Source of the DNA: an uncultured Lachnospiraceae bacterium
Lineage (GTDB): Bacteria; Bacillota; Clostridia; Lachnospirales; Lachnospiraceae
Assembly (NCBI GenBank): GCA_944384105.1
Contig: CALWSC010000085.1
Span: 1 to 44,508, forward strand
Length of the DNA: 44,508 nt
Direction: 5' to 3'
This document shows, one piece after another, positions 1-44,508 of this stretch. Under the pieces are notes generated by a model. The model worked only from the letters and a program-made list of their open reading frames with translations, did no database searches and had not been told where the DNA came from. Within the stretch, counting starts at the first letter, position 1. Every line of letters starts with the position of its first letter. Position numbers and translations under genes: made by a program.

Positions 1-1042
1 GCTTCCGCTCCTGCTCCGGGAAGTGAGCTGGCGAAGTTTATCCTTGGCTTTCTTCCATGACTTCCCATGGGTTCGGATATAAATTCCTTTTCCGTTCTTC
101 CCAAAACAAAAGCCAGGAAACTTAAAATTTCAGATCGCGAATACACTGACCGTCCGGCTCTTTTCCCGGTTCCCTTTCAGCTTCAGCGTTTCCTCCAGGT
201 ACTTCGTGCTGGATTCCAGCAGTCGTTCTGCGGCCCGTTCACTTTTCGCCAGCAGCACAATATCGTCTGCATAACGGATACGCGGTACGCCCCGTCTGTG
301 GAACTCCCAATCGAATTCATTCAGATATACATTTGCTAATAGTGGGGATAGATTCCCGCCCTGCGGGGAGCCTTCCTCTGTCTCTGTTACAACACCGTCT
401 TCCATCACTCCGCTCTTCAGATACCGCTTCACCATCTGTACCACCCTTTCATCCTTTACCTGCTTTCTCAGCAGATTCAGCAAGATTGTGTGGTTCAGCG
501 TATCGAAGTACTTTGACAGGTCTAGGACGACTGCCCTTGTGTATCCCTGTTCAATGTACTCTTTTATCCTGAATATAGCGTCTTTTGCCCCTCTTCCCGG
601 ACGATAGCCAAAGCTGTCATCCGAGAACAATCGCTCATAAATTGGCATGAGCTGCTGGAGCATTGCCTGTTGGATGATGCGGCCGATGACGGTCGGGATG
701 CCGAGTTTTCGTATCCCTCCGTCCGGCTTCGGGATTTCCACTCTCCTGACAGGAGAAGGGGTGTATTTTCCCTTCCTGATCTTTCCTACCAGTTCATGGT
801 TATGTTCCTTTAGCCACGACAGCGCCGCTTCGATGGTCATCGATTCCCGGCGCTCCCTTGTTCGCCTTCACTCTCTTGTAGGCCCTGTTCAGGTTGTCCT
901 TATCCAGTATCTTACCTAAAATATCCGGTTCTGCACTGTCCCTTTCCTTCCATATCCGGTTGAATGAGCGGTGCGCTCTCACATACCCTTTACGTTCCGC
1001 GCTATCTCTTTGTAAGCAGCTTTCTCTGTTTTCTGTACCCAT
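1..1042 (-). pseudogene. ltrA: Group II intron reverse transcriptase/maturase, broken and partial
   Basis: Intron-encoded protein that normally acts as RNA maturase and target-primed reverse transcriptase. RT motifs are clear: YRPGRGAKDA, SPQGGNLSPLLANVYL and the catalytic YADD. The gene carries two lesions. Near 838-843 five bases are missing compared with the copy at 44420, which shifts the frame just after GAPGID. At 130-132 a TGA interrupts the frame after SVFAI, and the downstream frame still encodes typical maturase residues (NFKFPGFCFGKNGKG). The N-terminal piece starts at 1042, and the X domain continues past the left edge. With both lesions the protein should be inactive, so the intron would need a helper in trans to move. 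A sequencing or assembly error is possible for either lesion, but two independent ones argue for decay. Confidence 0.85.
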
Positions 1043-1458
1043 CTGCCCATTCCTCCTTTCCCTGTCGTACTAAGGACTCCCATTGATTCAGCCCTTCGTC
1101 GAAAAAAACTTCCGGCTACTATGGCCTCTGCTGACTTCTGTACGTTCAGCGTTATCTTCCGATAACGGTTACTCTTTTCGGAGCGTTCCGTACAGATCTC
1201 CCTGGGTACCACACGTTTCTTTTCCTCCATCCATCTGCCGCATTTACTGCACATGATTCCGTGTAGCTATCGGGCTTCATCTTGCTTAGCAGACTTACCC
1301 TCATGTACAGCCTTATATACGGTTTCTGTTCGTCAGACCAGAGGTTTGTCCCTGGGATTCCACCTCACGATGGACACCCTTGCCTTCGGCTATATCCTTC
1401 CCGCTGCCGGGTGGATTTGGAACTTGCACCCTAAAAAAACGTGCGCCGCCAGGCGCAC
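1..1458 (-). mobile_element. Group IIC intron, 5' portion (3' end lies outside the window)
   Basis: Read on the minus strand, the intron appears to begin at 1458 with GTGCGCC. An AGGGTGCAAGTTCC-like block follows about 25 nt later, as in bacterial class C introns (GUGYG start, then AGGGUGAGAGUCCC). About 400 nt of structured RNA (1043-1458) precede a reverse-transcriptase frame. The 5' exon is the intrinsic terminator of the GH3 gene (1464-1493), which fits the known habit of IIC introns to insert just behind terminator hairpins. The first 20 nt can also fold as GTGCGCC/GGCGCAC followed by seven T, so a second terminator is an alternative reading of the boundary. Domains V and VI must lie left of position 1. 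A related copy lies at 44048-44508. Confidence 0.85.
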
Positions 1459-1463
1459 GAAAG

Positions 1464-1493
1464 AAATAAGCCCGCCAAAAGGCGAGCTTATTT
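1464..1493 (-). terminator. Intrinsic terminator of the GH3 gene; intron target
   Basis: Perfectly placed hairpin: AATAAGCTCGCC / GGCGGGCTTATT with a TTTT loop, read on the minus strand 12 nt after the GH3 stop codon and followed by TCTTTC. One G·T pair interrupts the 13-bp stem. The group IIC intron begins only a few bases beyond it. Confidence 0.85.
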
Positions 1494-1505
1494 AGAATTC
1501 TACAC

Positions 1506-3794
1506 TCACGCAAGCGTAATGGTATCTTTCCAGACAGTCTCGCCCATCAGTTCAACCATAATTTCCACATTTCCCGGCTCGGCAATGCGCTGCATGCGGG
1601 TATCCCATACCTTGAAAGCGTCGGAGGCAAGGGTCAGCGTGACCTGGCGCTCTTCGCCCGGATTTAAGGAGACGCGTGAGAAAGACTTCAGCACACGGAC
1701 ACGGCGGACCGTGGTCGCCTCAAGATCGCGGATGTATACGAGTACCGGGATCTCTCCTTTGCGGGTTCCGGTGTTTTTGATTCCCGCATGTACGTACAGG
1801 ACAGGTGTCCTTCGGGCGGTGCGGGTGAGCGCCTCTGCCGTAAGCTCGCCCTCCGCCTCCAGCTCCACGCCGGTACAAGTAAAGTGTGTGTAGCTTAATC
1901 CGTAGCCAAACGGATACAGCGCGCCCTTCTCGGCATCGTAATAAACGCCTGCCTGGTAGGAAGACTTTGAATTATAATATACCGGCAGCTGCGCTGCGCT
2001 GCGCGGAATGGAGACGGGGAGAATTCCGGATGGATTCACCTCACCGAAGAGGATTTCAGCAAGCGCCCTGCCGCCTGCCGGTCCCGGATAGAAGCACTGC
2101 AGCAGAGCCGCCGCGCACGCCTTCTCGCGGTTTAAGATCATCGGTCTGCCGCTCACTACAACCGCAATTACCGGTTTTCCGGTCGCGTAAAGCGCTTCGG
2201 CGAGCGCTCTCTGCGCAGGTGAGATTTCAAGCGTCGAGCTATCGATGCCCTCACCGCAGTCCATGGACACATCTCCGTCCATGCGCGCCGCTCCGTTCGC
2301 GTCGAAGGAAACTTCCCCGAATCGGCTGGAGCTGCCCCCGAGCGTGAGAATCACGACATCGCTTCTCTCCGCCAGTTTCACTGCCTCGGAAAGCTCCTGC
2401 TCTGTTCCCTTCAGGATTCCGCTGCCCTTTGCATACTCCACAGCGGCGTCCGGATACCGATTGCTCACAGCCTCGCGCATCCCCTGCAGCAGGGTAATGC
2501 CCTCGCCGTCTCTTAAGGATGGGGAATAATCTCCGAGCATATCGTAAATCTGATCACTGTGCGGTCCGATCACCGCGATGCGCTCAGTTCCCCGAAGCGG
2601 CAGAATATTGTCACGGTTCTCCAGCAGGACGACGGACTTCTCTGCCATCTCAAGGCTTTCCGGATACTCTTCCAACGTATACTCTTCCGGCTCCTCTTCC
2701 GGCAGATACGGATGTTCGAACACACCGGACATATATTTCTCTGTCAAAATACGAAGCGCCGCGCGATCGATATCCTCCTCTGTGGCTTCGCCGTGTTCAA
2801 CCGCCTCAGCGAGCAGGCTGAATCCTTCATCCCAGAGACTCACATCCACGCCGGAACGCAGAGCAAGCGCTCCCGCCTTCCGGGTGCTGCCCGTAAGATT
2901 CTTCAGGTTATCAACCGCGATACCATCCGCCATGACGAATCCCTCAAATCCCATCTCGCCGCGCAGAATGTCCTTTAAGAGATGCGGATTTGCATGGCAG
3001 AAAATACCGTCTATCTCATTATACGCCGCCATTACGCCGCCGACTCCCTCATCGCAGCACGCCTGCATCGGCGGCAGATGAATTTCCCGAAGCTCGCGCT
3101 CTCCGATTCTCGCCGCGCTCGCGTTTGTACCGCCTGTCGTCTCTCCCTGCGCTGCAAAGTGCTTGGCTACCACCGTAACACCCTCCTGCTGGAAACCGCG
3201 CACTGCCGCCGCTGCCATCTGCGCGCTCAGATACGGATCCTCGGAATAACACTCCTCACTTCTGCCCCAGCGCGGGTCGCGCAGCACATCCAGCATGGAG
3301 ACGAGTGCCAGGTGGACACCGATTCCCTTTAACTGCTTTGCGCATACACGGCATGCGCGCTCGTAGAGCTCCGGGTCGAAGGTTGCACCCGCAGCAAGAT
3401 TGACCGGCAGCAGGTAGCCGCCGAGCGCCTGATGTCCGTGCGGACACTCTGTGCTCATCAGCATAGGTATATGCAGACGCGAATGTTCCATCACATACCG
3501 CTGTGCCTGATTGTAAGCGCGGACCGCGTAAATACCGTACAGTCCGTTCTCGTATGTTCTCTGTGACCATGGATCTGCGCGGTACAGTCCGTAAAGGACT
3601 CCGATACCGGAATATTTCTCAGCCTCTTCACAGAATTCCTTCGACAGACGGATGCTGTCGCCTTCTCTCTCATAAACTCCAAAGCCGTAAAGCCTCTGAT
3701 TAATCTGTCCTACCTTTTCCTGAAGCGTCATCTGCTCCAGAAGAGTCTTCGCCTTCTTGCGTGCCTCATCGCGTGTCATCTTATCGTTTGGCAT
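1506..3794 (-). CDS. Beta-glucosidase-type glycoside hydrolase, family GH3
   Basis: Predicted intracellular glycosidase (762 aa) that hydrolyses beta-linked glycosides from the non-reducing end. There is no signal peptide. The GH3 N-terminal TIM barrel covers about residues 20-340: DPRWGRSEECYSEDP, KHFAAQGE near 211, and the nucleophile aspartate near residue 290 in GFVMADG. The GH3 C-terminal alpha/beta domain follows (VIGPHSD, LPLRG, FYPGPAGG). A fibronectin type III-like C-terminal domain starts near 660, the usual bglX-like layout and length. The start MPNDK was chosen because GGGAAAGGGGA lies 5 nt upstream; the longer frame to 3851 has no ribosome binding site. It is a single-gene unit with its own terminator. 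Substrate is unknown; beta-glucosides or beta-xylosides are equally possible. Confidence 0.92.
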   Translation of the reverse strand: MPNDKMTRDEARKKAKTLLEQMTLQEKVGQINQRLYGFGVYEREGDSIRLSKEFCEEAEKYSGIGVLYGLYRADPWSQRTYENGLYGIYAVRAYNQAQRYVMEHSRLHIPMLMSTECPHGHQALGGYLLPVNLAAGATFDPELYERACRVCAKQLKGIGVHLALVSMLDVLRDPRWGRSEECYSEDPYLSAQMAAAAVRGFQQEGVTVVAKHFAAQGETTGGTNASAARIGERELREIHLPPMQACCDEGVGGVMAAYNEIDGIFCHANPHLLKDILRGEMGFEGFVMADGIAVDNLKNLTGSTRKAGALALRSGVDVSLWDEGFSLLAEAVEHGEATEEDIDRAALRILTEKYMSGVFEHPYLPEEEPEEYTLEEYPESLEMAEKSVVLLENRDNILPLRGTERIAVIGPHSDQIYDMLGDYSPSLRDGEGITLLQGMREAVSNRYPDAAVEYAKGSGILKGTEQELSEAVKLAERSDVVILTLGGSSSRFGEVSFDANGAARMDGDVSMDCGEGIDSSTLEISPAQRALAEALYATGKPVIAVVVSGRPMILNREKACAAALLQCFYPGPAGGRALAEILFGEVNPSGILPVSIPRSAAQLPVYYNSKSSYQAGVYYDAEKGALYPFGYGLSYTHFTCTGVELEAEGELTAEALTRTARRTPVLYVHAGIKNTGTRKGEIPVLVYIRDLEATTVRRVRVLKSFSRVSLNPGEERQVTLTLASDAFKVWDTRMQRIAEPGNVEIMVELMGETVWKDTITLA

Positions 3795-4028
3795 ATGAAT
3801 CCCCTTTCCCTGTTGTTCTTTGCAAGCACAGTCTATCACAGCGCTGTCCAAATTTCTACTTTTAATTTTACTGTTTCACAATTTTTTCACTTTTATACCA
3901 TAATTTACTCACACTTTTTCCGTATAGTATTACTTGTAAAAGCCAATCACTTTTTTATTACTTTTTCTTTTTCATATGCGCGGAGACTGTATTGTTCAGT
4001 TTCCGCCCTCCTTTTTTCAACAGAAAAT

Positions 4029-4064
4029 CCCGTATATCAGGCGCCGCTGATTCTGATATACGGG
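4029..4064 (-). terminator. Intrinsic terminator after ylqF
   Basis: A 12-bp perfect stem CCCGTATATCAG / CTGATATACGGG, followed on the minus strand by ATTTTCTG, begins a few bases after the ylqF stop codon. It closes the ylxM-to-ylqF gene block. The rest of the 3795-4071 interval is AT-rich and must hold the GH3 promoter, but I could not pick a convincing -35/-10 pair. Confidence 0.85.
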
Positions 4065-4071
4065 CTTCTTT

Positions 4072-4923
4072 TTACTTCTCCGGCGTCTCCAGCGTGATTC
4101 TGCCGATCTTTCCGTTTCGGAATTCCTCCAGAAGGATCTGTGATGCCTTGGTATAGTCGAGGGCTCCTCCTTTTAACAAGCAGCCGCGGTTCTTTGCCAC
4201 GCCCTCGAGCATCTGCACGGCGTCCTCGGATTCATCAATCTCATAGCGCTGCGCCAGAATACCGGGGTAGTCTGCGGTGAGTTTTTTGATCAGTTCAATC
4301 GCGAGTTCCTCGGTATTTAATATCTCATCCTTGATGGAGCCGATCATTGCCAGCTTAAGCCCCACGCTCTGGTCCTCAAATTTCGGCCAGAGAATGCCCG
4401 GCGTGTCCAGAAGCTCCAGCCCTTTTCCCAGGCGGATCCACTGCTTTCCCTTTGTGACGCCGGGCTTATTGCCTGTCTTTGCGCATGCGCGCCCTGCGTA
4501 GGAGTTGATAAACGTCGACTTTCCTACATTCGGGATGCCCACAACCATCGCGCGCACCGGACGGTTTAAGATCCCGCGGCGGCGGTCACGCTCAATCTTC
4601 TCCTTACACGCTTCCTGGACAATTCCCTGGATTGCCTTTAAGCCGGCTCCGCTTCTGGAGTTGACCTTTACCGCGTGAAAACCTTTTTCTTCAAAATATT
4701 CCATCCATTCTGTATTTCTGCGCTCGTCCGCCAGATCGGACTTGTTAAGCAGGATCAGCCTCGCCTTATTCTTTCCAAGCTCGTCAATATCCGGGTTGCG
4801 GCTGCTCACCGGAACTCTCGCATCCACCAGCTCTATGATCAGGTCGATCAGCTTGATATCTTCCTGCATCTGTCTCTTTGCCTTGGTCATATGACCGGGA
4901 TACCACTGATAATTCATCTGCAA
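4072..4923 (-). CDS. ylqF: Ribosome biogenesis GTPase YlqF/RbgA
   Basis: Circularly permuted GTPase needed for late 50S subunit assembly in Firmicutes (283 aa, normal length). The motif order shows the permutation: G4 LNKSDL at about 60-63 comes before the P-loop GIPNVGKST (129-137) and G3 DTPG (173-176). The family-typical N-terminus MNYQWYPGHMTKAKRQM and the C-terminal ANTAR-like RNA-binding helix region are present. It is the last gene of the block; its start is 12 nt downstream of lepB's stop, with an AGGAGAAATTGC-type ribosome binding site. Confidence 0.96.
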   Translation of the reverse strand: MQMNYQWYPGHMTKAKRQMQEDIKLIDLIIELVDARVPVSSRNPDIDELGKNKARLILLNKSDLADERRNTEWMEYFEEKGFHAVKVNSRSGAGLKAIQGIVQEACKEKIERDRRRGILNRPVRAMVVGIPNVGKSTFINSYAGRACAKTGNKPGVTKGKQWIRLGKGLELLDTPGILWPKFEDQSVGLKLAMIGSIKDEILNTEELAIELIKKLTADYPGILAQRYEIDESEDAVQMLEGVAKNRGCLLKGGALDYTKASQILLEEFRNGKIGRITLETPEK

Positions 4924-4935
4924 TTTCTCCTGTTT

Positions 4936-5505
4936 TTATTTTACAAACCCAAAATCCTTCCACGGGGATACGGCAAGCCACAGCTTTCCGATGATATTCT
5001 TCTTCTGAACCATTCCCATGTCCACATGGCGGCTGTCCTCACTGCTGTTGCGGTTATCTCCCAGAACAAAAAATTCGCCCGCATCCAGTGTGATCTCATC
5101 CTCCGCCAGCCCCGGATCAGTGATCGGCGGAAATTCCTTTTCTTCAATATAGGTCTTGCCGTCAATAATAATCTGACCGTCCCGAATCTGTATTGTCTCT
5201 CCCGGAAGTCCGATTACACGCTTGATGTGCAGGCTGGACTTCTCATCTTCGCTGTTTCGGAACACGATGATGTCGCCCCTCTTCGGGGAACCCAGGGCGT
5301 ACGAAGCCTTATTTACCAGAAGCTCCTCCCCCGCAGTAATTGTGGGCTCCATAGAACCCTCCTGCATCGTCACCTTCTGTCCGAAGAAGAACGCCAAAAA
5401 CGCCGCCAGCGCAATGACCAGCGCAATCTCTGCGATCCACGCCAGCACAGCCCTGACTTTTCTCTGGGCGAAGTAATCCTTAATATAACGCATTCTCAGA
5501 TTCAT
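4936..5505 (-). CDS. lepB: Signal peptidase I
   Basis: Type I signal peptidase (189 aa) that cleaves signal peptides at the outer face of the membrane. One transmembrane segment (about 17-41) is followed by the catalytic domain: Ser51 in the QEGSMEPT motif and Lys95 in KRVIGLPGE, plus box E LGDNRNSSEDSR. The start MNLRMRY was chosen because GGGGAAGA precedes that ATG by a few bases; the upstream ATG at 5529 has no good ribosome binding site and lies in the shoulder of a hairpin. The gene is placed between rplS and ylqF, as in many clostridia. Confidence 0.95.
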   Translation of the reverse strand: MNLRMRYIKDYFAQRKVRAVLAWIAEIALVIALAAFLAFFFGQKVTMQEGSMEPTITAGEELLVNKASYALGSPKRGDIIVFRNSEDEKSSLHIKRVIGLPGETIQIRDGQIIIDGKTYIEEKEFPPITDPGLAEDEITLDAGEFFVLGDNRNSSEDSRHVDMGMVQKKNIIGKLWLAVSPWKDFGFVK

Positions 5506-5534
5506 AACTCTTCCCCATTCAGCTCTCATTAGAC

Positions 5535-5572
5535 GAACAGGGACATAATACTGAAAGTATATGTCCCTGTTC
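5535..5572. terminator. Strong hairpin between rplS and lepB
   Basis: GAACAGGGACATA and TATGTCCCTGTTC form a 13-bp perfect stem around a loop that can pair further. On the minus strand (transcription direction) no T tract follows, so it would be at best a partial terminator or an RNA processing/stability element that sets lepB-ylqF expression below rplS. On the plus strand TTCTTTT follows, but no plus-strand gene ends here. Confidence 0.5.
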
Positions 5573-5584
5573 TTTTCCGCTTTA

Positions 5585-5932
5585 TTATTTTACTAACTCT
5601 TTAACCTTAGCAGCTTTACCTACGCGGTCTCTTAAGTAGTTCAGTTTCGCGCGTCTTACTTTACCGCGGCGAATCACTTCTACCTTCTCCACGTTCGGGG
5701 AGTGTAACGGCCAGGTCTTCTCAACGCCGATTCCGTTGGAGGTCTTTCTTACTGTGAAAGTCTCTCTGTTTCCGCCGCCCTGCTTCTTCAGCACAACGCC
5801 CTCGAAAATCTGGATTCTCTCGCGGTTACCCTCTTTGATCTTGCCGTGTACTCTTACGGTGTCTCCTACACGGAACTGCGGTACTTCAGCTTTTAACTGA
5901 GCTGCTTCAATGTTTTTAATGATATCGTTCAT
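5585..5932 (-). CDS. rplS: 50S ribosomal protein L19
   Basis: L19 (115 aa) lies at the 30S-50S interface. The sequence shows the classic [37 protein letters not shown] and [13 protein letters not shown] blocks. The start [10 protein letters not shown] was set by AAAGGAGAG upstream; the longer frame to 6034 is leader sequence. Its own promoter and a leader of about 90 nt precede it. Confidence 0.98.
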
Positions 5933-6025
5933 GATTCTTCTCTCCTTTATATTTTGGATGTTCTTAATACACGATGCTGTAACAGAGGACCATCTTACTT
6001 TCTCGCTGCGTCTGCACCTTTTGAT

Positions 6026-6054
6026 ATTATACAACAGGGGGAGGCAAAAAGCAA
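6026..6054 (-). promoter_or_regulatory. Promoter of rplS, with 5' leader
   Basis: On the minus strand TTGCTT (6049-6054), a 17-nt spacer and TATAAT (6026-6031). Transcription from here gives a leader of roughly 87 nt before the rplS ATG. In Bacillus and relatives a structured L19 leader mediates autoregulation; whether this leader belongs to that family was not tested. Confidence 0.7.
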
Positions 6055-6064
6055 GCGTTTTTTC

Positions 6065-7495
6065 TTATAAAAAGCACTCCACTTCTCTGCGCGCCATATA
6101 GTTTCCCTCAAGGTATGCTTTTACCTGTGATGCGTCGTAGCTTCTCGCCTCTGCCGGACAGACCTTAGCACAGCGCATACAATGGATGCAGAGATCCTCC
6201 CGGATCTGCATGGTGTCAGCGTCGATGGCGCCGACCGGGCATTTCAGTGCGCATGTCTGGCAGTGCGTGCACTTTGTTCCATCCCAAAACTTCGGAGCGC
6301 CCTTCATGGGCTTTGGCTCCGGGCTGGGATTGCCGGGAAGCTCTGCCGGGGTGAAATCATGATCTTCCAGACGCCGGCGGATTTTGAGCGCGAACTGCCG
6401 GAAAATTTTTGCATCCTCGCCGTCTGGGCGTCCGGTTCCAAGCTTATCGGAGTAGATATGCGGGATAATGGGAGCGATTCCTCCAATACAGATAAAGCCC
6501 TGCTGCGTCAGAATCTTCGCCATCTGGGCCAGCGTGTCATCATAATGGCGGTTGCCGTAAGCCGCCATTACGATGCAGGGGGTATTCTCCCCGTGCAGAT
6601 TCTCAAAAAGCCCCTCTACTCCCGGAAGCTGTCCGCCGTACACAGGTGCTGCGGCTATCAGCAGATCGTGAGAACCAAATTTCACATGCTGTCTGCGGAT
6701 GCGGCGGCGCGTCAGTTCGATATACTTCGGTGTCTGGCTCAGCTCCCCGGCAAGCATCTCAGCGGCGCGTTTCGTCCCTTCCGTGGGGCTGAAGTATGCC
6801 GCTGTCACCGTATACTGCTTTTCCATAAGATCAGGTCTCCTCTCTTTTGTGCGTGCGACAGACTGTTCTCTCCGCCACGCCTCTATCTTCTTATGGTCGC
6901 CGGAGAGCAGTACCTCCGGAACCGCTCTGCCGCGCCATATCTCCGGGCGGGAATAGTGCGGATATTCAAGCAGGTTATCCTGCAGCGACTCAAACTGCGC
7001 CGACTCCTCGCTGCCCAGCACGCCGGGAACAAAGCGCGAAATGGCATCAATCATCACCATTGCCGCCAGCTCGCCGCCGGTGAGCACGTAGTCTCCGATT
7101 GAAACATAATCCGTAACAACCTCCTCGAGAACGCGCTCGTCAATTCCTTCGTAGTGTCCGCAGAGGAACACCAGATCCTCCTCCATCGCAAGTTCTTCCA
7201 CCATCGTCTGGTCAAAAAGCCGTCCCTGCGGCGTCAGGTAAATCACCCGCGGCTTGTGTCCGATCTTCTGCTCCACCGCCTGGTATGCGCGGTATACGGG
7301 CTCCGCCTGCATAACCATGCCGGCGCCGCCGCCGTACGGATAATCATCAACGCGCATGTGCTTATCCTCTGAATAGTCACGGATATTCACCGCGTCCAAC
7401 GTGATACGCCCGCTCTTCTGCGCGCGCCCCAGTATGCTCGTCCCCAGCCCCTGCTCAATCATCTCCGGAAACAGAGTCAGTACGTGGTAATTCAT
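6065..7495 (-). CDS. trmD: TrmD tRNA m1G37 methyltransferase fused to a flavodoxin-like/2x[4Fe-4S] ferredoxin protein
   Basis: Residues 1-223 are TrmD, which methylates G37 of tRNA using SAM. The trefoil-knot SPOUT motifs are intact: YPYGGGAGMVM, LCGHYEGIDER, IGDYVLTGGE, LLEYPHYSRPE. At RRPDL, where TrmD normally runs on for another 15-20 residues, the frame continues without a stop into MEKQYTVTAAYFSPTEGTKR. This is a flavodoxin-like FMN-binding domain (about 224-390) of the EFR1 type, with the phosphate-loop FSPTEGT. A C-terminal bacterial ferredoxin pair follows: CTHCQTCALKCP from 409 and CIHCMRCAKVCP from about 437. The second part looks like a complete stand-alone gene, and AGGAG lies 10 nt before its ATG (6824-6826), so internal initiation could yield a separate protein. 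The fused length of 476 aa is about twice normal TrmD. It follows rimM by 12 nt. Confidence 0.9.
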   Translation of the reverse strand: MNYHVLTLFPEMIEQGLGTSILGRAQKSGRITLDAVNIRDYSEDKHMRVDDYPYGGGAGMVMQAEPVYRAYQAVEQKIGHKPRVIYLTPQGRLFDQTMVEELAMEEDLVFLCGHYEGIDERVLEEVVTDYVSIGDYVLTGGELAAMVMIDAISRFVPGVLGSEESAQFESLQDNLLEYPHYSRPEIWRGRAVPEVLLSGDHKKIEAWRREQSVARTKERRPDLMEKQYTVTAAYFSPTEGTKRAAEMLAGELSQTPKYIELTRRRIRRQHVKFGSHDLLIAAAPVYGGQLPGVEGLFENLHGENTPCIVMAAYGNRHYDDTLAQMAKILTQQGFICIGGIAPIIPHIYSDKLGTGRPDGEDAKIFRQFALKIRRRLEDHDFTPAELPGNPSPEPKPMKGAPKFWDGTKCTHCQTCALKCPVGAIDADTMQIREDLCIHCMRCAKVCPAEARSYDASQVKAYLEGNYMARREVECFL

Positions 7496-7507
7496 CTGTA
7501 TGCCCTC

Positions 7508-8014
7508 CTAAATCAGACCTTTCATCAGGTGTACTGTCATCCTGTGCGCTTCCACGTCCACATCCAGAATGCAGTCATGAATCGCCGGCAGCAGCAGCTC
7601 GCCGTGCTCCCGGGTGGTGACAATATAGACATCATTGGCTCCGGTCTCCATCACGTCCTTTAACGTGCCAAGCCTTTCGCCGTCATCTGTATACACTTCC
7701 ATGCCAATGAGATCCGCAATATAATATTCATCTTCGTCCAGCGGCTGTGCCTGCTCTCTCGGCACGAACAGGCCGCATCCCTTATACTTCTCTATGTCAT
7801 TGATGTTGTCGATTCCCCTAAATTTCAGAATAGCGAACTGCTTGAAGTATTTCACTCCCGCGATTTTAAGCGTTATCTGCTCTGTCCTTGTCTGTAAAAT
7901 AACCTCGCGAAGCTCCTCAAAACGGTGCGGATCGTCCGTGGTCGGAAATACCTTGACCTCACCTCTGACTCCATGTGTGGAAGCGATCACTCCCACCTGC
8001 AAATACTGTTCCAT
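7508..8014 (-). CDS. rimM: Ribosome maturation factor RimM
   Basis: 168 aa; binds S19 and helps mature the 30S head. The N-terminal RimM barrel (VGVIASTHGVRGEVKVFPTTDDP) and C-terminal PRC-barrel (YYIADLIGMEVYTDDGERLG, NDVYIV) are both complete. It sits in the canonical position between khpA and trmD. Confidence 0.97.
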   Translation of the reverse strand: MEQYLQVGVIASTHGVRGEVKVFPTTDDPHRFEELREVILQTRTEQITLKIAGVKYFKQFAILKFRGIDNINDIEKYKGCGLFVPREQAQPLDEDEYYIADLIGMEVYTDDGERLGTLKDVMETGANDVYIVTTREHGELLLPAIHDCILDVDVEAHRMTVHLMKGLI

Positions 8015-8047
8015 AAATTCTCTCCAAAAAAGTTCCTATGATTACAA

Positions 8048-8079
8048 AAATATCGCAGAACTTACATTCTGCGATATTT
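8048..8079 (-). terminator. Internal terminator/attenuator between khpA and rimM
   Basis: AAATATCGCAGAA / TTCTGCGATATTT with a 6-nt loop, followed on the minus strand by TTG then TAATC, begins 2 nt after the khpA stop codon. It probably reduces read-through from ylxM-ffh-rpsP-khpA into rimM-trmD. Confidence 0.7.
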
Positions 8080-8080
8080 A

Positions 8081-8314
8081 TTACTGCTGAAGTATCTCTA
8101 CCTCAACCTTCTTATCACTCTTGGAAGAAGCCGCTTTAACGACTGCACGGATCGCTTTTGCGATGCGTCCCTGTCTTCCGATTACTTTGCCCATATCAGA
8201 AGGAGCAACTTTTAACTCCACCAGAACGGAATCTCCGCTGGCTGTCTCCGTTACCACTACTTCTTCAGGGTTGTCCACCAGTGATTTTGCAATTACTTCA
8301 ACTAACTCTTTCAT
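8081..8314 (-). CDS. khpA: KH-domain RNA-binding protein KhpA
   Basis: Small single-KH protein (77 aa). The GXXG loop is GRQG in MGKVIGRQGRIAKAIR. In Firmicutes KhpA pairs with KhpB (Jag) and affects cell division and small RNAs. It lies directly behind rpsP, the standard location. Confidence 0.95.
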   Translation of the reverse strand: MKELVEVIAKSLVDNPEEVVVTETASGDSVLVELKVAPSDMGKVIGRQGRIAKAIRAVVKAASSKSDKKVEVEILQQ

Positions 8315-8372
8315 TACAATACCTCACGTTCTCTGAACCTTTCAGAAAGTAGTACGCAAGTACAAGCTTATA

Positions 8373-8618
8373 TTATTTCTCAATACCAGCCAGTTTGAAG
8401 ATTTTGCTTACAACTTCTGTCGGCTGTGCACCGTTTGCCAGCCACTTCTTTGCAGCTTCCTCGTCAACCTTGTATACGCTCGGATCCTGATTCGGGTCAT
8501 AAGTACCGATCTCCTCGATGAATCTTCCATCTCTCGGGGAACGGGAGTCCGCTACGATAATTCTATAGAAAGGAGCCTTCTTCTGTCCCATTCTTCTTAA
8601 TCTGATCTTTACTGCCAT
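8373..8618 (-). CDS. rpsP: 30S ribosomal protein S16
   Basis: 81 aa; starts [19 protein letters not shown], the family signature. The second ATG was chosen because AGGAGG is 9 nt upstream of it but only 3 nt from the first ATG (8624). Confidence 0.98.
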
Positions 8619-8657
8619 GTTCATTCACCTCCTGGGTTTATTTAAAAAAATTTTTAT

Positions 8658-10004
8658 TTAAAAAGGAAGTTTAAATCCTCCCCTTTTACCAGCTTTACCG
8701 CCCATTAATCCGGGCATCTGCTTCATCATCTTGCGGGTCTGTTCAAACTGCTTCACCATGCGGTTGACCTCTGAGATGTCCACTCCCGCGCCCTTCGCAA
8801 TGCGGTTCTTGCGCGATGGATTGAGGATGTCGGGATTTGCCCGCTCCTTCGGTGTCATGGAAAGGATGATCGCTTTCTTGCGCTCAATCTCCTTTTCGTC
8901 CACCATGCCCTCGATATCCTTTAACTTTCCGCCCATGCCGGGAAGCATATTTAAGATGCTGGACAATCCGCCCATCTTCTTCATCTGCTCCATGCTGGTC
9001 AGAAAATCGTCAAAACCGAACTGGGCCTTCTTGAGCTTCTTCTCCATCTCTCTCGCCTGGTCTTCGTCAAAACTCGCCTGTGCTTTCTCAATCAGGCTCA
9101 TCACGTCGCCCATGCCAAGAATTCTGGAAGCCATACGGTCGGGATAGAACTGCTCCAGATCGGAGAGCTTCTCCCCCATGCCGACGTACAGGATTGGTTT
9201 TCCGCTGACTGCGCGGATGGAAAGCGCTGCACCGCCGCGGGTGTCGCCGTCCAGCTTCGTCAGGATTACGCCGTCTATGCCTACCTTATTATTAAAGGTC
9301 TCGGATACGTTCACTGCATCCTGACCGGTCATGGCATCTACTACCAGGATCGTCTGATCCACCTGAAGCGCGCTCTTGATATTCTGAAGCTCTTCCATCA
9401 TGCCCTCATCGATATGAAGGCGTCCTGCCGTATCGAGGATTACCACGTTGAAATTGTTTGCCTTCGCATGCTCCAGTGCCGCTTTCGCGATATTCACCGG
9501 ATTCTGCTTGTCGCCCATGGAGAATACCTCCACGCCCTGCTTCTCACCGTTGATCTGAAGCTGTGTGATCGCTGCCGGACGGTAGACATCACACGCTACA
9601 AGAAGCGGCCGTCTGCCCTTGGACTTCAATTTACCGGCGATCTTCGCCGCAGTTGTCGTCTTACCGGCACCCTGCAGACCTGCCATCATCAGAACTGTGA
9701 TCTCACTGCCGGGCTTTAACGCGATCTCTGTCATCTCGCTTCCCATCAGGTTCACAAGCTCATCGTTAACGATCTTGATTACCATCTGACCGGGATTCAG
9801 ACCATTCATCACGTCCTGTCCGACGGCGCGCTCCTGTACGGATTTGATGAACTGCTTGACCACCTTGAAGCTTACGTCAGCCTCAAGAAGCGCCATCTTA
9901 ACTTCCTTTAACGCCGTCTTGACGTCCGCCTCCGTCAGTCTGCCCTTGCTTCGCAGGTTCTTGAAGACATTCTGCAGTTTTTCAGTTAAGCTCTCAAATG
10001 CCAT
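8658..10004 (-). CDS. ffh: Signal recognition particle protein Ffh (SRP54)
   Basis: 448 aa GTPase that binds SRP RNA and signal sequences. The N domain comes first; the G domain has GLQGAGKTTT near 110, the DTAGRLHID box and TKLDGDTRGG. The methionine-rich M domain follows (MEQMKKMGG, MLPGMGGK, KQMPGLMGGK). Its start overlaps the ylxM stop (TAATG), indicating translational coupling. Confidence 0.98.
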   Translation of the reverse strand: MAFESLTEKLQNVFKNLRSKGRLTEADVKTALKEVKMALLEADVSFKVVKQFIKSVQERAVGQDVMNGLNPGQMVIKIVNDELVNLMGSEMTEIALKPGSEITVLMMAGLQGAGKTTTAAKIAGKLKSKGRRPLLVACDVYRPAAITQLQINGEKQGVEVFSMGDKQNPVNIAKAALEHAKANNFNVVILDTAGRLHIDEGMMEELQNIKSALQVDQTILVVDAMTGQDAVNVSETFNNKVGIDGVILTKLDGDTRGGAALSIRAVSGKPILYVGMGEKLSDLEQFYPDRMASRILGMGDVMSLIEKAQASFDEDQAREMEKKLKKAQFGFDDFLTSMEQMKKMGGLSSILNMLPGMGGKLKDIEGMVDEKEIERKKAIILSMTPKERANPDILNPSRKNRIAKGAGVDISEVNRMVKQFEQTRKMMKQMPGLMGGKAGKRGGFKLPF

Positions 10005-10348
10005 TATAACTCCTCCAGGATCTCTTCCGAGATCTTCTCAATCCGTACAAGCTGTTCCGATCTCACGCCGGAGGCGTCCTCCTTCGTAAGTCTGTGGATC
10101 TCGTGCACCTTCTCCCGAATGCTCACGAACTTCTCCACCAGATGCAGCTTCTGCTCATAGTCGTCGAGAATCTTGCCGCAGCGCTTTATCATATCGTGGA
10201 CGCCCTGCCGGCTGATGCCGCGCTCCTGCGCCACTTCGCTGATCGAGTAATCATTCATTACTACGTCTTCATAGACCTGTCTCTGATGCTCAGTCAGCAG
10301 TTCTCCGTAGAAATCATACAGTAAAGCCTGCTCTACAATTTTTTCCAT
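10004..10348 (-). CDS. ylxM: YlxM, helix-turn-helix partner of SRP
   Basis: 114 aa UPF0122 protein with the sigma-region-4-like [24 protein letters not shown]. In Gram-positive bacteria YlxM is encoded with ffh and interacts with the SRP. It is the first gene of the block behind a strong promoter. Confidence 0.94.
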
Positions 10349-10365
10349 GTGTAATCACCTTGCAT

Positions 10366-10394
10366 ATCATACAACAGGCTTTGAGATATGTCAA
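10366..10394 (-). promoter_or_regulatory. Strong sigma-A promoter of ylxM-ffh
   Basis: On the minus strand TTGACA (10389-10394), 17-nt spacer, TATGAT (10366-10371). It starts transcription about 10 nt upstream of the ylxM ATG, so the 5' UTR is short. Confidence 0.88.
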
Positions 10395-10423
10395 GTGTTT
10401 TTTCTTGACAAATTTTCATATTC

Positions 10424-12040
10424 TCAATAAATGTGAATCATTCTCAGAATACGCACCAGCTTTGTACCCATCGGGAAGCGGCGCATCTCCTCCTCGGGGA
10501 TTTTTGTGATAATTACATACAGAAGCATGTAGACAATCACTGCCGCCGGAATCGCAACGATCAGACAAATCAAATTGCGGTGGATGAGGACGTACAGACC
10601 ATAATAAACAATCCATGCCGTCACGCCCATGCCGGCTGCCGCCGCAAGGGGTTTGAGATATGTGTTGACGTATTCATTCTTATATTTCAGATATTTTCTC
10701 AGCGCAAGCTGATTGAGGATGCACATGCAGATACCGTAGGCGAGGTTCGCGATCATGACTGAATACGCGCCAAGAGGCGTGAACTTCGTCAGGCACACGA
10801 GCACTGCGACGTTTGCGATCAGGGAAATGGCTGCGTTCTTCAGCGGTACAGTCTGCTTTCCAATGCCCTGGAGCACGCCGTTTGTGATCGTCGAGAGCGA
10901 GAAGAACAGCACGGCGCTGCCTCCTGCCACAAGCATTTTCCCTGCTGTATCGGTATTTGCCCCGAAAAGCAGACGCATGATCGGAAACGCAAGCACTGAG
11001 AGCCCCACTGCCGCCGGAATTGCGATGAACATCGTCATGCGGATACCGGTGTCAATCTGGCGTCTTGCTTCCTTATATCTGCCGAGCGCATAATTGCCCG
11101 TCACCGCCGGAATCATTGCCGTGGACGACGAGTTCGACAGTGCAATCGGGACATTTACAAGCACAAGGTACATATTGTTGAACTGACTGTAGAGCTTTGC
11201 GACCTCCTTGCCGTCGAAGCCGTTTGAGATCATCAGCGGCGCGAAAATTGTCTGGTTTAAGTATGAGCTGATGTTGTACAGACAGGTGCTGAAAATCACC
11301 GGCGTCAGCATAAACAGAATCGTACGGGCAATATCTCCCCAGGACTCCTCGTTCTTATGGCGGTCGCGCTGAATCTTTCGCCTGATTAGCCTGCGGTTAA
11401 CCGCAAAGACCAGAAGCATGAAAAGAATACCGACCACAACGCCGGCTCCGGGACCCATTGTGCTGCCCGCAGCGCCGTAGATCGCCTCGTCCGCCTCACT
11501 CTTTGCGAACACGTTTATAAATATGGCGCCCATGGATACCGCCACGCAGGCATTGATCAAAGCCTCAAGAATCTGCGAAATAGACGTAGGCATCATATTG
11601 CTGTGCGCCTGGAAGTAGCCGCGCAGCACGCCCAAAAGCCCGGCGAGCAAAATTGTCGGAGCCAGCACGCGAAGCGCCAGCGCCGCCTCCTCCCCGCCCT
11701 TGGGCAGAAGCTGCTCGGCAAACACGAATGCCACAAGCGAAGCAAGCCCGCCTGTAATCAGCACATAGATCAGACTGCCTTTAAAAATCTTCTGCGCGTT
11801 CTTATATTCCTTCTTTACAAGCCGCTCCGACATCAGCTTTGACACCGCGACCGGTATGCTGTAGCCGGAGATCAGCAAAAGGATAAAGTATACCGTATAG
11901 GCATAACCGTAGTAGGCGTATCCCAGCTCCCCGATATTCGCCTTCATCACCGGGCGGTATAAAAGCCCGATCACGCGGACGAGAAGCCCTGCGATCATCA
12001 GGAAAGACGCCTGTTTTACAAATGAATTCTTTTTTCCCAT
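10424..12040 (-). CDS. Polysaccharide/lipid flippase of the MOP superfamily (SpoVB/MurJ-like)
   Basis: 538 aa integral membrane protein with about 14 hydrophobic segments and the MATE/MviN-type opening QASFLMIAGLLVRVIGLLYR. This family flips undecaprenyl-linked precursors (lipid II or glycan lipids) across the membrane; SpoVB acts in spore cortex synthesis. By length and composition it fits the SpoVB/YtgP clade, but sequence alone does not tell lipid II flippase from other substrates. It is the last gene of hisH-hisF-ung-flippase, 14 nt after ung. No clear terminator was found between its stop and the ylxM promoter. Confidence 0.85.
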   Translation of the reverse strand: MGKKNSFVKQASFLMIAGLLVRVIGLLYRPVMKANIGELGYAYYGYAYTVYFILLLISGYSIPVAVSKLMSERLVKKEYKNAQKIFKGSLIYVLITGGLASLVAFVFAEQLLPKGGEEAALALRVLAPTILLAGLLGVLRGYFQAHSNMMPTSISQILEALINACVAVSMGAIFINVFAKSEADEAIYGAAGSTMGPGAGVVVGILFMLLVFAVNRRLIRRKIQRDRHKNEESWGDIARTILFMLTPVIFSTCLYNISSYLNQTIFAPLMISNGFDGKEVAKLYSQFNNMYLVLVNVPIALSNSSSTAMIPAVTGNYALGRYKEARRQIDTGIRMTMFIAIPAAVGLSVLAFPIMRLLFGANTDTAGKMLVAGGSAVLFFSLSTITNGVLQGIGKQTVPLKNAAISLIANVAVLVCLTKFTPLGAYSVMIANLAYGICMCILNQLALRKYLKYKNEYVNTYLKPLAAAAGMGVTAWIVYYGLYVLIHRNLICLIVAIPAAVIVYMLLYVIITKIPEEEMRRFPMGTKLVRILRMIHIY

Positions 12041-12054
12041 TATTTAGCCGTCTC

Positions 12055-12729
12055 CTATACGTTTTCTATCTGCCAGTCGATCGGCGCGAGATTGTTCTTC
12101 TCCAGAAATGCATTTGTCTGGCTGAAAGGTCTGCTTCCGAAAAATCCACGGAACGCGGAGAGCGGGCTCGGATGCGGAGCCTCAAGAATCAGATGCTTCG
12201 GATTATGAAGCATGGCCTTCTTTGTCTGCGCCGGTCTGCCCCAGAGGATAAATACCATCGGGCGATCCTGCGCGTCCAGCACGCGGATCGCTGCATCCGT
12301 AAATTCCTCCCATCCGATACCCCGGTGTGAATTTGCCTGATGCGCGCGCACGGTCAGCACAGTATTTAAGAGCAGCACGCCCTGACGCGCCCATTTCTCA
12401 AGGTATCCGTTATTCGGAATGTAGCAGCCCAGATCGTCCTCGAGCTCCTGATAAATATTTGCGAGAGACGGCGGAATCTCCACGTCAGGCTTCACGGAAA
12501 AGCACAGCCCGTGAGCCTGCCCGTCGTTATGATACGGATCCTGTCCCAGTATCACGACCTTCACCTGCTCAAGGGGTGTGAAATGAAATGCATTAAACAG
12601 ATCATCCGGCGCGGGAAATACCTTTCTCGTGCGGTATTCCTCCCCTACAATCTGAAACAGTTTCTTATAATATGGCTTTTTAAATTCGCCTTTCAGGGCT
12701 TCTGCCCAGCTTCCGCTTAAAGGCGGCAT
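12055..12729 (-). CDS. ung: Uracil-DNA glycosylase, family 1
   Basis: 224 aa; removes uracil from DNA. Water-activating GQDPYH at 62-67 (Asp64) and the HPSPLSAFRGFFGSRPF leucine loop with its catalytic histidine are intact, as is the LLLNTVLTVRAHQANSH block. Located 18 nt after hisF. Confidence 0.97.
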   Translation of the reverse strand: MPPLSGSWAEALKGEFKKPYYKKLFQIVGEEYRTRKVFPAPDDLFNAFHFTPLEQVKVVILGQDPYHNDGQAHGLCFSVKPDVEIPPSLANIYQELEDDLGCYIPNNGYLEKWARQGVLLLNTVLTVRAHQANSHRGIGWEEFTDAAIRVLDAQDRPMVFILWGRPAQTKKAMLHNPKHLILEAPHPSPLSAFRGFFGSRPFSQTNAFLEKNNLAPIDWQIENV

Positions 12730-12747
12730 ATCTGATCCCTCTTTTCT

Positions 12748-13509
12748 CTATAATCTCACGGAAATCCCCCGGTCTTTTAAATATTCCTTGACCTTGCGGA
12801 TCTCCAGTTCTTTGAAGTGAAACAGCGATGCGGCAAGCGCTGCATCTGCCTTTCCCTCCGTAAACGCTTCGTAAAAATGCTCCATCGTTCCTGCGCCGCC
12901 CGAGGCGATAACCGGGATTCCGACAGTCTCCGCCACCGCCCGGGTGAGCGCAAGGTCATAACCGGCCTTGGTCCCGTCTCCGTCCATACTCGTCAGAAGG
13001 ATCTCTCCCGCTCCGAGCGCTTCCGCTTTCTTCGCCCACTCCACAGCGTCCAGTCCGACATCCACTCTTCCGCCGTTCTTATATACATTCCATCCGCTTC
13101 CGTCGCTGCGGCGCTTGGCGTCGATCGCCACCACGACGCACTGACTCCCGAACTTATACGCCGCGTCCGAGATCAGCTGCGGATTGGAAATTGCCGCAGA
13201 ATTGACAGAGATCTTATCGGCTCCCTCTCTGAGAAGCTCGCGGAAGTCCTCCACCGTACGGATGCCTCCTCCCACGGTGAACGGGATAAAGACATTCTCC
13301 GCCACCCGGCGCACCATGTCAGTCACTGTCTTCCGGTTGTCCGACGAAGCCGTGATATCGAGAAACACCAGCTCATCCGCCCCCGCGCTGTCATACGCTT
13401 TGGCGATCTCCACGGGATCTCCGGCATCTTTGAGGTTGACGAAATTAACTCCCTTGACCACTCTTCCGGCGTGAACGTCCAGACAGGGAATGATACGCTT
13501 TGTAAACAT
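12748..13509 (-). CDS. hisF: Imidazole glycerol phosphate synthase, cyclase subunit
   Basis: 253 aa TIM barrel that condenses PRFAR with ammonia from HisH to give IGP and AICAR in histidine synthesis. Catalytic Asp11 ([14 protein letters not shown]) and the second aspartate in VVVAIDAKR are present, with phosphate-binding GGGIRT and ASGGAG loops. Its ATG follows the hisH stop directly, the normal pairing. No other his genes are in the window. Confidence 0.97.
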
Positions 13510-14130
13510 CTATGCTTCCTCCCTTCCCAGCGATGCAAAATTACTAAGGATCTGCAGCCCAATCTGTGAGCTCTTCTCCGGATGGAACTGGCACGCAAAG
13601 ACATTGCCCTGCTCCACCGCCGCGTGAATCGAAACGCCGTACTCCGTCACTGCCTTTACAATCTTCGGATCTTCAGCCTTCAGATAATAAGAGTGGACAA
13701 AGTAGACGTAAGGCTCTTCGGGCAGATTCTCAAACAGCCGTCCTCCGTTCTGCAGCGTCAGGGAATTCCAGCCCATATGCGGAATCTTTCTGTCCTCTCC
13801 GCGCGGAATGCGCAGAATCTCTCCCTTCAAAATGCCAAGCCCGGGTACGCCGGGGCTCTCCTCGCTGCGCTCAAACAGCAGCTGCAGCCCAAGGCAGATG
13901 CCAAGAAGCGGAATGCCGCGCTGCACCACTTCCCTGATCACGGAGACAAGACCGAACCGCTCCAGGTTCTCCATGGCGTCTCCAAAGCTCCCCACGCCCG
14001 GAAGCACCACCTTATCCGCCCCGAGGATCGTCTCGCGGTCTCTTGTCAGGACGACCTCCTCTTTGAGGTAGAGAAACGCCTTGATCACACTCTTGATATT
14101 TCCTGCGTCATAATCTATGATCGCTATCAT
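13510..14130 (-). CDS. hisH: Imidazole glycerol phosphate synthase, glutaminase subunit
   Basis: 206 aa class I glutamine amidotransferase supplying ammonia to HisF. Nucleophile Cys79 in LLGICLGLQLL and the His/Glu pair in CQFHPEKSSQ are intact. First gene of this unit. The 14131-14335 interval upstream holds no gene; I saw no convincing promoter in it. Confidence 0.97.
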   Translation of the reverse strand: MIAIIDYDAGNIKSVIKAFLYLKEEVVLTRDRETILGADKVVLPGVGSFGDAMENLERFGLVSVIREVVQRGIPLLGICLGLQLLFERSEESPGVPGLGILKGEILRIPRGEDRKIPHMGWNSLTLQNGGRLFENLPEEPYVYFVHSYYLKAEDPKIVKAVTEYGVSIHAAVEQGNVFACQFHPEKSSQIGLQILSNFASLGREEA

Positions 14131-14335
14131 CTATATACACCTCATCTCTTATTCTGTCCGCGCAAAATGCGCAGATTCTCGGAAAGTTTCAACACCTCGG
14201 GGCATGCCCGAAACGCCAAAATTCCCCAATATATCTGTTAGTTTAACATATCTGTTTTCAGATTACAACGGTGAAGTGACCGCGTATTTCCTCATTCGCA
14301 GCAGTTTTATCCTCCGCTTTATCAGTACACGCAGC

Positions 14336-14364
14336 GGGAGCCGGGCTGACACAGCCCGGCTCCC
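14336..14364. terminator. GC-rich hairpin after the first surface-protein gene
   Basis: GGGAGCCGGGCTG / CAGCCCGGCTCCC forms a near-perfect stem just 10 nt downstream of the stop at 14375. It lacks a T tract on either strand, so it may act as an RNA end-stabilising structure rather than a strict intrinsic terminator. Confidence 0.55.
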
Positions 14365-14374
14365 AGTCACCCCA

Positions 14375-15514
14375 TTACCATTCCGAAGTTGCACTGCTCC
14401 AGCACAACGGATCCTCCTGCGCGGTCAGCCCATTGCCGGAGCGCATATACCAGTCTGCGTCCTCCGTACCGAATTCTGCCAGGGTATCCGTCAGTAAAGC
14501 GCCGTCCTCACCGAGATAATACTTTCCGGCGGGAATGCCGCAGGCAGTGTCCTTCTCCACAGTGACCCATTCAGAGCGCGCCATGCGTCCGTCCCCATCG
14601 AGGTAATAATGCCTGCCGTCCACCTCAATCCATCCGGTGTCCCGCTCTCTCATACAATTAAAATGATACCGTTCTCCTTCGATATCCATCCAGCCCGCCT
14701 CAGCCTGATAACCCGTTTCGGGATCAAAATACGTCCAGCCTTCCGTATCATAATTCAGCATTCTCCAGCCTTCTGCCCTTTTTCCGAACTCATCAAGATA
14801 GATGATCTTATTCTTTTCGACATCTTTTAAGATACAAGTACACGTTTCAATCCTGCCGTCCTCCAGACGCCTCCAGCCAGTCTCCTCCTCTATGTATGGT
14901 TCTTTTAAGATTCCGTCCACATACATATCCTTCATCAGAAGCGCACACGGACCGAACCAGTTGATCGCAACGGTAAGCGTATTCTCATCCTGATCGAGAT
15001 CGCACAGATAGACCGGATTCCCGTGCGCCAGATCAAAGAGCGCGTAGAATCGCTTGGTATAGGGATCCGTATTCCTGTACTCCTCCGGAATCTCTAAAGT
15101 AATCCAGATCGGATCGTATGTCTCCTTCACTGCGCCGGGCTCATTACCCATCCCCGCCTTCAGGCGGATATCCAGGTAACGCAGCGCCACATATCCCTGA
15201 TAATTCATCAGTGGATCATTGATCAGCTTTGCACGGTATACCGGATCAATCGTATCGGTCACATTGTTCACCGTAACCGCAACTTTTGCCTCCGCGCCGT
15301 TCTCGATCATCTCCTCCTGTCCGGAGGTAAAGAGAATCTCCTTGAGTTCTTCCTTCGTCATCGCCACCTGATAACTGGGAGCGCCGTTCTGCATCTCTTC
15401 ACTCAGCGTCAGATTGGACAGCGCTTCTTCTGTCTCTTTCGCCCCCACCTGGACAGCACGTCCAGCCAGCGCCAATCCCACAGCCGCAGCCAGCAAAACC
15501 CACGTTTTTTTCAT
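14375..15514 (-). CDS. Secreted surface protein with cell-wall-binding-type repeats (paralogue A)
   Basis: 379 aa, exported. The N-terminus MKKTWVLLAAAVGLALAG is a signal peptide with a possible signal peptidase I site after VGA. A beta-rich domain (about 30-190) carries FTSGQEEMI, VNNVTDT, YVALRYLDI and ITLEIPEEYRNT, and the C-terminal half has aromatic/glycine repeats such as GWTYFDPETG, GWMDIEGERYHF and GWIEVDGRHYYLDGDG, of the choline-/cell-wall-binding repeat type. AGGAGG lies 9 nt before the chosen ATG (the upstream ATG at 15532 contains the ribosome binding site). It is 40-50% identical by eye to the next gene, with which it is probably cotranscribed. Paralogue B has LSGC where this one has LAGR, so the lipid anchor is lost. 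Function unknown. Confidence 0.82.
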   Translation of the reverse strand: MKKTWVLLAAAVGLALAGRAVQVGAKETEEALSNLTLSEEMQNGAPSYQVAMTKEELKEILFTSGQEEMIENGAEAKVAVTVNNVTDTIDPVYRAKLINDPLMNYQGYVALRYLDIRLKAGMGNEPGAVKETYDPIWITLEIPEEYRNTDPYTKRFYALFDLAHGNPVYLCDLDQDENTLTVAINWFGPCALLMKDMYVDGILKEPYIEEETGWRRLEDGRIETCTCILKDVEKNKIIYLDEFGKRAEGWRMLNYDTEGWTYFDPETGYQAEAGWMDIEGERYHFNCMRERDTGWIEVDGRHYYLDGDGRMARSEWVTVEKDTACGIPAGKYYLGEDGALLTDTLAEFGTEDADWYMRSGNGLTAQEDPLCWSSATSEW

Positions 15515-15583
15515 AGCCACGCACCTCCTCATCTATTTTCTCAATATCGGAAAACTTGTATCCTTGGAGATTTTTTCTTTGCA

Positions 15584-16609
15584 TCACTCCAGCACGGCTC
15601 CGTTTTCATCAAAGGTATACTCGCCCCAGGGGATTCCAAGCATCGCACTGCCCTCTGCCGTAATTGTCTCAAAACGCGCAATCCCCCCGTCATTCTTGGC
15701 ATAATATCGCTTTCCGTCCGCCTCAAACCAGCCTGTGACCGTTTCATCCAGCGCATTAAAATAATACCATTCACCGTCGATCTCATGCCAGCCCTCTTCT
15801 GTCCGACAGCCGGTCTCCGGGTCGAGATATATCCATCGCCCAGCCTCTGAATCTATCATCTGCCAGCCCTTCGCAATCTTTCCGAACTCATTGAGATACA
15901 GCGATTTCCCGCCGGACTCACTCAGCGGCACATTGCTGCATGCCGTAATTCTTCCGTCCCCTTTGCGGTACCATCCGGTATCTTCCTCCTGGAAGGGCTC
16001 CATCAAAATTCCGTCCACATACATATCCTTCATCATAAGCGCAAATGTCCCAAACTCGGTCAGCGCCACGGTCAGCGTATCCTCATCGCTGTCCAGATCG
16101 CACAGATAGGCTCCACCCGGTCTGGAGAGCACATAAAACCGTTTAATCAATGGATTTGTATTTCTGTACTCCTGAGGGATCTCAAATGTAATCCAGACAG
16201 GGTCATACGTCTCCTCTACTTCTTTGACATAGTCTGACATTCCCGCACGCAGCGTGATATCGAGGTATCTGAGCACCACATACCCGCTATAAGACATCGC
16301 CAAGTTGCCTGTCACATGCCCCCGGGTCTCCATGTCGACCGTGTCCGTCACATTATTTACCATAACCTCAATCTCAGCTTCTCTCCCCTCCTTGATCATC
16401 TCCTCCTGACCGGAGGTAAAGAGAATCTCCTTGAGTTCCTCCTTCGTTGACTTCAAATGATAGGCCGGCGCATTGTTCTCCATCTTCTCACTCAGCTTTA
16501 GACTCTCCAGCGTATCCTGCGCCTTATTCTCTCCGCCCACACTGCTGCATCCGCTCAACGCAAGTGCCGCTGCAAGAAACACCCTCAACAATTTTTTTAT
16601 CTTTTTCAA
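15584..16609 (-). CDS. Surface lipoprotein with cell-wall-binding-type repeats (paralogue B)
   Basis: 341 aa. Signal peptide with lipobox LALSGC (Cys21), so it is predicted to be lipid-anchored. It has the same architecture as its downstream paralogue: TKEELKEILFTSGQEEMI, a beta domain ending ALTEFGTFALMMKDMYVDG, then repeats GRWIYLDPETG, GWHEIDGEWYYFN and GWFEADGKRYYAK. The beta domain resembles those in Lachnospiraceae surface proteins that end in RFSTYAL-like strands. The TTG start was chosen because AGAGGGGG sits 8 nt upstream; the in-frame GTG at 16618 lies inside that ribosome binding site. Function unknown. Confidence 0.82.
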   Translation of the reverse strand: MKKIKKLLRVFLAAALALSGCSSVGGENKAQDTLESLKLSEKMENNAPAYHLKSTKEELKEILFTSGQEEMIKEGREAEIEVMVNNVTDTVDMETRGHVTGNLAMSYSGYVVLRYLDITLRAGMSDYVKEVEETYDPVWITFEIPQEYRNTNPLIKRFYVLSRPGGAYLCDLDSDEDTLTVALTEFGTFALMMKDMYVDGILMEPFQEEDTGWYRKGDGRITACSNVPLSESGGKSLYLNEFGKIAKGWQMIDSEAGRWIYLDPETGCRTEEGWHEIDGEWYYFNALDETVTGWFEADGKRYYAKNDGGIARFETITAEGSAMLGIPWGEYTFDENGAVLE

Positions 16610-16637
16610 TTGATGCACCCCCTCTTATTTTTTCTTC

Positions 16638-16666
16638 ATTATATCGGGAAAAAACAGTAAAGTCAA
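16638..16666 (-). promoter_or_regulatory. Promoter of the surface-protein pair
   Basis: Minus-strand TTGACT (16661-16666), 17-nt spacer, TATAAT (16638-16643), about 25 nt from the start of paralogue B. Very close to consensus; no operator was seen. Confidence 0.87.
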
Positions 16667-16777
16667 AGAAAATTAATGTTTTACAACAAATATTTTCAGA
16701 TAACTTCTCATAGAAAGCATTGATAGAATATGTTACAATGAAACAACAAATAGAATAAAATTTTGAGGTGAACAGTT

Positions 16778-17110
16778 ATGTTGCAATTAGTTAAACTTGA
16801 GAAAAAGTACATTTCTCAGCTAATGGAAATGATGGACGAATGGACGGCGACCGGCGAAAAAATTATACCATGGTCGATTCGGAAATGTGACTATCACGAT
16901 ATTGACGCTTACATGGAAAGTCTGGAAGCAACCGCAGCAAGCAGCAAGTATGTCCCTGACTCTACATTCTTTTGCATTGACACTAGGAGAAATATTTTTG
17001 TAGGTGCTGTAAATATCCGACATTATCTTAATGAGCAGCTGCTTCTTGACGGAGGACATATAGGAGATGGCATCAGACCAAGTGAACGCGGAAAGGGATT
17101 TGGTACAAAA
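16778..17110 (+). pseudogene. GNAT-family N-acetyltransferase, 3' truncated
   Basis: The first 111 residues (MLQLVKLEKKYISQLMEM...) match the start of GNAT acetyltransferases and run to the acetyl-CoA loop RPSERGKGFGTK. Beyond this the frame reads through the terminator region of the neighbouring minus-strand gene and even antisense to it (nominal end 17401), with no acetyltransferase sequence. The C-terminal half of the fold is missing, so the gene is a remnant from a deletion ending near 17110. A ribosome binding site (GAGGTGAACAGTT) precedes the ATG. Codon use is more AT-rich than the surroundings. Confidence 0.8.
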
Positions 17111-17149
17111 TTCAGAGATATTGGATCAATATATAATAAGCGTTCTTCA

Positions 17150-17190
17150 AAGAAGAGAGCTGACATCCGCATCATGCCAGCTCTCTTCTT
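17150..17190 (-). terminator. Terminator of the sulfite-reductase-like operon
   Basis: AAGAAGAGAGCTG (17150-17162) pairs perfectly with CAGCTCTCTTCTT (17178-17190). On the minus strand TTTG follows. It lies 22 nt beyond the stop at 17213 and at the junction with the GNAT remnant. Confidence 0.75.
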
Positions 17191-17212
17191 AAATCATCAT
17201 ATGGTATGTGTT

Positions 17213-18166
17213 TTAGCACGTAGCTCCGCCCGTCAGATGAAGCTGCGCGTCGAGGATCTGCTGCTTTCTTTCCAGAAGGTCATCTGCCAGAAGCTGCTTC
17301 TCCACATTTTCAAATCCAAGGCGTTCAATTGTCTTGGCAAAACGCTCTCCGGTGATGCCCTGCTCACGGAACAGAAGGATGGCTTTCTCAATCACATTTA
17401 ACGCCTCTTCCTTGTCTGTGAAGATCTTGCTCAGAGCATGTCCCTGCGCTACCTTCTTGCCCCAGCGTCCGCCGATGTAAATCTTGTAGCCCGGGGTGCC
17501 GTCCTCGATTGCATCAAAGTGGCAGGAGCCGACACAGCGTCCGCAATTGTTGCAGATATCCTTGTCTATTTCAAGAACGCCGTCCACTACCTTTGCAGCG
17601 CTCATCGGACAGACCTGCTCTACGGAACACTTCTTGCAGCCGTTGCACTCGTCCTCGTCGAAATTCGGGATTAACTGACCGATAATTCCGATATCGTTTA
17701 AGTCAGGCTTCACACAGTTATTCGGACATCCGCCGACTGCAATTTTGAACTTATGCGGAAGCCTTACCGTGTGATAACCCTTATAAAATCTCTCGTGAAT
17801 CTCTTCGGAAATTGCAAAGGAATCCAGCAGTCCGTACTGGCATGTTGTTCCTTTGCAGGATACTACCGGACGCACAACGGAGCCCGTTCCGCCTGTCTCC
17901 AGACCTGCTTTTGCGATAAATGCCCGAAACTCTTCAATCTTGTCAAACGGAACGCCCTGCACCTCAACAGTCAGTCGGGTCGTATATGTAATATTTCCGT
18001 TGCCAAATTTCTCAGCCGCCTCGGCAATTACCCTCTGCTGTTCTGCCGTAACCTTACCGTTTACGGTAATAATCCTTGCAGAAAAATTGTCTGTGCCTTT
18101 GTTGCTCAGAAATCCCAGGGCCTTTACTCTCTTTTCCTCATCTTTGCTGATAGTCAGTGTTGCCAT
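17213..18166 (-). CDS. Siroheme/[4Fe-4S] sulfite/nitrite reductase-like protein with 2x[4Fe-4S] ferredoxin domain
   Basis: 317 aa cytosolic redox protein. A ferredoxin-like half domain (about 25-95) precedes the siroheme/cubane ligands Cys104, Cys109 (CKGTTC), Cys147 and Cys151 (GGCPNNC). The first pair is C-X4-C rather than the C-X5-C of sulfite reductases such as CysI. A ferredoxin insert carries Cys174/177/180/186 and Cys205/208/211/215. This is the small AsrC-like class that reduces sulfite or a related sulfur compound with electrons from ferredoxin-type donors; no AsrA or AsrB gene is adjacent. The start MATLTISKDE has GGAGGG upstream. Transcribed with the CoA-disulfide-reductase-like gene, which supports a sulfur role. 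The true substrate is unknown. Confidence 0.83.
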   Translation of the reverse strand: MATLTISKDEEKRVKALGFLSNKGTDNFSARIITVNGKVTAEQQRVIAEAAEKFGNGNITYTTRLTVEVQGVPFDKIEEFRAFIAKAGLETGGTGSVVRPVVSCKGTTCQYGLLDSFAISEEIHERFYKGYHTVRLPHKFKIAVGGCPNNCVKPDLNDIGIIGQLIPNFDEDECNGCKKCSVEQVCPMSAAKVVDGVLEIDKDICNNCGRCVGSCHFDAIEDGTPGYKIYIGGRWGKKVAQGHALSKIFTDKEEALNVIEKAILLFREQGITGERFAKTIERLGFENVEKQLLADDLLERKQQILDAQLHLTGGATC

Positions 18167-18189
18167 ACTTTTCCCTCCGTTGTTTATTT

Positions 18190-18213
18190 CCCGCGGGCAC
18201 ATCTGTCCGCGGG
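18190..18213. other. Hairpin in the spacer between the flavoprotein and sulfite-reductase-like genes
   Basis: CCCGCGG and CCGCGGG pair across a 10-nt loop. No T tract follows on the minus strand, so an mRNA stability or processing element between the two cotranscribed genes is more likely than a terminator. Confidence 0.45.
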
Positions 18214-18276
18214 AGTTTTCATTATGATTTGTCAATTCATTATCTGCTCAAAATGAAACAAATGCTTCGTTGCCAT

Positions 18277-19905
18277 TTATTCGGTTACAGAATTGAATGT
18301 CAGACCGCCCTCAAGCGCCTTCGTATTCGTATAGCCGTAATATTTCAGGCGGTTCTGCAGCATATACGCACGTTTTCCCTTTGCGCACACGAGCAGCAGC
18401 TTCTCATCTTTGCCGAGTCCCGGGACCTCTCCGTCAACCTTTGCCAGATCCACATACGGTGCTCCCGGAATGGACGGAACAGGAGATGCATCCACAATCT
18501 TATAACCCTCTGCCGCTCCCGCCTTATACTCTGCCGGCGTGATCGTCTCGAACGCTCCGCTCATCTTGTTGAGCAGAATATTGATCGTGTGGGCGAATGG
18601 ATGAATCGCTGTGGAGAACGGCGGCGCATAGGCAAAATCCAGGTTTTCAAGCTGATCCACGGTCGCACCCAGAGATATTGCAGTCACAGCAATGTCAACC
18701 ATCTTGTCCACCTCGCCCTTGCCGAGCACCTGAATGCCGAGCAGTCTCCTGCTGACCTTATCCGCTACCATCTTCACGATGAAATTACCGGCTCCCGGAT
18801 AGTAATGCGCTTTATCATACACAACGCTCAGAACGGAAATTGCATCAAAGCCGGCCTCCTTTGCAGCCTCCTCGGACAGTCCTGTCTTACCGACATTGAG
18901 CTGGGGCAGCTTGCAGACGCCTGTGCCGAGAACGCCCGGGTATGCGATGGATGCACCGTTGATATTCTTTGCCGCCACGCGTCCGGCGATATTCGCTGTG
19001 GATCCCATCGGAGACCACTGCGGTTTGCCTGTAATGCGGTTCGTTACGCTCGCACAGTCGCCGACTGCATAAATATCTTCATCATTTGTCTGAAGGTATT
19101 CGTTCACCTTTACTGTGCGGTTCGGCATCAGCTCAATGCCGCTGTCAGCCAGAAATGCTGTATTTGCACGGATTCCGAGACAGAGCACTGCGATGTCGGC
19201 CTTCATGCCCTTGCGGTCAGTCTGCACTTTCTTTACTTTGCCGTCCTCACCCTCGATGCCGAGCAGCTTTGTTCCGGTGAATGCCATGATACCGTAATCA
19301 GCCAGATGATTTTCCACATACTCGGCAATCTCATGGTCAAAGCCCGGCAGAATCTGATCAGCCATATCAATCACAGACACGCGGATGCCTTTTGCTGCGA
19401 GGTTCTCAGCAACCTCAAGCCCGATAAAGCCGGCGCCTGCAACTACCGCGCGCTTCACGCTTCCGGTGTCAAGCCTGTCTCTTAAGGTGATCGCATCCTC
19501 CGGTGTGCGCATCACATATACGCCGTCCAGATCCACACCGTCAAGCGGCGGCTTTACAGGAGAAGCACCTGTAGCAATGACCAGCTTATCATAGCTGTAC
19601 TCTGCAGTCTCACCTGTCTCCTGATTCCTTGCAGTAACGCTTTTTGCCGCACGGTTTACAGCCGTCACTTCAGTCTGAGTAATAACATTTACTCCTGTCA
19701 GCTTTGAAAAGCTCTCCGGTGTGTTCACAATTAACTGCCCGCGTTCCGCAATCAGTCCCCCTACATAATAAGGAAGCCCGCACCCTGCATAGGAAATGTC
19801 CTTTCCCATGGTCAGGATGGTGACTTCGTGTGATCTGTTCTCGCGCTTTAACTTTGCAGCAACCTTTGTTCCGGCAGCGACGCCGCCAATAATCAATACT
19901 TTCAC
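18277..19905 (-). CDS. CoA-disulfide/persulfide reductase-like flavoprotein with C-terminal rhodanese domain
   Basis: 542 aa FAD/NAD(P)H oxidoreductase. FAD-binding VLIIGGVAAG opens the protein; the redox cysteine Cys42 is in DISYAGCGLPYY, as in CoA-disulfide reductases; NAD-binding VVAGAGFIGLEVAENL and the second FAD motif YAVGDCA follow. The last 80 residues are a rhodanese module with a cysteine at about 507 in LLVCAKGKRAY. Such CoADR-rhodanese fusions reduce CoA-persulfide, polysulfide or elemental sulfur in anaerobes. The GTG start is supported by AGGAGCGAGG; no other start fits. It is the first gene of the sulfur pair, divergent from lysR. Confidence 0.88.
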   Translation of the reverse strand: MKVLIIGGVAAGTKVAAKLKRENRSHEVTILTMGKDISYAGCGLPYYVGGLIAERGQLIVNTPESFSKLTGVNVITQTEVTAVNRAAKSVTARNQETGETAEYSYDKLVIATGASPVKPPLDGVDLDGVYVMRTPEDAITLRDRLDTGSVKRAVVAGAGFIGLEVAENLAAKGIRVSVIDMADQILPGFDHEIAEYVENHLADYGIMAFTGTKLLGIEGEDGKVKKVQTDRKGMKADIAVLCLGIRANTAFLADSGIELMPNRTVKVNEYLQTNDEDIYAVGDCASVTNRITGKPQWSPMGSTANIAGRVAAKNINGASIAYPGVLGTGVCKLPQLNVGKTGLSEEAAKEAGFDAISVLSVVYDKAHYYPGAGNFIVKMVADKVSRRLLGIQVLGKGEVDKMVDIAVTAISLGATVDQLENLDFAYAPPFSTAIHPFAHTINILLNKMSGAFETITPAEYKAGAAEGYKIVDASPVPSIPGAPYVDLAKVDGEVPGLGKDEKLLLVCAKGKRAYMLQNRLKYYGYTNTKALEGGLTFNSVTE

Positions 19906-19935
19906 GTTCCTCGCTCCTATCTTTCGTTTTCTTTT

Positions 19936-19964
19936 ATTATACTCCTTGTTTATCCATAAGTAAA
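19936..19964 (-). promoter_or_regulatory. Promoter of the sulfur-redox operon
   Basis: Minus-strand TTTACT (19959-19964), 17-nt spacer, TATAAT (19936-19941). The 117-nt interval is shared with the divergent LysR gene. Confidence 0.75.
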
Positions 19965-19986
19965 ATGATAATATATGATTGCTCTC

Positions 19987-20001
19987 ATAGGTAAACCCTA
20001 T
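19987..20001. promoter_or_regulatory. Candidate LysR operator
   Basis: Inverted repeat ATAGG-N5-CCTAT between the two divergent genes, about 25 nt upstream of the -35 of the sulfur operon and inside the lysR leader. Size and placement suit a LysR-type site; the assignment is inference. Confidence 0.45.
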
Positions 20002-20022
20002 ACATATAAAGGAGGTTACAAT

Positions 20023-20952
20023 ATGACAATCCGTCATCTGAGAATTTTTGCCGAGGTTGCTGATACCGGTTCCATGAGTACGGCGGCAAGGAATTGCTTT
20101 ATCTCACAGCCCACAGTCAGCCAGGTGATACGGGAGCTGGAGGAACACTATGGTGTCGCGCTGTTTGAGCGGCTCTCACGAAGACTTTTTATCACGCCCG
20201 CGGGTTCCAAACTTCTGTCGCACGCCAGGCTGATCCTTGACCAGTATCACCTCATGGAAGAAAATATGCGCCAGGAGAAGGAATTCCAGCGGCTGCGCAT
20301 CGGCGCAACGATCACAGTCGGGACTTGTCTGCTCTCGGATATTATCAATGATCTGCACAGAGAGAATCCGGTCCTCGATACGTATGCCTATGTCAGCAAC
20401 ACAAGCGGGATCGAGGAGAAGCTGCTTGACTCCACACTCGACGTTGCCATTGTTGAGGGTGTTGTAAAGCACTCCGAGCTCGTCTCCATTCCTGTGATCC
20501 GTGATTTTCTCGTACTCGCATGCAGCAAATCGCACCCGTTTGCCGCCCGCAGCACGATCCACGTCTCTGAGCTGGCAGGAGAACCGTTCGTGATGCGCGA
20601 GCAGGGAAGCGGCACGCGCGAGCTCTTTTCCAGCTATATGGCCAAGCAGAACGTCCCCCTGACCATTGCATGGGAATCCGACTGCCCGGAGGCAATCCGC
20701 AGCGCCGTACTCAATAACGGGTGCCTCGCAGTAATTTCCGTGCGCCTGTTCGAGGATCTGATCCGCGAAGGCAGAATCCGCATCATCAAAAACCAGGAAT
20801 CCGAGTGGGAACGTAATTTCTATCTTGTCTATCACAAGGATCGGACTGCCATTCCCTCTCTGGATCTTCTGCGCAAAATCCTGACCCGTTACCGCGGCTG
20901 TAATTTTCTCGACAACACGGAAACAGGGACACTGACACGGGAGGTTTTATAA
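20023..20952 (+). CDS. LysR-family transcriptional regulator
   Basis: 309 aa. The N-terminal winged HTH is typical (MTIRHLRIFAEVADTGSMS, ISQPTVSQVIRELEE), and a periplasmic-binding-protein-like effector domain follows (LRIGATITVG, LVLACSKSHPF, GSGTRELF). AAAGGAGG precedes the ATG; the longer frame from 19975 lacks a site. Divergent transcription suggests it controls the CoADR/sulfite-reductase-like pair, perhaps in response to a sulfur metabolite, as CysB-type LysR proteins do. Confidence 0.93.
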   Translation: MTIRHLRIFAEVADTGSMSTAARNCFISQPTVSQVIRELEEHYGVALFERLSRRLFITPAGSKLLSHARLILDQYHLMEENMRQEKEFQRLRIGATITVGTCLLSDIINDLHRENPVLDTYAYVSNTSGIEEKLLDSTLDVAIVEGVVKHSELVSIPVIRDFLVLACSKSHPFAARSTIHVSELAGEPFVMREQGSGTRELFSSYMAKQNVPLTIAWESDCPEAIRSAVLNNGCLAVISVRLFEDLIREGRIRIIKNQESEWERNFYLVYHKDRTAIPSLDLLRKILTRYRGCNFLDNTETGTLTREVL

Positions 20953-20956
20953 GGTT

Positions 20957-20980
20957 AAGGGGCTGCCGCGGCAGCCCCTT
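20957..20980 (+). terminator. Terminator of the LysR gene
   Basis: Perfect palindrome AAGGGGCTGCCGCGGCAGCCCCTT, followed by CTGTTCTTTT on the plus strand, 5 nt after the stop. It may also act for the convergent dCMP deaminase gene. Confidence 0.85.
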
Positions 20981-20996
20981 CTGTTCTTTTCCCTCT

Positions 20997-21488
20997 TCAG
21001 TCAGCGTTCTGTACCCATTCTAATTCCTTTGCCGGAACAACGATATAATTGTCTGCGCCCTCCCCTGCTCTCAGATATACATTCTTTATTCCGGCCTGAA
21101 TGATCAATCTGGCACATAGCGGGCAGGGTTTTGCCCGGTGAATGGAATTGTCATCCGGATTCACCCCGGTTAAATACATATCCGCACCTATGGTCTGCTG
21201 CCTGGAACAGTTCAATAATGCGTTTGCCTCTGCGTGAACGGCCCGGCATATCCCATAGCCGTCTCCCTGATGCATATTTCGCTCAATCCGCGGACATCTG
21301 CCGAGATCGCAGCAGTTCTCAAAACCTCTGGGGGCGCCGTTGTAACCCGTGGAAATAACGACGTCATCCTTTACAATGACTGCACCGTATTTTCTCTTGA
21401 TACAGGTACTCCTGTATGCAAATACTTCTGCGCAGTTTAAATATGTGTCTATTTTGGAAATCCTCTTCCATTTTTCCGGTGTGACCAT
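20997..21488 (-). CDS. Deoxycytidylate (dCMP) deaminase
   Basis: 163 aa zinc enzyme converting dCMP to dUMP for thymidylate synthesis. Zinc and catalytic residues are present: His85-Ala-Glu87 (RAVHAEANA) and Cys122/Cys125 (KPCPLCARL). The N-terminal GYNGAPRGFENC substrate loop is typical of ComEB-like deaminases. It lies 15 nt behind the DUF2142 gene and seems cotranscribed, with no evident functional link. Confidence 0.94.
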   Translation of the reverse strand: MVTPEKWKRISKIDTYLNCAEVFAYRSTCIKRKYGAVIVKDDVVISTGYNGAPRGFENCCDLGRCPRIERNMHQGDGYGICRAVHAEANALLNCSRQQTIGADMYLTGVNPDDNSIHRAKPCPLCARLIIQAGIKNVYLRAGEGADNYIVVPAKELEWVQNAD

Positions 21489-21503
21489 ATCCGACTTCCT
21501 TTC

Positions 21504-23480
21504 TTATATCACCTGCACCAAAAACGCCGTAAATGCGCATAGATTGATTGCCGCCATCAGCAGATAACCATACTGCATATTCACTCCCGCGCCGGTGATG
21601 CGGTACGCTTTGGGTTTGAAGCCAAGCAGGAGCATCGGAAGAACCGGCAGGAAGTATCTGCCCTGAACACCGTCAATAAATGTTCGGCGGTAACCGTTCC
21701 ACTGTACATATAGGCTTATGAATGTCACCGCAATAATCATCAGTGCCAAACCGGCAAGTGTTCTGCGCACCGCCGGAGAAAAATTCACACTGCGGATATC
21801 ATTGTCAAACAGCGCTGCTGCCGCCACAACTCCGAGAGAAACTGCCGGAAGCAAAAAGCCCGTAAAGATGTCAAGCGCTCCCAGATAGGAACCCGCCATT
21901 CCAAACAGATATTCCGGGAACTTCATTTCCACTGTATTTAAAAGGACGTTCAGAAAAGTCAGCGGATGCGTGAGGATAAATACCACCTGCTCTCCGGAGC
22001 TGACACCCGGCTGAAAGGTGATGAGGAACCGAGACGCAGCCAGCAGCCAGCCAAGGGCCGATACTACGCTCAAAGCGCCCAGCGCTGCCACATGGACTGC
22101 ATACTGCCGTTTTGTGCCGAAACGCTCCCTTGGAATCAGGAACAGCAGCAGGCAGACCGGAGCATATACGATTTTGCACAGGCACAGCAGCGGCGTCATC
22201 ACATACAAAAGCACAATCTGACGCTTTTTAAGACGTCCCTGCGGACCAAACCGCAGATACATCACAACGGTCAGGAATACAATTACCATCACATACGCAA
22301 ATCCGTCCGCTGACATGGAGTTAAATTGCTGAATATTCATAGGAAGCAGTGAGATCAGTGCAACAAGATTTTTCCCCACGGGAATAAATCGGATACAGAA
22401 AAACAGCAGCACTCCTATGAGCGCCCAGTTGCACAATCTTCCTGCATAAACAAGCACCATTACTCTGTCCGTAAACAGCGATGCAGCTCCGATTCCAACT
22501 GCCTGTGCAATGTAGGACGTCGGAGCGTAGAGAGAAGCGTTTGCATAACCATAAAACTGTGTCTGCTCTTCATCCAGCCTTTGATCCCAGCCGTCTATAA
22601 TATCGTAGAGCGTATTTTCCCCCGTAAAGAGATGTCTGTCCGCCGTCAGATTCCCCTCCAGAAATCCTCCCGCTCCATTGACCCCCTCCGAGCCTTCCGG
22701 ATTAATCTCGGACATTATATGCCCTTTCGAAATCTCATAGCTTCTCCCAAAATGAGAAAACTCATCCGGCGTCCTGGACTCCGGCACTGCCGCCAGACAG
22801 AAGATTCCCATTGCAATATATAAGAAAAGGAAGATCCATTCCGGCTTTCTGTTCAGGCTGCGGCGGTACAGCAGAATAAATCCTGCAAAAACTGCTGCGG
22901 CAAAAAGCGCCGTTGCAGCAAATACAGTCGTTCGGGACAGATTCTTCTCAATCCCCCGCCAGCACAGGTATTGTCCGGGCTGCTCGGATCCATTTACTGT
23001 ATATACAGTCTGATTGAGTCCCTGATTTGATGTCAAATACAAGTATACCTGCGTCGACTCCTCAGCAGATAGTGTAATAGTATACTCTGTGCCCTCCGCG
23101 TCTATAACCGGTGCATCAAGGAGAAGCTTTGTACTGGACGCTCCTATGTCAAACTTAGTAAGCCTCCATTCCTGAAGCAGAGTGCCTTCTTTCTGCAGAG
23201 AAACGGTTACAATCCCCCGTCCCTCTTCCTCTGATCTCCCCAGAGGAAGCGTAATTCCCTCCAGCCGCTCCCGATCCCAGGTAAATGTCTGAGTAATCTC
23301 CTCGCCCCCAAAAATCTGCCGCATCCCAATATCGGCTGTCACCTCCGGGCTCATTCTCCCCAGCATGGGTGAATCCTTAATCACAGAGAACATCATAAAG
23401 AGGACAGCCAGAAAAATACCTGTAATTGCCAAAATACGCTTCCACGCGCATCCAGCTTTTCTTTCTTTCGATTGCTTCAC
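21504..23480 (-). CDS. DUF2142 family polytopic membrane protein
   Basis: 658 aa. One TM helix near residue 20, an extracytoplasmic beta-rich stretch (about 45-190), then 10 or more TM segments with the family hallmark AVPESRTPDEFSHFGRSYEIS. DUF2142 proteins look like GT-C glycosyltransferases and often sit near cell-envelope glycan genes; no biochemical role is assigned. The GTG start (MKQSKERK) agrees with the promoter at 23551-23579 and a GGA-rich site; the GTG four codons upstream is an alternative. The longer frame to 23579 overlaps the promoter. Confidence 0.75.
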   Translation of the reverse strand: MKQSKERKAGCAWKRILAITGIFLAVLFMMFSVIKDSPMLGRMSPEVTADIGMRQIFGGEEITQTFTWDRERLEGITLPLGRSEEEGRGIVTVSLQKEGTLLQEWRLTKFDIGASSTKLLLDAPVIDAEGTEYTITLSAEESTQVYLYLTSNQGLNQTVYTVNGSEQPGQYLCWRGIEKNLSRTTVFAATALFAAAVFAGFILLYRRSLNRKPEWIFLFLYIAMGIFCLAAVPESRTPDEFSHFGRSYEISKGHIMSEINPEGSEGVNGAGGFLEGNLTADRHLFTGENTLYDIIDGWDQRLDEEQTQFYGYANASLYAPTSYIAQAVGIGAASLFTDRVMVLVYAGRLCNWALIGVLLFFCIRFIPVGKNLVALISLLPMNIQQFNSMSADGFAYVMVIVFLTVVMYLRFGPQGRLKKRQIVLLYVMTPLLCLCKIVYAPVCLLLFLIPRERFGTKRQYAVHVAALGALSVVSALGWLLAASRFLITFQPGVSSGEQVVFILTHPLTFLNVLLNTVEMKFPEYLFGMAGSYLGALDIFTGFLLPAVSLGVVAAAALFDNDIRSVNFSPAVRRTLAGLALMIIAVTFISLYVQWNGYRRTFIDGVQGRYFLPVLPMLLLGFKPKAYRITGAGVNMQYGYLLMAAINLCAFTAFLVQVI

Positions 23481-23550
23481 TTTTCCTATCACTCCTTTAC
23501 TCCAATTCTTTTCCGGCAGCTCACACAGCGCAAGTGCCGCAAGTATTCTA

Positions 23551-23579
23551 ATTATAGTACACCCGAGAGGAAAAGTCAT
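23551..23579 (-). promoter_or_regulatory. Promoter of the DUF2142-dCMP deaminase unit
   Basis: Minus-strand ATGACT (23574-23579), 17-nt spacer, TATAAT (23551-23556). The rest of 23481-23790 holds no gene. Confidence 0.65.
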
Positions 23580-23704
23580 CCCTTTCTAATAAAAATCGGA
23601 AAGCAAAAAAGCCTCCGGCACAGCTGCACTTTTCCTGATCAGTACTATCAAGACCTTTCGGATATATTTACAATTTTCAACAGACTTACCCCGCCCAATT
23701 TCGA

Positions 23705-23733
23705 TTGACATTTCCCTCTCCTTCTGCAATAAT
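23705..23733 (+). promoter_or_regulatory. Promoter of the molybdenum hydroxylase operon
   Basis: TTGACA (23705-23710), 17-nt spacer, AATAAT (23728-23733). It gives a leader of about 50 nt before the GTG start at 23791. No operator palindrome was obvious. Confidence 0.78.
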
Positions 23734-23790
23734 GAGTTCATAAGAAACACCTATTTGTAATTATAAACATATCATTTTGGAGGAAAAACT

Positions 23791-24576
23791 GTGCTTACTA
23801 TCAAAAAATACGTAAGAGCCGCAAGCCTCGAAGAGGCTTATGAGCTGAATCAGAAGCGCACGAACCGTGTAATCGGCGGGATGCTGTGGCTGAAGATGAG
23901 TTCCGGAACGGTACAGACAGCGATTGATCTGTCCGGGCTGGGGCTTGATACGATTGAGGAGACAGATGAGGAGTTCTCCATCGGAGCCATGGTGCCGCTG
24001 CGCGATCTGGAACTTCATGACGGATTAAATATGTACACTCACGGGGCCATGCGCGAAAGTCTGCGCCACATCGTCGGTGTGCAGTTCCGAAATCTCGCAA
24101 CCGTCGGGGGAAGCCTGTACGGAAGATTCGGCTTCTCCGACGTTCTGACCTGCTTTCTGGGACTTGACGCTGTCGTGGAGCTTCATCACGCCGGAATGGT
24201 GCCTGTCGCGGAATTTGCCGTGCAAAAGCCCGACCGCGACATACTCGTGCGCATCCATGTGAAGAAGACGCCGCTTCGATGTGCATATCTCTCACAGAGA
24301 AACACCAGAACAGATTTCCCGGTGCTCGCCTGTATGGTGAGTGAGTGGGGCGGCGCGCTGCGCGCTTCCATCGGCGCACGTCCCCAGAAAGCTTCTCTCA
24401 TCGAACTTCCGCAGAAGCTCTCGCTTGGCACCGCTTCACCGGAGGAAATCGCATCTTATGTACAGGAGCACACAGTTACCGGCTCAAATATGCGCGCCAG
24501 CGCCGCATACCGCAGCCGTCTTGCGTATGTGCTCACAAAACGCGCCTGTCAGCAGATTGGAGGAATGGACAAATGA
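23791..24576 (+). CDS. Molybdenum hydroxylase FAD-binding subunit (xanthine dehydrogenase family)
   Basis: 261 aa medium subunit carrying FAD, which passes electrons from the iron-sulfur subunit to NAD or another acceptor. CO-dehydrogenase flavoprotein-like motifs are [11 protein letters not shown] and [17 protein letters not shown]. The C-terminal domain is short compared with the usual 280-300 aa. GTG start with GGAGG 7 nt upstream. It overlaps the next gene by ATGA. The three-subunit order FAD, 2Fe-2S, Mo and the following selenium genes mark this as a candidate selenium-dependent hydroxylase. Confidence 0.9.
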
Positions 24577-25055
24577 TGATAAAGCTGAATCTGAACGGAA
24601 AACCCGTCTCTGCAGACGTTGCTGAGGACTCCCTGCTGATCGACTTTTTAAGGGAGCATGGCTGCTACAGCGTCAAGCGCGGCTGTGAGACATCAAACTG
24701 CGGGCTTTGCACCGTATTTCTCGACGGCAAACCGGTGCTCTCCTGTTCCCTGCTGACTGTGCGCGCGGACGGCAAAACCGTGCACACACTTGAGGGACTT
24801 CAGAAGGAAGCGGAAGAGTTTGGAACATTTATCGCCCGCCAGGGTGCAGAGCAGTGCGGCTTCTGCAACCCGGGCATGATCATGAATGCAATCGCAATGT
24901 TCCGTGAGAATCCCGACCCGACGGATGAGGAAATTCTCGAATATCTGGCCGGCAATCTGTGCCGCTGCTCGGGTTATGAGGGACAGCTCAGAGGCATCCG
25001 TGCATTTCTGGACTACAAGAAATCGAAAGGAGAGACTGCCGTATGCAATATGTAA
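24573..25055 (+). CDS. Molybdenum hydroxylase 2Fe-2S subunit
   Basis: 160 aa small subunit with two [2Fe-2S] clusters. Plant-type ferredoxin ligands are Cys38, Cys43, Cys46 and Cys58 ([12 protein letters not shown]); the alpha-helical domain has Cys95, Cys98 (QCGFCNPGM) and Cys129, Cys131 (NLCRCSGY). The set is complete. The ATG overlaps the FAD-subunit stop, so translation is coupled; a longer frame upstream is antisense noise. Confidence 0.96.
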
Positions 25056-27325
25056 ATCAGCCTGTGATGAAAAAAGACGCCATGGCACTCGTGACCGGGC
25101 AGCCTGTCTTTATGGATGACATTGCTCCCGCGGACTGCCTGATCGTAAAGCTACTGCGCAGCCCCCATGCCAACGCGATCATTGAGGATATCAAAACCGA
25201 CGCCGCTATGCGTGTGCCCGGAATCGAAGCAATCTATACCTGGAAGGACGTCCCGCAGCAGCGTTTCACGCTTGCCGGCCAGACCTATCCGGAACCCAGC
25301 CCGTATGACCGCCTAATCCTTGACCGCCATGTCCGCTTTGTCGGAGATCCGGTCGCAATCATTGCCGGAGCAACCGAAAAGGCGGTAGACCGCGCAATGA
25401 AGATTATCAAGGTTAAATATCAGGTACTTGAACCCGTTCTGGACTTTCACACTGCAAAGGATAACGCAATCCTCGTACACCCGGAGGATAACTGGAAAGC
25501 GCTCTGCCCTGTCGGTGCAGACAATAAGCGGAATCTGTGCGCAGCCGACTTCTCCGAGGAGGGAGATCTCGACCAGGTACTTTCTGACTGTGACATTGTT
25601 GTGGAGGGTACGTACCACACAAAAGCCAACCAGCAGGCGATGATGGAGACCTTCCGCACCTGCTGCTATCTCGACACATACGGAAGGCTGAATATTTTAA
25701 GTTCTACCCAGATCATCTTCCATGTGCGCAGAATTGTCTCTAATGCACTCGGTATCCCAAAGTCGAAGATCCGCGTATCAAAACCGAGGATCGGCGGAGG
25801 CTTCGGTGCAAAGCAGACCGCTGTCTGTGAGATCTACCCCGCATTCGTGACCTGGATGACGAAAAAGCCATCCAAGATTATCTATACCCGTGAGGAGAGC
25901 CAGATCGCATCCAGCCCGCGCCACGAGATGGAAGTAAAGGTGCGCATCGGAGCGATGAACAGCGGAAAGATCCGCGCCATTGACGTCTATACGCTCTCGA
26001 ACACCGGAGCGTACGGAGAGCATGGTCCTACTACTGTCGGGCTTTCCGGACACAAGTCCATCTCCCTGTACCGCGGCCTCGAAGCATACCGCTTCGCATA
26101 TGACGTCGTTTATACCAATGAGATGTCTGCCGGGGCGTACCGCGGCTACGGCGCCACACAGGGACTCTTCGCCGTAGAGACAACTGTGAACAAGCTTGCG
26201 GCGCGGCTTCACATGGATCCCGTAAAGCTGCGCGAGCAGAACATGGTGCAGGAGGGAGACGAAATGCCGTCTTACTACCATGAGACTGCAACGAGCTGTG
26301 CGCTTGACCGCTGTCTGGCACGCGCCAAGGAGATGATCGGCTGGGATGAAAAGTTCCCCTGCCGAGACATGGGAAACGGCAAAGTGAGAAGCGTCGGCGT
26401 TGCAATGTCCATGCAGGGCTCCGGTATCTCCGGCGTGGATGTCGGCTCTGCGACGATCAAACTCAACGACGATGGTATCTATACGCTGATGATTGGAGCT
26501 GCTGATATGGGAACAGGCTGCGACACGACGCTTGCACAGGTAGCTGCGGAGTGCCTTGACTGCAGTCTTGACGATGTTACCGTGTTCAGTGCGGATACGG
26601 ATCTGTCTCCGTACGATTCCGGCTCCTATGCCTCCAGCACTGCTTATATCACAGGCGGCGCTGTCGTAAAGGCGTGCGGGAAACTGCGTGAAAAAATCAC
26701 GCAGAAAGGTGCTGAACTGCTCGGATGCGATGCTTCGGACGCAGAATTCACCGGAAAGGAAGTCTTCTGCAATTCAACCGGTGCTTCTGTTTCCCTGACC
26801 GACATTGCTACGCGCTCAATGGCTGGAAATCACGAGGCACTGCAGGTGACAGAAGCGAATTCTTCTCCGACTTCCCCGCCGCCGTTCATGGTCGGTATGG
26901 TTGAGGTGGAGATCGACAAGGAGACAGGCGCGCTCGATATTCTCGACTACGTCGGCGTCGTGGACTGCGGAACACCGCTGAATCCGAATCTTGCCCGCGT
27001 TCAGACTGAGGGCGGCATTGCACAGGGCATCGGAATGGCGCTCTACGAGGATATTCAGTATACGCAGAAGGGACAGCTTATGAACAACTCCCTGATGCAG
27101 TACAAGATTCCGAGCCGGCTCGATGTGGGACGCATCCGCGTGGAGCTGGAAAGCAGCTACGAGAAATCCGGTCCTTTCGGAGCGAAGTCCATCGGAGAAG
27201 TGGTTATTAACACGCCCTCCCCGGCTCTTGTACACGCTGTCGCGAACGCTACCGGACTGTGGATTGACGAACTTCCGATCACTGCGGAGAAGATCGCGAT
27301 GGGATTACTTAAACATGAAGATTGA
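25043..27325 (+). CDS. Molybdenum hydroxylase large subunit (xanthine dehydrogenase family, probably selenium-dependent)
   Basis: 760 aa catalytic subunit holding the molybdopterin cofactor. Family motifs in order: [20 protein letters not shown] near 250, [26 protein letters not shown], and the active-site glutamate (about 719) in GAKSIGE. These enzymes insert oxygen from water into N-heterocycles such as xanthine, hypoxanthine or nicotinate. The adjacent yqeB, yqeC, selD and yedF homologues point to a labile selenium ligand on molybdenum rather than sulfur. Substrate is not fixed by the sequence: no purine transporter or other purine gene is nearby. No in-frame selenocysteine codon is needed. 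Overlaps the 2Fe-2S gene by 13 bp. Confidence 0.93.
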
Positions 27326-27896
27326 TATGATACTGCTGGCGGCTGGCAACAGCCGCCGGTTTGGTTCTAATAAGCTGTTTTACGAGGTGGACGGCACCGC
27401 TCTCTACCTGCGCGCATTTGACCGGCTGCTCGCGGCGGCCCGCCCGGATGAGAACAGAATATTTGTTGTCAGCAGATATGATGAAATTCTGTCAGCGGCG
27501 AAAACGTATTCTTCTCTGCTGATTCCGGTATCAAGTCCGGACAGTGAGCTCGGGATTTCCCGCTCCATCCGCAATGGCATTGCGGCGTCCGGCGGCACTG
27601 CAGACGCCATCGCCTTCTTCGTGGCAGATCAGCCCTGGCTGCGTCCGCAGACGATCCGGGAATTTCTCGACCAATACGCCAAAAGCGGGATGCCGCTCGG
27701 CTCCCTGCGCTTTGGGGAACGGATGGGCAATCCCGCCGTATTTTCCCGTGCCTATTACCCGGAGCTGCTCTCACTTTCCGGGGATAAGGGCGGAAGAAAA
27801 ATTTTAAACGCACACCCGAAGGAGTGCTTCTGCTTCTCTCCCTGTTCTGTACAGGAGCTTATTGATCTGGACATGCCTCCGGGCGAAGACGCGTAA
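27315..27896 (+). CDS. mocA: MocA/MobA-like molybdopterin nucleotidyltransferase
   Basis: 193 aa nucleotidyltransferase with the signature LLAAGNSRRFGSNKL and the metal-binding stretch FFVADQPWL. By homology and context it attaches CMP to molybdopterin, giving the cytosine-dinucleotide cofactor used by this hydroxylase family. The ATG overlaps the large-subunit stop by 11 bp, so the four genes form one coupled operon. Its 3' end overlaps the convergent yqeC by 38 bp. CTP rather than GTP specificity is inferred from context. Confidence 0.85.
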   Translation: MKIDMILLAAGNSRRFGSNKLFYEVDGTALYLRAFDRLLAAARPDENRIFVVSRYDEILSAAKTYSSLLIPVSSPDSELGISRSIRNGIAASGGTADAIAFFVADQPWLRPQTIREFLDQYAKSGMPLGSLRFGERMGNPAVFSRAYYPELLSLSGDKGGRKILNAHPKECFCFSPCSVQELIDLDMPPGEDA

Positions 27897-28680
27897 TAAG
27901 TCCGTACGGCACCTCGCCGGACACCAGAGAGAGAATCTCTCCTGCCTGAGAAATTCTCTCCGCCGTATCCGCCTGATTCAGCACAGGAATTACAGCTCCA
28001 CCGCTGTGAAGAGCCGGCACTCGGTCAATATATCCGCTTTGCAGTGCCTCTGCAAGGTGCTCCGGGCGGATCAGTTCCTTTTCAGCCAGTCCGCCGGGAT
28101 ACATCTCATATCTGTGAAACGCGTCTCCCACAGCCTTGCCCAGCGCCGACAGTCCCATGACTGCCAGCACCACATCTGTATCCGCGCTTAATACCGGCTC
28201 GTCCGCGCGCGGATACTTTGCCGGCAGGCGGCGGGAACCATCTGCCTCCTCGAGAATCAAATCCGCGTGAGATGATAAAAGACTGCGAAGCGATGCAGGG
28301 GCTTTCTGACATTTGACGGCACTGTCTTTTATCTCGGGCGGAAGCTGACCATCGCGTTCGGCGCTTCCCTTCCATCCGGGACACGGCGTCCCGATACATA
28401 CGAAGCCATCACGCTCCAAAAGCTTTACAGCGCGCTTCTCATCCCCGTCCAGCACAGACAGACGCTCCGGCAGCAGCATGTGCGTGGTTGTACCAAGCAC
28501 GGTTTTCATTCCCACCCGGCATGCTTCGCGTGCCAGGCTCCACAAAAGACTTGTCTTGCCGCCCGCACCCGCGGCCGCGATGACGAAGGGACCGGACACA
28601 CCGGATTTTTTTTGCTTCAGAAGCAGTTTAAAAAGCGCTGGTACCTCCCTGATTTCTCCATTTTCATGTTTCCATATCAT
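27859..28680 (-). CDS. yqeC: Selenium-dependent hydroxylase accessory protein YqeC
   Basis: 273 aa. P-loop FVIAAAGAGGKTSLLW (Lys42), LGTTTHML switch-like stretch and LILEEADGSRRLPAKYP are the hallmarks of the YqeC family, found only with selenium-dependent molybdenum hydroxylases. Probable nucleotide-dependent maturation or selenium-insertion factor; the exact reaction is unknown. Last gene of the minus-strand operon, 7 nt behind the cysteine desulfurase. Confidence 0.92.
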   Translation of the reverse strand: MIWKHENGEIREVPALFKLLLKQKKSGVSGPFVIAAAGAGGKTSLLWSLAREACRVGMKTVLGTTTHMLLPERLSVLDGDEKRAVKLLERDGFVCIGTPCPGWKGSAERDGQLPPEIKDSAVKCQKAPASLRSLLSSHADLILEEADGSRRLPAKYPRADEPVLSADTDVVLAVMGLSALGKAVGDAFHRYEMYPGGLAEKELIRPEHLAEALQSGYIDRVPALHSGGAVIPVLNQADTAERISQAGEILSLVSGEVPYGLITRLRPEACPDQ

Positions 28681-28687
28681 CGGTTTC

Positions 28688-29845
28688 TCAATATCCGCAG
28701 AGGCGCGACAGCTCCCTCAGAGCATCCGCAGCCTCCAGCACTTCCTCCTCTGTATTATAATACGAAAAACTGAACCGCACTGCACCCTGCTCTCTTGTTC
28801 CGAGCGCCTCATGCATCAGAGGAGCACAGTGCCCGCCGCTGCGGGTGCAGATTCCACGCTCCTGCTCCAGCCATGCACTCACATACCCGGAATCCTCATC
28901 CCCGAGATTCAGAGCTGCTGCTGCAGTCCTAAGAGGCAGATCATAATCTCCATACATCCGGATACCCGGAATCTTCTGTACCTCCTGCACAAACAGGCGG
29001 CAGAGCTTCTCCTTCTTCTCTGCAATCTGCTCCAGCCCAATCCTGTCAATTTCCTTCAGCGCGGCGAGCAGCCCGGCAACGCCGTGTCCGTTCTGTGTGC
29101 CCGCCTCAAGCGCGGATGGCATCTCCCTGGGATGACTCCTGCTGTAGGTCTGTATGCCGCTGCCCCCGGTAAGCAGAGGACGGACTGCAATGCCGCGGCG
29201 CACGCAGATACCTCCGGTTCCCTGAGGTCCCATAAGACCCTTGTGTCCAGTAAAACAGAGCACGTCAATGCAGTCGCGCTCCATGTCAATCTTAAGCATT
29301 CCTGCGCTCTGGCAGACATCTGCCACGAACAGCACGCCGTTTTCCCGGCATCTCTGCCCAATCCTTCTGATATCGTTTCCGTTTCCTGTTACGTTTGAAG
29401 CATGCGTACAGAACACAGCCCGCACACCGGGAACAATCTTCTGCTCCAGCGCCTCCATATCCAGGACGCCGCGGGGAGCAGACGGCTCCCTGCAGCCGAT
29501 GACAGTAAGCTGTACGCCGCCATTCTCCATCTCATAGAGCGGTCGCAGTACGCTGTTGTGCTCCATCACTGTTGTGATCACCCGATCGCCGGGGCGCAGC
29601 AGTCCTTTGACCGCAGTGTTGAGCGCCTGCGTCCCGTTCATTGCAAACGCAACGCAGTCTGCTCCCTGCGCGCCGAACAGCGCAGCAATACGTTCTCTCG
29701 TCTCCAACAGCACCCGCCCCGTATACAGAGATGCCGGATGCGTCCCGCGGGAATCGTTTCCCATACGGCAGATGGCGTCGGCAACTGCCGCCGCGACCTG
29801 CGGCGGCTTTAACAATCCTGTTGCAGCGGCATCCAGATAGATCAT
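28688..29845 (-). CDS. Cysteine desulfurase-like aminotransferase class V of the selenium cluster
   Basis: 385 aa PLP enzyme. The PLP lysine is Lys202 in CFTGHKGLMGPQGTGG, and the catalytic cysteine is Cys340 in RSGGHCAPLMHE. It belongs to the desulfurase subfamily that is encoded with orphan selD and yqeB/yqeC. Expected role: mobilising sulfur or selenium from cysteine or selenocysteine for SelD and the hydroxylase cofactor; selenocysteine lyase activity is possible. Its ATG overlaps the yqeB stop by 4 bp. Confidence 0.9.
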   Translation of the reverse strand: MIYLDAAATGLLKPPQVAAAVADAICRMGNDSRGTHPASLYTGRVLLETRERIAALFGAQGADCVAFAMNGTQALNTAVKGLLRPGDRVITTVMEHNSVLRPLYEMENGGVQLTVIGCREPSAPRGVLDMEALEQKIVPGVRAVFCTHASNVTGNGNDIRRIGQRCRENGVLFVADVCQSAGMLKIDMERDCIDVLCFTGHKGLMGPQGTGGICVRRGIAVRPLLTGGSGIQTYSRSHPREMPSALEAGTQNGHGVAGLLAALKEIDRIGLEQIAEKKEKLCRLFVQEVQKIPGIRMYGDYDLPLRTAAAALNLGDEDSGYVSAWLEQERGICTRSGGHCAPLMHEALGTREQGAVRFSFSYYNTEEEVLEAADALRELSRLCGY

Positions 29846-30666
29846 GCTTCCCCCTCCAGTTCTAATTCCAGAAGTCCGGCTAGCACGGAACCTGCGATAC
29901 AGCGCGCCTTGTCGGAGATTGAAAAGCAGTTCTCCCTCTCCTTAGGTCTGGGATCTATATCTGCAAGCTTAAAGCCCTCTGTGACAGGATAGCCGTCCGG
30001 CAGGATTCCCCTTAAGATGCCGGCGATCGATGCGCAGACCGGCACCTTTCCCTTTCCGGTATCAATCTGTCCGATCAGCTGCCCGCGCTCCACAATGTCT
30101 GAGATAGCCGCCGCGCCCTCAAAGACGCCCTGTGCCGGAGCGTGGATTACACGCTCTTCACCGTATCCTGCGATGATGCCCGGAATCCCCGTATTCGGCG
30201 CAGCGCTGCCCTTCCGGATAATTCTGCCAAGATTATGGCCTCTCTTTGTCTCAATCACAAGCTGTACATCCTTCCCGGCCGTAAAACCGGGACCCAGGGC
30301 AATCGTTAAGGGAGCCATCTCTCTGGAAGTCCCAAGATTTTTCTTCGCAAGAATCGCATCCACAACCGCCCAGGGCTTTACCTCCTTTAAGCACTCTGCT
30401 TTTGGGTCCATCAGAAGCGCAACGTCTCCGGAGCGCAGCATTTCCAGCGCCCCGGCAACACTTTCCGCCTTCCGGCAGCGCACATTCTCCACCGTACACT
30501 CCCCGTTATAAACCGCCTCGGAAAACGCAACTTTCCGGCGGATTGCCGCCGGGCGGCTAATCTCCAGCGCCAGTACCGGATATCCGCAGCGGTGCAGCCG
30601 GTGAATCACTCCCGTCGCCAGATCACCGGCTCCTCTCACGACAACGAGCTGCTCTCTTCTCTTCAT
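29842..30666 (-). CDS. yqeB: Selenium-dependent molybdenum hydroxylase maturation protein YqeB
   Basis: 274 aa. Dinucleotide-fold start VVVRGAGDLATGVIHRLHRCGYPVLALE and the family blocks LTIALGPGFTAGKDV and ETKRGHNLGRII identify YqeB. It is distantly related to XdhC-type maturation proteins and is a marker of selenium-labile hydroxylase systems. The start was set at MKRREQL, 9 nt after GAGGAGG; an ATG at 30684 would overlap the ribosome binding site. Confidence 0.92.
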   Translation of the reverse strand: MKRREQLVVVRGAGDLATGVIHRLHRCGYPVLALEISRPAAIRRKVAFSEAVYNGECTVENVRCRKAESVAGALEMLRSGDVALLMDPKAECLKEVKPWAVVDAILAKKNLGTSREMAPLTIALGPGFTAGKDVQLVIETKRGHNLGRIIRKGSAAPNTGIPGIIAGYGEERVIHAPAQGVFEGAAAISDIVERGQLIGQIDTGKGKVPVCASIAGILRGILPDGYPVTEGFKLADIDPRPKERENCFSISDKARCIAGSVLAGLLELELEGEA

Positions 30667-30680
30667 ATGCTTCTTCCTCC

Positions 30681-31301
30681 TCACGGTTTTACGAGGAGAC
30701 CGGCTTCCGTCATACGCTGGGCGATCTCGTACATATTTGTGACGCTTCCGACAGCCAGATGCTCAGTCAGTCCGTAATAATTCAGGCAGGTGCCGCATGT
30801 TAAGATCTCTACCCCCTGTGCTTCCAGACTCTTTAAGTCCTCAACTGTCTGAGCCCCCTCACAGGAGAGCTTGGCTCCCCCGTTATACAGCAGCACAGTC
30901 TCCGGAAGTACCTCCTGCTGTGCAAGCGCGTACACAAAGCCCTTCATCAGGACAGCGCCCAGCTCCGGGCTGCCCTCTCCCATTGTCTCAGAAGAGAGCA
31001 CCACAACAGTTCCTCTTCTCCTCGCATCCACAGAACACTCCTCCGCCTGAGTCTCTTCCTCCGCCTGCGGCTGCACAGAGCCGTCCTCCCAGACGAGCAG
31101 TACGCTGTATTCACGCTCCGCCTCTTTCTTCGCCTCGAACCGATAACCCTTTTTCTTCGCCAGCTTCCCGAGATTCTGCACTGCAATCTCATTGTCGACC
31201 AGAACCTTTGCCTCAGCCCCCGGTCCTGCCGCCTCCATCGCGTGCTTTGTCTCAATAACCGGAATCGGGCACTGCTTTCCTCTCATATCCAGATGCATCA
31301 T
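30681..31301 (-). CDS. yedF: YedF: TusA-like/DsrE-like selenium metabolism protein
   Basis: 206 aa with two domains: an N-terminal TusA-like fold with the persulfide-type Cys11 in RGKQCPIPV, and a C-terminal DsrE-like domain with conserved cysteines in [12 protein letters not shown]. YedF proteins of this length co-occur with selD and probably carry activated sulfur or selenium. The ATG overlaps the selD stop (ATGATG). Confidence 0.92.
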
Positions 31302-32332
31302 ACGATTTTTCCCTCCACAATTACGCTGCACTCTTTGCGCGCCTCTACATATCCTACACGGGCACAGAGAACTCCCTTTTTGCCCATCTCTTTTTCTGCC
31401 ATATCCGCATCTCCGGGCGGCAGACTCACCAACAGTCCGCCCGATGTCTGCGGGTCAAACAGGATCTCTTCCGTTGCAAAGCTGTCTTCGCAAAAAAGAA
31501 CCTTTGACTCAACGTGATTTCTGTTTCTCTGAGCCGCAGCAGTGAGACAGAACTCCTCCACACACTTCGGGCTCTCCGGAAGATATGGAATATTCTCTGC
31601 AAAAATCCTCGCTGTATGCTTCTGTCCCATCATCTCGCACAGATGCCCGAGAAATCCAAATCCTGTCACGTCTGTGCAGCCGTGCACGTGATATTTTCTC
31701 ACGATTTCCGATGCTGTGCGGTTAAGCGCCGTCATACTTTGGACAGCTTTATCAAGGGCACTCTCAGAGACAAGACCAACGCGCGATGCCGTGCAGACAA
31801 GCCCTGTCCCAAGCGGCTTTGTCAAAAGCAGCACATCCCCCTCCTCACAGCCGTTGTTCTTAAAAATACGCGCAGGATGAATTGTTCCCATTACAGACAG
31901 ACCGTACTTGACATCCGCATCATGGATCGAATGACCGCCTGCAAGGGAACCTCCTGCCTCCTGCACTTTCTCACTTCCGCCGAGCAGAATCTGTCCCAAT
32001 ATATTCAGATCCATCTCCTCCGGAAAGCAGACAATATTAAGCGCTGTCTTCACATCTGCTCCCATCGCATAAATATCACTTAACGCGTTTGCCGCCGCAA
32101 TCTGTCCGAAAATATACGGATCCTCCACCATGGGCGGAAAGAAATCGAGCGTCTGTACGACAGCCAGCTCGTCGCTTACGCGGTATACTGCAGCATCGTC
32201 GCTGCTGTCATAGCCCACAAGTAAATTTTCATCCTTTACTCTGGGAATTTTCTCAAGCACTCTTGCGAGCGCTCCGGGTCCCAGCTTTGCCGTGCATCCT
32301 CCGCCGCGGCAGAACTGTATCTTATTCTCCAT
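31298..32332 (-). CDS. selD: Selenide, water dikinase (selenophosphate synthetase)
   Basis: 344 aa; makes selenophosphate from selenide and ATP. The catalytic pair is Cys13 and Lys16 ([10 protein letters not shown]), so this is a cysteine, not a selenocysteine, version. ATP-binding blocks [33 protein letters not shown] and [17 protein letters not shown] are intact. No selA, selB or selC is in the window, so its selenophosphate may serve the hydroxylase cofactor rather than selenoproteins; a search of the rest of the genome is needed to call it an orphan SelD. Confidence 0.96.
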
Positions 32333-32347
32333 GTTTTCTCAGCCTCC

Positions 32348-32584
32348 TTACAGAAACATGCGCCAGGTCTGCTCCCAGACAAGCCCTGACTTTCTCAGGC
32401 AGCGTTCTGTCCTGTCCAGCTCCTGCACCGGAGCGCACCACGCCATCCCGCAGCCTGCCGTGATCTCCCGCGGCACCGGGATCAGTCTTCCCGGACAGTC
32501 TGCCTCTTTCAGCGAGCGCTCTGCCTGCATCGCCTGCAGCGTTGTCTGAAATGTGATTACTGCCTTTTCCTCTTTAATTCTCAA
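32348..32584 (-). CDS. DUF3343 putative Se/S carrier protein
   Basis: 78 aa. The fold VITFQTTLQAMQAERSLKEA, then GRLIPVPREITAGCGMAWCAP with two conserved cysteines, matches DUF3343, a small family found beside selD and yedF. A role as selenium or sulfur carrier has been proposed from context only. The TTG start follows GAGGAGGAG; no ATG fits. First gene of the six-gene selenium operon. Confidence 0.82.
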   Translation of the reverse strand: MRIKEEKAVITFQTTLQAMQAERSLKEADCPGRLIPVPREITAGCGMAWCAPVQELDRTERCLRKSGLVWEQTWRMFL

Positions 32585-32616
32585 TATTTGTCTCCTCCTC
32601 AAATGCACAGAAAAAA

Positions 32617-32650
32617 CTCCGCATATGATATTATGGTATCATATACGGAG
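32617..32650 (-). terminator. Terminator of the GH31 operon, overlapping a possible selenium-operon promoter
   Basis: CTCCGTATATGAT / ATCATATGCGGAG with one G·T pair, followed by TTTTTT (32611-32616) on the minus strand, begins 8 nt after the GH31 stop. The DUF3343 start codon is only 27 nt beyond the T tract. A promoter-like TTGCTC (32648-32653), 17 nt, TATCAT (32625-32630) is embedded in the hairpin. Confidence 0.82.
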
Positions 32651-32657
32651 CAATTTT

Positions 32658-35036
32658 TCAAAATACTTTTGTCTGTGCGAGCAAAATTTCAAATAATCTG
32701 CCGCAGATGCTCTCCTCCAGCTTCATGGTCTGCAGAATTCCGATCATCTCCAGCGGCGTCTTCCCCGCCTGCACATAATCCATAATCCGCATCTTCACAT
32801 TGTATTCCATTTCCGCTTCGTACAGGGCTTCAAATATCTGCTGTTCCAGATCATTATCCTGAATTTGGAGCTTTCTGTCAAAGCAGATACGAACACTGTT
32901 CTCCGTTTCCATCTCCGGAATGCTTACGGAGAGCACGTGGTTCTTCTCGCAGTAAGAGACATCCGCCTGCACGCCCTGTTCTCCGATAAATACTCTGACG
33001 TTCTCTGCACGGCTGCTGCAGAACTCAACGGTATATCTTCTGCGCTCCGGCACTGCCTGCACATTTCCCTGTACTGCACAGATCTCAAATACGCCGTCCT
33101 CATACTGCCACCGCATCTCAGTAACCGCGTACGCATCTGTGCCGTCGTCCTCGTACATACGGAAGTTTCCGTCCGCTCCGGGGAAAACCTTTATGCGCAG
33201 CGTTTTCGGATTCTCAACACTGCTGCTGTATTCGGTCAGATCAGCCGTCGGCACGATGGCTCCCGCCTTCGCGAGCACCGGGATGTCCTCTATACCGCGG
33301 AAAAGCGTAATCTTCCTGCCGCCGTCATATACTCTTCCGTTAAATATATCGAACCATTTGCCTGCCGGAACCCATGCTTCAAACGGCGCCGCCTTTGCTT
33401 TCTTGTCCATCGGCTTCGTAATCGGGCATACGATCAGCTCAGTTCCGAAATAATATTCATTCGGAACTTCATATGCCTCATTCTGCTCCGGCTCGAGATA
33501 GTACATCGGTCGGATCAGAGGCTGTCCTTCGCTGCTTGCAAGATAATTCATCGTGTACAGATACGGCACCAGCTCATGGCGAAGCCGCAGATAGCGCTTC
33601 ATCACCTGTTCAGAGATGGCGTTGTAATTCCAGGGTTCCTTTCCCGTAAACGGGCTGTTCGAGCTGTGGAGCCGCATAATAGGAGAAAAAACGCCGAACT
33701 GCACCCAGCGCGTTGACAGCTCATCATCCTTGTAGCCGCACATATGTCCGCCGATGTCGTGGCTCCACCAGCCATATCCGGCGTTGCTTGCGTTTGCCGT
33801 AAAGTATGGCTGAAAGTCCAGGGATTCCCAGGTAATGATGGAGTCGCCGGAGAAACCGATCGGATATCTGTGGCTTCCAAGTCCCGCATAACGCGAGAAC
33901 GTAAGCCCTCGCTTCCCATTTCGCATACTGTCCAGATAGTGATAGTGATTCAGCATCCAAAGCGGATCAAGTCCGGGAATCTTCGTCTCGCTTCCCTGCT
34001 GCCAGTCCACCCACCAGAAGTCCACGCCTGCCTCCTCGTTCGGGTGATGCAGATATTTGAAATACGCATGGAGAAACTTTTCGTCTGTGATATCAAAATT
34101 TATGAACTCACCGTTTTCCCAGTCTTTTCCAAGTTCCTCTGCCATTGCGCGGTACGCCTCCTCATGCGGGCGCACGCCCTCAGCAGGGTGTACATTGAGT
34201 GTAACTCTCAGATTATGCTCATGCAGCCATGTCATAAATTCCGCAGGATCGGGGAAGAGTTCCTTATTCCATGTGTAGCCCGTCCAGCCGCTGCCGTAAA
34301 CCGGATCAATGTCAACCAGATGCCAGTCCATATCAATAACACTTACGGAAAACGGCACCTGCTCCCGCTCAAAGCGGCGGACCAGTTCCTTGTACTCCTC
34401 CTCGTCATATCTGTGAAAACGGCTCCACCAGTTGCCGAGTGCATAGCGGGGAATCATCGGCGTGTGACCGGTCAGATGATAAAAATCCTTCAGGCACCGC
34501 TGGTACTGGTGACCGTAGCCAAAGAAATAAATGTCGATATTTTCTCCTCTGCGAGGCTCAACCCAGCCATCCTCTCTGAGCAGCAGAGATTTGCTGTCAT
34601 CCACGACTGCACAGCCATTTCTTGAGATCAGTCCGTGCTCCAGCGGTATGGCTCCGTCCGCCCCGTCGAGTGTTCTGGCTGTACCCAGCAGATCATCCGT
34701 CTCATCCCCATAATGCCAGATGCTGCTGTAGGCGCTTAAGTTTCCGCGCACCTGCAGGGATAACCCGTTTGCCGAGAAGTGCTTCTTATCGTAGACCATC
34801 TGCACTCCCTCGGTAAGGATCTTCAGGGAATCCTCCTCCTCAAAGATCTGGTATGGCGGAACCGGAAAACGCCGGTTCCACACACACTGTGTCGCTCTGT
34901 CCTCAAAGCGACCCTCCTCATTATATTCCAGCCGGAACAGGTACGGTGTCAGAATACTGATTCTGTATTTCTCTCCCTGCACAACCGCTCCGGGATCGCA
35001 GACCGGATGAGTCTGCACGCGATATAATTCTTCCAT
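32658..35036 (-). CDS. Glycoside hydrolase family 31 (alpha-glucosidase/alpha-xylosidase type)
   Basis: 792 aa cytosolic retaining alpha-glycosidase. The N-terminal beta-sandwich is followed by the catalytic barrel: PRYALGNWWSRFHRY, VSVIDMDWH, nucleophile Asp344 in FWWVDWQQG, acid/base Asp398 in YPIGFSGDS, and the SHDIGGHMCG loop. C-terminal beta-domains and about 60 extra helical residues close the protein. It is the last gene behind a complete sugar ABC importer, so the imported sugar is probably an alpha-glucoside or alpha-xyloside oligosaccharide. Specificity within GH31 cannot be read from the sequence. Confidence 0.93.
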   Translation of the reverse strand: MEELYRVQTHPVCDPGAVVQGEKYRISILTPYLFRLEYNEEGRFEDRATQCVWNRRFPVPPYQIFEEEDSLKILTEGVQMVYDKKHFSANGLSLQVRGNLSAYSSIWHYGDETDDLLGTARTLDGADGAIPLEHGLISRNGCAVVDDSKSLLLREDGWVEPRRGENIDIYFFGYGHQYQRCLKDFYHLTGHTPMIPRYALGNWWSRFHRYDEEEYKELVRRFEREQVPFSVSVIDMDWHLVDIDPVYGSGWTGYTWNKELFPDPAEFMTWLHEHNLRVTLNVHPAEGVRPHEEAYRAMAEELGKDWENGEFINFDITDEKFLHAYFKYLHHPNEEAGVDFWWVDWQQGSETKIPGLDPLWMLNHYHYLDSMRNGKRGLTFSRYAGLGSHRYPIGFSGDSIITWESLDFQPYFTANASNAGYGWWSHDIGGHMCGYKDDELSTRWVQFGVFSPIMRLHSSNSPFTGKEPWNYNAISEQVMKRYLRLRHELVPYLYTMNYLASSEGQPLIRPMYYLEPEQNEAYEVPNEYYFGTELIVCPITKPMDKKAKAAPFEAWVPAGKWFDIFNGRVYDGGRKITLFRGIEDIPVLAKAGAIVPTADLTEYSSSVENPKTLRIKVFPGADGNFRMYEDDGTDAYAVTEMRWQYEDGVFEICAVQGNVQAVPERRRYTVEFCSSRAENVRVFIGEQGVQADVSYCEKNHVLSVSIPEMETENSVRICFDRKLQIQDNDLEQQIFEALYEAEMEYNVKMRIMDYVQAGKTPLEMIGILQTMKLEESICGRLFEILLAQTKVF

Positions 35037-35052
35037 ATATACTGTCTCCTTT

Positions 35053-35877
35053 TCATCCTTTTACTGCGCCTGCCGCAACGCCGGCTACAAACCTCTTCTG
35101 GAAAATCACATAGATAATCAGGACCGGAATAATAGAAATCGTCGTGGCTGCAAATAATCCGCCGTAATCTGTTGAGTATCTTCCGTTGAATGTTGTCAGC
35201 CCTACAGCGAGAAGCTGCTTCTCCTCACTGTCGATCATCAGATACGGCCACAGGTAATCCTCCCATACCCACAAAAACTGGAAGATCGCAATCGCGGAAA
35301 TTGAATTCTTGCTCATGGGAAGCACAATTTTATGAAAGATAGAAAATTCATTCGCCCCGTCTATTCTCGCCGCTTCCAGAAGTTCATCGGGCAGTGCGCC
35401 GATATCCTGCTTCATCATAAAAATTCCAAATCCGCTGACCATGACCGGCAGAATCAGCGACAGATATGTATCCTGAAGTCCTGCCTTCATAAACATCGTG
35501 TATCTTGAAATAATCGTCACAGACCACGGAATCATCATTGTCATCATCACAAAGCCGAAGATTAGGTTCTTGCCTTTAAATTCATACTTACTCAGAACGA
35601 AGCCGCACAGGCAGCTGATATATATTACCAGAACTGTTACCACTACTGCAATAAATACACTGTTTGCAAAATACCGCAGAAAATTGAAATTTGACTGCAG
35701 GGATGTGTAATTATCCAATGTAAACGCCTGCGGAATAAGTGTCTGGTGCAGAGAACTGATCTCTGCATTCGTCTTAAAGGATGACAGAACCATCCATACA
35801 AATGGAACCACTGTTATGATTCCGGCCAGTATCAGGACGATAAAAAGCGCCACACTCATTACTCGTTGTTTATTCAT
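35053..35877 (-). CDS. Carbohydrate ABC transporter permease, MalG type
   Basis: 274 aa, six predicted TM helices. The EAA loop that contacts the ATPase is LPDELLEAARIDGANEFSIFHKIVLP. This subunit pairs with the MalF-type permease encoded just upstream. No ATPase gene is in the operon; such importers commonly share a general MsmX-type ATPase encoded elsewhere. Confidence 0.94.
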   Translation of the reverse strand: MNKQRVMSVALFIVLILAGIITVVPFVWMVLSSFKTNAEISSLHQTLIPQAFTLDNYTSLQSNFNFLRYFANSVFIAVVVTVLVIYISCLCGFVLSKYEFKGKNLIFGFVMMTMMIPWSVTIISRYTMFMKAGLQDTYLSLILPVMVSGFGIFMMKQDIGALPDELLEAARIDGANEFSIFHKIVLPMSKNSISAIAIFQFLWVWEDYLWPYLMIDSEEKQLLAVGLTTFNGRYSTDYGGLFAATTISIIPVLIIYVIFQKRFVAGVAAGAVKG

Positions 35878-35894
35878 ACTTCTTCCCCGCCTTT

Positions 35895-36773
35895 CTATGC
35901 TTTCTCTCCGGTCACCTTAAAGGAGATCACTGTGAGCACTGCCGTCAGAATCAAAATGAAAAATGCGATCGCCGACGCGTAACCGAAATTATATTTTACA
36001 AATGCCTGATCGTATACCAGGTAAGAGCTCAGATACGTGGATGTGCCCGGTCCGCCCTTCGTCATAACCATTACCGGCACATATGCCTGCAGGTAAGAAA
36101 TGATCGAAGTAATGACTACGAATATCATGGTTGGCTTTAAGAGCGGCAGCGTGATGCTTCTGAACGTCTGCCATGCATTTGCTCCGTCTATGTGTGATGC
36201 CTCGTAATAATCAGACGGTACGGAGAGCAGGCCGGACATGAACAGGATAACCGCATATCCGAAATCCTTCCAGATTGTCATAACCATAACTGCCGGAAGC
36301 GCCAGGCTGGAGCTGTACAGCCAGTTAATGTCAAGGCCGAATACCTGGTCAATAAGTCCGAACTGCGGATTGTACATGATCTTCCAGACAAATGCTACGG
36401 CAACCAGCGGTGTTACGGTCGGCATATAAAATACAGTCCTGAAAAATGTTTTGTGCTTTGTCATCTTTGACGTAATCGCATATGCCAGTCCCAGACCAAG
36501 CAAAACACGGAAGAGCACAACGACTGCGCAGAAGATCAGCGTATTCACCATCGCAGTCCAAAATGTCGGGTACTGGAACATACGGATGTAGTTATCAAGC
36601 CCGAGAAACTCATATGTGCCGTTCAGCGGATTCCACAGGTGAAAACTTCCCAGAAACGCCATGATAATCGGAACAATCAGAAAGATTCCCATATATACAA
36701 CGAGAAAGGTGACAACAATATTTCTGAGCACGATCTCACTTTTGCTCTGCAGCGGTCTTTTTTTCTTAAACAT
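35895..36773 (-). CDS. Carbohydrate ABC transporter permease, MalF type
   Basis: 292 aa, six predicted TM helices. EAA loop VPSDYYEASHIDGANAWQTFRSITLPLL. It lies between the solute-binding protein and the second permease, the standard CUT1 order. Confidence 0.94.
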   Translation of the reverse strand: MFKKKRPLQSKSEIVLRNIVVTFLVVYMGIFLIVPIIMAFLGSFHLWNPLNGTYEFLGLDNYIRMFQYPTFWTAMVNTLIFCAVVVLFRVLLGLGLAYAITSKMTKHKTFFRTVFYMPTVTPLVAVAFVWKIMYNPQFGLIDQVFGLDINWLYSSSLALPAVMVMTIWKDFGYAVILFMSGLLSVPSDYYEASHIDGANAWQTFRSITLPLLKPTMIFVVITSIISYLQAYVPVMVMTKGGPGTSTYLSSYLVYDQAFVKYNFGYASAIAFFILILTAVLTVISFKVTGEKA

Positions 36774-36787
36774 ACCCTTTCCTCCCT

Positions 36788-38161
36788 CTATTTATCATAT
36801 TTATAGTACAAATTCTCCGAAGACGTAAAGTCAATGTTCGCCAGATCCACGTTTACGATATCCTGTGCGTTCTGCAGCGTCTCCTCAATATCCTTATGGT
36901 TATACATGATGTCCTGTCCTGCAATTTTTAAATTATCCTCCAGCGTGGACGGCATTGCGCCCGGCCAGATATAATTCTCAATATGCTCCGCAACTGCTGC
37001 GACCGCCGGATTTCCCATAATGTCCGCATCATCCCGGAGCGCATTATTTGCCGGGAACAGATTGTAGTACATGCACAGCTCCTTCTGCAGATCCTTGTTT
37101 GCCATGTAGAAGCGTATAAAGTCCTGCGCGACTTCAAGCTGCTCCGGTGAGGCGTTCTTATTAATACCGGGTGTGGACTCGCCATTATAACGGTCATAAG
37201 CGAAAGGATCTCCGTCAACCGCAGGAACTTCAAAGGTACCGTAGTTAATATCCGGATAGTTCGTCTCAAGCGTACCTTTATAGTTCCCCCATTTGTAAAC
37301 CATAGCGCTCTGCCCCTGTCCAAAGCTCTGCGCCGCATCGCTTCCGAAGTCCTTGTCTCCAACCTGGTCGACGTCGTAGAAATCCTGAAGCATCTGTGCT
37401 GTCTTTAACATCCCCTCGGTTGTAAAATTCACGGTCTTCATATCCTTCTCAAATGTCGTGGTACCGTACTGGTACGGAATTCCGAGCATAAATACCTGAT
37501 AGTCGCCGTTATAGTTAAATCCCGCCTGCACGAGCTTGCCGTCCTCACGGATTGTCAGCTTCTTAGCGACCTCTCTGAATTCGTCCCAGGTCTTCGGAAT
37601 ATCCGCATCTGTAAGCCCGGCAGCCTCCCACATATCTGTGTTGTAATAAATTGCGCCGGTCATGATACCGTAATCAGTGTAATAAATCTTACCGTCTATC
37701 TCATGCGATTTTGCCGTGAAGAAATCTGCCTCCAGATCTTCTGTGGCAATATCATAAGGCGCCATGTAGGTCAGCAGCAAATGCTGATAGCTGTTATGTA
37801 CATTAAAAAGCGTCGGTCCCTTTTCGCCCTTCTGCAGCGCCAGCGGCAGCTTTGTCCAGAATCCGTCCCATGGATTATTAATAATGTTAATTGTAACATT
37901 GGGATGAATCTCCTCATATGCCTCGGCAAACTTTCCGAACACATCCGCTGCGTCCCACAGCCACCAGTCCAGCGTGACAGGCTCCCCGTCGTTTATCAGG
38001 TGGTTCGGGTCATACGTTACATTGTCTCCGATAACTTCCAGACCCTTATTGGGATTCGTGTCGGTCACGCCGCTGTGCGATATTTCCTGATCATTTCCAC
38101 ATCCGGTAACGGACATCAGCATCGCCGCCGCCATGCCTGCAGCTAAAAGCTTTTTCCACAT
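36788..38161 (-). CDS. Sugar ABC transporter solute-binding lipoprotein
   Basis: 457 aa family 1 (CUT1) binding protein. Signal peptide with lipobox MSVTGC (Cys21). Typical features follow: VTLDWWLWDAADVFGKFAEAYEE, NAAD-like hinge stretches and GESTPGINKNASPEQ. The second ATG was chosen because GGAGGT ends directly at the first. First gene of the operon binding-protein, MalF-type, MalG-type, GH31. Confidence 0.93.
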   Translation of the reverse strand: MWKKLLAAGMAAAMLMSVTGCGNDQEISHSGVTDTNPNKGLEVIGDNVTYDPNHLINDGEPVTLDWWLWDAADVFGKFAEAYEEIHPNVTINIINNPWDGFWTKLPLALQKGEKGPTLFNVHNSYQHLLLTYMAPYDIATEDLEADFFTAKSHEIDGKIYYTDYGIMTGAIYYNTDMWEAAGLTDADIPKTWDEFREVAKKLTIREDGKLVQAGFNYNGDYQVFMLGIPYQYGTTTFEKDMKTVNFTTEGMLKTAQMLQDFYDVDQVGDKDFGSDAAQSFGQGQSAMVYKWGNYKGTLETNYPDINYGTFEVPAVDGDPFAYDRYNGESTPGINKNASPEQLEVAQDFIRFYMANKDLQKELCMYYNLFPANNALRDDADIMGNPAVAAVAEHIENYIWPGAMPSTLEDNLKIAGQDIMYNHKDIEETLQNAQDIVNVDLANIDFTSSENLYYKYDK

Positions 38162-38193
38162 ATTCATACCTCCGTATCTGTTTGTATTGTTAT

Positions 38194-38244
38194 GTTAGCG
38201 CTAACCTTTGACTGTATCGTAGCACTTTCACGTCATTCTGTCAA
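38194..38244 (-). promoter_or_regulatory. Promoter and LacI-type operator of the GH31/ABC operon
   Basis: Minus-strand TTGACA (38239-38244), 17-nt spacer, TACGAT (38216-38221). The perfect palindrome GTTAGCGCTAAC (38194-38205) lies about 10 nt past the -10, over the start of the transcript, where a bound repressor would block initiation or escape. Confidence 0.88.
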
Positions 38245-38335
38245 TATATCGTGAATAATTTCTGCATTATATGAAAATTTGACCATTTTCTTTTGTGCAT
38301 TTTTCATAATTTTACGCATTTTATGGTATAAGCAA

Positions 38336-38392
38336 TTGGATTTTTCCGGAATTTCCCGTATAATAAAGAGTAATTTATAGGATAACGTTAAC
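38336..38392 (+). promoter_or_regulatory. Promoter and LacI-type operator of the regulator gene
   Basis: TTGGAT (38336-38341), 17-nt spacer, TATAAT (38359-38364). GATAACGTTAAC (38381-38392), with core TAACGTTA, lies about 17 nt downstream of the -10. The half-sites resemble those of the operator at 38194, pointing to autorepression. Confidence 0.82.
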
Positions 38393-38415
38393 ATTATGAT
38401 ATGAGGTGATATTTT

Positions 38416-39420
38416 ATGGTAACACTTAAGGATATCGCAGCCCGAGCAGGAGTCAGCATGATGACGGTATCGAGGGTTATGAACGGAAACCAAGAGGGAA
38501 AAGTCTCTGAGGCGACAGCAGAGCGTATCAGCGCTCTTGCAAATGAGATGGGATATGTTCCGAATTCTTCAGCCCGCAGCCTGGCAGCGCGTTCCTCCCG
38601 GATCATCGCGGCCGTGCTGCGGAATACGGATGACGGCAATCCGCTCGCAGATCCGTACTCTTCAATGTTTCTTGGGATTATTATTCAGATCATGCGGCAG
38701 AAAGGTTATTATGTAATGGTGCATTATGTACAGGATTATTCGGATATTACGTTTTCACTGCAGTCCTGGAGGGCGGAGGGAGCGATCTTTCTCGGCGTAT
38801 TCGACAGCGAGCTGCGCAAAATCCGAAACGAAAACCGGATGCCTCTCGTTTTCACAGACAGCTACAGCAATGTCCGCCAGATTGATAACGTAGGGATCGA
38901 CGACTATAAGGGCGGCGTTCTCGCAGCAAAGTATTTTCTGTCTCACGGGCACCGGAGTCTCGCCTTTGCAGGTCCTATCTCCAATTTTAAAGGCGTTATC
39001 TCCGAGCGGCTGGCAGGCTTTGCAGAAACGCTTGCGCAGGCAGAGACTGAACTTCCTGAAAATCAGATTTATAACCTGGTACATCAGTCTCCGGAAGCAA
39101 TTCTCTCATCCATTATGAGTTCAGAGCATCGGCCCACCGGGCTGTTTGTCACCTCAGATCAGATTGCCAGCGAAATATACGGAGCCGCTCACCGTATGGA
39201 TATTTCCATACCGGATGATCTCTCTTTGATCGGATTTGACGATTTTCCGCTGGATCGCATTCTGACGCCGGCATTGACGTCCGTACACCAGGATATCACG
39301 GGAAAGGCAGCACGCGCCTGCGATATCCTCCTGCGGCGCATTGCTCAGCCGGACATGCCAGGCGAGAGTCAGACACTGGATGTAAAACTGATCGAGCGGG
39401 AGTCTGTGAAATATATATAG
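38416..39420 (+). CDS. LacI-family transcriptional regulator of the GH31 locus
   Basis: 334 aa. The HTH VTLKDIAARAGVSMMTVSRVMNG covers about residues 2-25 and the hinge NSSARSLAARSS follows. The effector domain is LacI/RbsB-like (GVFDSELRKI, NVGIDDYKGGVLAAKYF, LIGFDDFPLDRILTPALTSVHQD). AGGTGAT precedes the ATG. Divergent from the ABC/GH31 operon, with matching palindromes in both promoters, so it very likely represses that operon and itself, released by a sugar. Confidence 0.95.
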   Translation: MVTLKDIAARAGVSMMTVSRVMNGNQEGKVSEATAERISALANEMGYVPNSSARSLAARSSRIIAAVLRNTDDGNPLADPYSSMFLGIIIQIMRQKGYYVMVHYVQDYSDITFSLQSWRAEGAIFLGVFDSELRKIRNENRMPLVFTDSYSNVRQIDNVGIDDYKGGVLAAKYFLSHGHRSLAFAGPISNFKGVISERLAGFAETLAQAETELPENQIYNLVHQSPEAILSSIMSSEHRPTGLFVTSDQIASEIYGAAHRMDISIPDDLSLIGFDDFPLDRILTPALTSVHQDITGKAARACDILLRRIAQPDMPGESQTLDVKLIERESVKYI

Positions 39421-39439
39421 GGAGGGCGGACGCCCTCCC
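39420..39439 (+). terminator. Terminator of the LacI-family gene
   Basis: GGGAGGGC / GCCCTCCC stem starting at the last base of the stop codon, followed by TGTCTTATG. The T tract is poor. It also lies at the end of the convergent membrane-protein gene. Confidence 0.7.
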
Positions 39440-39443
39440 TGTC

Positions 39444-40274
39444 TTATGATTCTTCCCACCGCCTTGCCAGAAGCGCCAGCGCTTCTGATTCCTGAGCTTC
39501 TGACAGTCCAAAAAACCTCATTCTTCCGATAAAGGAGCCCCGGACGGCGATTATGGATACGTTTCCCTGCCAGACGGCGTCCATCCCCCCAAAGGCGGCA
39601 CCCTTCTCAAACGCCGCACCGAAGACATCCTCTCTCATCAGATGCGGAAGAAGTTTACTTGCCGTCTCCGGAGAAGAACAGCGATAAATCTCCTGCATCA
39701 GCGTAATGTCATTGCCGCTGTCATCTTCGAAGTATTCTGTCACATCCCAGAACGCCGCCCAGGGGCTTGCGCCGTAGGTAATGCTGCTCTCATCGTGCCG
39801 AATCGATGCTTTTATGCGCTTGCCCGCAATTCCCAGATCACCTGCAAGAATATATGCACCGTCCGCTTTTGCAGGAAGTTCCTTTTCTCGCGACCAGTTG
39901 AATATACTGGCAGCCAGAAGCAGCAGAATCGCCAAACCCCATGCAAGCCTGCGCGCCCTGATTTTTTGCTGCTGCTTTTCTCTGCTGCCGTTTCTTTTCC
40001 GTTTCTCTTGCCGCGCCGTTACAATAGTAAGAATCGCCGCTACATTTGCCGCGGCAAACGCTGCCGCCAGAAGCAGAAGGCTCCCGAAATTCGCTGCTGT
40101 CTCCAGCACAATCCCGCTTACAAACTGCTCCGGGGACTCCCGGGTGAGCGCAAACATAACAGGCGCTATGACTGCATAGCCCCATAACGCAGTCAGCGGT
40201 ACCCAGCTCTTTCCGGAAAATGGAAACCTTGGTTCACCGTCGGGCTCAGAGCGGTTTTGTCTTTTTTCTGCCAT
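39444..40274 (-). CDS. Hypothetical membrane protein
   Basis: 276 aa; I do not recognise the family. Three hydrophobic segments are visible (about 27-45, 60-92 and 110-127), separated by a very basic loop (ARQEKRKRNGSREKQQQK). A soluble C-terminal domain of about 145 residues follows (KADGAYILAGDLG, AAFWDVTEYFEDDSG), probably extracytoplasmic. The ATG at 40274 was preferred to an upstream GTG because GGGAAGTG is then well spaced. Single gene, convergent with the LacI-family gene. The 40284-40430 stretch upstream holds no gene. Confidence 0.7.
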   Translation of the reverse strand: MAEKRQNRSEPDGEPRFPFSGKSWVPLTALWGYAVIAPVMFALTRESPEQFVSGIVLETAANFGSLLLLAAAFAAANVAAILTIVTARQEKRKRNGSREKQQQKIRARRLAWGLAILLLLAASIFNWSREKELPAKADGAYILAGDLGIAGKRIKASIRHDESSITYGASPWAAFWDVTEYFEDDSGNDITLMQEIYRCSSPETASKLLPHLMREDVFGAAFEKGAAFGGMDAVWQGNVSIIAVRGSFIGRMRFFGLSEAQESEALALLARRWEES

Positions 40275-40430
40275 AGCGTTCACTTCCCTTTTTTGTAACG
40301 TCCCCGTATTGCATCCCCGAATGATTCAGACTGATTTTACCACCAAACACACCTTATTTCCAGCGGTTTTTGAATCTGCTCAGCCACAATCCGCACTGAA
40401 TGACCGCTGAATTCTGAGACTTACCATGTA

Positions 40431-40459
40431 TTGACAATCCGAATCGAAAAATATACAAT
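40431..40459 (+). promoter_or_regulatory. Promoter of the DUF2726 gene
   Basis: TTGACA (40431-40436), 17-nt spacer, TACAAT (40454-40459), about 35 nt before the ATG. Confidence 0.83.
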
Positions 40460-40494
40460 ATAGCCCATACAAAAGAGAAAGGACACCTGAACAT

Positions 40495-40965
40495 ATGACC
40501 TCATACTTGAAATCCCTGCCCGTCTTAGCCATCCTCCTGATTGTTTTTATCCTGACCATTCTTCTTCTTCGGTTTCACCGAAAGAACTATTATCCGTATG
40601 CCTCAAAACACCTGCTGACGAAGCGCGAATATAAATTTTATTTTCTACTTCGCCGCGAGGCGGACCGGCATCGCTGTCTCATCTGCCCCAAGGTCGGGCT
40701 TAAAGATCTGCTCGCAGTGACGGATAAGCACGAATATATGAAGTATTTCTATAAAATCTCCCAGAAACACGTTGACTTCGTGATTTGCGATCGCGATCTG
40801 CAGGTGCTTTTTGCGCTGGAACTCGACGACAGCAGCCACGATACAAAAGACGCAAAAGAGCGCGACCGCTTCAAAGACCGGGCTTTTGCCGCCGCCGGTA
40901 TTCCTCTGAAGCGGATCCGCGCCTTTGATGAGAAAAGCATCCGCGATCTCTTTGAGCATATTTAA
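40495..40965 (+). CDS. Membrane-anchored DUF2726 protein
   Basis: 156 aa. An N-terminal TM helix (about 8-25) is followed by a basic stretch and the DUF2726 domain (KREYKFYFLLRREAD, HVDFVICDRDLQVLFALELDDSSH, RIRAFDEKSIRDLF). DUF2726 has the beta-alpha core of PD-(D/E)XK nucleases, and the D-X(n)-E-L-D pattern (VDFVICD, ALELDD) could be its metal site. Nuclease activity is not shown. It has its own promoter and ribosome binding site (AAAGGA), and the next gene is convergent. Confidence 0.82.
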   Translation: MTSYLKSLPVLAILLIVFILTILLLRFHRKNYYPYASKHLLTKREYKFYFLLRREADRHRCLICPKVGLKDLLAVTDKHEYMKYFYKISQKHVDFVICDRDLQVLFALELDDSSHDTKDAKERDRFKDRAFAAAGIPLKRIRAFDEKSIRDLFEHI

Positions 40966-40994
40966 CGATTGTCTCCGTATTCGGAACTTATCCG

Positions 40995-42473
40995 TTACAG
41001 GTCGTACTTCACGATATCCATCATCACTGTTCCGTCCGCGAAGAAGGAGATCCCATCTGCTGTCAGATCCGTATATATGGTTGCAGTCAGCACCTGCTCA
41101 CCGTCATTGACAAATACCTCCGCACTAAAATTATCCAGAATAATTCTCAGCTTAATGTTTCCCGTCCCGCCTCTCACCAGGCTTCTGCGCTGATGTATGA
41201 TCGCTCTTCTGGAGCCGGAGAATTTCCGGTCAATTTTCAGAACAGACTCATGCGGGCGGAAGCTTACCGCTGTATGATACGTGTCGTTCTGTGCAAACCT
41301 CACAGCGAATTTCCGATATAATGCTCCTTCATCCGCAGGGCGCAGCGTCAGTTCGATATCCGCCTGGCGCCCTTTAATGCCGTCCAGACGCAGGGTATCC
41401 TGAAACACCACGTTCGTATAGCTAACCTTATTTTTCCTCATGGCGTCCAGTTCCCGAATCGGTTTCTGGATCAATCGTCCGTCCCGTACAGATAATTCTC
41501 TGGGCAGGCTCATCTGCCCAAACCACGGCTTTTCCGGAGAATGCAGGTTACATGTGTCCCAATTCTGCATCCAGCCGATCATAATCCGCCTTCCGTCCGG
41601 AGCCAAAACGGTCTGAGGCGCATAGAAATCAATTCCATAGTCGACTGCCTGATTCTCTTCCTCTGAAAATGTATCCGTTTCTTTCTCGTAATTCCCGATC
41701 AGGCAGAGCGTTCCATTTCCATTATGATACTCAAAGCCCTGCGGCAGCATATCCTGCGGACTAACGAGCAGCACCTGCTTTCCGTCCAATGCAAAGAAAT
41801 CCGGGCACTCCCACATCCTGCCAAAGCGTCCTTTATTTTGTACCAGGACTTTCTCAAATTTCCACTGTATACCGTTGGGGCTGCTAAACAGCAGGATTTG
41901 TCCGTCCTTTTCAGGAGTGCAGCTTCCCACTACACAGCGAAAGCTTCCATCCTCCATCTGCCACAGCCTCGGATCACGGAAGTCATACCGGCTGCTGTTC
42001 TCCGGCAAATCACCGCTGTCCAAAACCGGATTATTCTTATACTTTACATAATCCATCCCGTCTCCAAACGCAATGCACTGCGTCTGCACACCGCGGCTGC
42101 TCCCGTCGGGCTGTGTCTCATTGACGACGCCCGTATACATCAGAAGCTGCCTGCCGTCATCCAGGGTGACGGCGCTTCCTGAGAAGCAGCCGTCCCTGTC
42201 AAAGTCACGGTCCGGTGCAAGCGCTGCCGGGAGATACTTCCAGTGCAGCAAATCGCTGCTGACCGCATGCCCCCAGTGCATTGGTCCCCAATGTGAATTA
42301 TACGGATGATACTGATAAAACAGATGGTATTCTCCATTTCGGTAGGAAAAACCATTCGGATCATTCATCCAGCCGACCCGGGCAGAGAGGTGAAATTTCG
42401 GGCGGGCTTCCCCCAAGGTCTGTCTTTCTCTCGTCTCTTCATATTTTCTTGCATCGCGTAAAGCCTGACTCAT
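40995..42473 (-). CDS. Glycoside hydrolase family 32 (beta-fructofuranosidase/sucrose-6-phosphate hydrolase)
   Basis: 492 aa, no signal peptide, hence cytosolic. Five-bladed propeller with the three catalytic motifs: nucleophile Asp38 in WMNDPNG, transition-state stabiliser in YDFRDPRLW, and acid/base Glu in WECPDFF. A C-terminal beta-sandwich follows. AAGGAGAT precedes the ATG, 20 nt after the truncated binding-protein gene, so the two were probably one sucrose or fructo-oligosaccharide operon. Without a PTS gene nearby, free-sugar rather than sugar-phosphate substrate is my preference. Confidence 0.93.
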   Translation of the reverse strand: MSQALRDARKYEETRERQTLGEARPKFHLSARVGWMNDPNGFSYRNGEYHLFYQYHPYNSHWGPMHWGHAVSSDLLHWKYLPAALAPDRDFDRDGCFSGSAVTLDDGRQLLMYTGVVNETQPDGSSRGVQTQCIAFGDGMDYVKYKNNPVLDSGDLPENSSRYDFRDPRLWQMEDGSFRCVVGSCTPEKDGQILLFSSPNGIQWKFEKVLVQNKGRFGRMWECPDFFALDGKQVLLVSPQDMLPQGFEYHNGNGTLCLIGNYEKETDTFSEEENQAVDYGIDFYAPQTVLAPDGRRIMIGWMQNWDTCNLHSPEKPWFGQMSLPRELSVRDGRLIQKPIRELDAMRKNKVSYTNVVFQDTLRLDGIKGRQADIELTLRPADEGALYRKFAVRFAQNDTYHTAVSFRPHESVLKIDRKFSGSRRAIIHQRRSLVRGGTGNIKLRIILDNFSAEVFVNDGEQVLTATIYTDLTADGISFFADGTVMMDIVKYDL

Positions 42474-42493
42474 TGATTTTATCTCCTTAAAAA

Positions 42494-43846
42494 TTATTCT
42501 GCCATTTCATCCTGATAGCGGTCATACGCATCCTGATATACCTTCAGAAGTTCTTCCATGCCGCAGCTGTTTGTCAGAGTATCGAGGTACGCTTCCCACT
42601 CCTCATCGGTCGGTCCGCCGTCCTTCAGCCACAGACCCTCCTGTTCGGATACTGTATTCTCGAAGTCCGTCTTGTACATGTCGATCGTGTCAAGCTCGTC
42701 CTCTGTGAATACGCAGTCGATCGGGTAGCTCACTGTGCTGTCCACGTACGGCATCCAGAAGTCATTCAGATCCGTCAGCCTCTCCTGCGCGCGGTCCTCC
42801 AGCTGGAATACGCTGTTGTAATAGTCGCTGAGAATCAGCTTCGGACCGTATACCTCATACTCACCCTTCAATTCTCCGGCGCTCTTTCCATACTTCGCCT
42901 GGCTCTCTTCGTCAGTGATGCTCTTCCATACACCGTTTTCGTCCTGCTCTGTAAAATACGTTCCAATCGGTCCGTACTGAAGCTGCATTACATTTTCCGG
43001 ATCATACCACTGGTCAAAGAACTTTAACAGATTGATTGGGCTCTCGCAGGCGCTCGTAATGCTTAAATTTCCGCTGTTTGTGGCACCGCCGGAACGAACC
43101 GTCACATTATGTGTTCCGTCCGGACCGTCCAGAATCGGCAGAAATACGTAGTCATCCGCATATTCGCCCATCAGCTCATCGATATACCACCATGTAGAAA
43201 CACCTACATAGCCCTGCGAGCACTTCGACATCAGCTGCGTGTCATCCTGGCTGAACATTTCCGGATCCATCAGGCCTTCCTCATACCAGTCATGGAAATA
43301 TGTAACTGCGTCACGGTATTTCTCGTCTGCACAGACAAATTCTACGGTTCCGTCATCGTTCAGCACAAGGTCATTGATTACATCATTCGGCCAATTCGTA
43401 AATCCAAAGCCCGCATAAAAGATGTTCTGTCCCCAGCACCACTGGTCAAATCCTGTGCTCATCGGAATTGTAGAACCCGGATCATTTCCGTAATATTTGG
43501 CACTCATATCATTCTCCTGAAAAGCAACCAGAACATCGTGCAGCTCGTCCAGCGTCGTCGGAACCTCCAGTCCGAGGTCATCCAGCCATGCCTTATTGAT
43601 CATACTGAACTGCGGGATCGTGTAGATGTTATAATCTTCGTCCGCTCCGATCGCAGCAGTTCCCATTTTCTCTCCAGCAGGAAGTCCGTAAATACATCCG
43701 TCGCTCATCGTGATCGCTGTGCGGATCTCCGGGTGTTCCTCGAGGATCTTTGTCAGGTTCGGCATATATTCCTCTGTAATGTAGGGAGACAGGTCGATAA
43801 ACGTTCCGTCCTGCCCGTAATTGGTCAGATCATAATTATTGAATCT
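42494..43846 (-). pseudogene. ABC sugar-binding lipoprotein lacking its N-terminus
   Basis: About 450 C-terminal residues of a large (normally about 540-560 aa) LipO/YtcQ-type extracellular solute-binding protein, beginning at FNNYDLTNYGQDGTFIDL. The signal peptide, lipobox and first 90-100 residues are absent: upstream of about 43846 the frame runs antisense through an unrelated LacI-type fragment (nominal frame start 43942, MSCSPERAARR..., not real protein). Without export or promoter the product should be non-functional. Downstream GH32 may thereby have lost its transporter and promoter. Confidence 0.85.
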
Positions 43847-43851
43847 TCGGG

Positions 43852-44031
43852 AATTCCAACTATATCTGCTCCACCATCGTGCAGCCAGTTCCCGAGATGG
43901 CGGAAATCTGCGTCGAGCTGCTCTTTCAGGAGAGCATGACAACCAAACCGCCGCTCGTATGCCTGCCCGTCGCCTATGCTTACGGAGGAACTACTCTGGA
44001 CTCCGATTGCTCGAAACCGGAGGAATTATAA
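43852..44031 (+). pseudogene. C-terminal fragment of a LacI-family regulator
   Basis: The plus strand encodes 59 residues, NSNYICSTIVQPVPEMAEIC ... VCLPVAYAYGGTTL, ending at TAA (44029-44031). STIVQPVPEMA and LPV...GGTT are the standard end of LacI-family effector domains. The rest of the gene is missing; it stops abruptly at the join with the truncated binding protein. It is not a copy of the intact regulator at 38416. Codon patterns agree with the frame. Confidence 0.7.
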
Positions 44032-44047
44032 GGAGCTATGATCCGGA

Positions 44048-44508
44048 TAATCGAGTAGGCGGCGGTGACTAACCGCCGTCCTCTCACAACACCGGACATA
44101 CGGTTCACGTTTTCATCTTTGACCTGTTTCCTCAGCAGGTTCAGTAGCATCGTATGGTTCAGCGTGCCGAAGTATTTCGACAGGTCGAGGACTGCAGCCC
44201 TCGTATATCCCTGCTCAATATACTCTTTTATCCTGACAATGGCGTCTTTTGCTCCCCGTCCCGGACGGCAGCCAAAGCCGTCCTCCGAAAACAACGGTTC
44301 ATAAATCGGCATGAGCTGCCGGAGCATTGCCTGTTGGATAATGCGGACTATAACGGTAGGGATGCCAAGCTATCGTATCCCGCAGCCATGGCAGTGCCGC
44401 TTCGATGGTCATGCCATCCGCTCCCGGCGCTCCCTTGTTTGCCTTCACTCTCTTGTAAGCCCTGTTCAGGTTATCCTTGTTCCGTATCTTACTTAAGATA
44501 TCCGGCTC
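44048..44508 (-). mobile_element. Second group IIC intron copy, internally deleted, 3' end intact
   Basis: The minus strand carries RT sequence at roughly 80-85% identity by eye to 430-900: MLRQLMPIYEPLFSEDGFGCRPGRG through LLRKQVKDE. It then jumps near 44106 straight into the 3' part of domain V and domain VI (TGTGAGAGG, GGCGGTTAGTCACCGCC), ending CTACTCGAT near 44049. The YADD half of the RT and the X domain are gone. A second deletion removes about 46 codons near 44380, and a TAG replaces a lysine codon there. The copy continues past the right edge. The divergence shows it is a separate, older insertion than the left one. Confidence 0.85.

Follow-up and report, generated by a model that had tools for sequence, protein, structure and literature searches.

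The question raised by this locus is whether the molybdenum hydroxylase that it encodes works with selenium, and on which substrate. We analyzed the window, that is, the whole stretch of 44,508 nucleotides from an uncultured Lachnospiraceae bacterium (contig CALWSC010000085.1), together with the rest of the source genome and the genomes of relatives. The locus is a clean case, with one hydroxylase listed, one orphan-looking SelD, and one YqeB. Gene content and sequence comparison make it likely, in our judgment, that the enzyme acts on purines, converting them into one another (xanthine and urate as first candidates, then hypoxanthine), and that its molybdenum carries a labile selenium ligand. 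The enzyme was frequent among genomes that their record titles link to the gut (at least 580 confirmed stretches), and, as it probably handles xanthine and urate, it would be relevant to purine balance in the gut.

Organization of the locus

The initial annotation described a complete locus in two convergent operons. All ten genes were intact and open, and a plus-strand operon of four genes faced a minus-strand operon of six; however, the XdhC of the usual set was found elsewhere, on another contig (C63). On the plus strand, where every gene overlapped its successor, the order was an FAD subunit of 261 amino acids with a GTG start (23791..24576; PF00941, 74 bits, over the cut-off; best NCBIfam match TIGR03312, 55 bits, under the cut-off of 241.5), a 2Fe-2S subunit of 160 amino acids (24573..25055; PF01799 and PF00111, Fer2/Fer2_2, over cut-off), a molybdenum-binding large subunit of 760 amino acids of the xanthine oxidase family (25043..27325; PF02738, PF20256, and PF01315, including MoCoBD_1/2, over cut-off), and a MocA-like cytidylyltransferase of 193 amino acids (27315..27896; PF12804, NTP_transf_3, 109 bits, over cut-off; TIGR03310, 92.7 bits, under the cut-off of 186.45). 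A sigma-70-like promoter (TTGACA, 17, AATAAT) upstream of this operon (23705..23733, plus strand) matched the consensus at 11 of 12 positions; since the scan returned 9 such sites in the region, where shuffled sequence gave 6.0 +/- 2.5, the site is weak evidence.

The minus-strand genes, separated by -4 to 15 bp, encoded a DUF3343/Se_S_carrier protein of 78 amino acids with a TTG start (32348..32584; PF11823, 83.6 bits, cut-off 25), the selenophosphate synthetase SelD (31298..32332; TIGR00476, 384.4 bits, cut-off 125), YedF with TusA-like and DsrE-like domains (30681..31301; TIGR03527, 215 bits, cut-off 110; PF01206 over and PF02635 just under cut-off), YqeB, a marker of selenium-dependent molybdenum hydroxylases (29842..30666; TIGR03309, 348.5 bits, cut-off 220), an EF2568-type cysteine desulfurase or putative selenocysteine lyase, CsdL (28688..29845; PF00266 over cut-off; TIGR01977, 361.3 bits, narrowly under the cut-off of 377), and YqeC, a P-loop-like protein of the selenium-cofactor trait (27859..28680; TIGR03172, 139.5 bits, cut-off 73). 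The mocA and yqeC genes, which converge, overlapped by 38 bp at their 3' ends. SelD was of the Cys form, without an in-frame stop, and the Cys of its motif GGGCTAK is presumably the catalytic one. The assignment of this gene set to the selenium-cofactor trait was upheld, with SelD, YedF, YqeB, and YqeC all exceeding curated cut-offs; the genome contained an intact SelD, YqeB with YqeC, and a molybdenum hydroxylase of the xanthine oxidase family, as the criteria of the trait (SDMH) specify.

In YqeC, the residues G38, G40, G41, K42, and T43 were invariant in 15 aligned rows, and a profile search against solved structures returned P-loop pieces only (best E 0.0003); the same search with YqeB gave nothing useful (best E 0.048). 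Below-cut-off Pfam leads were Biotin_lipoyl in one YqeB (E 0.003) and MobB in one YqeC (E 0.04). The FAD subunit had been called short, but its 261 amino acids are ordinary beside a median of 264 (range 248–311) for the ORFs over 200 amino acids of 32 relatives, from which L035, with the FAD gene split into two ORFs, was excluded, and beside 259 in YgfM of Escherichia coli.

SelD in the source genome

The link to orphan SelD proteins was borne out by a search of the source genome, 78% complete, for SelA, SelU, and tRNA-Sec. Neither SelA nor SelU was found, and tRNA-Sec appeared only under the gathering score, with none over it in two genus-mates. Because none of the three exceeded its cut-off, SelD looks orphan in this genome as far as it is covered; an orphan SelD is a mark of the trait that not every member must show. 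The large subunit was the one PF02738 match among the matches listed for the genome.

Comparison with known systems

The locus is a new member of the selenium-cofactor trait described in gut Clostridia in 2008. It has in common with the orphan-SelD loci of gut Clostridia (Haft and Self 2008, PMC2276186; Zhang et al. 2008, PMC2432076) SelD, YedF (SirA-like), YqeB (HP1), YqeC (HP2), an EF2568-type lyase, a MobA-related protein, and a molybdenum hydroxylase, whereas here the enzyme and selenium operons converge with overlapping 3' ends and XdhC lies outside the cluster. The molybdenum subunit is about as long as those in the one-contig sets of Faecalibacterium prausnitzii and Clostridium butyricum (2289 and 2283 bp by the coordinates in table 1 of PMC2432076). 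EF2570 of Enterococcus faecalis (TIGR03311) belongs to the same enzyme family and has the same surrounding accessory genes (PMC2276186), but it joins in one polypeptide the FeS and molybdenum domains that are encoded here by separate genes.

The large subunit scored under every NCBIfam equivalog cut-off listed: 265.7 of 830.45 bits for TIGR03311, the EF2570 type with a fused FeS-Mo chain, 604.1 of 780 bits for XdhA (NF043082), 427.2 of 994.55 bits for the alpha subunit of 4-hydroxybenzoyl-CoA reductase (TIGR03194), and 497 of 1102 bits for TIGR03313. Its three-subunit layout is that of E. coli XdhABC, and in an alignment the active-site positions Q223, E202, Q258, R367, and E719 matched those of XdhA. 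E. coli XdhD-YgfM likewise has a short FAD subunit, and Q458 is common to XdhD and the locus enzyme, where XdhA has Y; however, the XdhD-specific E606 was absent, and R367 stands where XdhD has Q. XdhD reduces urate to 2,8-dioxopurine, according to excerpts of PMC12507026.

Substrate of the hydroxylase

The initial annotation had left the substrate open. The window itself indeed contained no purine permease and no purine catabolic gene, and the NCS2 permeases of the source genome were also on contigs other than that of the locus. The substrate is nevertheless less open than it was, as a PbuX-like purine permease was near the enzyme in 31 of the 80 named loci of relatives and Xpt in 12 of them. 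By hand count, an NCS2 permease lay within 7 kb of the enzyme in 20 of 41 genomes sampled from the order; the xanthine permease model was the best fit for all four permeases tested, one of which exceeded its cut-off. Because a PbuX-type permease often adjoins the enzyme in relatives, the substrate is probably a purine. For C. difficile, excerpts of PMC11448449 report that deletion of selD and yqeB reduces growth on xanthine and urate, that growth on hypoxanthine is independent of both genes, and that deletion of YqeC has no clear phenotype.

Co-occurrence of YqeB and the enzyme in the order

SelD, YqeB, the enzyme, SelA, and SelU were counted together in 295 genomes of the order. YqeB was present in 28 of the 41 genomes with the enzyme and in 15 of the 254 without it (p 1e-18, kinship ignored), and every YqeB genome (43/43) had a match to the molybdenum hydroxylase family. 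Orphan-SelD genomes contained YqeB in 32 of 36 cases; in two of these 36 (G037 and G146), SelD contained an in-frame TGA, and these genomes may use selenocysteine, their SelA having been missed. A hand count of the 28 genomes with YqeB and the enzyme gave 22 with no second xanthine-oxidase-family match among those listed, including one (G064) with one unscored candidate. All 28 had XdhC, and the company of YqeB and XdhC was near-strict. MocA was fused with YqeC, and also with YqeB, in relatives; we do not regard these fusions as new, since fusions of HP1 or HP2 with MobA-related proteins and with XdhC were already noted in 2008 (PMC2432076).

From the gene families and from print, a maturation route can be proposed in which the EF2568-type lyase would free selenide and DUF3343 and YedF would carry it. 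SelD would make selenophosphate, its sole visible use in this genome, for presumed delivery to molybdenum. MocA would convert Mo-molybdopterin to the cytosine dinucleotide form, and YqeB, YqeC, and an XdhC-type chaperone may load selenium, by a chemistry that we infer, during cofactor handover to the apo-enzyme. The enzyme would then shuttle electrons between molybdenum, two 2Fe-2S clusters, and FAD, the path established for this enzyme family.

Relatives with the enzyme but without YqeB

The enzyme does not always accompany the selenium module, since YqeB was missing from 13 of 41 enzyme-bearing genomes in the order sample and from 11 of 50 in the named sample. The latter comprised the genomes of 50 of the 80 named loci, taken as 20 isolates first, by record title, and then 30 MAGs in rank order; L113 and L117 duplicated order-sample genomes and were dropped from combined counts, L117 being kept in the isolate count. 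In the combined sample, 24 of 83 enzyme-bearing genomes lacked YqeB, and 19 of the 24 also lacked XdhC. SelD over the cut-off was absent from 10 of the 13 YqeB-lacking genomes of the order sample. Assembly gaps were rejected as the full cause, as they leave unexplained 6 of the 20 isolates, all without both YqeB and XdhC, and 6 of the 7 YqeB-lacking order genomes at least 95% complete, which also lacked XdhC. Assembly loss probably accounts for G236, where a YqeC piece and XdhC stand at the start of a contig, for G220, whose contig measures 4.2 kb, and for the three genomes with XdhC present, G326 (which also has a cut YqeB piece), G339, and G346.

The enzyme pairs compared across the YqeB divide were 65–90% identical. 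An isolate of Faecalibacterium hattorii had YqeB and XdhC, and neither was found in isolates of Thomasclavelia cocleata or Faecalibacterium gallinarum. Two quick trees were made with SH-aLRT support only; well-supported branches of one (LG+G4) forced at least 14 changes of YqeB state, and the other flagged nine long rows. Clustering of the large subunit with sulfur-ligand enzymes lacking YqeB and YqeC had been named as evidence against selenium, and this came out by halves, in that the subfamily mixes genomes with and without YqeB. Place in the enzyme tree alone thus does not predict selenium, and the scatter of YqeB-lacking genomes through the subfamily led us to reject the idea that its enzymes depend on selenium. 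No large-subunit column separated the 28 rows with YqeB from the 12 without; the 20 most different columns contained no catalytic residue, columns 260 and 360 being near the Q258 and R367 motifs, and we propose no residue signature of selenium use. Because the same enzyme occurs in close relatives that lack the selenium genes, the role of selenium is testable. Such natural pairs, if real, would show what selenium buys and whether YqeB acts via XdhC, and would also bear on enzyme maturation when both are gone.

Alternative explanations

These relatives could also mean that the locus encodes a purine hydroxylase with an ordinary sulfur ligand, or with no chalcogen ligand, beside selenium genes that have another purpose, such as storage or detoxification of selenium, or that serve the enzyme only optionally. 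YqeB-lacking genomes keep the same enzyme, 10 of 13 in the order sample without SelD over the cut-off as well; one pair of large subunits across the divide is 89.8% identical, and no catalytic residue tells the groups apart. We nevertheless think this explanation unlikely, given YqeB in 32 of 36 orphan-SelD genomes, the enzyme as the only molybdenum hydroxylase among the matches listed in 22 of 28, and the need of C. difficile for YqeB and SelD on xanthine and urate in excerpts of PMC11448449.

Selenium dependence might instead be combined with a non-purine substrate, such as a heteroaromatic acid (compare nicotinate dehydrogenase) or a phenol from which a hydroxyl group would be removed reductively. 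The nearest solved relative of the enzyme was 4-hydroxybenzoyl-CoA reductase (289 bits), and a related three-subunit gut enzyme, Ucdh of Enterocloster, removes a hydroxyl group from urolithin C (excerpts of PMC12771579), which together make such a substrate possible, as does the window without a purine gene. Both are, like the locus enzyme, three-subunit members of the xanthine oxidase family, and Ucdh is likewise from gut Clostridia. However, PbuX-type permeases and Xpt recur as neighbors in relatives and point to purines, the cut-off for 4-hydroxybenzoyl-CoA reductase was far off (427 of 994.55 bits), and most positions compared with XdhA were kept, so that a non-purine substrate seems rather improbable. 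Ucdh was compared by its published description, and the word selenium is absent from the main text of PMC12771579.

Two possible supply states

Selenium-dependent purine interconversion is thus our preferred reading of the locus enzyme. Among its relatives, a FecCD-type importer adjoined the enzyme in 15 of the 19 genomes without YqeB and XdhC and in none of the 59 with YqeB. Coverage reached 4.5 kb or more on the upstream side of the molybdenum gene in 53 of 59 YqeB-bearing and 20 of 24 YqeB-lacking loci, and the neighbor counts exclude 6 of the 28 YqeB-bearing order genomes (G064, G112, G173, G175, G201, and G263), whose enzyme loci were covered by short stretches only. We tentatively suggest that the same purine hydroxylase may occur in gut Clostridia in two mutually exclusive supply states, swapped many times, one with selenium (SelD, YqeB, YqeC, and XdhC) and the other with the FecCD importer and neither YqeB nor XdhC. 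XdhC, the Moco-sulfurating chaperone, is held necessary for this enzyme family. If the suggestion is true, the second state would represent a hydroxylase with molybdenum (or tungsten) whose maturation needs neither selenium nor the XdhC chaperone and which either gains the equatorial chalcogen ligand by an XdhC-independent route or does without that ligand.

In the one importer tested (L036), the permease was nearest among solved structures to HI1471, which we take to be MolB (2nq2, 178 bits), followed by FhuB (162 bits), and the binding protein was nearest to 4hn9, annotated for an iron complex (282 bits), with HI_1472, presumably MolA, fourth (85 bits). Replacement of YqeC by a P-loop NTPase in the YqeB-lacking state was also considered; it was weakened because a free NTPase accompanies the enzyme not only in six YqeB-lacking loci but also in two with YqeB (L033 and L034), and because L168, a YqeB-bearing genome, has an apparent NTPase-MocA fusion.

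Gene organization and family assignment

The two convergent operons proposed in the initial annotation were borne out by ten open genes in the window, contig C85 in a 2.93-Mb genome that is 78% complete. On the plus strand, the genes for the FAD subunit (23791–24576), the 2Fe-2S subunit (24573–25055), and the Mo subunit (25043–27325) of the Mo hydroxylase each overlapped the following gene, and a MocA-like gene (27315–27896) was the last of the operon; a promoter-like site with weak evidence was located upstream at 23705–23733. The minus-strand operon consisted of genes for DUF3343 (32584–32348), SelD (32332–31298), YedF (31301–30681), YqeB (30666–29842), a cysteine desulfurase-like protein (29845–28688), and YqeC (28680–27859), with intergenic gaps of −4 to 15 bp, and the 3' ends of mocA and yqeC overlapped by 38 bp between the two operons. 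SelD, YedF, YqeB, and YqeC passed their NCBIfam cut-offs, and the desulfurase, at 361 of 377 bits, fell narrowly short. Pfam domains were matched over threshold by MocA and the enzyme subunits, all of which scored well below each curated NCBIfam equivalog listed; thus, no fitting NCBIfam equivalog was found for the xanthine-oxidase subfamily of the enzyme.

A locus of this type is already known. PMC2276186 and PMC2432076 treat SelD, YqeB, YqeC, YedF, an EF2568-type lyase, and the hydroxylase as one selenium-cofactor trait, and the latter lists F. prausnitzii and C. butyricum as carrying such a cluster on one contig. YedF and DUF3343 were added to the trait by PMC5322559, and PMC5029168 cautions that the trait is marked by YqeB and YqeC only in combination. 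It is well supported that the locus in the window is an ordinary member of this trait.

Elsewhere in the window, parts of a group II intron were found on the minus strand (130–1374; RF02001 at 1211–1374 and RF01998 at 1091–1171), with a reverse-transcriptase-like ORF, named by eye, at 130–840. Two adjoining minus-strand ORFs of 385 and 344 aa (14375–16618) had a common N-terminal stretch and by eye resembled tandem paralogous exported proteins.

Apparent orphan SelD and the link of YqeB to the enzyme

The orphan status of SelD considered in the initial annotation was supported in part: in the 78% complete genome neither SelA nor SelU was found, and no tRNA-Sec reached the gathering score there or in two genus-mates (83–84% complete), the best match being 42 of 47 bits. 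Because all 14 control genomes gave tRNA-Sec matches, 5 of them over the cut-off, the sub-threshold matches are probably ordinary tRNAs. SelD had Cys in the motif GGGCTAK and no in-frame stop.

Among 295 genomes of the order, 41 encoded a Mo subunit at least 58% identical to that of the window, one of them in two pieces. YqeB was over the cut-off in 28 of these 41 versus 15 of the 254 others, and all 43 YqeB genomes had an enzyme-family match. YqeB was also present in 32 of the 36 genomes having SelD but neither SelA nor SelU; in 2 of the 36, SelD contained an in-frame TGA, and these may be selenocysteine users. By hand count, 22 of the 28 genomes that had both YqeB and the enzyme showed no other xanthine-oxidase-family protein among the matches listed, so that the enzyme was the only visible client of YqeB. 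This sole-client pattern is the strongest evidence that the window-type enzyme is the selenium enzyme. In three genomes (G061, G178, and G023), YqeB was over the cut-off and SelD was not; a missed SelD is likely, as SelA was present in G061 and G023 and SelU in G178.

Two apparent states around a constant enzyme

The surprise came from comparison with relatives and not from the window itself: around a constant enzyme, the selenium module and the Moco chaperone XdhC were gained or lost together. Thirteen of the 41 enzyme genomes lacked YqeB and were scattered across the enzyme tree; 10 of the 13 also lacked SelD over the cut-off. XdhC (PF13478) was found in 28/28 genomes with YqeB versus 2/13 without. 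Eighty named loci, with at most 8 kb of flanking sequence per side of the enzyme, were found by sequence search; in the 50 named genomes taken from these, YqeB was present in 39, and XdhC in 38 of the 39 YqeB-bearing versus 3 of the 11 YqeB-lacking genomes. When neighborhoods were compared in 83 genomes (35 of the 41 and 48 of the 50), a FecCD-type ABC permease was located within 10 kb of the enzyme in 0/59 genomes with YqeB versus 15/24 without, and in 15 of the 19 lacking both YqeB and XdhC. With a more permissive score limit of 30 bits, still no YqeB-bearing locus had this permease. The 20 isolates were perfectly split, 14 having YqeB and XdhC without the importer and 6 the reverse. Lachnoclostridium phytofermentans and Faecalibacterium hattorii are examples of the selenium state, and Thomasclavelia cocleata is one of the species without YqeB. 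Unguided clustering of neighboring ORFs gave the FecCD permease (13 versus 0 loci) and its binding protein (12 versus 0) as the two families most tied to YqeB-lacking loci. Among the papers listed in searches of open-access PMC texts, none was seen to describe mutual exclusion of YqeB/XdhC and an enzyme-adjacent FecCD importer.

YqeB-bearing and YqeB-lacking genomes were mixed in an 86-row quick tree of the large subunit. The YqeB label needed 18 changes, 14 of them forced by well-supported branches, and its clustering barely exceeded that of shuffled labels, as 67 and 57 of 500 shuffles gave equally low values. XdhC tracked YqeB in about 10 of 14 independent pairs and never went opposite (median p 0.002), and the importer opposed YqeB in about 7.5 of them and never accompanied it (median p 0.016). 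Two genomes of the same genus had large subunits with 89.8% identity, one (G129, 97% complete) with neither YqeB nor XdhC and the other (G216, 100% complete) with both. The FAD gene of G216 was split into ORFs of 114 and 179 aa (locus L035, 6633–7529), perhaps by a frameshift or an assembly error.

Some of the YqeB and XdhC absences are assembly gaps. One genome (G327) had YqeB and no XdhC, and another (G050) had XdhC, no YqeB, and other Mo hydroxylase matches. In four genomes without YqeB and XdhC (G208, G108, G220, and G341), the importer was not found within the stretch examined. Of 11 remote module loci examined, 2 had a FecCD importer next to the yqeB cluster instead of next to the enzyme, in the YqeB-bearing G056 and G240; the selenium module therefore does not exclude the importer itself. 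Decay of the enzyme in YqeB-lacking genomes is unlikely, because catalytic residues were retained in both groups alike. In most loci without YqeB and XdhC, a MocA-like gene adjoined the enzyme.

Importer and maturation

The importer permease of one relative's locus (L036) was nearest among solved structures to HI1471 (MolB; 178 bits), followed by FhuB (162 bits); its binding protein (L036, 4536–5612) was nearest to 4hn9, annotated for an iron complex (282 bits), with HI_1472 (MolA) fourth (85 bits). MolBC-A is described as a molybdate importer in PMC4031551. The FecCD importer would likely take up molybdate or tungstate. According to PMC2997495, XdhC binds Moco, aids placement of the equatorial sulfur, and delivers Moco to xanthine dehydrogenase; the enzyme of a Rhodobacter capsulatus xdhC mutant is inactive and free of cofactor, and in E. 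coli without XdhC some cofactor, sulfur-poor, is still inserted. Given this role, an intact enzyme without XdhC and YqeB would need another maturation route or another ligand.

Cluster layouts and fusions in relatives

YqeB was near the enzyme in 5 of the 80 named loci and SelD in 4, and in many genomes the selenium module was located away from the enzyme; in Faecalibacterium hattorii (L151), the permease, enzyme, and selenium genes were all in a row. MocA was fused to YqeC in L040, L043, L046, L051, and L115 (L171 seems to repeat the G206 record), in reverse domain order in L087, and to YqeB in L038 and L130. Fusions of this type were already noted in PMC2432076, and they link the proposed loading of selenium to cytidylyl transfer. 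MocA was also fused to a P-loop NTPase (PF03266) in L052 by Pfam, in L078 and L092 by match and sequence, in L137 by match, and in L168 by sequence only. L052, L078, and L092 belonged to YqeB-lacking genomes, and three of the genomes with this fusion (G189, G248, and G077) lacked both YqeB and XdhC; as L168 came from a YqeB-bearing genome, the NTPase is not bound to one state.

In L066 (genome G161), an XdhA-like three-subunit set adjoined YqeB, YqeC, and SelD genes nearer the E. coli type (YqeB with 52% identity to E. coli YqeB), indicating at least two sequence types of the selenium module. Some selenium-state loci (L043, L042, and L080) resembled a single Moco island with ModABC-, MoaA-, MoaC-, and MoeA-like genes and a MOSC/MoCF_biosynth fusion, the family check covering only the fusion of L043.

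Substrate

The initial annotation had left the substrate open; a purine is now probable from the neighbors of related enzymes and from XdhA-like residues, the closest solved relative still being 4-hydroxybenzoyl-CoA reductase. By hand count, 20 of the 41 genomes of the order had an NCS2 permease at most 7 kb from the enzyme, and a PbuX-like permease and Xpt were near it in 31 and 12 of the 80 named loci. In the window's genome, three NCS2 genes were found, located on C13, C40, and C114. Four permeases, three neighbors and the C40 copy, each matched the xanthine permease model best, and one of them passed the cut-off of that model. Five active-site positions aligned with identical residues in E. 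coli XdhA, and the XdhD-marking glutamate E606 was missing from the window's Mo subunit; position 458 was Q, as in XdhD, versus Y in XdhA. In C. difficile, deletion of selD or yqeB, but not of yqeC, impaired growth on xanthine and urate, and neither selD nor yqeB was needed for hypoxanthine use (PMC11448449). Xanthine and urate would be the favored substrates, with hypoxanthine next.
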